DNA of 35,634 bases, from the IMG/VR virus record IMGVR_UViG_3300024999_000249, positions 1 to 35,634 of that record. One strand, 5' to 3'. How positions within the stretch are numbered: the stretch's first letter is position 1; every line of letters begins with the position of its first letter. Below the pieces are notes generated by a model that did no database searches, had not been told where the DNA came from, and saw only the letters and a list, made by a program, of their open reading frames with translations. The translations under genes and the position numbers were made by a program. This document shows positions 1 to 35,634 of this stretch, piece after piece. The DNA is from a virus.

Positions 1-763
1 ATTTTCCTCTATATTCTAATAAACAATCATGTATTCTTGTAGATAATCTATATTGTGGTTGACATAAATACATTTTACCATTAAATTCTCTATAACATGC
101 TTCTTTCCTAACAGGAGAAATATTACAGAATTCCTTAAGATTATTATATTTATAATATAAATAATCTTTTTGATTTTCTGCATGTGATTCTATAAATATA
201 GGTTGATCTTCTCTCTTATCAATATGACCATCCCCTAACATTGAACCAATAATTAAATCTTTTTGTTTTTCATTTAATTGCTTATTAACTTGTCTATATT
301 CTTGAGTTATTCTATGTATTTCGGTACACCATTTTTCAATCACTCTTTTTGTACATTTTGCTTCTTTTGCCATTTCTTTATGACTTAAACCTTCAACCAT
401 ATATTTTTGATAACACCAATTATAATCTTGATATATAGCTTTAAATTTATTGCTATTTTTATATTTTGTTTTTATTCCCATTTGATTTACTTTACTATTA
501 ATTGATGTAACACTTTTATGTAATATTTCTGCAATCTCTTTATATGGAATTATTTTTTCTACTAATTCTATTAATTTATTTTCTTCTTCTGGTTTCCAAT
601 ATATTCTCTTATCATTTATATCCGGTTGTGAAGAATCAATTATTTTACCATGATTCTTTATTTGCAAATAATGCTTGTTACATAAATTTTTCCCATATTT
701 ACTATTTTTATTAAATCTTGATGTATTTAATTCTGATACACCACATATACTACAATATTGCAT
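1..763 (-). CDS. LAGLIDADG homing endonuclease, 3' end beyond window
   Basis: Open frame from ATG at 763, behind a GGAGG site, to the left edge; 254 codons are visible and no stop is reached. The N-terminus has a small Zn-binding pattern (C4, C7, C28, H31). A SANT/HTH-like stretch follows (YWKPEEENKLIELV, about 55-68), then a second HTH-like helix pair (LSHKEMAKEAKCTKRVIEKW). The LAGLIDADG signature IIGSMLGDG lies at about 171-179, followed by the HAENQKDYLYYKY stretch typical of LAGLIDADG_2 endonucleases. It probably cleaves an allele lacking it, as a free-standing mobile gene next to the replication operon. The second half of the fold lies outside the window, so whether it is intact cannot be judged. 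Confidence 0.8.
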   Translation of the reverse strand, partial: MQYCSICGVSELNTSRFNKNSKYGKNLCNKHYLQIKNHGKIIDSSQPDINDKRIYWKPEEENKLIELVEKIIPYKEIAEILHKSVTSINSKVNQMGIKTKYKNSNKFKAIYQDYNWCYQKYMVEGLSHKEMAKEAKCTKRVIEKWCTEIHRITQEYRQVNKQLNEKQKDLIIGSMLGDGHIDKREDQPIFIESHAENQKDYLYYKYNNLKEFCNISPVRKEACYREFNGKMYLCQPQYRLSTRIHDCLLEYRGK

Positions 764-782
764 ATTATTCCTCCTTATTATT

Positions 783-1583
783 TTATTCAATTAAACACTT
801 ATCTCTAAAACTACATAAATTAACACAAAAGAAATCTTTTTCAGCATTATAATTTTTATTCCAAAATATAATATCTTTATCCAACAATTCAATTTCATCT
901 ACTGTATTTGTCACATAATCTTCAATATCTTTTTTAGCAATATCATCATCATATTTTATTATTACTAATCCATCTGAGTAATCCTCAAATATACTACATT
1001 TATTTCTTTCAACTAATTTATTATTTTGAATTACGTACTTTAACATATTAAAATATAAATTAATCTTCATATTTGGATATTGTTTACTTAAAGCATATGC
1101 ATATAAATATAATTGTCTTTGTTTTTTAAGTAAATCTTTCTTACTATATTTACTACTTGTTTTTAAATCACATATATGTATTTTCCCATCTTTAAAATAC
1201 CATAAATCAATATATCCTTTCATCATAACTCCATTTACATTCACTTCAAAGTATTCTTCAATCTTAAAATCTTTTATTGCTTCGGAAATATAATTTTCAA
1301 AAAAATGTGTAATACATTCTTTATAATTATTTTTAACTTTTTCACTAATCCATTCTAATCCAAGCATATCAGCATCATCTACTGCTTGAGTAAATTTTTC
1401 TACAGCACCTTCATTTGTTTCTTTATTCTCAATTATCCCTTGAGTTAATTCATGGCATATAGTACCTAAAAAACTATATATGTTTTCACCACCTCTTTGT
1501 CCAAGAACATATGTATAAAAATAACTTCTTTTACAATTATGAAAACTATCTAATCTACTAAAGCTATATATTATTTTACTCAA
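783..1583 (-). CDS. RecB/Cas4-like PD-(D/E)XK nuclease
   Basis: Nuclease of the RecB/Cas4-like PD-(D/E)XK superfamily, likely acting in phage replication or recombination. Motifs in order: YSFSRLDSFHNC with a Cys near residue 17, FLGTICHE (motif I His), GYIDLWYF (motif II Asp near 126), ICDLKTSS (D-x-K near 139-141), then QLYLYAYAL (the QxxxY motif). Three C-terminal Cys (CVNLCSFRDKC) together with the N-terminal Cys could hold an iron-sulfur cluster as in Cas4/AddB. I chose a TTG start at 1583 because a G-rich stretch precedes it and the conserved YSFSRL then lies at the N-terminus; GTG at 1595 or 1589 is possible. It overlaps the TGA of the primase gene, implying coupled translation. Confidence 0.8.
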   Translation of the reverse strand: MSKIIYSFSRLDSFHNCKRSYFYTYVLGQRGGENIYSFLGTICHELTQGIIENKETNEGAVEKFTQAVDDADMLGLEWISEKVKNNYKECITHFFENYISEAIKDFKIEEYFEVNVNGVMMKGYIDLWYFKDGKIHICDLKTSSKYSKKDLLKKQRQLYLYAYALSKQYPNMKINLYFNMLKYVIQNNKLVERNKCSIFEDYSDGLVIIKYDDDIAKKDIEDYVTNTVDEIELLDKDIIFWNKNYNAEKDFFCVNLCSFRDKCLIE

Positions 1584-1585
1584 TA

Positions 1586-2608
1586 TCACACCCACTCTAC
1601 ATAATTATTTTTTAATTCTATAAATTTTTCTTTACCTAAATCTGTAGGACTCATTTTTGATTCTTTAGGTAATATTTTATTTTCTTTATCTATGATATAT
1701 CCCACTTTAATATCTTTAAATTTTAACATAGATTTTATTTTATTAATTTGATTTACAACAATTTCTTCCTTTAAACCTTCATCCATTCCTAAAATTATTT
1801 TTTGAGGTTGCAAATTTATTATATTTATTATTTGATGATAATGAATTGAATTACCACCCAATGCTAATCCAGTATATATATCCATACTATCTAATTGCAT
1901 TGCTCCCTTTTCAGATTCAAAAATATATAATTCTTCACATCCTTGAAGGTATTGGTAATTTTCTGTATAACCATATAATGTTTGAGATTTTAGATGAGGA
2001 ATTACTGGACACCATTTTAATGTATTATCCATTTCATAATCTCCTATATATCTTCCAGTAATACCAACTAAATCTCCTTCAAAACTCCACCAAGGACATG
2101 TAATTCTTTGTGATAATATATCAAATCCAATTTTAAATTTCTTTTGTGTTTGAAATGATATATTATCACGAAAAAACATAATATTATATTTATCCAAATA
2201 TTGATTTAAAATATTCTCATCATAAGTTTTTAATTCTATAACATGTGCATTTTTAGATTTAATTTTATTATAGAATCCTCCAAATACAGATTTTCTTTTC
2301 TTATAATAATAAAATGAATCAATTCCTAATTCTTTTTTAATAATATTAATAACTTCTTTAAATTCAACATTTTTACTTTTAATAATAAAACTGATAAAAT
2401 CACAATTAATTCCTCTACCATAATCAGAAACATATAAATATTGATTATTATGTAATTTAATTCTTATTGATGTTTTATTAGTTTTTTCATTAATACCAGC
2501 ACGAATCTCATGTGATTTGAGATCAATATTATGAAACTCATAATATTCTAATATATTTTTAATATGTATAGGATTATCTATGAGTTTTTGTTTGATTTCA
2601 GTTATCAC
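1586..2608 (-). CDS. DnaG-type primase with TOPRIM domain
   Basis: Primase that makes RNA primers at the phage fork. The middle has the DnaG-like stretch RITCPWWSFEGDLVGITGRY. The TOPRIM domain follows, with the catalytic Glu in LYIFESEKGAMQ and the Asp motif in KIILGMDEG. The N-terminal part (EYYEFHNIDLKSHEIRAG) resembles the start of a CHC2-type domain but I do not see its zinc Cys/His set, so the zinc finger seems degenerate or absent. GTG at 2608 is preferred because GGAG lies 8 nt upstream; ATG at 2626 has no such site. It sits directly upstream of the nuclease and downstream of the helicase, the usual phage order. It ends in TGA with a second in-frame TGA two codons on. Confidence 0.85.
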   Translation of the reverse strand: MITEIKQKLIDNPIHIKNILEYYEFHNIDLKSHEIRAGINEKTNKTSIRIKLHNNQYLYVSDYGRGINCDFISFIIKSKNVEFKEVINIIKKELGIDSFYYYKKRKSVFGGFYNKIKSKNAHVIELKTYDENILNQYLDKYNIMFFRDNISFQTQKKFKIGFDILSQRITCPWWSFEGDLVGITGRYIGDYEMDNTLKWCPVIPHLKSQTLYGYTENYQYLQGCEELYIFESEKGAMQLDSMDIYTGLALGGNSIHYHQIINIINLQPQKIILGMDEGLKEEIVVNQINKIKSMLKFKDIKVGYIIDKENKILPKESKMSPTDLGKEKFIELKNNYVEWV

Positions 2609-2670
2609 AAAATTCGCTCCATCCATATAAATTATGTATTAATATCATATTACTTATATAATAATTTAAT

Positions 2671-4224
2671 TTATCCTCCAATCTTTCCATGTTTCGGTCT
2701 TGAATATGCAGATTCAGTAAATGTTCCTGTATTTCCATTAAATTTTAGAAGCATAGCTACTCCTGTATCACTTGAATTTTCACCATTTCTATTTTTTTCA
2801 AAGAATAACATTCTATAAACCGCTGTTGGATCTGGTTCATATTCTTCTTCACACCATTTATTTTGTATTTTTACTCTTTTAAATGGTTTACAATAATACT
2901 TACTACTTTTATCTAATTCATCTGAAAATACTGGTCTAATTAATAATAATGTTTCTAATATTTCTTTTATTTGTTTTGATTGACTTAATGTTGAAGCATC
3001 TAAAAATAATATTCCAAATAATGCTTGTGCTAATTGAATATTTGCAAATCCTATAAGATTATATTTTTTAGCAAGTTTATCTAGTTCTCTAGAATCTTTA
3101 ATTAAATTTAACCAGTTTTGATCTCCTTTCATATTTGTTAATTCTGATTTAAATGTATCATAAACAAAACAATCGAATCCATGAGACAAAGCATAATATC
3201 TTACTTTCTTTTTTACTAAATTAATGTCTGCATCTGCTATTTGAATAAATTTAAAATATTTACTATATTCTTCATTCCATAATTTTTGTGCTTTTTTTAT
3301 ATATTCTTTGTCAATATCTGTTAATTCATTTTTATTTTTTATTTTTCTTTTAGTTACTTTAAAATACTTAAACTTTTTAGCAAGTAACCATGTAATAAAT
3401 TGAATCTTAAATACTGTACTTTTTTGTTCATTTGTAATAATTAATGTTTTTTTCCCTTGTGAAGCTAATGCCATTAATATTGTAATAATTAATGTAGTTT
3501 TTCCAGAAGAACTAAAACCACCCAACATATGTAATGCTCCTGATAATAAACCTCCTATTTGATTGGATATATAAGGAAAACACATTACATTATTTCCATC
3601 ACAATCAATTCCACACGTATTAAATGGTACACCACTTTCTAATCCTGATTGTACTTCTTCAATAAATTCATCTGTAATATCAAGATTACCTTCTTCTATA
3701 ATTTTACTACTATTTCTAGTTGAAAATGTTGATAGTTTATTTTCATAATATTCAATAACACTTTCACTATCCATTTTTCTAAATAAATCTAATGGAATAA
3801 TATTTTTACCGTCTTCTTCTACAGCACTTAGCAAATTAAATCCATTATTATACAAATTAATTATAATGTTTTCTCTATATAAAATATCTAGATATGTATC
3901 CCAATTTTTGTCATTAATTATGTCAATTAGGTTTTGTATTGTATTCCATCCACCTCTATTTTGAAAACTTTCTTCAATCATTTCAGATATATTAGATAGA
4001 ATAGTTACTTCATCAATAGAAGGGAATCCTTTAGATCTTATATTTTGAATTAAAGCAAAATAAAATCTACCATCTATTGACAAAAAATCTTCAATTTTAA
4101 GATTACATTCATCAAGTAATAAAATGTCTTTAAATAAGCAAGAAATAACATTACCTTCTATGGTTATTCTTCCTTTAAGTAATTGTTCAGGATATTTACT
4201 GCAACCACTAATAAATTCACTCAA
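2671..4224 (-). CDS. DnaB-type replicative helicase
   Basis: 517-residue RecA-fold helicase that unwinds DNA at the fork. An N-terminal helical domain precedes the ATPase core with Walker A GGFSSSGKTT (about 235-244), a Walker B-like DCFVYDTFK and the downstream GFANIQLAQ strand. The length and the adjacent primase gene match a DnaB/gp4-like replicative helicase. A TTG start at 4224 fits: GGAGGG lies 5 nt upstream and no ATG is near the N-terminus. It starts right after the stop of the upstream 163-residue gene, so both are probably co-translated. No intein is seen. Confidence 0.85.
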   Translation of the reverse strand: MSEFISGCSKYPEQLLKGRITIEGNVISCLFKDILLLDECNLKIEDFLSIDGRFYFALIQNIRSKGFPSIDEVTILSNISEMIEESFQNRGGWNTIQNLIDIINDKNWDTYLDILYRENIIINLYNNGFNLLSAVEEDGKNIIPLDLFRKMDSESVIEYYENKLSTFSTRNSSKIIEEGNLDITDEFIEEVQSGLESGVPFNTCGIDCDGNNVMCFPYISNQIGGLLSGALHMLGGFSSSGKTTLIITILMALASQGKKTLIITNEQKSTVFKIQFITWLLAKKFKYFKVTKRKIKNKNELTDIDKEYIKKAQKLWNEEYSKYFKFIQIADADINLVKKKVRYYALSHGFDCFVYDTFKSELTNMKGDQNWLNLIKDSRELDKLAKKYNLIGFANIQLAQALFGILFLDASTLSQSKQIKEILETLLLIRPVFSDELDKSSKYYCKPFKRVKIQNKWCEEEYEPDPTAVYRMLFFEKNRNGENSSDTGVAMLLKFNGNTGTFTESAYSRPKHGKIGG

Positions 4225-4225
4225 A

Positions 4226-4717
4226 TTATCCCTCCAATTCTTCTATATATTCTGATAGATTCTTTTTACGTTCTTTTGATTTATAATTAACTTCAATCAT
4301 TTCAATATCTAATTGCTTAATTGGTTCAGGTTGTTTTAATTTATAATCTTGCAAATTATTATTAAGTATTGTCATAAAATACCTAATCTTTCCATATTCA
4401 CGACTAAATTCTTTAGACATAACTTTTTCTAAGAAACTGATGTTATCCATTAAATATAAATTAATTTTCTTATATGTATGAATTTCTGCAATCAATTTTA
4501 ATTCTTTAAATAATGCTGTATTTGTTATCACATATCCAAATATTTTATTAATATTTTCTATACAATTTATCCTATTTTCTTTTTCTTCTTTAATTAATAA
4601 ATAATCTTTTTCAGTACAATAGTATTCGTTTTTACCATTAATAATTACTTTAAATGCAGTATCTCTTTCTATTTTATTATTATCATGGCATTTACATTTT
4701 ACTAATATAATATCCAC
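4226..4717 (-). CDS. small helicase-associated phage protein, possible loader
   Basis: 163-residue protein lying between the ATPase and the helicase. The N-terminus has Cys/His (CKCHDNN, then YYCTEKDY about 25 residues later), suggesting a small zinc-binding module; the rest is helical and charged. A function as helicase loader or partner is inferred only from position. The GTG at 4717 overlaps its own AAGGTGG ribosome binding site, which makes it doubtful; the ATA at 4706-4708, 5 nt after that site, would give a more natural N-terminus just before the CKC motif. It abuts the helicase start. Confidence 0.6.
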   Translation of the reverse strand: MDIILVKCKCHDNNKIERDTAFKVIINGKNEYYCTEKDYLLIKEEKENRINCIENINKIFGYVITNTALFKELKLIAEIHTYKKINLYLMDNISFLEKVMSKEFSREYGKIRYFMTILNNNLQDYKLKQPEPIKQLDIEMIEVNYKSKERKKNLSEYIEELEG

Positions 4718-4763
4718 CTTCCAATAGATAATAGGGAGAATAATATTCTCCCTATTAAATTAT

Positions 4764-5903
4764 TTATTCAAAAATATGTAATATTTCTTCAAATACTCTT
4801 GTTGGTAAGGCAAGATCAAATTTTGATGTACCATTTTTTTCTAATATATCTTTCACTGATTTTTTTTGTTCAGGATTGGCAGTTTTATAATGACTAGTAA
4901 TTTTCTTAACTAATTCTTTATTTTTCTCTTCATCTGATATATTATCTAAATCTTCTCTAATTTCTTGTACCTTTTCTTCTGCTTCATTTATACGTTCAGT
5001 TTCTTGCTTTTCTTTTATTTGTTTTAATTCTTTATCAGAAGTCTTACCATGATATTTTTCATGTTGTTTTTTAATTGCAACAAGAATAGTATCAATAAAA
5101 ATATTTGTATCAAATTCAATTTTAGGTTCAATATCAATAAAATGTGATTTTACATCAATTGCATATTCTTCATCTCTAAATACAATCACTCTACGTTCAG
5201 AAGCAATTCTACCTACTTGTTTATTTTTCTTGCTAAATGCATCCTTAACTGTTTCAATATCATTCATTTCTCTTTCTATGTATGCACAAGCAACAATATT
5301 TACTTTATCTTTAATTGCATTATAGTATTTAGCTTCTAAATTTGAGGTAAGTTGTTCATATTCAATATCAGTCATAAGATCTTTTTTATTTTTTTGTTTT
5401 GTATGACCAATAAAGAAAATACCATATTTAGCATCTCTTAACTTAAATACAGTAGAAATAACTAAATCTACTACTTTATTTTCTCCTCCCTGAAACCCAC
5501 CATATGCTTGTTTAATTGATTTTACTCTTTTCTCTGGTATAACAGAAGCATTATATATCTCTACTACTTCTTCTTCTGCAAGTCTAAATAATTCATCTAC
5601 AGTATCTATTGCAATCATTTTTAAATTTTTATAATCTTCATTTCTATATGCAACTAGATCATCAACCATTTCTGTTAAATCTTCCCATGTTCCTGCTCTA
5701 TCAGATAAAACTCCTCCTAAATGATCTGGTTCAGGTTCTTGACCTACAGTTAAAATCATTATTCCATCTTCACCGTAAAGAGTTTTACCAACTTCATATG
5801 CTAAAGTCGTTTTCCCGATCCCGGCGATTCCATCTAATAAATAACTATAATTAGCAAAATCAATTTTGACTTCTTTTCTTTTACCTACTTTTCTTCTTGT
5901 CAT
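4764..5903 (-). CDS. RecA/Sak4-like AAA ATPase
   Basis: 379-residue P-loop ATPase. Walker A GIAGIGKTT at about 25-33 and Walker B LKMIAIDTVDE near residue 100 are clear. It begins with a short basic tail and ends in a long charged helical region (about 290-345). The layout matches Sak4-type single-strand annealing/recombination ATPases of phages, which usually sit beside a single-strand DNA-binding protein, as here. The ATG at 5903 has an AAAGGAG site. Likely role: homologous recombination or replication restart with the SSB encoded just upstream. A generic AAA ATPase is the alternative. Confidence 0.75.
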   Translation of the reverse strand: MTRRKVGKRKEVKIDFANYSYLLDGIAGIGKTTLAYEVGKTLYGEDGIMILTVGQEPEPDHLGGVLSDRAGTWEDLTEMVDDLVAYRNEDYKNLKMIAIDTVDELFRLAEEEVVEIYNASVIPEKRVKSIKQAYGGFQGGENKVVDLVISTVFKLRDAKYGIFFIGHTKQKNKKDLMTDIEYEQLTSNLEAKYYNAIKDKVNIVACAYIEREMNDIETVKDAFSKKNKQVGRIASERRVIVFRDEEYAIDVKSHFIDIEPKIEFDTNIFIDTILVAIKKQHEKYHGKTSDKELKQIKEKQETERINEAEEKVQEIREDLDNISDEEKNKELVKKITSHYKTANPEQKKSVKDILEKNGTSKFDLALPTRVFEEILHIFE

Positions 5904-5968
5904 AAATTTTAATCTCCTTTTATATTATTATTTTATTAAAAGGGGAATTTCACCCCTTTATTTTTTAA

Positions 5969-7207
5969 TTAGTCTAAATTTAAATCTAAATCATCAAATA
6001 TATCTTCATTTTCTCCTTCTTTGTTTTTATTATCTTTTTCTTTTTTTATTTCTATTGGAACAATAACAAAATCTTTGTTTTGGTATACTGTATCTTTTCT
6101 ACCTTTTGTATACCCTTTAGCAGCATTAATAATTACCATTTCTCTTACAGGATCTCCATAAATGTTTCCACCAGTTTCTTTCATAATATCTTCTCTAATT
6201 TGATCCATCGTCATAGCTTCTAATTCAAGCATTTCACGTTGAAAATCATTTAGCATATCTTCTGTAATTTCCATTTTTTGAGCACCATCAAGTATTTTTA
6301 CTTTAACACCAAATTCTTTCCATGATTTATCTTTAACAGTAAATTGCTTTACAAATAAATCATTTACTTTTTTAACTTTTTCATCTTCATTTGAAAAGTC
6401 AATAGTTAAAATTACTGGACAAGGAATATTAGTTTTTCTTTGATTATCATAGTCTCTAACATATGTATTAACATAATATTTTTGTGTTTTCTTAAATAAA
6501 CTATCATCTAAACTATCCTTATTAAAAAATAAAGTTAATTGTCCTGTTGAAACTGGTTGAGCATCTTTTTCTGCTAAATAAATTCTAGTAGGAACATTTT
6601 TCTTATAAAATTTTTCAGTTTTATCTGAATATGTATATACGATATTACCTAATACTTTAAACATTCTTTCATTAATTTTACCTGAAGAAATTACTTTATA
6701 TAAATATTCTGCGAAATCAGATTCAGCAAGGAATTCTTTACGTTTTTTCTTACTATCTTCACATACTTTTTCAATATCTTCTACACCTAAATTTTTAAGT
6801 TCTTCATCTTCTAATGTTCCGTCTTTATATTTTTCTAATGCTTTTTCTAACTTAAATCTACGTCCAGGTTCTTCTAAATCAATAACAAATTTTTTAAATT
6901 CAGCTACATTAGCAATTTCTTCTGGTTTAAATCTATCTTTCCATGCAATTTCAAGTTTTTCACCTTTAACTTGATTACCTTCATCATCTTTACCAGATTT
7001 TGAAAAGGAATATATTTTACCTTCACCATTAGCAAAATATCCACCTTTAGATTCAAGCATATGACGATTATCTCCTGCAATTACATTAAATAATAATCTG
7101 TTAGATACCCAACCACTAGGATAAGTTTCTGTAGTATAAGGTTTAAATTTTTCTGATTCTTTACCAATTGATAATTTTCCAACAAATTCAAATGTGTTAT
7201 TTGCCAT
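5969..7207 (-). CDS. single-stranded DNA-binding protein
   Basis: 412-residue protein beginning NTFEFVGKLSIG, typical of large phage SSBs with an OB-fold, and ending in a very acidic tail (EDIFDDLDLNLD). Acidic C-terminal tails are the standard protein-interaction tail of SSBs. The middle is rich in Lys/Glu, and TIDFSNEDEKVKKVNDLF looks like a further beta-rich segment. ATG at 7207 follows an AAAGGAG site. It is the second gene after the promoter at 7673-7702 and is followed by the Sak4-like ATPase, so high expression and joint action in recombination/replication are likely. The OB-fold is inferred, not shown by a motif. Confidence 0.65.
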   Translation of the reverse strand: MANNTFEFVGKLSIGKESEKFKPYTTETYPSGWVSNRLLFNVIAGDNRHMLESKGGYFANGEGKIYSFSKSGKDDEGNQVKGEKLEIAWKDRFKPEEIANVAEFKKFVIDLEEPGRRFKLEKALEKYKDGTLEDEELKNLGVEDIEKVCEDSKKKRKEFLAESDFAEYLYKVISSGKINERMFKVLGNIVYTYSDKTEKFYKKNVPTRIYLAEKDAQPVSTGQLTLFFNKDSLDDSLFKKTQKYYVNTYVRDYDNQRKTNIPCPVILTIDFSNEDEKVKKVNDLFVKQFTVKDKSWKEFGVKVKILDGAQKMEITEDMLNDFQREMLELEAMTMDQIREDIMKETGGNIYGDPVREMVIINAAKGYTKGRKDTVYQNKDFVIVPIEIKKEKDNKNKEGENEDIFDDLDLNLD

Positions 7208-7299
7208 ATGTAATATTATCTCCTTTATATATGTATTTTTTATTTTATTATTCTTACTAATTACTTAACTTACTAACCTATTAAACTAAACCTTATCAC

Positions 7300-7599
7300 T
7301 TATTCTTCTTCTCCATTATCACCACCCTTATCTTCATCCTTTTCCTCCTCACTCAATCTTAAACTTCCATCCTCCATTTCCAAAATACTCCACGTTTCCT
7401 TGTGTTTACCATCACTTGGGATAAATTCTACTTCTACTTTCTCAGGTTTAGTACCTTTAAAACCAGTCACTACTCCTTGCTTTAATTCACCATTATCTTC
7501 GGTAACAAATCTAATTTTGTTTCCACTTGAAATAGTTTGAATTCCTACTTCTGTTTCTACTTCAATACTTTTGTACGGCACTTTTTTAACATCGATCAT
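7300..7599 (-). CDS. small acidic hypothetical protein
   Basis: 99-residue protein with a beta-rich body (ISSGNKIRFVTEDNGE, VTGFKGTKPEKVEVEF) and a strongly acidic tail of Glu, Asp and Gly. I do not recognise the family; the body resembles a small SH3/KOW-like barrel. An ATG at 7623 lies upstream in frame, but the AAAGGAG site falls inside that extension, so I prefer ATG 7599 (spacing about 12). It is the first gene after the strong promoter at 7673-7702 and lies directly before the SSB gene, suggesting a replication accessory role. Confidence 0.6.
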   Translation of the reverse strand: MIDVKKVPYKSIEVETEVGIQTISSGNKIRFVTEDNGELKQGVVTGFKGTKPEKVEVEFIPSDGKHKETWSILEMEDGSLRLSEEEKDEDKGGDNGEEE

Positions 7600-7672
7600 A
7601 AATAAATCATTTCTCCTTTTCATTTTAATTTTTTGTTTTTTGAATTTAATTCTTACTTCTTAATCCTTCATT

Positions 7673-7702
7673 ATTATAACATTTATATTATCATTCTGTC
7701 AA
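7673..7702 (-). promoter_or_regulatory. strong sigma-A-type promoter for replication operon
   Basis: On the minus strand TTGACA (7697-7702), an 18-nt spacer and TATAAT (7673-7678) with an upstream TG (extended -10). Transcription would begin near 7666 and read into the acidic protein, SSB and ATPase genes. The spacer starts GAATGATAATATAAATG, shared with the promoters at 10959 and 18580. Confidence 0.8.
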
Positions 7703-7740
7703 GAGAAATTTTATTTATTTTTATTTTTCCCTTGACAGAA
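7694..7740. repeat. inverted repeat around promoter -35
   Basis: Arms TTCTGTCAAG (7694-7703) and CTTGACAGAA (7731-7740) are perfect inverted copies 27 nt apart. The left arm contains the -35 box of the promoter at 7673-7702; the right arm lies just after the PARP stop codon. It could be a paired operator, or a hairpin after PARP; there is no T-run, so a plain intrinsic terminator is unlikely. Confidence 0.5.
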
Positions 7741-7748
7741 ATTAATAA

Positions 7749-8615
7749 CTACCTCAATTCAATTAAATATTTTATAGTACATTGTTCTTCTTTATATACT
7801 ATTATTTCATCATTCTTTAATGTTGAATAACCAATATTTGCACCTGCATGTGCATGTAAACAATTACTACCAGGACACATTATTTGTAAGTTTTCATAGT
7901 TTAAATTATGATATTTACTATCAAATGTATAAACATCATAAGGTTTACCATAAGCAACATTAAATAATGCCATAAATCCTGAATTACTATTACCTTTAAC
8001 CCAATAACTTCCATTTAAAGATGTATATCCTAAACTTTTTCTAGCTTTTGGAGCAAAGTAAATACCATTCCCATATAATTTACCTGTGATTACTGCTGGA
8101 GGTCTAAGTGCTAGACCCATATTAATAATTGACCAGAAATTCTCTGATTTACTGCCATGCCATAATAACTTCATATTATTTATATTATTGCTCTGTGTAA
8201 ATTCATCAAATTTCTTTTGTGTCTTAATGTTAATTACTTTCCATGCTTGATAAAACTTATCACTAATACCACCAAGATTTTTCTTGATTAATTCTTTTTC
8301 TTCCTGATTAATTTCTTCAAATTGCAATCCTAAGACTTCTAATATTGTTTGATTTGGCATTTCATATGTATCATTTTCATTATTTTCATCTTTGACTATT
8401 GAATGCTGTACCACCTGCCCTTTCATTACATCAAGTAAATCTTGCTCTCTTTGAATAATCTCACTAAAATCTTTATCATCTTTTGCTAAGTAATCTTTAA
8501 CTTTTCCCATTTTTCTAGGAATAGTTTTAAATAAATCAACTAATATCTTATTAAATAATTCAATATCATCTGTATCAATTAAATTATTTAAAATTAATTG
8601 TGCTTCGTCAATCAT
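7749..8615 (-). CDS. PARP regulatory and catalytic domain
   Basis: ADP-ribosyltransferase of the PARP (ARTD) family, using NAD+ to attach ADP-ribose to protein or nucleic acid. From ATG 8615 the first ~130 residues match the helical PARP regulatory domain. The catalytic domain follows with LLWHGSKSENF (His153), ITGKLYGNGIYFAPKARKS (Tyr186) and LKNDEIIVYKEEQC (Glu270). This is the full H-Y-E triad; the Glu is the residue needed for chain elongation in PARP1-like enzymes. ATG 8615 has no ribosome binding site, unlike nearly every gene here, and helix sequence of the regulatory domain continues upstream in the same frame into the WGR gene up to a TGA at 8667. The ORF is therefore probably the C-terminal part of one WGR-PARP protein. 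It ends in TAG at 7749. Confidence 0.85.
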   Translation of the reverse strand: MIDEAQLILNNLIDTDDIELFNKILVDLFKTIPRKMGKVKDYLAKDDKDFSEIIQREQDLLDVMKGQVVQHSIVKDENNENDTYEMPNQTILEVLGLQFEEINQEEKELIKKNLGGISDKFYQAWKVINIKTQKKFDEFTQSNNINNMKLLWHGSKSENFWSIINMGLALRPPAVITGKLYGNGIYFAPKARKSLGYTSLNGSYWVKGNSNSGFMALFNVAYGKPYDVYTFDSKYHNLNYENLQIMCPGSNCLHAHAGANIGYSTLKNDEIIVYKEEQCTIKYLIELR

Positions 8616-8666
8616 TTGTTGTGTAACTTTATTAGAAGATATTGTATAATTATCTTTAATTGCTTG

Positions 8667-8978
8667 TCATGCCATTGATTGTAATCTTATTACAATTTGT
8701 GCGATTGAAGGAATAATAATATCAAGGTATTCTTTCTTTTTATTTTGAGGGATAATAGTTTCTGCAACTAATCTACTATTGTCCACATAACCCTTTTTTA
8801 TTTTACTTTTATACTGAGATTCCCATTTAAATATAGGATAAGTTTTTGTTTGATATCCTGAATTACCTATCCTACCATATTTACATATAAAGTAACCATC
8901 TCCTTTATCCAACATCTGGTAATATTTATTATTATTCTCTCCTGGTTCTACTTTAACTAAATACAATGGATTTTGCAT
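8667..8978 (-). CDS. WGR domain protein (N-terminal part of PARP)
   Basis: 103 residues from ATG 8978, which has an AGAGGTGG site just upstream. The WGR core is visible: NNKYYQMLDKGDGYFICKY, then YGRIG in place of WGRxG (Trp to Tyr), then a Lys-rich FKWESQYKSKIKKGY. In DNA-dependent PARPs this domain binds broken or nicked DNA ends and relays activation to the catalytic domain. The last residues (IIPSIAQIVIRLQSMA) already belong to the first helix of a PARP regulatory domain, so the TGA cuts a domain in two. It starts 13 nt after the macrodomain stop, consistent with one operon. Confidence 0.8.
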   Translation of the reverse strand: MQNPLYLVKVEPGENNNKYYQMLDKGDGYFICKYGRIGNSGYQTKTYPIFKWESQYKSKIKKGYVDNSRLVAETIIPQNKKKEYLDIIIPSIAQIVIRLQSMA

Positions 8979-8991
8979 ATATCCACCTCTC

Positions 8992-9411
8992 TTATAAATA
9001 ACAAACTAGAATTTCAACATCAACATCCTCAAAAACTTCTTCAATTATTTCCTTAACAATGCTCCAATCTAATCTGTCCAAACCGCATCCGATCAATGGA
9101 ATCGCAATTTTTTCTACTCCTAAACTAATAACTTGCTCCATCATATCTACCAATGCTTCATTTAAACTATCATATGTAGGTTTATGAAATGCTCTTCTTT
9201 TAGTCACAAGATTAAATACATTATCAATAAGAATTGCACAATTATCAGATTTATATTCTGCAACTTCTTTTAACTTTTTACGCATATTATATAACTCATT
9301 GAATTTAACTGCTATTCCTGCACCTAAAGCAAAATCACCTGAAATACAATGTGCAAAATAATAACCATGTGGTACTGAAAATAAATCTCTTTGTTCTTCT
9401 TTAATAATCAT
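8992..9411 (-). CDS. TARG1/DarG-like macrodomain ADP-ribosyl hydrolase
   Basis: 139-residue single macrodomain, very close in motif order to human TARG1 (OARD1): FAHCISGDFALGAGIAVKF, then NLVTKRRAFHKPTY with the catalytic-type Lys71, then IPLIGCGLDRLDW with Asp112, equivalent to TARG1 Lys84 and Asp125. TARG1 removes ADP-ribose from acidic residues, and the related DarG domain removes it from DNA. Here it should reverse marks made by the adjacent PARP, by a host toxin such as DarT, or both. ATG 9411 has AAAGGAGG upstream; the open frame extends further but without a start signal. It lies between ligase and WGR, so co-expression is expected. Confidence 0.85.
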   Translation of the reverse strand: MIIKEEQRDLFSVPHGYYFAHCISGDFALGAGIAVKFNELYNMRKKLKEVAEYKSDNCAILIDNVFNLVTKRRAFHKPTYDSLNEALVDMMEQVISLGVEKIAIPLIGCGLDRLDWSIVKEIIEEVFEDVDVEILVCYL

Positions 9412-9439
9412 AATATTTCCTCCTTTTAATTTGTTTATT

Positions 9440-10768
9440 TTAATTATAACTAGGAACAATCTTATCATCTCTATATTCAATCAATCTACATAGTCTTAAA
9501 TCCAATTCACCTTTTTCATTAACATTTTCATCAGTATACCTTACTTTAACAATTTTTCCCATTAATTCATCTTGATGATTCCAAATATAATCTCTAACCA
9601 TCCTATTATCATATTTTTCTGGATTATATTTTACTTTATATCCACACATTACTTTTGCTGGTTTACCTTTATAATCTATAATTATTTTACCTAAAGTATT
9701 TTCAAATTCCTTACCTTTTTCACCTTTTTCAAAACCAATAATAGCCACATCAGCTTCTTTCTCAGTTTTAACTTTTAACATTTGCTGATATGATTTTTTA
9801 CCATAATACTTAGCATCTAAAGGTAAAACCATAATGCCCTCATCATCTTGATCCATCATTTTTTCAAACCAATAATCAATTTGAGCAATATTTTTTCCGA
9901 TATAAAAAGAATCAACATTTTTAATTAAAGGTGAATTAATCTTATCAATCAATTCTTTTGCTAAATTCTTTCTATCTCTACAAGTCATAGGATGATAACC
10001 TTTATAAAATCCATCATCAGGAATAAAATTAAATATATTAACTTCTATTCCATGCTTTTCTCCATCTTTCCTAAGAATAGAACCAGTTTTATTAAATCTC
10101 TCTATTCTAGACATTATATTTTCATTATCTGTTGCTAATAATTCACAAACAAATACTCCATGTGGTAAATCAGTTTCAGATAATATTTTTTCAATATCAA
10201 CCAATTCTTTATAAATTTCTCCACCAGAAGACATTATTTTAACTTTATTATTTCCAATTTCTATTTCACTTCTGTATCCATCTAATTTTCTATAAATACC
10301 AAATTCCTTACCTTTAAGCCATTTAAAATGTTTTTCTTCTGCTACTTCGCCTTTCTCTAACTTGTGTATATAAATAAATTCATATCCGAAAGCAGAATTA
10401 ACAGTTTTTTCTTTTAATCCACAACGTAAGTCTTGAAGTATAATTTTAATATACAATTCTTTCATATCTTCTTCTTGTTGAGATAAAAACTGTTGAATAT
10501 TTGCAATTACTTCATCTGAACCAGTATTATGATTAGATAGATAATCTCTTAAATCATAGAAATTATTCATAATTACTGTTGGTTTAGAATTAACTTCCTT
10601 CTCAAGTTTTTTACGTTTAATACCTGTTTTAACTTCTAAAGTATTATAAACGAATGTAAGAATATCTTTGAATAGTTGATTGTTTTGATTCTTTTTTAAG
10701 ATAGATTCTTTTTCATTGCGACTACTTGTACTTGCTAATTGATTAACAATACTTAATACTTCTTGCAT
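9440..10768 (-). CDS. ATP-dependent DNA ligase
   Basis: 442-residue nucleotidyltransferase-type ligase that seals nicks through an enzyme-AMP intermediate. Adenylation motif I is FGIYRKLDGYR with catalytic Lys161; motif III is HGVFVCELLA, motif IV DDEGIMVLP and motif V MLKVKTEKEADVAI. An OB-fold C-terminal domain follows (GKIVKVRYTDENVN, ending LRLCRLIEY). The N-terminal ~150 residues are helical, as in T4-like ligases. ATG 10768 follows AAGGAGG by 8 nt and is the chosen start. The frame stays open for 48 more codons upstream (see next entry). Position directly before a macrodomain and a PARP suggests joint work on nicked or broken DNA. Confidence 0.9.
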   Translation of the reverse strand: MQEVLSIVNQLASTSSRNEKESILKKNQNNQLFKDILTFVYNTLEVKTGIKRKKLEKEVNSKPTVIMNNFYDLRDYLSNHNTGSDEVIANIQQFLSQQEEDMKELYIKIILQDLRCGLKEKTVNSAFGYEFIYIHKLEKGEVAEEKHFKWLKGKEFGIYRKLDGYRSEIEIGNNKVKIMSSGGEIYKELVDIEKILSETDLPHGVFVCELLATDNENIMSRIERFNKTGSILRKDGEKHGIEVNIFNFIPDDGFYKGYHPMTCRDRKNLAKELIDKINSPLIKNVDSFYIGKNIAQIDYWFEKMMDQDDEGIMVLPLDAKYYGKKSYQQMLKVKTEKEADVAIIGFEKGEKGKEFENTLGKIIIDYKGKPAKVMCGYKVKYNPEKYDNRMVRDYIWNHQDELMGKIVKVRYTDENVNEKGELDLRLCRLIEYRDDKIVPSYN

Positions 10769-10912
10769 ATATGTAACCTCCTTCAATTCTTCCTTTATAT
10801 ATCTACCTTCTGAATATTCATGACATTTATCATTGTATATATCATCCAAACCATCACATTCTTCTAATACTTCATCTAAAAACCAATGACAATTTGCACA
10901 ACATTCTTTTAT
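10769..10912 (-). other. Cys-rich segment fused in frame upstream of ligase
   Basis: No stop separates this 48-codon segment from the ligase. It encodes a Cys-rich motif (CCANCHWFLDE, then C, then C-H) like the small Zn-binding proteins elsewhere in the window. An AAGGAGG site lies 8 nt before an ATA codon at 10910-10912, with no ATG/GTG/TTG at that spacing. Either a separate small gene lost its stop, or a minor longer ligase with an N-terminal zinc module is made. Confidence 0.45.
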
Positions 10913-10958
10913 ATGTTTAACCTCCTTTTAATAATTTTCTAATTCTTAACCCTAACGT

Positions 10959-10988
10959 ATTATAACATTTATTTTACCATTCTGTCAA
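10959..10988 (-). promoter_or_regulatory. promoter for ligase-macro-WGR-PARP block
   Basis: Minus-strand TTGACA (10983-10988), 18-nt spacer, TATAAT (10959-10964) with an extended -10 TG. The spacer GAATGGTAAAATAAATG is nearly the same as at 7673-7702. It overlaps the end of the preceding small gene and is positioned to drive the ligase operon. Confidence 0.75.
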
Positions 10989-11187
10989 CTATTATTTTTT
11001 CATTCTTATAATATTCTTTCATATATTCTTCAGGTGTAAATCCACACTTAATCAAATAATTAATATATCCTTGTTTAATCTTTTCTTCATCTATAGTATT
11101 ATTAATATGTTTTATATATTCCATTGTTAAATCATCTGGATATTCTTTATTGATAAATTCTAACTTTTTACAAATTTCACAAGACAT
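10969..11187 (-). CDS. small hypothetical protein
   Basis: 72 residues from ATG 11187 with a GGAG site. It starts MSCEICKKLEFI (one CxxC pair, no second pair), followed by charged helices rich in Glu, Lys and Tyr. No family recognised. Its last codons overlap the -35 region of the ligase-operon promoter, so it belongs to the preceding transcript. Confidence 0.6.
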   Translation of the reverse strand: MSCEICKKLEFINKEYPDDLTMEYIKHINNTIDEEKIKQGYINYLIKCGFTPEEYMKEYYKNEKIIVDRMVK

Positions 11188-11220
11188 ATTTTACTCCTTT
11201 TTAAAATAATTATTTTTATT

Positions 11221-11451
11221 TTACTTTTTCTTTCTCATTCTATAACATTCAGGATTTTCTTCAGTAACATAAATACACTTAGGAAATTTAAAATATTTAC
11301 ATCCTTCAGGACTCGTATCGCAACCCATATATAATCTTTCTCCACATCTTAAACAGCGATAATGTTTTTCTAATTCAGAACCACAACTACGAATTGCCGT
11401 TGCTTCATATTTCCAATCATGAATTCCTAATATGCAACGTATATCTTTCAT
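11221..11451 (-). CDS. small Zn-binding hypothetical protein
   Basis: 76 residues starting at ATG 11451 (GGAG, spacing 8); the in-frame TTG at 11457 is less likely. LGIHDWKYEA, then a Cys, then YRCLRCGERLY is a single zinc-ribbon pattern common in short phage proteins of unknown role. Three more Cys follow (CDTSPEGCKYFKFPKC). Nothing points to a specific function. Confidence 0.65.
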   Translation of the reverse strand: MKDIRCILGIHDWKYEATAIRSCGSELEKHYRCLRCGERLYMGCDTSPEGCKYFKFPKCIYVTEENPECYRMRKKK

Positions 11452-11510
11452 ATACAATTCTCCTTTCCTAAAATATTAAAACCAAAGAGGAAATTGTTCT
11501 TAATTTTATT

Positions 11511-11553
11511 ACTATATGTAATGTATGTTTATTTTCTTAATACTACATATAGT
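11511..11553. repeat. inverted repeat of the ACTATATGTA family
   Basis: ACTATATGTA (11511-11520) and TACATATAGT (11544-11553), 10-bp arms, 23-nt loop, in the gap between two small genes. The arm sequence recurs at 20087-20129 and, slightly changed, at 23599-23645. Confidence 0.5.
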
Positions 11554-11561
11554 TTATATTA

Positions 11562-11729
11562 TTATAAATTATTTGCTGATAATTTTTTACATTCTTCTAA
11601 TAATCGTTTATACTCATTTATTAATTCTCCGAAAGTATCAAATAAGTTTTTAATTTCTTCTCTGGATAATTCATTGCCATTTAAAAATGATAAATATAAA
11701 CTATCAAATTCTTCTGGTTTCATTACCAT
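11562..11729 (-). CDS. small helical hypothetical protein
   Basis: 55-residue protein from ATG 11729 (AAAGGAGAG, spacing 8), ending in TAA. Sequence starts MVMKPEEFDSLYLSFLNG and continues as a Leu/Glu-rich helix that could form a coiled coil (FGELINEYKRLLEECKKL). No family recognised. Confidence 0.6.
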   Translation of the reverse strand: MVMKPEEFDSLYLSFLNGNELSREEIKNLFDTFGELINEYKRLLEECKKLSANNL

Positions 11730-11767
11730 ATTAAATTCTCTCCTTTATTTATATTTATTCTTTATAT

Positions 11768-12307
11768 TTACTCTTTATATTTATATTTCAATCCAAAATC
11801 ATTTGCCAATTTTAATCCTCTTTTATAATCCATACCTTCTACTGGATGCATATTTTTATTATTAATAAATATAACAGTACCTTCAATAATTGCTTGATTA
11901 AATAATTTATCTTTATAATAATTCTTAGTTAAATTTATATATAGTCCATCAATATTAAATTTAATACTTGTATTAAAAATATCTTGTTCATCTTTACAAT
12001 TCCATACATCAAATATAATCTCTTTATAAAATATTTTATATCCTCCAAAACTATTTAGATTTATTTTAAAACAATCTGGTAAATTTAATTCAATTTTATT
12101 TGATGATTTAATAATAATATCATAATCTTTTGGTTTTCTATTAAAGAAAGCAATATCTTTTATTGCTCCTCCAATTAAATATACATCACCGTATTTTTCA
12201 CATTGTAAGAATAATTGTTGTATGTTTGGTTTGTATAATATATTATTAGATAAATAATCATATACCTTATTATATTTATCTTTAGTGAATAAAAATTGAC
12301 TATGTAT
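11768..12307 (-). CDS. nucleotidyltransferase-fold protein, non-canonical start
   Basis: 179 codons open to TAA at 11768 with good coding character. DVYLIGGAIKDI followed by RKPKDYDIII is the Gly-Gly plus D-x-D metal motif (Asp61, Asp63) of Pol-beta-type nucleotidyltransferases such as the head of CCA-adding enzymes. The protein lacks the C-terminal domains of a CCA enzyme, so the substrate is unknown. The frame has no ATG, GTG or TTG near its 5' end: an AAGGA site is followed by ATA at 12311-12313 (5 nt) and at 12305-12307 (11 nt). I give the latter; start choice is uncertain. Confidence 0.65.
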   Translation of the reverse strand: MHSQFLFTKDKYNKVYDYLSNNILYKPNIQQLFLQCEKYGDVYLIGGAIKDIAFFNRKPKDYDIIIKSSNKIELNLPDCFKINLNSFGGYKIFYKEIIFDVWNCKDEQDIFNTSIKFNIDGLYINLTKNYYKDKLFNQAIIEGTVIFINNKNMHPVEGMDYKRGLKLANDFGLKYKYKE

Positions 12308-12364
12308 GTATATTCACATCCTTCTTATTTAAATTTAATAATTAAATTTTTCTTTAGTAAATAC

Positions 12365-12706
12365 TTATAACATACTTTTTATTTTATCTTTTAAAATATA
12401 AATTTCTTTTGCACTATGTAATTCATATTTTACTTCAAACCAATTATTACCTTCTTCTACTAAATTAATAGGAATATAAAAACAATTTTTAATTTTATCT
12501 ATTTTTTTATTTTTATTGTCGTTATTAGATATATAACAAGTTAAATAATAACATCCAGCACAACGCATTATATTTCCTTCTTCAATTAAAAAATACTTAT
12601 TACACTTAGGACATGATTTTTTATCTCCAAAATTTATTGCTACTGGTGTTTGAACTACTGTTCCATCTTCTTTTTTATGATATTGCCATAATGAATAACT
12701 TATCAT
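12365..12706 (-). CDS. zinc-ribbon hypothetical protein
   Basis: 113 residues from ATG 12706 (AAAGG about 10 nt upstream; ATG 12724 has no site). Two CxxC pairs (SCPKCNKYF and MRCAGCYYLTC) form a zinc ribbon near residues 32-55; the C-terminus is helical. Function unknown. The promoter at 12760-12787 lies just upstream, so this gene probably leads its own transcript. Confidence 0.6.
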   Translation of the reverse strand: MISYSLWQYHKKEDGTVVQTPVAINFGDKKSCPKCNKYFLIEEGNIMRCAGCYYLTCYISNNDNKNKKIDKIKNCFYIPINLVEEGNNWFEVKYELHSAKEIYILKDKIKSML

Positions 12707-12759
12707 TATTATTTTACCTTTCATATTATTATCAATATTAATATATTAAAATACGATAT

Positions 12760-12787
12760 TGTATAAATCATACCTATTTCATGACAA
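12760..12787 (-). promoter_or_regulatory. putative promoter
   Basis: Minus-strand TTGTCA (12782-12787), 16-nt spacer and TATACA (12760-12765), placed before the zinc-ribbon gene. The spacer contains TAGGTAT, the core of the operator-like repeat at 18565-18618. Confidence 0.5.
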
Positions 12788-12879
12788 AATCTTTCTTTCG
12801 TCACAATATTTATATTATACTTTTATTTTACACATATAAATGCTCTCTAATCCTTATATATCAAGGGTTTATTGACATT

Positions 12880-12930
12880 AATATAGGTAAAATCAAATAT
12901 ATTACGATTTTGCGTAATTTTACCTATATT
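12880..12930. repeat. long imperfect hairpin in intergenic gap
   Basis: Arms AATATAGGTAAAAT (12880-12893) and ATTTTACCTATATT (12917-12930) are perfect. The loop holds a second pair, ATTACG/CGTAAT (12901-12906/12913-12918), so an almost continuous stem with one bulge can form. It lies 42 nt after the methyltransferase gene, without a T-run. A regulatory or processing hairpin is more likely than a classic terminator. The rest of the 12725-12971 gap holds only the promoter at 12760. Confidence 0.55.
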
Positions 12931-12971
12931 GTGACAAAACAGTAGTTTTATTCAAATATTATATTTGTATT

Positions 12972-14000
12972 TTATATTACACTTTTAATCCTATTTTTTG
13001 CAATTTCACAATAAGGTTCTTTGTCTGTATTTAATAACTCAATATTAATCCATTTTAAATTATATCCTTCATCTTTGTTTAATTCCTCACAACTTAATCC
13101 GTGTGTTCCACTTCCAGCGGTTACATCAATTGTTTTACCATCAATAGGAGTAACTAATTTTATCAACCATTTAATTAATTGTTTAGGTTTAACTGTGACA
13201 TGAGTATTACCTTCGCCTTTTTCTTTCTTGGTTGCTTTTCCACAATAATAAAATGGTACAAAGTCATCTGTATTAATCTTTAAGAAATACCTACTTGCTC
13301 CACCTTCACTTGCAGGTATATCTTTTTCTTGTGCTTTTCTACCACCATTGCGTTCATGATTAATATTCCCACTTTTCCAATCTGTACCTGCTGGTTGACC
13401 TTTTTTAATTTCTCCACTTTGACTATCTAATATTTCTCCCATAGAAGAATCAAGAATAATATTAGCAGGGAATCTTCCTATCTCATTTGCTGGCATTGAC
13501 TTATCTTCTGCATACGCACCATATATTTTATTTTCATTATCTGAATAATTAGTTGTTGGATTTTTAGATGCTTTTGCATTGATAATATCTTTATCATCTT
13601 GTGAAGTAGGTATTCTACAAGCATCAATATTCATTGCACCACAATTATGTATACTTATATTATTAATATATGTACCTTCTAATGGTTTTTGAAAAATTGT
13701 AATAGATTCATGTGCTGGCTTTAAACCTGATGTCTTCCATCCATTCCATTGCTTTGCTTGTTCTGTTGAAGGTTCAGTAATATTATACCCATCACATTTA
13801 TAATTATCTCCAACAAAATTATTATCACCACTTCTAATACCCTTGCTATCATTTTTCCCAACAATTTTTCTTTCTTTATCTTTACCTGCTTTCTTATCAA
13901 ACAATTTTCCTATATCTTGGTTTTTAGGAAATCCTGTACCATATAAATATTCAATTTCTTCTACTATTTGAAATCCAACATCTTCAAAGGCACATTTCAT
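12972..14000 (-). CDS. beta-type DNA methyltransferase, C-terminal part (frameshifted)
   Basis: 342 residues if translation starts at ATG 14000, 1 nt after the TAG of the upstream part. It begins MKCAFEDVGFQIVEEIEYLYG and has the family's conserved GTGFPKNQDIGKLFDKKAGK, SGLKPAHESITIFQKPLEGT, FPANIILD and PFYYCGKATKKEK. It ends with the AdoMet-binding motif I IDVTAGSGTHGLSCEE. The catalytic motif and N-terminus sit in the preceding ORF, in another frame. In relatives the two parts form one ~420-residue adenine or N4-cytosine methyltransferase. Independent initiation is possible at ATG 14027, which has AGGAGG only 2 nt away. Orphan: no restriction partner is seen. Confidence 0.75.
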   Translation of the reverse strand: MKCAFEDVGFQIVEEIEYLYGTGFPKNQDIGKLFDKKAGKDKERKIVGKNDSKGIRSGDNNFVGDNYKCDGYNITEPSTEQAKQWNGWKTSGLKPAHESITIFQKPLEGTYINNISIHNCGAMNIDACRIPTSQDDKDIINAKASKNPTTNYSDNENKIYGAYAEDKSMPANEIGRFPANIILDSSMGEILDSQSGEIKKGQPAGTDWKSGNINHERNGGRKAQEKDIPASEGGASRYFLKINTDDFVPFYYCGKATKKEKGEGNTHVTVKPKQLIKWLIKLVTPIDGKTIDVTAGSGTHGLSCEELNKDEGYNLKWINIELLNTDKEPYCEIAKNRIKSVI

Positions 14001-14001
14001 C

Positions 14002-14244
14002 CTAAGGATGTCCAAATATACAAACATAACCTCCTGGTTTAATTATTCTATATAAACCAATTGCTCTTTTATTACACCATTTATAAAAATCTCCTGTATT
14101 ATCCCATTTCTTACCCATAAATTTTAAATCATAAGGAAAATCAGAAATACAACTATCATATGTATTATCTTTAATTTTCTCCATTACTTCAATATTATCA
14201 CCTTGAACAAGTTTACCATTGTCTGTTTTATAAATTAATTCCAA
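14002..14244 (-). CDS. beta-type DNA methyltransferase, N-terminal part (frameshifted)
   Basis: 80 residues carrying the catalytic motif: DSCISDFPYDLKFMGKKWDN, where DFPY stands for the usual DPPY. It ends IIKPGGYVCIFGHP and then TAG. The next part continues after skipping one base (CCT, T, AGG ATG AAA), and relatives have a few more residues (R-T-x-H) at this point. An 11-nt deletion fits the junction. Alternatives are a +1 frameshift at CCT-TAG or a two-subunit enzyme made by reinitiation at the overlapping ATG. The start at 14244 leads into MELIYKTDNGKLVQGD, the expected N-terminus. Confidence 0.7.
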   Translation of the reverse strand: MELIYKTDNGKLVQGDNIEVMEKIKDNTYDSCISDFPYDLKFMGKKWDNTGDFYKWCNKRAIGLYRIIKPGGYVCIFGHP

Positions 14245-14298
14245 ACTTTTATCTCCCTTCTTTTTTAAAAATCATAACAAATCTGCGATTTCATGCTG

Positions 14299-14356
14299 AT
14301 ATTTTACTACATATTGTAGTTATTAAAATGAATTACCACTATATATAGTAAAATAT
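14299..14356. repeat. inverted repeat between the two methyltransferase genes
   Basis: ATATTTTACTA (14299-14309) and TAGTAAAATAT (14346-14356), 11-bp arms. Just inside the left arm is a palindrome, ACTACATATTGTAGT, related to the repeats at 11511, 20087 and 23599. No T-run; probably regulatory. Confidence 0.45.
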
Positions 14357-14361
14357 TATTC

Positions 14362-14390
14362 TATATGTATTTATTTTATCATTCTATCAA
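14362..14390 (-). promoter_or_regulatory. putative promoter of the conserved-spacer type
   Basis: Minus-strand TTGATA (14385-14390), spacer GAATGATAAAATAAATA (17 nt), CATATA (14362-14367). The -10 is weak but the spacer copies that of the promoters at 7673 and 10959. It overlaps the stop of the upstream methyltransferase and precedes the split one. Confidence 0.5.
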
Positions 14391-15190
14391 ACATTTTCTA
14401 TAACTTTTTCAATTCTACTTTTAGTAATTTCACATGCTTTATCTCCAATATCACAACCAATAAATCTTCTACCTAATTGAATAGCAACTTCACCTGTAGT
14501 TCCACTACCCATAAAGCAATCTAATATAATATCATTTTCATTGCTAAACAATTTAATTACTCTTTCTAATAATTGTTTACTTTTTTGAGTTGGATAACCT
14601 GTATATTCTGACATTTTATAATTTAATACTTTTTCTATATCAATCCACCAATCTACTATAGGAGTTCCTTCTTCTTTGCATCCGTATCCTTTTGCTTGTT
14701 TATCAAATCCACAACCATTTCTAACTTTTACTTTGTCGCTATATTCTTTAAATATTGGATTAAAAGTATAATTATCTGTTTTGGAATACCATATTAAATA
14801 TTCATGTTTTTTGGGTAAATATTTTCTAGTTGAACCTCCACTTAAATATCCCCATACTATTTCATTTTTGAAATTTTTATATCCAAATATATCATCACAA
14901 ATATTCCTAATCCAATGATTAATTCTATCGTCCATATGTAATATTATATTGCCTGTATCTTTTAATACTCTATTCATTTCTTTTATTCTTGGGATATAAA
15001 ATTCATTAATAATATTCTTATCTGATTTAATATCTTTATATTCACCAAAATTTCTTCCTGTACCATATAATATATCGCAATAAATTAAATCTATATAATC
15101 ATCTGGCAATTCTTTTAATAATTCTAAATTATCACATTGATTTAATTCTACATTATTATTTTTATAGTATGGTTGTACTATAATTATCAC
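14387..15190 (-). CDS. beta-type DNA methyltransferase (N6A or N4C)
   Basis: About 267 residues with the circular order of beta-class enzymes: motif IV first, in DLIYCDILYGTGRNFGEY (catalytic D-I-L-Y in place of D-P-P-Y), then a central target-recognition region. The AdoMet motif ILDCFMGSGTTGEVAIQLG and GRRFIGCDI come near the C-terminus. NIILHMDDRINHW and GYPTQKSKQLLERVI (motif X-like) also fit. It likely modifies phage DNA against host restriction; no nuclease partner is nearby. GTG 15190 overlaps the upstream TGA but sits 1 nt from AAGGAG. ATT 15182-15184 (7 nt) or ATA 15179-15181 (10 nt) fit the ribosome binding site better, so the true start is uncertain. Confidence 0.8.
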   Translation of the reverse strand: MIIIVQPYYKNNNVELNQCDNLELLKELPDDYIDLIYCDILYGTGRNFGEYKDIKSDKNIINEFYIPRIKEMNRVLKDTGNIILHMDDRINHWIRNICDDIFGYKNFKNEIVWGYLSGGSTRKYLPKKHEYLIWYSKTDNYTFNPIFKEYSDKVKVRNGCGFDKQAKGYGCKEEGTPIVDWWIDIEKVLNYKMSEYTGYPTQKSKQLLERVIKLFSNENDIILDCFMGSGTTGEVAIQLGRRFIGCDIGDKACEITKSRIEKVIENV

Positions 15191-15417
15191 TCTCCTTCAA
15201 TATCATTTATATTTGCTTTAATTTTCTGTCCATTAAAATTAATAATAATATTTCCATTCTTTTTTGCTTTACAAAACCTCTGAGCAGTTTTTGTATGACT
15301 TAATACTTTCTCTTTGATATTATCTTCTTCTACATATTGAATAATTATGATATATTCATTATTTTCTATGTGCCATTTCTTTATTGGTTTAATACTTTCT
15401 TGCTTTATCGTCCACAT
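15187..15417 (-). CDS. small hypothetical protein upstream of methyltransferase
   Basis: 76 residues from ATG 15417 (AGGGTG upstream; the first in-frame codon at 15426 has none). Beta-rich, basic (WTIKQESIKPIKKW, SHTKTAQRFCKAKKNG), possibly nucleic-acid binding. First gene after the promoter at 15435-15462; its TGA overlaps the methyltransferase start. No family recognised. Confidence 0.6.
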   Translation of the reverse strand: MWTIKQESIKPIKKWHIENNEYIIIIQYVEEDNIKEKVLSHTKTAQRFCKAKKNGNIIINFNGQKIKANINDIEGE

Positions 15418-15434
15418 ATTTATCACCCTATTGT

Positions 15435-15462
15435 ATTATATCATATTTTAATTTCGTGACAA
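15435..15462 (-). promoter_or_regulatory. promoter for methyltransferase operon
   Basis: Minus-strand TTGTCA (15457-15462), 16-nt spacer, TATAAT (15435-15440) with an extended TG. It leads straight into the small gene at 15417 and the methyltransferase. Confidence 0.65.
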
Positions 15463-15472
15463 AATTCAGCAT

Positions 15473-15685
15473 TTAACATGATATTTTAACAAAATATTCA
15501 ATACTTGAAACTTCACCACCTATTATAGCAACAATTCTATCTTTAGAATCTACTACATTAAAATGTGATATTTTAATTTCATTTTGATTTTGCGACATTA
15601 TATTATCAATTAAATCTTTAAAATTAAGATCGCATTTAATTTTATATTCTTTACCATTCTTCATACATATAATATAATTGTACAT
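15473..15685 (-). CDS. small hypothetical protein
   Basis: 70 residues from ATG 15685 with AAGGAG. Predicted beta-rich fold (YNYIICMKNGKEYKIKCD, HFNVVDSKDRIVAIIGGE). Short proteins of this shape are common in Firmicutes phages with no known function. Ends just before the promoter at 15435-15462. Confidence 0.6.
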   Translation of the reverse strand: MYNYIICMKNGKEYKIKCDLNFKDLIDNIMSQNQNEIKISHFNVVDSKDRIVAIIGGEVSSIEYFVKISC

Positions 15686-15697
15686 AAAAATTTCTCC

Positions 15698-16657
15698 TTA
15701 ATCTTTTTTATTTTCAACATACCCATACTTATCTAATATCTTATCAAATTCATTATGAATATCATATTTAAACCAATACTTATCTTTATTATATCTCTTA
15801 CTATTAACATTAAAATCTATAATTGTATGTTTACCATTCTTCCAAGTTAATTCTTTAATCATAAAATGCGTAATAATATTATTATCTTGATATAATTCTA
15901 CTTTATATTTATCATCTACTTTATTATTGAATTCTTTAATGTAATCTCTTAATATTTTTATTTCTTCTGCAAAAGCAGGATTATTAATCATAACAAATTT
16001 ATCTGTGATTTTATGATTATTAGCAAATGAAGATTTACTATTACACAGAGGACATATGGAAGGAAAAGTACCATTCCCCATTAATGTACTTTCTCTACCC
16101 ATTTTTGATTCTTGTATTTCTGAATTGCAATTCTTACATATTCTAATATTATCTTTAAGGTATTTACTTTCTTTATAACTATTCTTTTGTATTTCAATAG
16201 ATAAATCATTTTCTATTATGTAATCAATAAGTCTATTAATAACATTATATTTATTGAGACAATCAATACATAAATCACCATGTCCTTTAATTGTCACAAA
16301 ACCTTCATTAAATTTAATACCATAATAATATATGGGTTTATCATAGTTTATATCACCTTTTCTATGATATTTGCCATTTCGCATATGTTTTTGATAAGAA
16401 GATGATTTATCACAATAACTACATGATCTAATATCTTTACCTGTCCATGATAATTTACCTTTTTGTAATGATATTCTTATAATTTCGTTCATTATAGGTA
16501 AATCAAAATTATAAGATAATTCTTCTTTTGCAATATTTATTATTTTTTGTGCAGATTCGGACACTTTATTATCTAAAAATAATAATTCTTGTGCCGTTAG
16601 TTTAATATCATATATTTTAGTGTTAATTGTGTTTATATTTATATTTGTGTTGCCCAT
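15698..16657 (-). CDS. Cys-rich multi-zinc hypothetical protein
   Basis: 319 residues from ATG 16657 (AAGGAG, spacing 7); the in-frame ATG at 16720 lies inside an upstream hairpin and is not used. Several zinc pairs: SCSYCDKSS, GDLCIDCLNKY and CKNC paired with ICPLCNSKS. The first two-thirds thus resemble a chain of zinc ribbons, and the C-terminus is a mixed alpha/beta region (FMIKELTWKNGKHTIIDF). I do not recognise the family; DNA or RNA binding is a guess. A long hairpin at 16707-16757 precedes the gene. Confidence 0.6.
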   Translation of the reverse strand: MGNTNININTINTKIYDIKLTAQELLFLDNKVSESAQKIINIAKEELSYNFDLPIMNEIIRISLQKGKLSWTGKDIRSCSYCDKSSSYQKHMRNGKYHRKGDINYDKPIYYYGIKFNEGFVTIKGHGDLCIDCLNKYNVINRLIDYIIENDLSIEIQKNSYKESKYLKDNIRICKNCNSEIQESKMGRESTLMGNGTFPSICPLCNSKSSFANNHKITDKFVMINNPAFAEEIKILRDYIKEFNNKVDDKYKVELYQDNNIITHFMIKELTWKNGKHTIIDFNVNSKRYNKDKYWFKYDIHNEFDKILDKYGYVENKKD

Positions 16658-16706
16658 AGAAAAACTCCTTCTATTAAATTTATAATAAAACATAAACTTT
16701 ATACTG

Positions 16707-16757
16707 ATTTTGGTTTTCACAAACTCAATAAAATCAATGGTTTGTGAAAACCAAAAT
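16707..16757. repeat. perfect 18-bp inverted repeat
   Basis: ATTTTGGTTTTCACAAAC (16707-16724) and GTTTGTGAAAACCAAAAT (16740-16757), 15-nt loop. It is the longest perfect hairpin in the window and lies between two genes. It lacks a T-run on either strand, so it may be an operator, an RNase III-type processing hairpin or a weak terminator. Confidence 0.65.
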
Positions 16758-16767
16758 CTCTAATTTT

Positions 16768-17073
16768 CTAATAATTTTCTATTTTCTCATCTATTCCTGC
16801 CAATCTATATAATTCATCTTTAATATAAATTTTTTCTCCATGCGTTCTATATATTTCTTGATTCTTATCCCTACAGATTACAGGGTTATTATTTTCTTTC
16901 CTACGAATTTCACATTCACCTTCGTTAGTGTAAATAATTTTAACTATATCTGTCTCAATTATATTAACAGGTTTATTAAAATCACATTTGCCACAGCAAA
17001 AAGCAATTTTTTGAACAGTATTATCTTTTTGATTTTCAATAATTTTATTTAATAAATCATTTATATTTTTCAT
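16768..17073 (-). CDS. hypothetical protein
   Basis: 101 residues from ATG 17073 with AAGGAG. Starts NINDLLNKIIENQKDN, then AFCCGKCDFNKPVNI, then CEIRRKENNNPVICRDKNQE; four Cys could form one zinc site. No known family. It ends 10 nt before the large hairpin. Confidence 0.55.
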   Translation of the reverse strand: MKNINDLLNKIIENQKDNTVQKIAFCCGKCDFNKPVNIIETDIVKIIYTNEGECEIRRKENNNPVICRDKNQEIYRTHGEKIYIKDELYRLAGIDEKIENY

Positions 17074-17082
17074 ATATTCTCC

Positions 17083-17499
17083 TTATTTAATTAATTCTTC
17101 GATCTCATCAATTGCTAACGAAACTTTCTTTTCATTTGATAATAAATTTTCTAATTGCAATTCTAATCTTTTTAACTTTCTATCTTCTTCCTCGTACTTT
17201 AATATTTCTAATTTTAATTTAATATCAGTAATCCATTCATCAATACTATAACCATAAATTATATATTCATCTTCTAAATCTAAATCAATAATAGATAATC
17301 TATACATATTTAATTTTACTAATAAAGCAGTTAATATCTCCTTATTAGGTACTTGGATATTATATTTTACTCCATCCAATTCTAAATTACAATTAGTTAA
17401 AGGTGAAAATCTCTTTTTAGTTTTTAAACTTTTCTTCTTCTCTTGAATCTGAAATTTTAATGCCATAATCTTTTCATCATTTACATTTTGTTTACTCAT
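17083..17499 (-). CDS. conserved phage hypothetical, coiled coil
   Basis: 138 residues from ATG 17499. N-terminal basic coil (KFQIQEKKKSLKTKKRFSP), then TNCNLELDGVKYNIQV, then a long C-terminal coiled coil rich in Leu, Glu and Lys (EEDRKLKRLELQLENLL). From memory it resembles a protein usually encoded next to the homologue of the upstream gene in Firmicutes phages. Function unknown. The ATG lies beside the stop of the upstream gene, so the two are probably translated together. Confidence 0.65.
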   Translation of the reverse strand: MSKQNVNDEKIMALKFQIQEKKKSLKTKKRFSPLTNCNLELDGVKYNIQVPNKEILTALLVKLNMYRLSIIDLDLEDEYIIYGYSIDEWITDIKLKLEILKYEEEDRKLKRLELQLENLLSNEKKVSLAIDEIEELIK

Positions 17500-17501
17500 G
17501 T

Positions 17502-18545
17502 CTACTTCCACTCCTTAATTAATTTTTTATTTGAATCGTATGTAACTAAATATTTGGGATTTATTTTATTAAATACTTGTTCCATTGATGCATCTTTAAT
17601 AATTATTTCATCCTTATGTCCTTTATTTAATGTATAAACATTATATTTATAGTCACTATTATAATAACTATAACCTCTATATCTTTCTATATGATATTTT
17701 ACATATTTATCATCAACTTGAATATAATATCTATGATATGAATATGCATGTTTATTTAAATTCTCTTTAAATTCAGATAATGTATAATCTTTATATTCAT
17801 CATACTTTTGTTCTCTAGTAGAATAATAACTACTTTTTAATAATTTATCAATTAAATCAGCATAATCATCAACACAATTTTCATCTACTATATCAATTAT
17901 ATTTCCTGTCAAAGATTTAATAGTAGTTATTTTACTCCATTTATTATCTCTGTCATAAAAGAAATATGATTTAGATTCTTTATTGTCATCATTGTTTTCA
18001 TAATATCTTCCTAGATAAATTAATTCATAATTTTGGTTAGTTTTATATGTCGCACCTAAAATCATATTCTTACTATCAAACTTTTTCTTTTCATGTCTTA
18101 AATTATTAATTTCAACCATTTCTTTATAATCAGGGGAGTCTACCGGAATCATAATTAAATCCTTTCCATCCCATCCGTAAACAAATTCTCCTTCTAACCC
18201 TTTCCCTTTAATTGACGAAGTATTTTCTAGGATGTATAAAAGATTTTCTATTGTGATCTCGAATTCGAAGTCTCTGCTATCATATACTCTGCAATATGCT
18301 TGTCTATGGTTCCAGTCACTTTTGTAGTCACCAACTTTCTTATTTAATACAAATCCTGAAGTTGGTTCATTGGGGAATTCTTGTGGTTCAATTTTATAAT
18401 CTCTCCAGCTATTCCAGCTAATTTCTTTACGCAATTTACCTTTTTGATCATAGTAAATAACGTATGCTAACTTTTTTGTATATGTATCATTGCGATTCTG
18501 AAAACCTACCTTGATAGTTTTAGGTATGAAAATATTTGTTTTTAT
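17502..18545 (-). CDS. conserved phage hypothetical with ATA start
   Basis: Open from 18434 by the usual rules, but the same frame runs 37 codons further to an ATA at 18543-18545, 8 nt after a perfect AAAGGAGG. The added residues (NIFIPKTIKVGFQNRNDTY, then KLAYVIYYDQKGKLR) read like a conserved N-terminus and include Lys-Thr-Ile-Lys-Val-Gly-Phe-Gln, which I recall from the same family in other phages. Body: EISWNSWRDYKIEPQEF, ENLLYILENTSSIKGKGL, EFVYGWDGKDLIMIPV. 347 residues in all; role unknown. It is the first gene after the promoter at 18580-18608 and its flanking operator repeat. Confidence 0.7.
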   Translation of the reverse strand: MKTNIFIPKTIKVGFQNRNDTYTKKLAYVIYYDQKGKLRKEISWNSWRDYKIEPQEFPNEPTSGFVLNKKVGDYKSDWNHRQAYCRVYDSRDFEFEITIENLLYILENTSSIKGKGLEGEFVYGWDGKDLIMIPVDSPDYKEMVEINNLRHEKKKFDSKNMILGATYKTNQNYELIYLGRYYENNDDNKESKSYFFYDRDNKWSKITTIKSLTGNIIDIVDENCVDDYADLIDKLLKSSYYSTREQKYDEYKDYTLSEFKENLNKHAYSYHRYYIQVDDKYVKYHIERYRGYSYYNSDYKYNVYTLNKGHKDEIIIKDASMEQVFNKINPKYLVTYDSNKKLIKEWK

Positions 18546-18564
18546 AAGATTAACCTCCTTTGTT

Positions 18565-18618
18565 ATTTTAGGTATGTTTATTATACAATTATATTATCAT
18601 TCTGTCAATACCTAAAAT
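18565..18618. promoter_or_regulatory. inverted operator-like repeat flanking a promoter
   Basis: ATTTTAGGTAT (18565-18575) and ATACCTAAAAT (18608-18618) are perfect 11-bp inverted copies placed just after the -10 and just before the -35 of the promoter between them. A third copy of TTTTAGGTATG lies at 18518-18528 in the first codons of the gene. The arrangement fits a repressor site. Confidence 0.6.
18580..18608 (-). promoter_or_regulatory. promoter
   Basis: Minus-strand TTGACA (18603-18608), 17-nt spacer GAATGATAATATAATTG, TATAAT (18580-18585). Same spacer family as at 7673 and 10959. Reads into the ATA-start gene. Confidence 0.75.
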
Positions 18619-18663
18619 CATTACCAATCTAATTTTTTGTTTTAATTTATTTCTTCTTTCTTT

Positions 18664-18846
18664 CTATGGTTCAAATTGGTTATACTTTGACACAGTAATA
18701 CTAATTCCATTTGTAATATAAATACCTTCTTTATTATTTTTAAGACATTCATTTAATTCTTCTTCAGATATTTTTTCTATTATTATGCCATGTTTTCTTA
18801 ACATTTCATCTACTTGTTTGTTTCTTTCAGTTTTATTATATTTCAT
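18664..18846 (-). CDS. small hypothetical protein
   Basis: 60 residues from ATG 18846 (AAAGGA, spacing 8). MKYNKTERNKQVDEMLRK, then EKISEEELNECLKNNKEG and a short C-terminal strand. Charged, mostly helical; no family recognised. Confidence 0.55.
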   Translation of the reverse strand: MKYNKTERNKQVDEMLRKHGIIIEKISEEELNECLKNNKEGIYITNGISITVSKYNQFEP

Positions 18847-18870
18847 AAATATTTTCCTTTGCATTAATTT

Positions 18871-19029
18871 TTATCCAAAATATTCATCTACTTCATTATC
18901 TAATGCATAATCAATATTTGATTCTCCACATGTCGGACAATAATTAACTTCATTTATCTCTCTACTATTAACTATAGTAATTTTAAAAATCTGTCCACAT
19001 TCTTTACATTTAAAATATTCTGTAAACAT
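18871..19029 (-). CDS. small zinc-ribbon protein
   Basis: 52 residues from ATG 19029 behind AGGAGG. KCKECGQIFKI and YCPTCGESN give one zinc ribbon; the C-terminus is acidic. Typical tiny phage zinc protein of unknown role. It is the first gene after the inverted repeat at 19104-19181. Confidence 0.65.
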   Translation of the reverse strand: MFTEYFKCKECGQIFKITIVNSREINEVNYCPTCGESNIDYALDNEVDEYFG

Positions 19030-19103
19030 AATTAAAATTTATCCTCCTAAATTTATTAGTATATTATATGTATATCTTATATTATATTTGGTTATAATAT
19101 TAT

Positions 19104-19181
19104 TAGAGAAATTGATATGCTTTTATAGCAATATTACTTCCTATGTTTTTATTGTATATATTATGCATACCAATTTCTCTA
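19104..19181. repeat. 17-bp inverted repeat with one mismatch
   Basis: TAGAGAAATTGATATGC (19104-19120) is matched by an inverted copy at 19165-19181 with one mismatch; the loop is 44 nt. It lies between the HNH gene and the next operon, so it may act as operator or terminator-like hairpin. Confidence 0.5.
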
Positions 19182-19211
19182 TTTAGATATACTATACTTT
19201 ATAAATATATA

Positions 19212-20003
19212 TTATGATTTACCTGCAAACTTACCATAATATTTTTGTCTCATCTCTTCAGCAAATTTACCTGCTTCATGTACATCTGTAAATTCACCTA
19301 ATGTTTTACCTTTTTTATTAATCTGCAATCTTACTAACCATAAACCTCTTTGTTTATCAAACAACACATTTCTATAACCAGATGAATTATTAGAATTTTT
19401 ACTTTTTCTATTTTTAGTATTATTTGAATTAGTGGTAATTCTAAGATTATCTTTTCTATTATCTAAAGTATCATGATTTCTATGATCTACATATTCTCCT
19501 TTCTTAGCATTTAATAATAAAATATGCAAACAATATGTAATAAGTTTTGGTTCTCCATTTACTAATTCCCATTTTGTTGCTCTTGCATATTGTGTTTTTG
19601 TATTCTTAGAATTTTTAATACACCATCTTAATCCAAAAGACTTTACATATTCTAAATCTTCTGTATCTATAACAGTAATTACTTCTTCATCTTTTGCAGT
19701 TTTCATTATTATTTTTGTGATATTACCGTTAATTATATATTTATTAAATTCACTATTATACAACTCATTATTTGCAATTTTTTGAGCAACATTTTCTTTA
19801 TATTTGTCTTTATTTAATATGTAATTTTCATGATTATGTTTATGATGACATATTTTACATCTTGCATTAAGTCCACCTTTTGCATTTTTATTTTTACCAA
19901 AATTATTTAAATTCGCTTCTAACCATTCACCACAATTTCTACATTGCTTATATAACATTCCGTCTATTTCTTTATGTATTTCTTCATATTTATTATATGC
20001 CAA
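19212..20003 (-). CDS. HNH homing endonuclease with AP2 domain
   Basis: About 263 residues. N-terminal zinc motif QCRNCGEWLE with RCKICHHKHNHEN, a middle strand region (EEVITVIDTEDLEYVKSFG), the HNH core HILLLNAKKGEYVDHRNHD followed by TLDNRKDNLRI, and an AP2-like DNA-binding domain (SGYRNVLFDKQRGLWLVRL). Such genes are free-standing mobile endonucleases in phages. TTG 20003 is chosen: GGAG lies 9 nt upstream and no ATG is close. An inverted repeat at 20087-20129 lies just upstream. Confidence 0.85.
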   Translation of the reverse strand: MAYNKYEEIHKEIDGMLYKQCRNCGEWLEANLNNFGKNKNAKGGLNARCKICHHKHNHENYILNKDKYKENVAQKIANNELYNSEFNKYIINGNITKIIMKTAKDEEVITVIDTEDLEYVKSFGLRWCIKNSKNTKTQYARATKWELVNGEPKLITYCLHILLLNAKKGEYVDHRNHDTLDNRKDNLRITTNSNNTKNRKSKNSNNSSGYRNVLFDKQRGLWLVRLQINKKGKTLGEFTDVHEAGKFAEEMRQKYYGKFAGKS

Positions 20004-20086
20004 TATGTATTTCTCCTTTTTTAAATTTAAAATAAATATCAAAATTGGATTAAATATTTTATGTAAATAATTAATTTAATCTTTTT

Positions 20087-20129
20087 CTACATATAGTATT
20101 TATATTAATTTAATACATACTATATGTAG
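20087..20129. repeat. 13-bp inverted repeat upstream of HNH gene
   Basis: CTACATATAGTAT (20087-20099) and ATACTATATGTAG (20117-20129), 17-nt loop. Sits 10 nt after the stop of the preceding gene and about 85 nt before the HNH start. A related repeat precedes the second HNH gene. Confidence 0.6.
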
Positions 20130-20138
20130 TATACTAAT

Positions 20139-20369
20139 TTACTCTTCTACAATTTCCACTTCATCATCAAACACATATGCCCAATAATTCCCTTTTTCAT
20201 GGATAAATATATCATCTATCTCCCACAAACTATCATTAACATCAATTTGTCCTATTGATTCTTCCATTTCTTCTTTAGTTAATTCATATAATCTTTTTGC
20301 TTCAACAATATCACCAATTTTATGATCTGAAATACTATCATTATTAAATTTTAATATTTTTACCTTCAT
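20139..20369 (-). CDS. small acidic hypothetical protein
   Basis: 76 residues from ATG 20369 with GAGGAG. MKVKILKFNNDSISDHK, IGDIVEAKRLYELTK and a C-terminal acidic strand EVEIVEE. Beta-rich SH3-like shape is plausible; no family recognised. The ribosome binding site overlaps the end of the upstream gene. Confidence 0.6.
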   Translation of the reverse strand: MKVKILKFNNDSISDHKIGDIVEAKRLYELTKEEMEESIGQIDVNDSLWEIDDIFIHEKGNYWAYVFDDEVEIVEE

Positions 20370-20375
20370 ATGTAT

Positions 20376-20675
20376 CTACTCCTCTGCTTCCCAAGTATTT
20401 AAAATCTCATATGCTTCACTATAACCAGACCAATTATCTACTCCTGTATATTTAATTGCTTCAAGAAAATTACTATCCTTCACTAACTCTTCATATTCTG
20501 CTTTTGTAATAGTTACTGTTTCTTCCTTCTTCTTAAAATCTTTGCAAGCACCAGGACTACAATGATTTGTACTACAATTATCTTTTGTTTTACAATACAT
20601 ATCATTTTTACATAATTCATCATTAAATTGTTTTGAGCAATCAAAACAACAATCTACATTATTGTATTCGTTCAT
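20376..20675 (-). CDS. Cys-rich small protein
   Basis: 99 residues from ATG 20675 (AAAGGAG). The first 46 residues hold ten Cys (CCFDCSKQFNDELCKND, MYCKTKDNCSTNHCSPGAC), suggesting two zinc sites; the C-terminal half is helical (TKAEYEELVKDSNFLEAIK). This pattern is frequent in short early phage proteins. Function unknown. Confidence 0.6.
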   Translation of the reverse strand: MNEYNNVDCCFDCSKQFNDELCKNDMYCKTKDNCSTNHCSPGACKDFKKKEETVTITKAEYEELVKDSNFLEAIKYTGVDNWSGYSEAYEILNTWEAEE

Positions 20676-20716
20676 ATGTATTATTCTCCTTTGTTTATTA
20701 AATTTTTATATTATTT

Positions 20717-20863
20717 TTACTTCAAATGCCATGCGTTCATTGCTCCACTTAATGCGCCATTATCACCAAACATTAACCAACCACAGAACACAAGAAAAAC
20801 AGCAGTAACCATATGACTGACTTCAATATTACCTACAATTTTAGTGTTTAATAATTCTTTCAT
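20717..20863 (-). CDS. 48-residue single-span membrane protein
   Basis: MKELLNTKIVGNIEVSH followed by one hydrophobic span (MVTAVFLVFCGWLMFG, about 18-33) and a short tail GDNGALSGAMNAWHLK. ATG 20863 has AAAGGAGAG. Its codon use is less AT-biased than its neighbours. It lies directly downstream of the structured RNA candidate, so that RNA may be its leader. It could be holin-like or an inhibitor of a membrane process; nothing in the sequence decides. Confidence 0.65.
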   Translation of the reverse strand: MKELLNTKIVGNIEVSHMVTAVFLVFCGWLMFGDNGALSGAMNAWHLK

Positions 20864-20919
20864 GATAAAATCTCTCCTTTTTATTTTATTAATTTATTTT
20901 ATTTATTATTTTTTAAATA

Positions 20920-21036
20920 TAATAAGAAGTGTGCACAACCTAACAGCTTCAACCACCTATTTCTAGGTTGTGGGTTTCTCAAGGTTACTGGTCTATTATG
21001 CCTAATGTTAACCTTTTTTCGATACACTTCTTATTA
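20920..21036 (-). ncRNA. structured RNA candidate, three-way junction
   Basis: A 13-bp closing stem (20920-20932 with 21024-21036) encloses two hairpins: 20934-20942 with 20964-20972 (9 bp, 21-nt loop) and 20981-20987 with 21009-21015 (7 bp, 21-nt loop). All pairs are perfect. The segment is clearly GC-richer than its surroundings and has no ORF. On the minus strand it lies 57 nt before the ATG of the 48-residue membrane protein. I compared it from memory with hammerhead, twister, pistol, purine and tetrahydrofolate classes and saw no match. Strand is inferred from gene direction. Confidence 0.6.
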
Positions 21037-21075
21037 AAATTTTAAAACTTACATAAAAACAATTCTATAATATCA

Positions 21076-21630
21076 TTATTCAATCACTTCAATCTTAATC
21101 TTCTTACCACATAAATCATACATTAAATCTTCTACATCTTGATTTCCAATCATATATCCTCTATTATAATAATGCCATCCACTATTTTCATCTACATTAT
21201 CATCTTCGTAAAATTTTACAATCCCAACTATCTCATTAGATTCTATTTCTTTTTCTCTGAGATATTTAAATATAAAATTATTTACTAATCCTTCTACTGA
21301 ATCTAGAGTTTCTTCAAATCTTCCATCACCAACACTGTCACTACTTATATAAAATTTAAATAATTCACCTTTATATTCTGCTTCACCATTGAAATATATA
21401 AATATTTCATAATCTTGACCATGATTACTAGAATCTGCTTGGACATTATGTTTTTCTTCAATAATTTTCACTTCATATTTTTCTTCTAAAATTTTAATTG
21501 CTTCTATAACAATTTTATCTAATTTTTCTTTTAAATTTAGACAATTAATTTCATCATTTAAACATTTTCTTTCTGCATCATATCCAGTATATTCTTTCTT
21601 GCAAATAGAACATCTAAAAATATTTTCCAT
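21076..21630 (-). CDS. hypothetical protein with N-terminal zinc motif
   Basis: 184 residues from ATG 21630 (AAAGGAG). FRCSICKKEYTGYDAERKC at the start is a Cys-pair motif, then a helix (LKEKLDKIVIEAIKILEE) and a beta-rich body (QDYEIFIYFNGEAEYKG). Similar Cys-headed proteins are found in Firmicutes phages but I cannot assign a function. Its stop lies about 40 nt from the structured RNA. Confidence 0.6.
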   Translation of the reverse strand: MENIFRCSICKKEYTGYDAERKCLNDEINCLNLKEKLDKIVIEAIKILEEKYEVKIIEEKHNVQADSSNHGQDYEIFIYFNGEAEYKGELFKFYISSDSVGDGRFEETLDSVEGLVNNFIFKYLREKEIESNEIVGIVKFYEDDNVDENSGWHYYNRGYMIGNQDVEDLMYDLCGKKIKIEVIE

Positions 21631-21644
21631 AATTTATTCTCCTT

Positions 21645-22079
21645 TTAATTAGTTTTATATTTTTCAATATACTCATTCACATTTTTAATATCTTTCATAG
21701 ATTTAAAATTCATTAATTTCACATTAGAATCTCCAAATCTATCAAAACTTTCTTCTCTATACCATGATATTAATACAGGATATTCATCTTCTGATGGAAT
21801 TAATGTATCCTCATTAATATTATTTAATAGAAATTCTTCTAATTCAGATATATCTTTTATTAAAAGACAATCATCTTCATCTTCGCTTTCACAATTAAAA
21901 TCTTCAAATACTACATCTAATTCATCTAATATATCATACAAACTATTAAACATTGGAATATCTCCACCACAATAATTTTCTGCACCATGTTCAAGAAACC
22001 ATTTTAATAATATTACAAATTCTGAATGATTATTTACAATACATTGATTTTGATGAAATGTATAATCTTTTAATGCCAT
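21645..22079 (-). CDS. acidic hypothetical protein
   Basis: 144 residues from ATG 22079 with GGAGGG. Strongly acidic in the middle (CESEDEDDCLLIKDISELEE), otherwise mixed alpha/beta (EFVILLKWFLEHGAENYCGG). DNA-mimic behaviour is possible for such acidic phage proteins but unproven here. Followed after 14 nt by the zinc-headed gene. Confidence 0.55.
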   Translation of the reverse strand: MALKDYTFHQNQCIVNNHSEFVILLKWFLEHGAENYCGGDIPMFNSLYDILDELDVVFEDFNCESEDEDDCLLIKDISELEEFLLNNINEDTLIPSEDEYPVLISWYREESFDRFGDSNVKLMNFKSMKDIKNVNEYIEKYKTN

Positions 22080-22122
22080 AATTTATTTATCCCTCCTATT
22101 TTTGGATCGAACTTATCTTTTA

Positions 22123-22407
22123 TTAATTTCCTCCTTTTTCTTCTCTACATAAACTCTCATGAATACTACAAGCAATACTAATATATTCTACTATTTCATG
22201 TAATTCTTCTCTTAATCCTAATTGATCTGCTAATTCTTCAGCAAATCTTTGATATTCTTCCCATGTGATATTAGAAATAAAATTTTTAACTATTTCTTCG
22301 TCATGTTCTAAATCAATTGCCATTTTTAAAATAAATTCTTTAAATTCATCAATTGCAATATTAATATTTTCTTCTCTTTGTTCTTTAGTCATTTCTGTAA
22401 ATTTCAT
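22123..22407 (-). CDS. small helical acidic protein
   Basis: 94 residues, all-helical (KFTEMTKEQREENINIAIDE, FAEELADQLGLREELHEIV). Its ATG overlaps the TGA of the upstream gene (ATGA), with AGGAG upstream, so translation is coupled. No family recognised. Confidence 0.6.
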   Translation of the reverse strand: MKFTEMTKEQREENINIAIDEFKEFILKMAIDLEHDEEIVKNFISNITWEEYQRFAEELADQLGLREELHEIVEYISIACSIHESLCREEKGGN

Positions 22408-22673
22408 AATTCTTCTCCTGCTAATTTCAATACATTCTCAATTGCTTTTTTAGTTGATATTAATTTGCCTTTATGTTTATTTAAAATATCTTGAGTTACA
22501 TTAGGCAATTCAATTGTAAAAGCACCATTAGAATTAAACCAAAAAGAAAATCCACTTTTAAAAATTATGTATATTTTCTTATCGTGTTGAAGTACACCTT
22601 TAATTACTTCATCTTTTAAACATTCTAATTCTTCAAATTTATTAGATATATAACCATTCTTTTTATCTAACAT
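22404..22673 (-). CDS. small hypothetical protein
   Basis: 89 residues from ATG 22673 behind AAAGGAG. MLDKKNGYISNKFEELEC, a beta section (KKIYIIFKSGFSFWFNSNG) and a C-terminal helix. Ends in TGA overlapping the next ATG. No family recognised. Confidence 0.6.
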   Translation of the reverse strand: MLDKKNGYISNKFEELECLKDEVIKGVLQHDKKIYIIFKSGFSFWFNSNGAFTIELPNVTQDILNKHKGKLISTKKAIENVLKLAGEEL

Positions 22674-22730
22674 AGTAAATCAATCTCCTTTTATTTTATA
22701 TTTTTTATTTTATTAAACCATATTTTGGTT

Positions 22731-22934
22731 TTAATAATCTACACATCTCAATATCCACTCAGGTACATCCATAAAATTTTTAATCTTATCTATATTGCTA
22801 CCATCAGGAAAAGAGCAATATTTTTTATTATCATTTATCATATTAGAAATATGTTCTTTTTCAGTTTGACTAAGTATTAACATAATTGGTTCTTCTGTTG
22901 AATTATAATATGTATTGCCGATTTTAACTATCAT
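22731..22934 (-). CDS. small hypothetical protein
   Basis: 67 residues from ATG 22934 (GGAG). MIVKIGNTYYNSTEEPIMLI then LSQTEKEHISNMINDNKKY. The pattern of a short strand pair plus a helix recurs in phage early genes; function unknown. Confidence 0.55.
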   Translation of the reverse strand: MIVKIGNTYYNSTEEPIMLILSQTEKEHISNMINDNKKYCSFPDGSNIDKIKNFMDVPEWILRCVDY

Positions 22935-22960
22935 ATTATTTCTCCTATACTGTTTATGTA

Positions 22961-23545
22961 TTATTCTTTACCAAATAATTCTATTCTTTTTAATCTTGCA
23001 AATTCACATGCCTTGTCAAATTCATTTATTCCAAATTCCCATTTAAATTTCTCACCATTTCTCATTATTTGAACCCAATATTCTTGTTTTCCTCCATATT
23101 TAGTAATAAGATTAACATTTCTTACTCCAGTTTTACTATTAGAATTAGATTTATTTCTTAATTGCCCATTAAGCATACTAGTAATTAATTCTAAATTTAT
23201 TTTTCTATTATCTAGTGTATTATGATTTATGTGATTTATATGATTTAGCAAGTCAGTATTTACACCTAATATAATATTATGTAAATATATCGTTTTACAT
23301 TTTTGATTACCATTATCATCTTTATAATAATATGTATTTACTGCATAATTTAGTTCTTCACTATTTTTGCCTTTTTTCGATCCTCTAATATGCCATGAAT
23401 AATTTAAATCAATTAATTTCTGTAAATCTTCTTTGTCTATAATAGTTTCATCAATTGGTTGTTTCCATCTATTTTTAAGAATAACAAATGCAGAATTACC
23501 TTCAATTCTATATTCATTAAACCCATTAAAATAACCCTTTGCTAT
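22961..23545 (-). CDS. HNH homing endonuclease, probable ATA start
   Basis: 194 residues from ATA 23543-23545, 6 nt after GAGGGG; an upstream in-frame ATG at 23584 has no ribosome binding site. Layout: GNSAFVILKNRWKQPIDETI, then a Lys-rich linker, the HNH core TIYLHNIILGVNTDLLNHIN plus HNTLDNRKINLELIT, then SKTGVRNVNLITKYGG and YWVQIMRNGEKFKWEFG, an AP2-like DNA-binding part. It is related in plan to the HNH protein at 19212-20003 but lacks its N-terminal zinc motif. An inverted repeat at 23599-23645 lies just upstream. Confidence 0.8.
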   Translation of the reverse strand: MAKGYFNGFNEYRIEGNSAFVILKNRWKQPIDETIIDKEDLQKLIDLNYSWHIRGSKKGKNSEELNYAVNTYYYKDDNGNQKCKTIYLHNIILGVNTDLLNHINHINHNTLDNRKINLELITSMLNGQLRNKSNSNSKTGVRNVNLITKYGGKQEYWVQIMRNGEKFKWEFGINEFDKACEFARLKRIELFGKE

Positions 23546-23598
23546 ATTTATCCCCTCTTTCAATATTATTATCATATCAGGCATTTAACATGATTTTA

Positions 23599-23645
23599 AT
23601 ACTAGATGTAGTGTATTATATTTTACTTTATACTACATCTAGTAT
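23599..23645. repeat. 14-bp inverted repeat upstream of second HNH gene
   Basis: ATACTAGATGTAGT (23599-23612) and ACTACATCTAGTAT (23632-23645), perfect, 19-nt loop. One-base variant of the arm motif at 20087-20129 and in the same position relative to an HNH gene: 3' of the preceding gene, 5' of the endonuclease. Confidence 0.6.
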
Positions 23646-23657
23646 ACATATAGTATT

Positions 23658-24419
23658 TTAATCTAATAATTCTACTTCGTCTTCGTCTTTATTTTCATTA
23701 AAACCTTTGTTCAACCATTTACAATACCTAAGACACTCTTCTTTACTTATAAATCCTAATCTTTCGCCATATTTTTTATTTTTATGTAATTTAATAATAC
23801 TCTCATCAAATTTATCAATAACATGATAAATTTTAAACTCTTGATAATCATCGTAATCACTTCTCCTACTAGGAATTGGAGAATAACTTTTACTAAGATG
23901 AAATCTTCTTTCTGAGGAATATCTACTATCACGTTTGCTAAATTTAATTAATTCAATTGTACTTAAACCAGGAATATATTTACTTAACATTTTTGCACAA
24001 TCACATGTAGTTGTTGTAATTTTACCGTTTGGATATTTTGCTACTAATTTTCTTTCTTCATCACATATGTCACATTTTTCATTTTGGTATCGCTCTATAT
24101 CGGCAAACCATACTTCTGATTCTTCTATGTATTGTTTTAAAGTATCACTAATATTACTTTGATAAAATTCATTAATAACTTCTCTCTTAAGATTTTCTTC
24201 TTTATATTTTAAATCTCTTTCTTTATTTAAAATATCTCTTTCACGTTTTTTATATTTTTCATTTTCTTCTTTTAGTCTTTCATTTTCTTCTTTGATATTC
24301 TCAATGTCTAATTTAACATTTTCTAATAAAGCATTTTTCATTTTTTGTTGAAATTCTATTAATATTTCATCTGCAATTGACGGTTCATAATAAGGTGGTT
24401 CATCATAATAATCATGCAT
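23658..24419 (-). CDS. coiled-coil protein with zinc motif
   Basis: 253 residues from ATG 24419 with AAAGGAG. Tyr/Pro-rich start (MHDYYDEPPYYEP), a long coiled coil of Glu/Lys heptads (about 25-85), then KCDICDEERKL with TTTCDCAKML, a four-Cys zinc site, and a C-terminal mixed region ending in acidic residues. Architecture suggests a scaffold or DNA-associated protein; the family is not recognised. Confidence 0.6.
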   Translation of the reverse strand: MHDYYDEPPYYEPSIADEILIEFQQKMKNALLENVKLDIENIKEENERLKEENEKYKKRERDILNKERDLKYKEENLKREVINEFYQSNISDTLKQYIEESEVWFADIERYQNEKCDICDEERKLVAKYPNGKITTTTCDCAKMLSKYIPGLSTIELIKFSKRDSRYSSERRFHLSKSYSPIPSRRSDYDDYQEFKIYHVIDKFDESIIKLHKNKKYGERLGFISKEECLRYCKWLNKGFNENKDEDEVELLD

Positions 24420-24452
24420 ATTTTATTTTCTCCTTTTATATGTATTTTTATA

Positions 24453-24752
24453 TTATTTTTCTATTTTTACAATTTTAACTAATACACCTTTTTCATATAC
24501 TTCAATACCTTCTTTAGTCCATACATTAAAATACATTCCTATAACTTTCATGTACTCTAATTGCCATTTAAGCAATGTTGTTTTACCATACCTATAAGGA
24601 ATAAAATATTCAATAACTTTATCTTTTATACATAATGCGTTTAGATATGCTTTTTGCCAAGAATATAATTTAACATTATAAAAATCTTCAACAAATGCTA
24701 CTGGATTATTTTCATATTTGTTTTTAAATTCTAATTTGTTTTGATCTGTCAT
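24453..24752 (-). CDS. terminase-N-terminus-like small protein
   Basis: 99 residues from ATG 24752 (GAAGG, spacing 8). FVEDFYNVKLYSWQKAYLNA followed by YFIPYRYGKTTLLKWQ recalls the N-terminal adaptor and Walker A segment of phage large terminases, but the ATPase core is absent. It may be a short adaptor-like domain or a relic of a terminase gene. The promoter at 24778-24806 lies immediately upstream; the longer in-frame TTG at 24806 is itself part of the -35 box. Confidence 0.5.
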   Translation of the reverse strand: MTDQNKLEFKNKYENNPVAFVEDFYNVKLYSWQKAYLNALCIKDKVIEYFIPYRYGKTTLLKWQLEYMKVIGMYFNVWTKEGIEVYEKGVLVKIVKIEK

Positions 24753-24777
24753 ATCTTTAACCTTCTCATTATTTATT

Positions 24778-24806
24778 ATTTTAATATTGTTTTTATAATC
24801 TGTCAA
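24778..24806 (-). promoter_or_regulatory. promoter
   Basis: Minus-strand TTGACA (24801-24806), 17-nt spacer, TAAAAT (24778-24783), placed 26 nt before the ATG at 24752. Confidence 0.6.
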
Positions 24807-24823
24807 TACATTTTTGAATTTAA

Positions 24824-25618
24824 CTATTTTATCAATCTTTTTAACTTCTTCTGATAAGATTTAATAATTGCTTTTGTGTAAGCAATATCCACTCCTTTCT
24901 CTAAATCATATTCATCACTAGGTAAACACTTTGCTACATCCTTACATCCGTCATCAAGAATGACAATAGTATTATTTCCATTGATTATTAGTTTATATGA
25001 TTCATCACCTGAATCAGTTATTTGATGTATAATTTCACCATCATATGTTATTTCCCAATTAATTTTATGTGGTATCATCCTATAAATATAAACTTTATTT
25101 TTTGGTTTTGATTCTATTTCTTCCTTAACTTCCTCAGTTTTAATATTTATTATTTTATACTTTTCAATTCCATGACCAAAAACTTTATTTCCTAAACAAT
25201 ACTCCTTTAAATTATCTTCTGATATGTAGTTTGTTACAAGTTTATTTGTATTTATATCTACAGTTTTGTAATATTGTTTTGAATCATAAAAATAATCTTC
25301 GCATATTTCCATTTTTAAACCATTTGACAATTCTACAATATCTCCTAACTTTGCATGAATTTTTTCTACAGGTTTTTCACAAACATTATCAACAAACTCT
25401 ACACTATCAACTCTAAAACACAATCTTCCATTATCATTATTTATATTATCTAATACTTCATCATCAAATTTTATAGATAATCTACGCCCACTACACTCAT
25501 AATCATATCTAACAATTCCTGTTTGATTAATATATTTATCTAAATCTTTATAATCATCTCTGATGAATCCTTCTGTGTTGACAATCTTAACTTTTTTACC
25601 TTTGTGATTTGTGTTCAT
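24824..25618 (-). CDS. hypothetical protein, beta-rich
   Basis: 264 residues from ATG 25618 (AAAGGAG). The first ~75 residues look like an SH3/KOW-like barrel (KGKKVKIVNTEGFIRDDYKD, then QTGIVRYDYECSGRRLSIKF). A second similar segment follows (KLGDIVELSNGLKMEICED), then a C-terminal alpha/beta part ending in a basic helix (TKAIIKSYQKKLKRLIK). Role unknown; protein or RNA binding is a guess. Confidence 0.55.
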   Translation of the reverse strand: MNTNHKGKKVKIVNTEGFIRDDYKDLDKYINQTGIVRYDYECSGRRLSIKFDDEVLDNINNDNGRLCFRVDSVEFVDNVCEKPVEKIHAKLGDIVELSNGLKMEICEDYFYDSKQYYKTVDINTNKLVTNYISEDNLKEYCLGNKVFGHGIEKYKIINIKTEEVKEEIESKPKNKVYIYRMIPHKINWEITYDGEIIHQITDSGDESYKLIINGNNTIVILDDGCKDVAKCLPSDEYDLEKGVDIAYTKAIIKSYQKKLKRLIK

Positions 25619-25646
25619 AATATCATTCTCCTTTTATAATATTTTA

Positions 25647-26045
25647 TTATTTATTAAAATATTTCTTAATTAATCTCTTTATTGTGGGTATGTGTTTTTC
25701 CATATAATTTTTACACCATATATCATTTTTAATATATTCACAATTCAAATCATAGTTATAATCATTATATAAACAATTACAACAAATTGTTTTATGCACA
25801 TTATTTAATTCCTCTTGATTAAATATGTATCCATATATTTCATAATACTGTAAATAGTTATTTAAATATAAATGTACTAATGTCATTTCTTTATCTAAAT
25901 AAATACTGTGTTTATATCTTCCATCTAACATGTAACATTCAAGAGGAATATTTTTATCTGCATATTCTTTTAATTCTTGCATGGTATTTATATTAGAAAT
26001 ATAAAATCTATTATAATTATTACTTGTTTCACAACGAATAAGCAT
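25647..26045 (-). CDS. hypothetical protein with C-terminal Cys cluster
   Basis: 132 residues from ATG 26045 with AAAGGAG. Tyr/Asn-rich N-terminal half (SNNYNRFYISNINTMQELKE) and a Cys cluster (ICCNCLYNDYNYDLNC, then C) that could bind zinc. No family recognised. Confidence 0.55.
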   Translation of the reverse strand: MLIRCETSNNYNRFYISNINTMQELKEYADKNIPLECYMLDGRYKHSIYLDKEMTLVHLYLNNYLQYYEIYGYIFNQEELNNVHKTICCNCLYNDYNYDLNCEYIKNDIWCKNYMEKHIPTIKRLIKKYFNK

Positions 26046-26072
26046 AGACTTCTCCTTTCTAATTTATATTAT

Positions 26073-26327
26073 TTATTTACATAGTCCATTATACATTTCT
26101 GCTTTCTCTATGATTTTAATTAATTCATTATAGGAATATTCCTTACAATCAATATTAATAATTTTTAAATCTCCGTCAATTTTAGCAATATCGGTTGGTG
26201 AAGTTATTAATATATAATCTTTAGGTAAAACATCTTTAATAGAATCATGCATTCTTGCTACTTCTCTCAATTTTAATAAATATTCACCATTGCTATCAAT
26301 TGGTATTTTTTGATGTAATATATTAAT
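26073..26327 (-). CDS. small hypothetical protein with ATT start
   Basis: By usual rules only 65 residues from 26270, with no good ribosome binding site. The frame is open upstream to ATT 26325-26327, 9 nt after AAAGGAGG and directly after the stop of the preceding gene. The added residues (ILHQKIPIDSNGEYLLKLRE) read as normal coding sequence. 84 residues: short helix, then DYILITSPTDIAKIDGDLKI. Function unknown. Confidence 0.55.
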   Translation of the reverse strand: MNILHQKIPIDSNGEYLLKLREVARMHDSIKDVLPKDYILITSPTDIAKIDGDLKIINIDCKEYSYNELIKIIEKAEMYNGLCK

Positions 26328-26329
26328 AT

Positions 26330-26497
26330 TTATTTTCCTCCTTTAATATATTCAGGTACTTCATCCCATAATTCATCTCTCAAATGTGGTTGACCACAAT
26401 TAGAACATTGAAATATATTCTTATAATCAGGTATTAATTCATCTGTATTATATACTGGTGAATCACATTCTTTACAATATCCTATTAATATTTTCAT
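26330..26497 (-). CDS. small zinc-ribbon protein
   Basis: 55 residues from ATG 26497 (AAAGGAGAG). GYCKECDSPVYN and FQCSNCGQPHLRDE form one zinc ribbon, followed by WDEVPEYIKGGK. The final codons contain the ribosome binding site of the next gene, so translation is coupled. Confidence 0.65.
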   Translation of the reverse strand: MKILIGYCKECDSPVYNTDELIPDYKNIFQCSNCGQPHLRDELWDEVPEYIKGGK

Positions 26498-26518
26498 AAT
26501 ATTATCTCTCCTTTAATT

Positions 26519-26878
26519 TTACCATTTAACAACTAAATCCACTACTTTATCCAATTCTAATTTATCTCTTATATAATCTAAAAAATCATTACTGTCCATT
26601 TCTTTTTGTAATTGTTTAATTGTATATGTTGCATTTTTATTAATACAAATTATTTCACGTTGAATATTTTTTATTTTCCCATAAATATGAGGATTACAAT
26701 TATCTATATTATATCTTTGAAAAAATTTATCTATTGCTTGTTGTTCATCATTTGCGTAAATTGGTGTATGCCAATGATAATTTATGGTTTGACATATAAA
26801 TTTATCTTCTTTACTAAATAATCTAGGTTCATACATATCATATGTAAGTTTAACTGCAATTTTATAAATATTACTCAT
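26519..26878 (-). CDS. hypothetical protein
   Basis: 119 residues from ATG 26878 with AAGGAGGG, the clear start; the frame is open further upstream without a site. MSNIYKIAVKLTYDMYEPRL, HTPIYANDEQQAIDKFFQRY, and a C-terminal helix pair ending VVDLVVKW. It has the size and strand pattern of small phage regulators but no recognised motif. Confidence 0.55.
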   Translation of the reverse strand: MSNIYKIAVKLTYDMYEPRLFSKEDKFICQTINYHWHTPIYANDEQQAIDKFFQRYNIDNCNPHIYGKIKNIQREIICINKNATYTIKQLQKEMDSNDFLDYIRDKLELDKVVDLVVKW

Positions 26879-26933
26879 AAATTTATCCCTCCTTAAAATC
26901 ATGACCAAAAAAATATATTGTAACAAATATTTC

Positions 26934-27179
26934 TTACCTACATCTAAGTCTATCAATAATCGAATCTGCAATCATTTGTTTAATATCTTCTTCGTTTTTA
27001 TCTATATACTCATAAGTCAATTCTTCTAATCTACTAAAATCAAATATACTTTTAATCTGTTCCCACATTGCTTCTTTGATAATATATTTAATATCTTCAT
27101 CTGATATTTCTTTAGCAATTCTATTAAATCTCTCAGCAATAGGTTTAAGAATAATATAATTTTCAGTTTGATTATTCAT
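26934..27179 (-). CDS. small helical protein
   Basis: 81 residues from ATG 27179 (AAAGGAG). Acidic helices (ERFNRIAKEISDEDIKYII, YIDKNEEDIKQMIADSIID). No family recognised. Confidence 0.55.
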   Translation of the reverse strand: MNNQTENYIILKPIAERFNRIAKEISDEDIKYIIKEAMWEQIKSIFDFSRLEELTYEYIDKNEEDIKQMIADSIIDRLRCR

Positions 27180-27224
27180 ATAATAATTTCTCCTTTTAAT
27201 TTTATTTATTTTATTATTATATTT

Positions 27225-27365
27225 TTACCAAATTTCATTAATGCAATCATCAAATTCTTTTCTAACTCTTGAATCCATTTGAATTAACATAAAAATCTCA
27301 CATAATACTTTTTTAATTTCACCATCTGTTTTAGCATTTTTAATTTTTTCTACTAATTGCTCCAA
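27225..27365 (-). CDS. small helical protein, TTG start
   Basis: 46 residues from TTG 27365 (GAGGTG, spacing about 9; an ATA codon lies one codon earlier). MEQLVEKIKNAKTDGEIKK then IFMLIQMDSRVRKEFDDC. All helical. Function unknown. Confidence 0.5.
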   Translation of the reverse strand: MEQLVEKIKNAKTDGEIKKVLCEIFMLIQMDSRVRKEFDDCINEIW

Positions 27366-27388
27366 TATGATTTTCACCTCTTTTTTTA

Positions 27389-27712
27389 TTATATTTTATA
27401 ATTCTTACTACATTCCACTTTTACTTTTTCTTGCACCTCCTTCCTGTAGAAATTAATTTTACTAATTTCATCCCTATTAATAACTAACATTCCTCCATTG
27501 CTATAAAGTAAACAATATGATTCGCTTTCTCTACAAAAATACCATTTTAATAGTTTACGATAATCTATAGGAAACGTATTACTATTATCAGTAAATGAAC
27601 TCATTGTATTATTTTTATAGTAAATATCTACAACATATTTTTTTACTATAATGGTATTATATTTTGGTTTATCTTGCTTTCTTTTAAAAATATTAAATAA
27701 ACTAAGCATCAT
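27389..27712 (-). CDS. hypothetical protein
   Basis: 107 residues from ATG 27712 with GGAGG. Short hydrophobic/basic start (MMLSLFNIFKRKQDKPKYN), then a beta-rich body with LLYSNGGMLVINRDEISKIN and a KVECSKNYKI end. The first 12 residues could peripherally bind the membrane but are too short for a span. Confidence 0.5.
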   Translation of the reverse strand: MMLSLFNIFKRKQDKPKYNTIIVKKYVVDIYYKNNTMSSFTDNSNTFPIDYRKLLKWYFCRESESYCLLYSNGGMLVINRDEISKINFYRKEVQEKVKVECSKNYKI

Positions 27713-27726
27713 ATGTATCCTCCTTT

Positions 27727-28105
27727 CTACATTTTCAAAATTTCCTCTAACCTTTTAATATTCCAATTCCATCGACCATCATTATCCTGATTAATTGCTT
27801 CAATTTCTTTAGTGCAAGTAATTTTGCTTCTCTGACAATTTGATTCCATGTCTTATTGATTTTGATTTCACTAATTCCATATTCTAAAATAGGTTGTCTT
27901 TTTGCCATAGAGAAAGCAATATTTCTTGCCATATTAATATTACGGGTATATTTACTATTACCATAATATTCTACAATACGAGTAGGAACTAATTCTCTAT
28001 TATTTTTATCAATATGGGAGTAAGTTAGATTATCAATTGCTTGAGCATGAATCACTCTGTATTGATCTTTCATTTTTAAATATAAATCCCATTATCTGCA
28101 CTCAT
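27727..28105 (-). pseudogene. MSADNG-type phage protein, twice frameshifted
   Basis: The ribosome binding site AGGAGG leads to ATG 28105 and the start MSADNGIYI, then TAA. Restoring one T in the following T-run continues as LKMKDQYRVIHAQAIDN, the frame of the ORF 27747-28073. That ORF ends oddly (KLKQLIRIMMVDGIGILKG). Adding one A in CTAAAGAAA near 27815 instead gives KEIEAINQDNDGRWNWNIK, then RLEEILKM and TAG at 27727, just before the next ribosome binding site. From memory the reconstructed protein matches a widespread phage family of unknown function. Two single-base losses in short homopolymers point to decay or sequence error. Confidence 0.6.
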
Positions 28106-28303
28106 ATGTATTCCTCCTAATCTTTTTTTCTTAATATCATTCGTTAATTCTTCATAAAATTTATCATGACATTCTGTACTACATACCCTACCTTCACAAC
28201 AGTAATCAATATAATATGTTCCTTCTTGACATACAAAACACTTATCTAATTTTTTACTTTTCATTAATGAATAATTTTTTAGATCGCTATCTCGAAATTT
28301 CAT
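28076..28303 (-). CDS. small zinc protein, C-terminus merged with next gene
   Basis: 75 residues from ATG 28303 (weak site GTGAAGTG). KLDKCFVCQEGTYYIDYCCE and GRVCSTECHDKFYEEL form a four-Cys zinc motif. The last 17 residues (RLGGIH then MSADNGIYI) are the translated ribosome binding site and start of the downstream gene, so the original stop seems to be lost. Function unknown. Confidence 0.55.
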   Translation of the reverse strand: MKFRDSDLKNYSLMKSKKLDKCFVCQEGTYYIDYCCEGRVCSTECHDKFYEELTNDIKKKRLGGIHMSADNGIYI

Positions 28304-28332
28304 ATTTTCACTTCACTTTATATATTTTAAAA

Positions 28333-28716
28333 TTAGTTATCTAATATATTTCTAATTTGTTTTAACTTTAAAGAATTGTTTTCACCTAGTTTTTCAATAT
28401 TTAAAACAGCATTTGCATATTGTTTCATACCATTTTCATTTCCTACTCTAAATCTATGACCATCAATATTTTCTGCAAAAAATTGTATACCTTTAAATTC
28501 AACATAAGCAATATCATTATTACTATAACTTTGTTTATAAAATAATTCATCCCATTTTTTATTTTTAAATGCTTCAAATAAATTTTCTATATCTTCTCCA
28601 CAAGATATTTCGACATATTCATCTAATATTTCATCATTTCCAAAATTAAAAAATTGTACTTCAAAAACCATATTACATTTAACTTTGTCAAATATTAATA
28701 TATTTTCTTTACTCAT
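28333..28716 (-). CDS. hypothetical protein
   Basis: 127 residues from ATG 28716 with AAAGGAG. Beta-rich first half (CNMVFEVQFFNFGNDEILDE), then AYVEFKGIQFFAENIDGHRF and a C-terminal helix. No known family. Confidence 0.55.
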   Translation of the reverse strand: MSKENILIFDKVKCNMVFEVQFFNFGNDEILDEYVEISCGEDIENLFEAFKNKKWDELFYKQSYSNNDIAYVEFKGIQFFAENIDGHRFRVGNENGMKQYANAVLNIEKLGENNSLKLKQIRNILDN

Positions 28717-28759
28717 AATTATAAACTCCTTTATTATATTATTTAATTATTTCTTTAAA

Positions 28760-28891
28760 TTAAATACCAATTATATTACAAATTCTCTCCGTTACTTCAT
28801 CGACATTAATATTATGCAATTTATTTCTTTTCTGTCTTTTATATGTATTGTATTCTTGTGCTATGTCTGAAACAATAATTCTAGTGGTCAT
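28760..28891 (-). CDS. possible 43-residue protein without ribosome site
   Basis: MTTRIIVSDIAQEYNTYKRQ followed by a basic stretch and NVDEVTERICNIIGI. Coding character looks real, but AGGG touches the ATG and there is no properly spaced site; an unrelated AGGTG lies 65 nt upstream. It may be the 3' end of a broken gene. No other feature is seen in the 28717-28966 gap. Confidence 0.35.
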   Translation of the reverse strand: MTTRIIVSDIAQEYNTYKRQKRNKLHNINVDEVTERICNIIGI

Positions 28892-28966
28892 CCCTATTCT
28901 ACGTTATATCTTTATAGTTTGTATATGAAATATAATTTCACCTCACTTTATTATTAATCATCTAGT

Positions 28967-29560
28967 TTATTTAATATATTCCCATTCCTTTATATTACTA
29001 ATAGGATTCCACTTTTTATTATGCTTTTCATACATGTAAAACATTAACCATAACATTTCTAATGAATATGTATATGGATTATATTCTGCTTTAGAATCTA
29101 ACCATTCTATAAGTTTTCTTAGTTTATTATGTTCTGTAAGTCCATTTAAAAATATTGATTGAATCTGATCCTGTCTAGGCAACCAATAAACATATTTTCC
29201 AGAAGTATAACACAAATCATCTTCTCCATTTTCCCAACAAGGGAAACTAAAATAAACAGCATTTTTTCTAATCATTCCTAAAAGTTCATGTGAATAATTT
29301 TCAATCCCTTGCAAATAAAAATTTTCTCTATCCTCTTCATTAATTACTACAAAATCAACATGAGTATTAGTTATTATTTCTTTCCATCTTTCTTCATACT
29401 CTGCAAATATATCGTATTTTTGGATTACAATATAATCTCCTCTTTTTAAACCTCTTTCTTGAAGTATACCAAATATATCTTTATTTTTATTTTCATTGAT
29501 TTTACCTTGGATTTCTATTGCTTTTTTACACATTAATATATATTCTTTTGATGTGTCCAT
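28967..29560 (-). CDS. hypothetical protein
   Basis: 197 residues from ATG 29560 (AAAGGAG). Helical N-terminus (MDTSKEYILMCKKAIEIQ), LKRGDYIVIQKYDIFAEYE, a central YFSFPCWENGEDDLCYTSG and WLPRQDQIQSIF, and a Trp/Tyr-rich C-terminal helical region (SLEMLWLMFYMYEKHNKKW). Resembles uncharacterised Firmicutes phage proteins; no motif assigns a function. Confidence 0.6.
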   Translation of the reverse strand: MDTSKEYILMCKKAIEIQGKINENKNKDIFGILQERGLKRGDYIVIQKYDIFAEYEERWKEIITNTHVDFVVINEEDRENFYLQGIENYSHELLGMIRKNAVYFSFPCWENGEDDLCYTSGKYVYWLPRQDQIQSIFLNGLTEHNKLRKLIEWLDSKAEYNPYTYSLEMLWLMFYMYEKHNKKWNPISNIKEWEYIK

Positions 29561-29644
29561 TAGAAACTCCTTTATAAATTATCTCATTAAATATTAATTT
29601 TAATAATTTCAAAATCACATGTTTTAATTATTAAATTTAAATAA

Positions 29645-29695
29645 TCAATTTTTACATGTTAAATATTCTATTTGATTATTATTTTCTTTCATCAT
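29645..29695 (-). CDS. 16-residue ORF, perhaps a truncated zinc protein
   Basis: ATG 29695 with AAAAGGAG at good spacing reads MMKENNNQIEYLTCKN and then TGA. A Cys at the end (LTCKN) looks like the first half of a CxxC ribbon whose remainder is missing. Either a short leader peptide or the remnant of a broken gene; no other gene is seen between 29561 and 29724. Confidence 0.3.
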   Translation of the reverse strand: MMKENNNQIEYLTCKN

Positions 29696-29724
29696 CTTTT
29701 CTCCTTTTAATATTTATTTTTATC

Positions 29725-29961
29725 TCACTCATGCGTAGCATAGTGAATTTTAAGTAATGTTCTATTTGTATTACAATGTCCTTCCATTAAACTTTCTAAA
29801 TCATCATATTTTCCTTTAAGCATTTCTAATACAATTTCATCAACTAATTGAATAAATTTATATTCTTCTATATTTTTAAAATATGTTACTACCATTTCAT
29901 GATCTACTTTAATCTCATCTTTCTTAACATATACTTCACCGTTTAATGTTATTTCTGTCAT
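29725..29961 (-). CDS. small acidic protein
   Basis: 78 residues from ATG 29961 (AAAGGAG). TEITLNGEVYVKKDEIK, a helix (YFKNIEEYKFIQLVDEIV) and a tail GHCNTNRTLLKIHYATHE. The ITLNGxxYVxxDE opening occurs in many small phage proteins; role unknown. Confidence 0.55.
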   Translation of the reverse strand: MTEITLNGEVYVKKDEIKVDHEMVVTYFKNIEEYKFIQLVDEIVLEMLKGKYDDLESLMEGHCNTNRTLLKIHYATHE

Positions 29962-29993
29962 ATTTAATATATCTCCTTTATATTTAATCCAAT

Positions 29994-30167
29994 TTATTCA
30001 CTTTTCATTTCCAGCCATTTTTTAATTAAACCTAAACAATCAGTACCTTCAATATAACATTCCTTATAATCATATTTATCGCATGGACAAGAAGAACAAT
30101 TTCCTAAATGTAATTCTTCTGTTAATTCGTCAATTGTCATATTTTTTATTCTTTCAAAGTTAGTCAT
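29994..30167 (-). CDS. small Cys-rich protein
   Basis: 57 residues from ATG 30167 (AAAGGAG). MTNFERIKNMTIDELTEEL then NCSSCPCDKYDYKECYI and DCLGLIKKWLEMKSE. The Cys-x2-Cys pair, further Cys and KKWLE end are typical of a common phage family with no known function. Confidence 0.65.
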   Translation of the reverse strand: MTNFERIKNMTIDELTEELHLGNCSSCPCDKYDYKECYIEGTDCLGLIKKWLEMKSE

Positions 30168-30210
30168 ATTTATTTTTTGCTCCTTTAAATTAATTTTTTA
30201 TTCACTATTA

Positions 30211-30238
30211 TATTAACATTCTGTTACTTACTTGTCAA
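30211..30238 (-). promoter_or_regulatory. putative promoter
   Basis: Minus-strand TTGACA (30233-30238) with TTAATA at 30211-30216 (16 nt) or a better TATAAT at 30207-30212 but a 20-nt spacer. CAGAATG of the shared spacer motif also occurs here, shifted. Positioned before the gene at 30167. Confidence 0.45.
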
Positions 30239-30247
30239 GCATTTATT

Positions 30248-30418
30248 TTAGTATTTTAAAGACATTTTTTCAATTTCCATATATTCTTTTGAATTCATCC
30301 AACATAAACCACAATCAATACAATCATTAATACCGTCTATACACATTGCATTATATTTTCTAAAATAATCTCTAACATATACATATATTTTTAATTCTTC
30401 ATATAATTCATCAGACAT
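30248..30418 (-). CDS. small Cys-rich protein
   Basis: 56 residues from ATG 30418 behind AAAGGAGG. Helix MSDELYEELKIYVYVRDYF, then MCIDGINDCIDCGLCW, four Cys that may bind zinc. It ends near the promoter at 30211-30238. Function unknown. Confidence 0.6.
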   Translation of the reverse strand: MSDELYEELKIYVYVRDYFRKYNAMCIDGINDCIDCGLCWMNSKEYMEIEKMSLKY

Positions 30419-30438
30419 ATAATAAGCCTCCTTTTATT

Positions 30439-30600
30439 TTATTTTATTTGTCTATCTATACGTTCTACTTTATACCCTAATTCAGAATAATGACGTTCAA
30501 AATAATCTGCATTCCATCCACCTTGAAAACTTATTTTCTCTCCATCAACTTCTAATATCCATGAGAATTGATCGTTGATTATTTCACATATTTTGTTCAT
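30439..30600 (-). CDS. small hypothetical protein
   Basis: 53 residues from ATG 30600 with AAGGAG. NDQFSWILEVDGEKISFQGG and WNADYFERHYSELGYKVE. Compact alpha/beta; similar short sequences appear in other Firmicutes phages from memory. Function unknown. Confidence 0.6.
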   Translation of the reverse strand: MNKICEIINDQFSWILEVDGEKISFQGGWNADYFERHYSELGYKVERIDRQIK

Positions 30601-30601
30601 A

Positions 30602-30766
30602 TTATTTATTCTCCTTGTTTTTAATTTTAATAATATGTTTACCTCCGTTTTCCATACCAGTCCAAATAATTTTTTCTATATTATATAATTTCCCATCTAT
30701 TTCTACTTTAACATCTCTAATAAATTTATTATTTCTAAAATATTTTTCTAATTCATAATCCTTCAA
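30602..30766 (-). CDS. small hypothetical protein, TTG start
   Basis: 54 residues from TTG 30766 (AAAGGAG, spacing 10). KDYELEKYFRNNKFIRDVKV, DGKLYNIEKIIWTG and a basic end. Its last codons contain the ribosome binding site of the next gene. Confidence 0.55.
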   Translation of the reverse strand: MKDYELEKYFRNNKFIRDVKVEIDGKLYNIEKIIWTGMENGGKHIIKIKNKENK

Positions 30767-30801
30767 AATAAGATTTCTCCTTTCTTCATAAAATGATGGT
30801 T

Positions 30802-31113
30802 TTATAGTAAATAAATTGTATGATAAATACTTGAATCTTTATCACTAATAATTCTATATTTTCTATAAATAACTTGAATATTATCATCAATATTAACTAT
30901 ATTAAATAAATTTTCATTATCAAATGTCTTTTCAATATTATCATATTTTATAGTAACATCATAATATTGTACTTTTGTGCTACTCCAATAATAATTTTTA
31001 TTTGTCACTATTCCAAAAACTAATTTTTCTTCTATAATTTCTTTTCTTTTCTCACTACATCCAGTAAAGATAAATAGACTTAAAATCAATAAGATAAAAA
31101 TAAATTTTTTCAT
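30802..31113 (-). CDS. small lipoprotein
   Basis: 103 residues. MKKFIFILLILSLFIFTGC is a class II signal peptide: Lys-Lys, a hydrophobic core and a lipobox ending at Cys19. Mature part starts SEKRKEIIEEK, then a beta-rich domain (TNKNYYWSSTKVQYYDVTIK). It would be anchored outside the cytoplasmic membrane. Phage and prophage lipoproteins of this size can block superinfecting phages (for example Ltp of TP-J34); that role here is inference. Confidence 0.75.
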   Translation of the reverse strand: MKKFIFILLILSLFIFTGCSEKRKEIIEEKLVFGIVTNKNYYWSSTKVQYYDVTIKYDNIEKTFDNENLFNIVNIDDNIQVIYRKYRIISDKDSSIYHTIYLL

Positions 31114-31156
31114 ATAATATTATCCTTTTTTAATTAAATTTTACAATTCATAATAT

Positions 31157-31284
31157 CTATTCTTTCTCACTAAATAACATAACAAATCCGCAATTATCAC
31201 ATTTATAAGCATTTAAATTAGTACATAGATTTCATTCCATTCAGTATTACCATTCAAATTTTTTACTCTTATTTTAATTTTCAT
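31157..31284 (-). pseudogene. zinc-ribbon gene broken by one-base frameshift
   Basis: ATG 31284 has AAGGAGAG and reads MKIKIRVKNLNGNTEWNEIY, then VLI and a stop at 31213. In another frame the same DNA continues CTNLNAYKCDNCGFVMLF and SEKE to a TAG at 31157. Adding one T near 31225 joins them into a 42-residue zinc-ribbon protein. Likely a one-base deletion or a sequence error. Confidence 0.5.
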
Positions 31285-31299
31285 AGTATTCTCTCCTTA

Positions 31300-31428
31300 T
31301 TAATTCAATATCTTACTACCTAAATAAATAATCTCGTTTTCTTCAATAAATTTATTCATATCATTTTCGTTTCTAAACTTTTGACAATATATTTCATCTT
31401 TATAATTAGCATAAATTAACATAATCAT
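31300..31428 (-). CDS. 42-residue hypothetical protein
   Basis: ATG 31428 behind AAAGGAG. MIMLIYANYKDEIYCQKFRN then ENDMNKFIEENEIIYLGSK. No family recognised. Confidence 0.5.
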   Translation of the reverse strand: MIMLIYANYKDEIYCQKFRNENDMNKFIEENEIIYLGSKILN

Positions 31429-31443
31429 ATTTTAATTCTCCTT

Positions 31444-31944
31444 TTAATAATAAACTATTTTTCTTCCACAGCCAGAACAATAATCTGCACTACTTGAAAC
31501 TTCTGTATTACCACATTTATTACACTGATAAAATGTTAATAAATCTCCTACTATTTTTATATATTCTACAGTAGTAGTTTCAAATTTATTTTCAATATAT
31601 TCCTTTGCCCATTCTATTGCTTCTAATACTTGTTCTTTAGTAAGATTGAATTCTTCACAAATTTCATCCATATTCAATTCTCCTGTTAGACAACCTAGTA
31701 TATTGTACACTGTAATTCTCCTACCGTCAATTCTAGGTGAACCACTACATGTATCTTTCGTTATTGCTATAGGCATAATTTTATTCTCCTTATTCATATA
31801 TTTAGTTTCAACAACATATTTTGTAATTTTTCTAACTAATTCAAAAGATTTATCTGCATATTCTTTATTTTTGCACATTAAATTTTCAGCATATCCTTTT
31901 ATTAAATATAAAATTATTTCACATTCTTCAACGTTTAAATTCAT
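31444..31944 (-). CDS. DUF433-type antitoxin-like protein with zinc ribbon
   Basis: 166 residues from ATG 31944 (AAAGGAGGG). After an N-terminal helix pair comes DTCSGSPRIDGRRITVYNIL followed by NMDEICEEFNLTKEQVLEAI, the sequence signature of DUF433 (VapB-like HTH antitoxin domain, normally about 75 residues alone). The C-terminus adds a zinc ribbon (FYQCNKCGNTE, DYCSGCGRKI). No PIN toxin or other partner is adjacent. It may be a DNA-binding regulator, or an antitoxin acting on a host toxin; the fused zinc ribbon is unusual. Confidence 0.7.
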   Translation of the reverse strand: MNLNVEECEIILYLIKGYAENLMCKNKEYADKSFELVRKITKYVVETKYMNKENKIMPIAITKDTCSGSPRIDGRRITVYNILGCLTGELNMDEICEEFNLTKEQVLEAIEWAKEYIENKFETTTVEYIKIVGDLLTFYQCNKCGNTEVSSSADYCSGCGRKIVYY

Positions 31945-32069
31945 AATTTAATTTCCCTCCTTTCAACACAAAACGAGTATTTTGTCATGTTTTTAGATTT
32001 TAGAAACCCAGTAATATCAATGATTTGTAGCATGTCTATTTTTCATTATTATTTATCTTTTATGTATTT

Positions 32070-32102
32070 TTTAGTTGTCCCACTAAATACAGGACAACTA
32101 AA
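32070..32102. terminator. hairpin after membrane protein gene
   Basis: TTTAGTTGTCC (32070-32080) and GGACAACTAAA (32092-32102), 11-bp perfect stem, 11-nt loop, 9 nt after the stop at 32112. It is the most terminator-like hairpin here, but the minus-strand 3' side is A-rich, not T-rich, so termination is uncertain. The 31945-32069 stretch holds no gene. Confidence 0.45.
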
Positions 32103-32111
32103 TAATTATTA

Positions 32112-32816
32112 TTATTTACTAATATCAATACCAATTTTTTGTTTTGCTTCAGTTAATTTTAGCACTCCATTTATTACAAATGAATCAGCCATCTTAATTT
32201 CGTCTTTATATTCTTGCATTTGACTAGGTTTTTGTTCGTCTAAAAATTTCATAGCTTTATCCATTGCTATAGATTTACTATAATATGCCGTTGATAAATC
32301 AGATTTTGCATCTTTTAATATTTTCTTTACATCATCCGGGATATTATCTGGAATTTTTAATGATGTATAAATCATTTGAGTATTTTTACATGCATTTTTA
32401 GCTTTATTTGCTGCTTCATATAAATCATATACTGTTACACCTTGACCTAATTTCCCTGCTTTATTACTAAAATCTTGTAGTGCTAAAGAAGTTGGTTTTT
32501 CTATATTAAAAAATTGCTTTTCAAAATCAAGTACAGCCTGTTTTTGCGCTTCAATAGTTTCTTCTTCTTCTTCTTTTTGTTGAGAATCTACTTGCTGTGA
32601 TTGCTCTTGTTGTTGAAGTTGTTCTACTTTTTGTTCTTGTTTTGTTACCTGTTGTTGAGTGCTGGTATCACTATTTGCTATACCTATAAAAACAAGAATC
32701 CAAAATCCATAAAACAAACTTGCTACCATTATTTTCCATTTTTTACCCGATCTAAATCCAGGTATTTTTCGTAAAAATGACCGCTTTTCCTCTTTAATCA
32801 AATTTTCATTTTCCAT
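32112..32816 (-). CDS. membrane-anchored protein with extracellular domain
   Basis: 234 residues from ATG 32816 (GGAGG). Basic N-terminal cytoplasmic tail, one membrane span (IMVASLFYGFWILVFIGIA, about 29-47), a Gln/Glu-rich linker (about 52-95) and a helical outer domain of about 130 residues (LALQDFSNKAGKLGQGVTVY, then ending LTEAKQKIGIDISK). Topology suggests a sensor, superinfection-exclusion or envelope protein; family not recognised. It has its own palindromic operator-like site upstream. Confidence 0.65.
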   Translation of the reverse strand: MENENLIKEEKRSFLRKIPGFRSGKKWKIMVASLFYGFWILVFIGIANSDTSTQQQVTKQEQKVEQLQQQEQSQQVDSQQKEEEEETIEAQKQAVLDFEKQFFNIEKPTSLALQDFSNKAGKLGQGVTVYDLYEAANKAKNACKNTQMIYTSLKIPDNIPDDVKKILKDAKSDLSTAYYSKSIAMDKAMKFLDEQKPSQMQEYKDEIKMADSFVINGVLKLTEAKQKIGIDISK

Positions 32817-32880
32817 TTTTAAACTCCTCCTTTTTTATTACTTTTTATTAACTTACTTAAATTACACCTCTTTAAATTAA

Positions 32881-32900
32881 TATAAAGTATACACTTTATA
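32881..32900. promoter_or_regulatory. operator-like palindrome
   Basis: TATAAAGT and ACTTTATA, 8-bp arms around a 4-bp centre, in the upstream region of the membrane protein gene. The dyad overlaps AT-rich -10-like boxes, so a repressor site is plausible. Confidence 0.45.
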
Positions 32901-32903
32901 CAG

Positions 32904-33113
32904 TTACAAATCAAATTTTATTGTACCACATTTCGGGCATACAAATATATCTTTGCGACTATTAATTTTATCACTTTCAAATTCTACTTTCAACCTTATA
33001 AAATCTTGATCTCCTTTGATATGAGTATTATCCGATTCATGTTCATATCTAATTTCTTCATATCCATAACCACAAATACATGACATATTATATTCCCATA
33101 CAATTTTATTCAT
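32904..33113 (-). CDS. small zinc-ribbon protein
   Basis: 69 residues from ATG 33113 (AAGGAG). MSCICGYGYEEIRY near the start and FVCPKCGTIKFDL at the end supply four Cys for one ribbon, with an acidic strand section between. Function unknown. Confidence 0.6.
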   Translation of the reverse strand: MNKIVWEYNMSCICGYGYEEIRYEHESDNTHIKGDQDFIRLKVEFESDKINSRKDIFVCPKCGTIKFDL

Positions 33114-33151
33114 AATTATTCTCCTTATAAAATATAATTAAATTATACGTT

Positions 33152-33382
33152 CTACTTAAACTTATTAAAATAATAATAATCAGGTACATCAATCCAATTT
33201 TCTGCTTCTTTCACAGCACTTCTTACTAATGATAAAAATTGTCCTCTATTAATATCTGCTTGCCCTATTTCAATCAATCTATCTCCATTTGATACTGCTC
33301 TATCAGTTGCAACATATAACGCATTAATTAATTTTTCTATGGTTTGTTTTTCAGTCATGATATATTGCTCTTCTTTATTCAT
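33152..33382 (-). CDS. small hypothetical protein
   Basis: 76 residues from ATG 33382 (AAGG, spacing 9), overlapping the end of the upstream gene by 8 nt; the open frame starts further upstream without a site. MNKEEQYIMTEKQTIEKLI then RGQFLSLVRSAVKEAENWID. Helical; no family recognised. Confidence 0.5.
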   Translation of the reverse strand: MNKEEQYIMTEKQTIEKLINALYVATDRAVSNGDRLIEIGQADINRGQFLSLVRSAVKEAENWIDVPDYYYFNKFK

Positions 33383-33710
33383 AATATTTAACCTTACATT
33401 CACAATCATTTTCCATATACCAACCACTAAAATGTTTAACTATCATTTCAATGATTTCACAAGAACATCCATAATATCCTAACGTAACAATATTTACCAA
33501 ACCATCATATTTAGTATCAGATTTATAATCATGAGAATACATAAATAAATGCATACTACGGTTTTCTTTTTTGTATTTAAAATCAATATAATGACTTTTA
33601 CTATTCTGTGTTTCTATAATTACATTGTTATCAATATTATTTTTAATGAAATTATGAATATTATATAATCCTATGTTGTCTTTTAAAATTCCTACTGTAC
33701 TTATCGCCAT
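33375..33710 (-). CDS. hypothetical protein
   Basis: 111 residues from ATG 33710 (AAGGAGG). MAISTVGILKDNIGLYNI, ENRSMHLFMYSHDYKSDTKY, then VNIVTLGYYGCSCEIIEMIV. Resembles short uncharacterised phage proteins with a GxxGxS-like turn; function unknown. Confidence 0.6.
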   Translation of the reverse strand: MAISTVGILKDNIGLYNIHNFIKNNIDNNVIIETQNSKSHYIDFKYKKENRSMHLFMYSHDYKSDTKYDGLVNIVTLGYYGCSCEIIEMIVKHFSGWYMENDCECKVKYYE

Positions 33711-33724
33711 AATATTATTCCTCC

Positions 33725-33928
33725 TTAATTTAGCATAAATTTATTTTTATTTATTGAATTATAAAAATCTAATAATGCATTTTTCTTTAATTCTAATCGC
33801 CAACCTTTACATCCTTGATATTCACAGTTACAAGGAAATATTTCATTATATTTTAAAATTTCTTCCACAGTACATCCTTCTGATTCAGCACAATATTTTA
33901 CAAATTCTTCTTTGCTCAAAATAGACAT
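33725..33928 (-). CDS. small Cys-rich protein
   Basis: 67 residues from ATG 33928 with AAAGGAG. Helical start (EEFVKYCAESEGCTVEEIL), then FPCNCEYQGCKGWRLEL, a three- or four-Cys zinc knuckle seen in many phage early genes. Function unknown. Confidence 0.65.
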   Translation of the reverse strand: MSILSKEEFVKYCAESEGCTVEEILKYNEIFPCNCEYQGCKGWRLELKKNALLDFYNSINKNKFMLN

Positions 33929-33973
33929 AATTATTCTCCTTTCATTTCAAGACAAAATATAAGATTTGTGATC

Positions 33974-34396
33974 TTAACCATACAACAATTCATTAGTTGC
34001 CTTTTTATACTTCTTTACCCTTTCATAATCCTTTTCAGTAGGATTCTCAATTCTGCTTAAATCACAATTATCTTCTAAATCTGCTAGTTTTACTATTCTC
34101 GCAATAGGATTTTGTTTACACCTTTTAATAAAATCCATATAATCTTCATTCTTTTGTCTAGTCAAACAATAAATAGCTTCTATTAACTCATTACTTAATC
34201 CGATTTCTTTTAAATTTTGATAAGTACATTCTGTATCTTCAAGAATATCATGAAGAACCGCAACTATTTTTATTTCAATAAAATTTACTTTTAACATCAC
34301 TCTAAGAGGATGAAGAATATATGGTTTTCCTGCTTTATCTACTTGACCATTATGCCATTGTGTTGCTAATATAATAGCATTTGATAATAGTTTCAT
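33974..34396 (-). CDS. SpoT/MESH1-like HD hydrolase
   Basis: 140 residues comprising a single HD domain of the RelA/SpoT hydrolase type. HNGQVDKAGKPYILHPLRVM, then AVLHDILEDT (His49-Asp50, Glu53-Asp54), LTRQKNEDYMDFIKR and VKLADLEDN (Asp106, Asn110) match the small alarmone hydrolase family, which removes the 3' pyrophosphate of (p)ppGpp. No synthetase domain is present. ATG 34396 follows GAGGTG. A phage enzyme of this kind could lower host (p)ppGpp during infection or act on another nucleotide signal. Confidence 0.8.
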   Translation of the reverse strand: MKLLSNAIILATQWHNGQVDKAGKPYILHPLRVMLKVNFIEIKIVAVLHDILEDTECTYQNLKEIGLSNELIEAIYCLTRQKNEDYMDFIKRCKQNPIARIVKLADLEDNCDLSRIENPTEKDYERVKKYKKATNELLYG

Positions 34397-34420
34397 ATTA
34401 TTTACACCTCATTTTAAACA

Positions 34421-34696
34421 TTACCATCCTAATTCTAAAATTTGCTGTTGAACTGCTTTAAATTCTTCAACATTCAAAACTGATGAATCACTTACTTTTG
34501 TACTACCATCCCTAAATTTAATTGTAGTTTGGAAAAGAATTTCTTTGCTTAATGGATAAAATTCAATAATATTTATTGTTACCATTCCAATTCTCTGCAT
34601 TTCACTATCTTTACTTTTGCTAATATATTGGATACCATTCTCTGAATTTTCACTTTGGGTATATCCTAACTTTTCAAATAATTCTTTTGCCAACAT
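34421..34696 (-). CDS. hypothetical protein
   Basis: 91 residues from ATG 34696 (GGAGG, spacing 10), overlapping the upstream stop (TAATG). AKELFEKLGYTQSENSENG, then a beta-hairpin body (MVTINIIEFYPLSKEILFQT) and a C-terminal helix (VEEFKAVQQQILELGW). Common phage hypothetical; function unknown. Confidence 0.6.
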   Translation of the reverse strand: MLAKELFEKLGYTQSENSENGIQYISKSKDSEMQRIGMVTINIIEFYPLSKEILFQTTIKFRDGSTKVSDSSVLNVEEFKAVQQQILELGW

Positions 34697-34860
34697 TATA
34701 AAACTTCCTCCTTTTTAAATTTATTACCTTCGTCATCAACTTCAAACATTAAACCACCACAGTACCAGTTATTAGATTCTACCCATTCAATAAATTTTTT
34801 ATTAAATTCATCTACAGATAATTCAGTTTCAACAATCATATCTAATTGAATGTTTTTCAT
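34696..34860 (-). CDS. small hypothetical protein
   Basis: 54 residues from ATG 34860 with AAAGGAG. KNIQLDMIVETELSVDEFNK then SNNWYCGGLMFEVDDEG. A compact strand-helix-strand pattern like small phage proteins beginning with an amphipathic strand. Its stop overlaps the next ATG. Confidence 0.6.
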   Translation of the reverse strand: MKNIQLDMIVETELSVDEFNKKFIEWVESNNWYCGGLMFEVDDEGNKFKKEEVL

Positions 34861-34886
34861 AATAATTATTCTCCTTTAAATTAATT

Positions 34887-35339
34887 TTATTTGTTTAAAA
34901 ACTCAATAAACCATTCCATAAAATCATCAGTAATTCTAATACCGTCCTCATCATATCCAACATTACTCAATGCTTCATCTGGCACTATCTTTCCATCTCC
35001 AGTATTAAACCATGCCCCTCTTATGCCAGTACCCCATTCTATCCATTCTTCAATAAAATTACAAGACAAGATAAAATTCTTATAATTTTCTTTATTTTTA
35101 ATATACTCAAAAGTGATTCTATTCTTAATTTGAATCATTGTGCTTAAAATCATTTTACCAAATTCTTTATCTAATTCATCGTCATAGGTTGTAATACCTA
35201 TAATAGCAGATGATAAAAATATACATTTCTTTTCTTGTTCAGAAAAATATGTGTCTAATGATTCATTATCAGGGTATTGCTCATTCGTGAATTCTTGCCA
35301 TTGTTCGTATAGTTTTTTGATTGCTTCTTTAGGATTCAT
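34887..35339 (-). CDS. hypothetical protein
   Basis: 150 residues from ATG 35339, overlapping the end of the upstream gene by 11 nt (GGAGG inside it). Helical N-terminal half (EAIKKLYEQWQEFTNEQYPD) and a C-terminal section NFIEEWIEWGTGIRGAWFNT with acidic GYDEDGIRITDDF. No family recognised. Confidence 0.55.
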   Translation of the reverse strand: MNPKEAIKKLYEQWQEFTNEQYPDNESLDTYFSEQEKKCIFLSSAIIGITTYDDELDKEFGKMILSTMIQIKNRITFEYIKNKENYKNFILSCNFIEEWIEWGTGIRGAWFNTGDGKIVPDEALSNVGYDEDGIRITDDFMEWFIEFLNK

Positions 35340-35634
35340 GTTTTAATCTCCTCCTACCCTCTTTAATCTTCTTCCCACTAGGATGATAACCTTTATAACT
35401 CTCAATTTCAGATTCTTTAATTAAACCAGCCTCAAATAATGCCTTATTCCAACTACCAAATTTATTAACATATGTTTTTACACATGGACACATAGTATCA
35501 GAATTTGAAGGAATTCTACCTAACTCTTTAGATTTATTGATTAATGCTTCTATCATTTTTTCTTTGCTATATATTTCTCCACTATTTCGTTTATTCTTTA
35601 AATGACCATAACGATTATTTAATTCTAATCCTGC
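35329..35634 (-). CDS. homing-endonuclease-associated repeat protein, 5' end beyond window
   Basis: The frame is open through the right edge, so the start is outside. It holds the end of one repeat (AGLELNNRYGHLKNKRNSG) and a full second repeat: YSKEKMIEALINKSKELGRI, PSNSD, then KTYVNKFGSWNKALFEAGLI. FGSWNKALxxAGL is the signature of the homing endonuclease-associated repeat, a DNA-binding module usually linked to HNH nucleases. The C-terminus is basic (KKIKEGRRRLKH). Whether a nuclease domain lies upstream cannot be seen. Confidence 0.75.
   Translation of the reverse strand, partial: AGLELNNRYGHLKNKRNSGEIYSKEKMIEALINKSKELGRIPSNSDTMCPCVKTYVNKFGSWNKALFEAGLIKESEIESYKGYHPSGKKIKEGRRRLKHES

Follow-up and report, generated by a model that had tools for sequence, protein, structure and literature searches.

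Near their genes for DNA copying, large bacterial viruses of one group carry a cassette whose core is a macrodomain gene adjoining a PARP gene, joined frequently but not constantly by a DNA ligase gene; across related records, these genes adjoin on one strand beyond chance. We describe the cassette from a window of 35,634 nucleotides, corresponding to positions 1-35,634 of the viral IMG/VR record IMGVR_UViG_3300024999_000249, in which its genes span positions 7,749-10,768.

A three-gene cassette on one strand

The features of the cassette and its promoter are as follows:

10959-10988, minus strand: promoter TTGACA-N18-TATAAT, with 12 of 12 consensus positions, predicted from the consensus match alone
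9440-10768, minus strand: ATP-dependent DNA ligase, 442 aa (PF01068, E 1.4e-10; PHROG 114, ATP-dependent DNA ligase, E 2.7e-69)
10286-10288, minus strand: ligase active-site lysine K161 of the KLDG (KxDG) motif
8992-9411, minus strand: TARG1-type macrodomain, 139 aa (phmmer against human TARG1, E 6.6e-28)
9199-9201 and 9076-9078, minus strand: macrodomain K71 and D112, equivalent by alignment to TARG1 K84 and D125
7749-8978, minus strand: WGR-helical domain-ART PARP gene, 409 codons, interrupted by a TGA in the window contig
8157-8159, 8058-8060 and 7806-7808, minus strand: PARP catalytic residues H274, Y307 and E391 (H-Y-E triad)
8667-8669, minus strand: premature stop, TGA as codon 104 where the near-identical contig L015 has CGA

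A preliminary description of this DNA had counted four parts, with WGR and PARP as separate genes; the two open reading frames share one frame split only by the TGA, which rules out four separate genes and leaves a cassette of three. The shared direction and single promoter proposed there hold: ligase, macrodomain and PARP all lie on the minus strand behind a perfect TTGACA-N18-TATAAT running from 10988 to 10959, and similar promoters are found directly upstream of the ligase in relatives, e.g. L020 and L023. The intergenic distances are 28 nt from ligase to macrodomain and 13 nt from macrodomain to PARP, so that of the 13-51 nt gaps previously claimed the shortest stands, whereas the 51-nt gap is coding sequence. 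Shine-Dalgarno sequences are present at the three real starts and absent from the ATG at 8615, where the former PARP frame had been taken to begin. All three genes are under purifying selection, with dN/dS values of 0.11-0.24.

The ligase, recognized earlier by its KLDG active site, is corroborated by its match to PF01068, which lies above the cut-off, and to PHROG 114. We place its start at 10768 on the basis of a GGAGG and of the start position in relatives; a start at 10912 is ruled out, as the in-frame leader upstream is missing from relatives.

By fold and catalytic residues, the macrodomain is a true TARG1-type domain with predicted eraser activity. Its structural model (pLDDT 93.6) matches human TARG1 (OARD1/C6orf130; 4j5r) with a Z score of 25.1, an rmsd of 1.1 and 41% identity, and the alignment of K71 and D112 with K84 and D125 agrees with the pair of catalytic residues originally proposed. 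The comparison with DarG gives a Z score of about 20 and about 20% identity, placing the domain nearer TARG1, and the DarG model hits the sequence too (E 1.4e-14). A bacterial TARG1-type member, FmTARG1 of Fusobacterium mortiferum, is known (PMC9967889); the phage domain differs from both it and human TARG1 in being encoded beside a likely writer in a phage operon.

The PARP gene and its in-frame stop

In the gene family, as in the L015 allele, a WGR domain, a helical regulatory domain and an ART domain are encoded in one chain. The WGR motif (Y34-G35-R36) and the H-Y-E triad of the PF00644 catalytic domain are both found as the preliminary description had stated, and the triad is almost invariant across the PARP alignment (H in 86/86, Y in 85/86 and E in 85/86 rows). 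The full-length model aligns over 360 residues with the WGR-HD-ART portion of human PARP1 on a DNA break (4dqy; Z 24.6). The preliminary description had named failure of the PARP or macrodomain folds, or genes that are never neighbours, as grounds for abandoning its proposal; both folds are recovered, with the Z scores given for PARP1 and TARG1, and the genes recur side by side.

Domain order, H-Y-E triad and (Y/W)GR motif are held in common with human PARP1, PARP2 and PARP3, as well as with Herpetosiphon HaPARP and C. difficile CD160 CdPARP, of which the latter is DNA-dependent and synthesizes poly(ADP-ribose) in vitro (PMC5966428). Compared with the human enzymes, the phage protein has neither zinc fingers nor BRCT domain and shows about 21-23% identity; compared with human and bacterial PARPs alike, its gene adjoins that of a TARG1-type macrodomain, in many cases with a ligase gene as a further neighbour, its copy in the window is interrupted and its activity is predicted.

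The window's own frame is broken after codon 103, and the intact DNA-sensing PARP formerly attributed to it is not what its allele encodes. Contig L015 is 99.94% identical to the window over 13 kb and carries an identical PARP gene save for CGA in place of TGA, while the TGA is common to the window and L002 and is replaced by a sense codon in all remaining relatives. The CGA in L015 and the open frame of the remaining relatives mark the window's copy as a nonsense (or leaky) allele of the gene for a PARP1/2/3-like protein of 409 residues. The writer would therefore probably be lost or strongly reduced in this strain, unless UGA is read through, and the interruption indicates that the phage can, at least on occasion, do without PARP function.

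On the coding strand, one C-to-T substitution turns CGA into TGA; assembly error is unlikely to be the sole source of the TGA, which is seen in two contigs, the window and L002. An alternative genetic code is ruled out: there are 109 TGG codons, TGA ends genes in the ordinary way elsewhere, and reading it through would join no other gene; no tRNA genes were found in the window. A C after UGA makes for a leaky stop context. The TGA is followed by C and shared by two contigs, which would suit a programmed readthrough or recoding signal yielding both WGR alone and WGR-PARP, but we regard this as very improbable: near-identical L015 and every relative besides L002 have a sense codon, TGG is in use while TGA terminates other genes, and the one base change is enough to explain the codon.

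Conservation of the neighbourhood

Of 86 distinct records, 68 have a macrodomain adjoining the PARP (44/59 after 90% clustering) and 41 a ligase within 5 kb of it (30/59); neither partner is present in about 10 of the 59 clusters. PF01661 missed the macrodomains neighbouring the PARP in L089 and L099 and, used alone, undercounts this family, so family-specific models were added. Among records of at least 100 kb, the PARP catalytic domain has a macrodomain no more than 2 kb away in 18 of 26 against 0.7 expected, and a ligase within 5 kb of the PARP in 11 of 29 against 1.8 expected, a count reached in 0 of 20,000 random placements. No conserved macrodomain/ligase neighbourhood was found around chromosomal Bacteroidota PARPs.

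The partners are furthermore exchanged in place: an NAD ligase occupies the position of the ATP ligase in L051 and L053, two macrodomain types stand in for one another at the same place, and a ligase lies beside the PARP in unrelated phages as well (phi4:1, L043 and L058). Some PARP neighbours are degenerate macrodomains without the catalytic Asp, and intact PARPs without an adjacent macrodomain occur in L057, L058, L097, L105, L106, L108 and phi4:1. Downstream of the cassette in the window lies a replication and recombination cluster, assigned from PHROG and Pfam matches and given as context only:

783-7207, minus strand: replication/recombination cluster
5969-7207, minus strand: 412-aa protein
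4764-5903, minus strand: Sak4-like annealing protein
2671-4224, minus strand: DnaB-like helicase
1586-2626, minus strand: primase
783-1595, minus strand: PD-(D/E)XK exonuclease

The tight adjacency of writer and eraser, together with the DarG-like macrodomain fold, recalls DarTG, in which a transferase and an ALC1/TARG1-class macrodomain likewise lie side by side. Membership of DarTG is ruled out, as the writer is a PF00644 protein with a WGR domain and no DarT model matched it in PADLOC; the eraser is nearer TARG1 than DarG, and the phage cassette, in contrast to DarTG, has ligase and replication genes as neighbours. A toxin-antitoxin pair of this general kind, with the PARP as toxin and the macrodomain as antitoxin, directed against competing phages or stabilizing a prophage-like state, is quite improbable: the ART is of the PARP1 type with an inhibitory helical domain, and intact PARPs occur both without an adjacent macrodomain and paired with macrodomains lacking the catalytic Asp.

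In a counter-defence reading, the macrodomain would free phage DNA of the ADP-ribose added by host systems such as DarT, and the PARP would act on host nucleases or end-binding proteins, by modifying or by blocking them. DarT marks on DNA are reversed by TARG1 and DarG (PMC9967889), the window macrodomain matches the DarG model, and the existence of two macrodomain types, and of degenerate copies, hints at an arms race; most records, however, pair the macrodomain with a writer that the phage itself encodes, a pairing needless for pure counter-defence, and we hold this reading improbable.

DNA-end processing as a candidate role

We tentatively favour, at somewhat less than an even chance, a phage DNA-end processing cassette in which reversible ADP-ribosylation at ends, or at end-bound proteins, is coupled to sealing. 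The WGR-helical-ART PARP would bind nicks, gaps or ends arising from phage genome copying, recombination or attack, and DNA binding would relieve its helical domain; the ART domain might then add ADP-ribose to a DNA terminal phosphate or to proteins bound there, protecting or flagging the ends until joining can take place, whereupon the TARG1-type macrodomain would take the mark off and the ligase would seal the end. The model is based on the folds, the catalytic residues, purifying selection, the conserved neighbourhood, the in-place exchange of ligase and macrodomain types, and the replication context; we infer that DNA activates the enzyme, what it modifies and in which order the steps follow. 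Of the preliminary proposal of a writer, eraser and sealer acting at DNA ends in replication, this general idea is the best supported by the comparative evidence (the two record counts and the replication cluster), while its four genes and the intact PARP in the window fall away.

Work on the human enzymes speaks for the model. PARP3 modifies DNA at 5'-phosphate ends, gapped DNA marked in this way is joined by several ligases (PMC5843604), and TARG1 reverses the PARP3 DNA-end mark via D125 (PMC5725667), so that human PARP3, TARG1 and DNA ligases have the same DNA 5' end as target in vitro (PMC5843604, PMC5725667). A full reversible cycle in large phages, in which a break-gated PARP marks 5' phosphates with ADP-ribose, the mark is erased by a TARG1-type enzyme and an ATP or NAD ligase seals the end, is a rather unlikely form of the model; if true, it would place a PARP3/TARG1/ligase pathway outside eukaryotes, in the service of genome replication.

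Several observations count against end processing: about half of the records have no ligase within 5 kb, and where one is present it could reflect replication-gene clustering only; some macrodomains are degenerate and Asp-less, and the clusters with neither partner belong here too, as does the interruption of the window's own PARP.

Surveys have read phage ARTs and PARPs as instruments of host takeover (PMC7824862, PMC9503650), and TARG1-type enzymes free acidic protein residues of ADP-ribose (PMC4245714). The PARP could modify host proteins in the manner of T4 Alt/Mod, with the macrodomain keeping phage components clean and the ligase a mere early-cluster neighbour; marking of host targets was also the alternative raised in the preliminary description. 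We consider this unlikely, as the DNA-binding WGR and the helical domain are both retained in the PARP, which lies among replication genes rather than head genes, and as ligases of different families recur at the same position.

Bacterial PARPs are active, and their function is described as unknown (PMC4245714), while the physiological role of DNA-end ADP-ribosylation is debated even in humans (PMC8385414). Against the question of why bacteria and their viruses have PARP1-3-like enzymes, a conserved writer with a TARG1-type eraser and a frequent ligase in a replication cluster offers a functional context for such a PARP, and opens both this and the DNA-end question to tests in a simple system.

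Phage PARPs and macrodomains are themselves already known (PMC4245714, PMC7824862, PMC9503650). Our literature search found no description of a conserved PARP-macrodomain-ligase cassette, and the papers found on the earlier phage PARPs do not describe the genes as one. The earlier phage PARPs are those of Cellulophaga phi4:1, Aeromonas Aeh1 and Xanthomonas XacN1. The phi4:1 and XacN1 proteins belong to the same WGR-PARP family as that of the window (27-31% identity, PHROG 23333) but, compared with the window cassette, lack an adjacent macrodomain. In phi4:1, the ligase (gp029) lies two genes from the PARP (gp031) and the macrodomain gene (gp002) elsewhere in the genome; this phage, cultured on its laboratory host C. 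baltica, has all three genes and could form part of the simple test system.

The cassette and its interrupted PARP gene

On the minus strand of the window, a single perfect promoter precedes the cassette, as the preliminary description had proposed, but the genes behind it number three rather than four, and good Shine-Dalgarno sequences stand ahead of all three (3/3):

10988-10959, minus strand: promoter TTGACA-N18-TATAAT, perfect consensus match (motif match)
9440-10768, minus strand: ATP-dependent DNA ligase (KLDG motif, ATP-ligase profile, Shine-Dalgarno)
8992-9411, minus strand: macrodomain (Shine-Dalgarno, model compared with human TARG1)
7749-8978, minus strand: WGR-PARP (Shine-Dalgarno; in-frame TGA at 8667-8669)

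The next promoter of equal quality (7702-7673) lies ahead of the genes downstream of the cassette. A Cys-rich leader at 10769-10920 (KECCANCHWFLDEVLEEC...), in frame upstream of the ligase, has its own GGAGG but no standard start codon, and relatives do not share it.

The WGR (8667-8978) and PARP (7749-8615) segments, previously taken for separate genes, share one frame whose sole interruption is the TGA at 8667-8669, beyond which 305 codons remain open. The codons of the supposed 51-nt gap belong to the helical domain (HD), and no Shine-Dalgarno sequence precedes the ATG at 8615. The TGA recurs in the relative contig L002, whereas L015, another relative with 99.94% identity to the window across 13,227 bases, differs solely by CGA for TGA (one base) and by seven clustered differences at 14663-14785. 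Other relatives carry sense codons at the site (R in 58/86 and K in 20/86 aligned rows), and no recoding was seen in the window, where TGG codons number 109. Given the CGA of L015, the sense codons elsewhere and the absence of recoding in the window, the window copy is an allele, either nonsense or leaky, of a PARP gene that is conserved elsewhere. The seven substitutions at 14663-14785, spanning ~120 bases and distinguishing the window from L002 and L015, both of them near-identical to it, fall within a predicted methyltransferase ORF and reflect either recombination or an assembly artefact. A DNA N4/N6-methyltransferase is split over two ORFs (12972-14027 and 14002-14244) that overlap but differ in frame, possibly because the gene is frameshifted.

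Structure prediction yielded both the PARP and the macrodomain folds. Modelled from the L015 allele with an alignment of 30 relatives (mean pLDDT 77), the PARP aligns over its full length with the WGR-HD-ART region of human PARP1 in its complex with broken DNA (4dqy; 360 residues, Z 24.6, rmsd 4.0), suggesting that the phage PARP family has the domain order of human PARP1. The H-Y-E residues noted earlier are retained almost throughout (H274 in 86/86 rows, Y307 and E391 in 85/86 each), and the WGR assignment likewise holds, with GR in 82/82 rows covering the site and a first letter that is mostly Y, as also described for bacterial PARPs (PMC5966428). The macrodomain model (pLDDT 93.6) matches human TARG1 (Z 25.1, rmsd 1.1, identity 41%) better than it does DarG, the macrodomain of DarTG (Z ~20); K71 and D112 align with K84 and D125 of TARG1, in agreement with the TARG1-type catalytic pair proposed before, and the ligase assignment also stands. 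Among relatives, dN/dS values of 0.11-0.24 place all three genes under purifying selection in the group.

Recurrence and replacement among phages

PARP relatives were collected from viral contigs, named phages, plasmids and bacterial genomes, and neighbourhoods were counted in 86 distinct viral, phage or plasmid records (59 clusters at 90% identity). The neighbourhood recurs among these records: a macrodomain lies within 1.5 kb and on the same strand as the PARP in 68/86 records (44/59 clusters), and 41/86 (30/59 clusters) have a ligase no more than 5 kb from it. When Pfam models were applied to complete records 100 kb or longer, a macrodomain was found within 2 kb of the PARP in 18/26 (0.7 expected by random placement) and any ligase within 5 kb in 11/29 (1.8 expected; reached by 0/20,000 simulations), excesses that, because the records are related, measure departure from random placement and not independent events.

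Partners are also exchanged: on the PARP tree, ligase state must have changed at least 15 times and macrodomain type at least 7 times. ATP ligases at the window ligase position share just 29-40% identity with the window's in L005, L006, L014 and L037, and NAD-dependent ligases occupy it in L051, which nests within ATP-ligase relatives on the PARP tree, and L053; L082 and L091 have the order NAD ligase, degenerate macrodomain, PARP. A second macrodomain type replaces the TARG1 type in L010, L011, L013, L017, L056, L059, L061 and L095; in L012 this second type is found on the downstream side of the PARP. A downstream position is also that of the ligase in L058, L055, L043 and Cellulophaga phage phi4:1, whose macrodomain gene is ~17 kb off.

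Degenerate TARG1-type macrodomains adjoining the PARP (L091 5536-5982, L082 5563-5982, L086 5528-5983, L085 3841-4263) keep the catalytic Lys, but the Asp is gone and so is the GAG loop that binds ADP-ribose; they are perhaps readers or binders instead of erasers. Extra ORFs separate macrodomain and PARP in L037 (3923-4720), L053 (4660-5976), L073 (5109-5993) and L087 (5117-5641), some resembling homing endonucleases (GIY-YIG or HNH, judged by eye). An 806-aa ligase ORF in L017 (3084-5504), with in-frame ligase-match halves ~1.1 kb apart, may contain an intein, and the 290-kb phage contig L097 carries two close WGR-PARP genes (4071-5318 and 5989-7209) with no adjoining macrodomain.

In ~54 chromosomal Bacteroidota PARP loci (Spirosoma, Larkinella, Saprospiraceae and others), the same models, which were built on phage sequences and may miss very divergent macrodomains, detected no adjoining macrodomain or ligase, the single match being a weak one to a macrodomain that lies 3.3 kb from the PARP in L154; a Pfam scan of ten neighbours of chromosomal PARPs likewise returned neither. 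The association therefore belongs to phages. Directly upstream of some chromosomal WGR-PARPs (Fibrisoma, Larkinella, Spirosoma) lies a pPIWI_RE_Z protein gene (PF18155; L142 7280-7771, L148 7365-7793, L163 7405-7803), suggesting that these PARPs are connected with a defence island of the prokaryotic Argonaute type.

Candidate function at DNA ends

PARPs and macrodomains are known from phages phi4:1 and Aeh1 (PMC4245714) and XacN1 (PMC7824862); ART-ARG and sirtuin-Macro pairs are listed in a survey that covered 21,191 viral proteomes (PMC9503650). The portions of these three sources consulted contain no description of a PARP-TARG1-ligase cassette, nor was one found in the open-access journal literature searched; the combination may be new. 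Host takeover by the PARP system is a rival explanation, and that survey mainly takes phage ARTs as host modifiers (PMC9503650); counter-defence and toxin-antitoxin action are others.

Human PARP3, built from the same three domains as the cassette PARP, mono-ADP-ribosylates DNA ends that carry a 5' phosphate, and gapped DNA modified in this way can be joined in vitro, with no ATP present, by T4, Mth, Pfu and human ligases (PMC5843604); TARG1 reverses the mark and requires D125 to do so (PMC5725667). Because the cassette is predicted to encode all three activities of this in vitro pathway, we favour, tentatively and by analogy, a model in which ADP-ribose would be placed reversibly on DNA ends, or on proteins bound there, and tied to end sealing during phage genome replication, recombination or repair. 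That DNA itself is the substrate seems rather unlikely.

The macrodomain-PARP pair is firmly the core of the cassette; the ligase link is weaker, since replication genes cluster anyway. In the window, a 35.6-kb fragment with related contigs of up to 110-290 kb, a replication cluster comes after the cassette and comprises genes for an unassigned protein of 412 aa, a Sak4-like annealing protein, a DnaB-like helicase, a primase and a PD-(D/E)XK exonuclease; in other relatives the pair adjoins DNA polymerase III alpha, PD-(D/E)XK nuclease and ERCC4 nuclease genes. Genomes with close relatives are mostly Bacillota, among them a Tissierellia MAG, Ruminococcus bromii YE282, Clostridium tagluense, Paenibacillaceae CAVE-418, Lacrimispora amygdalina and [Clostridium] citroniae.
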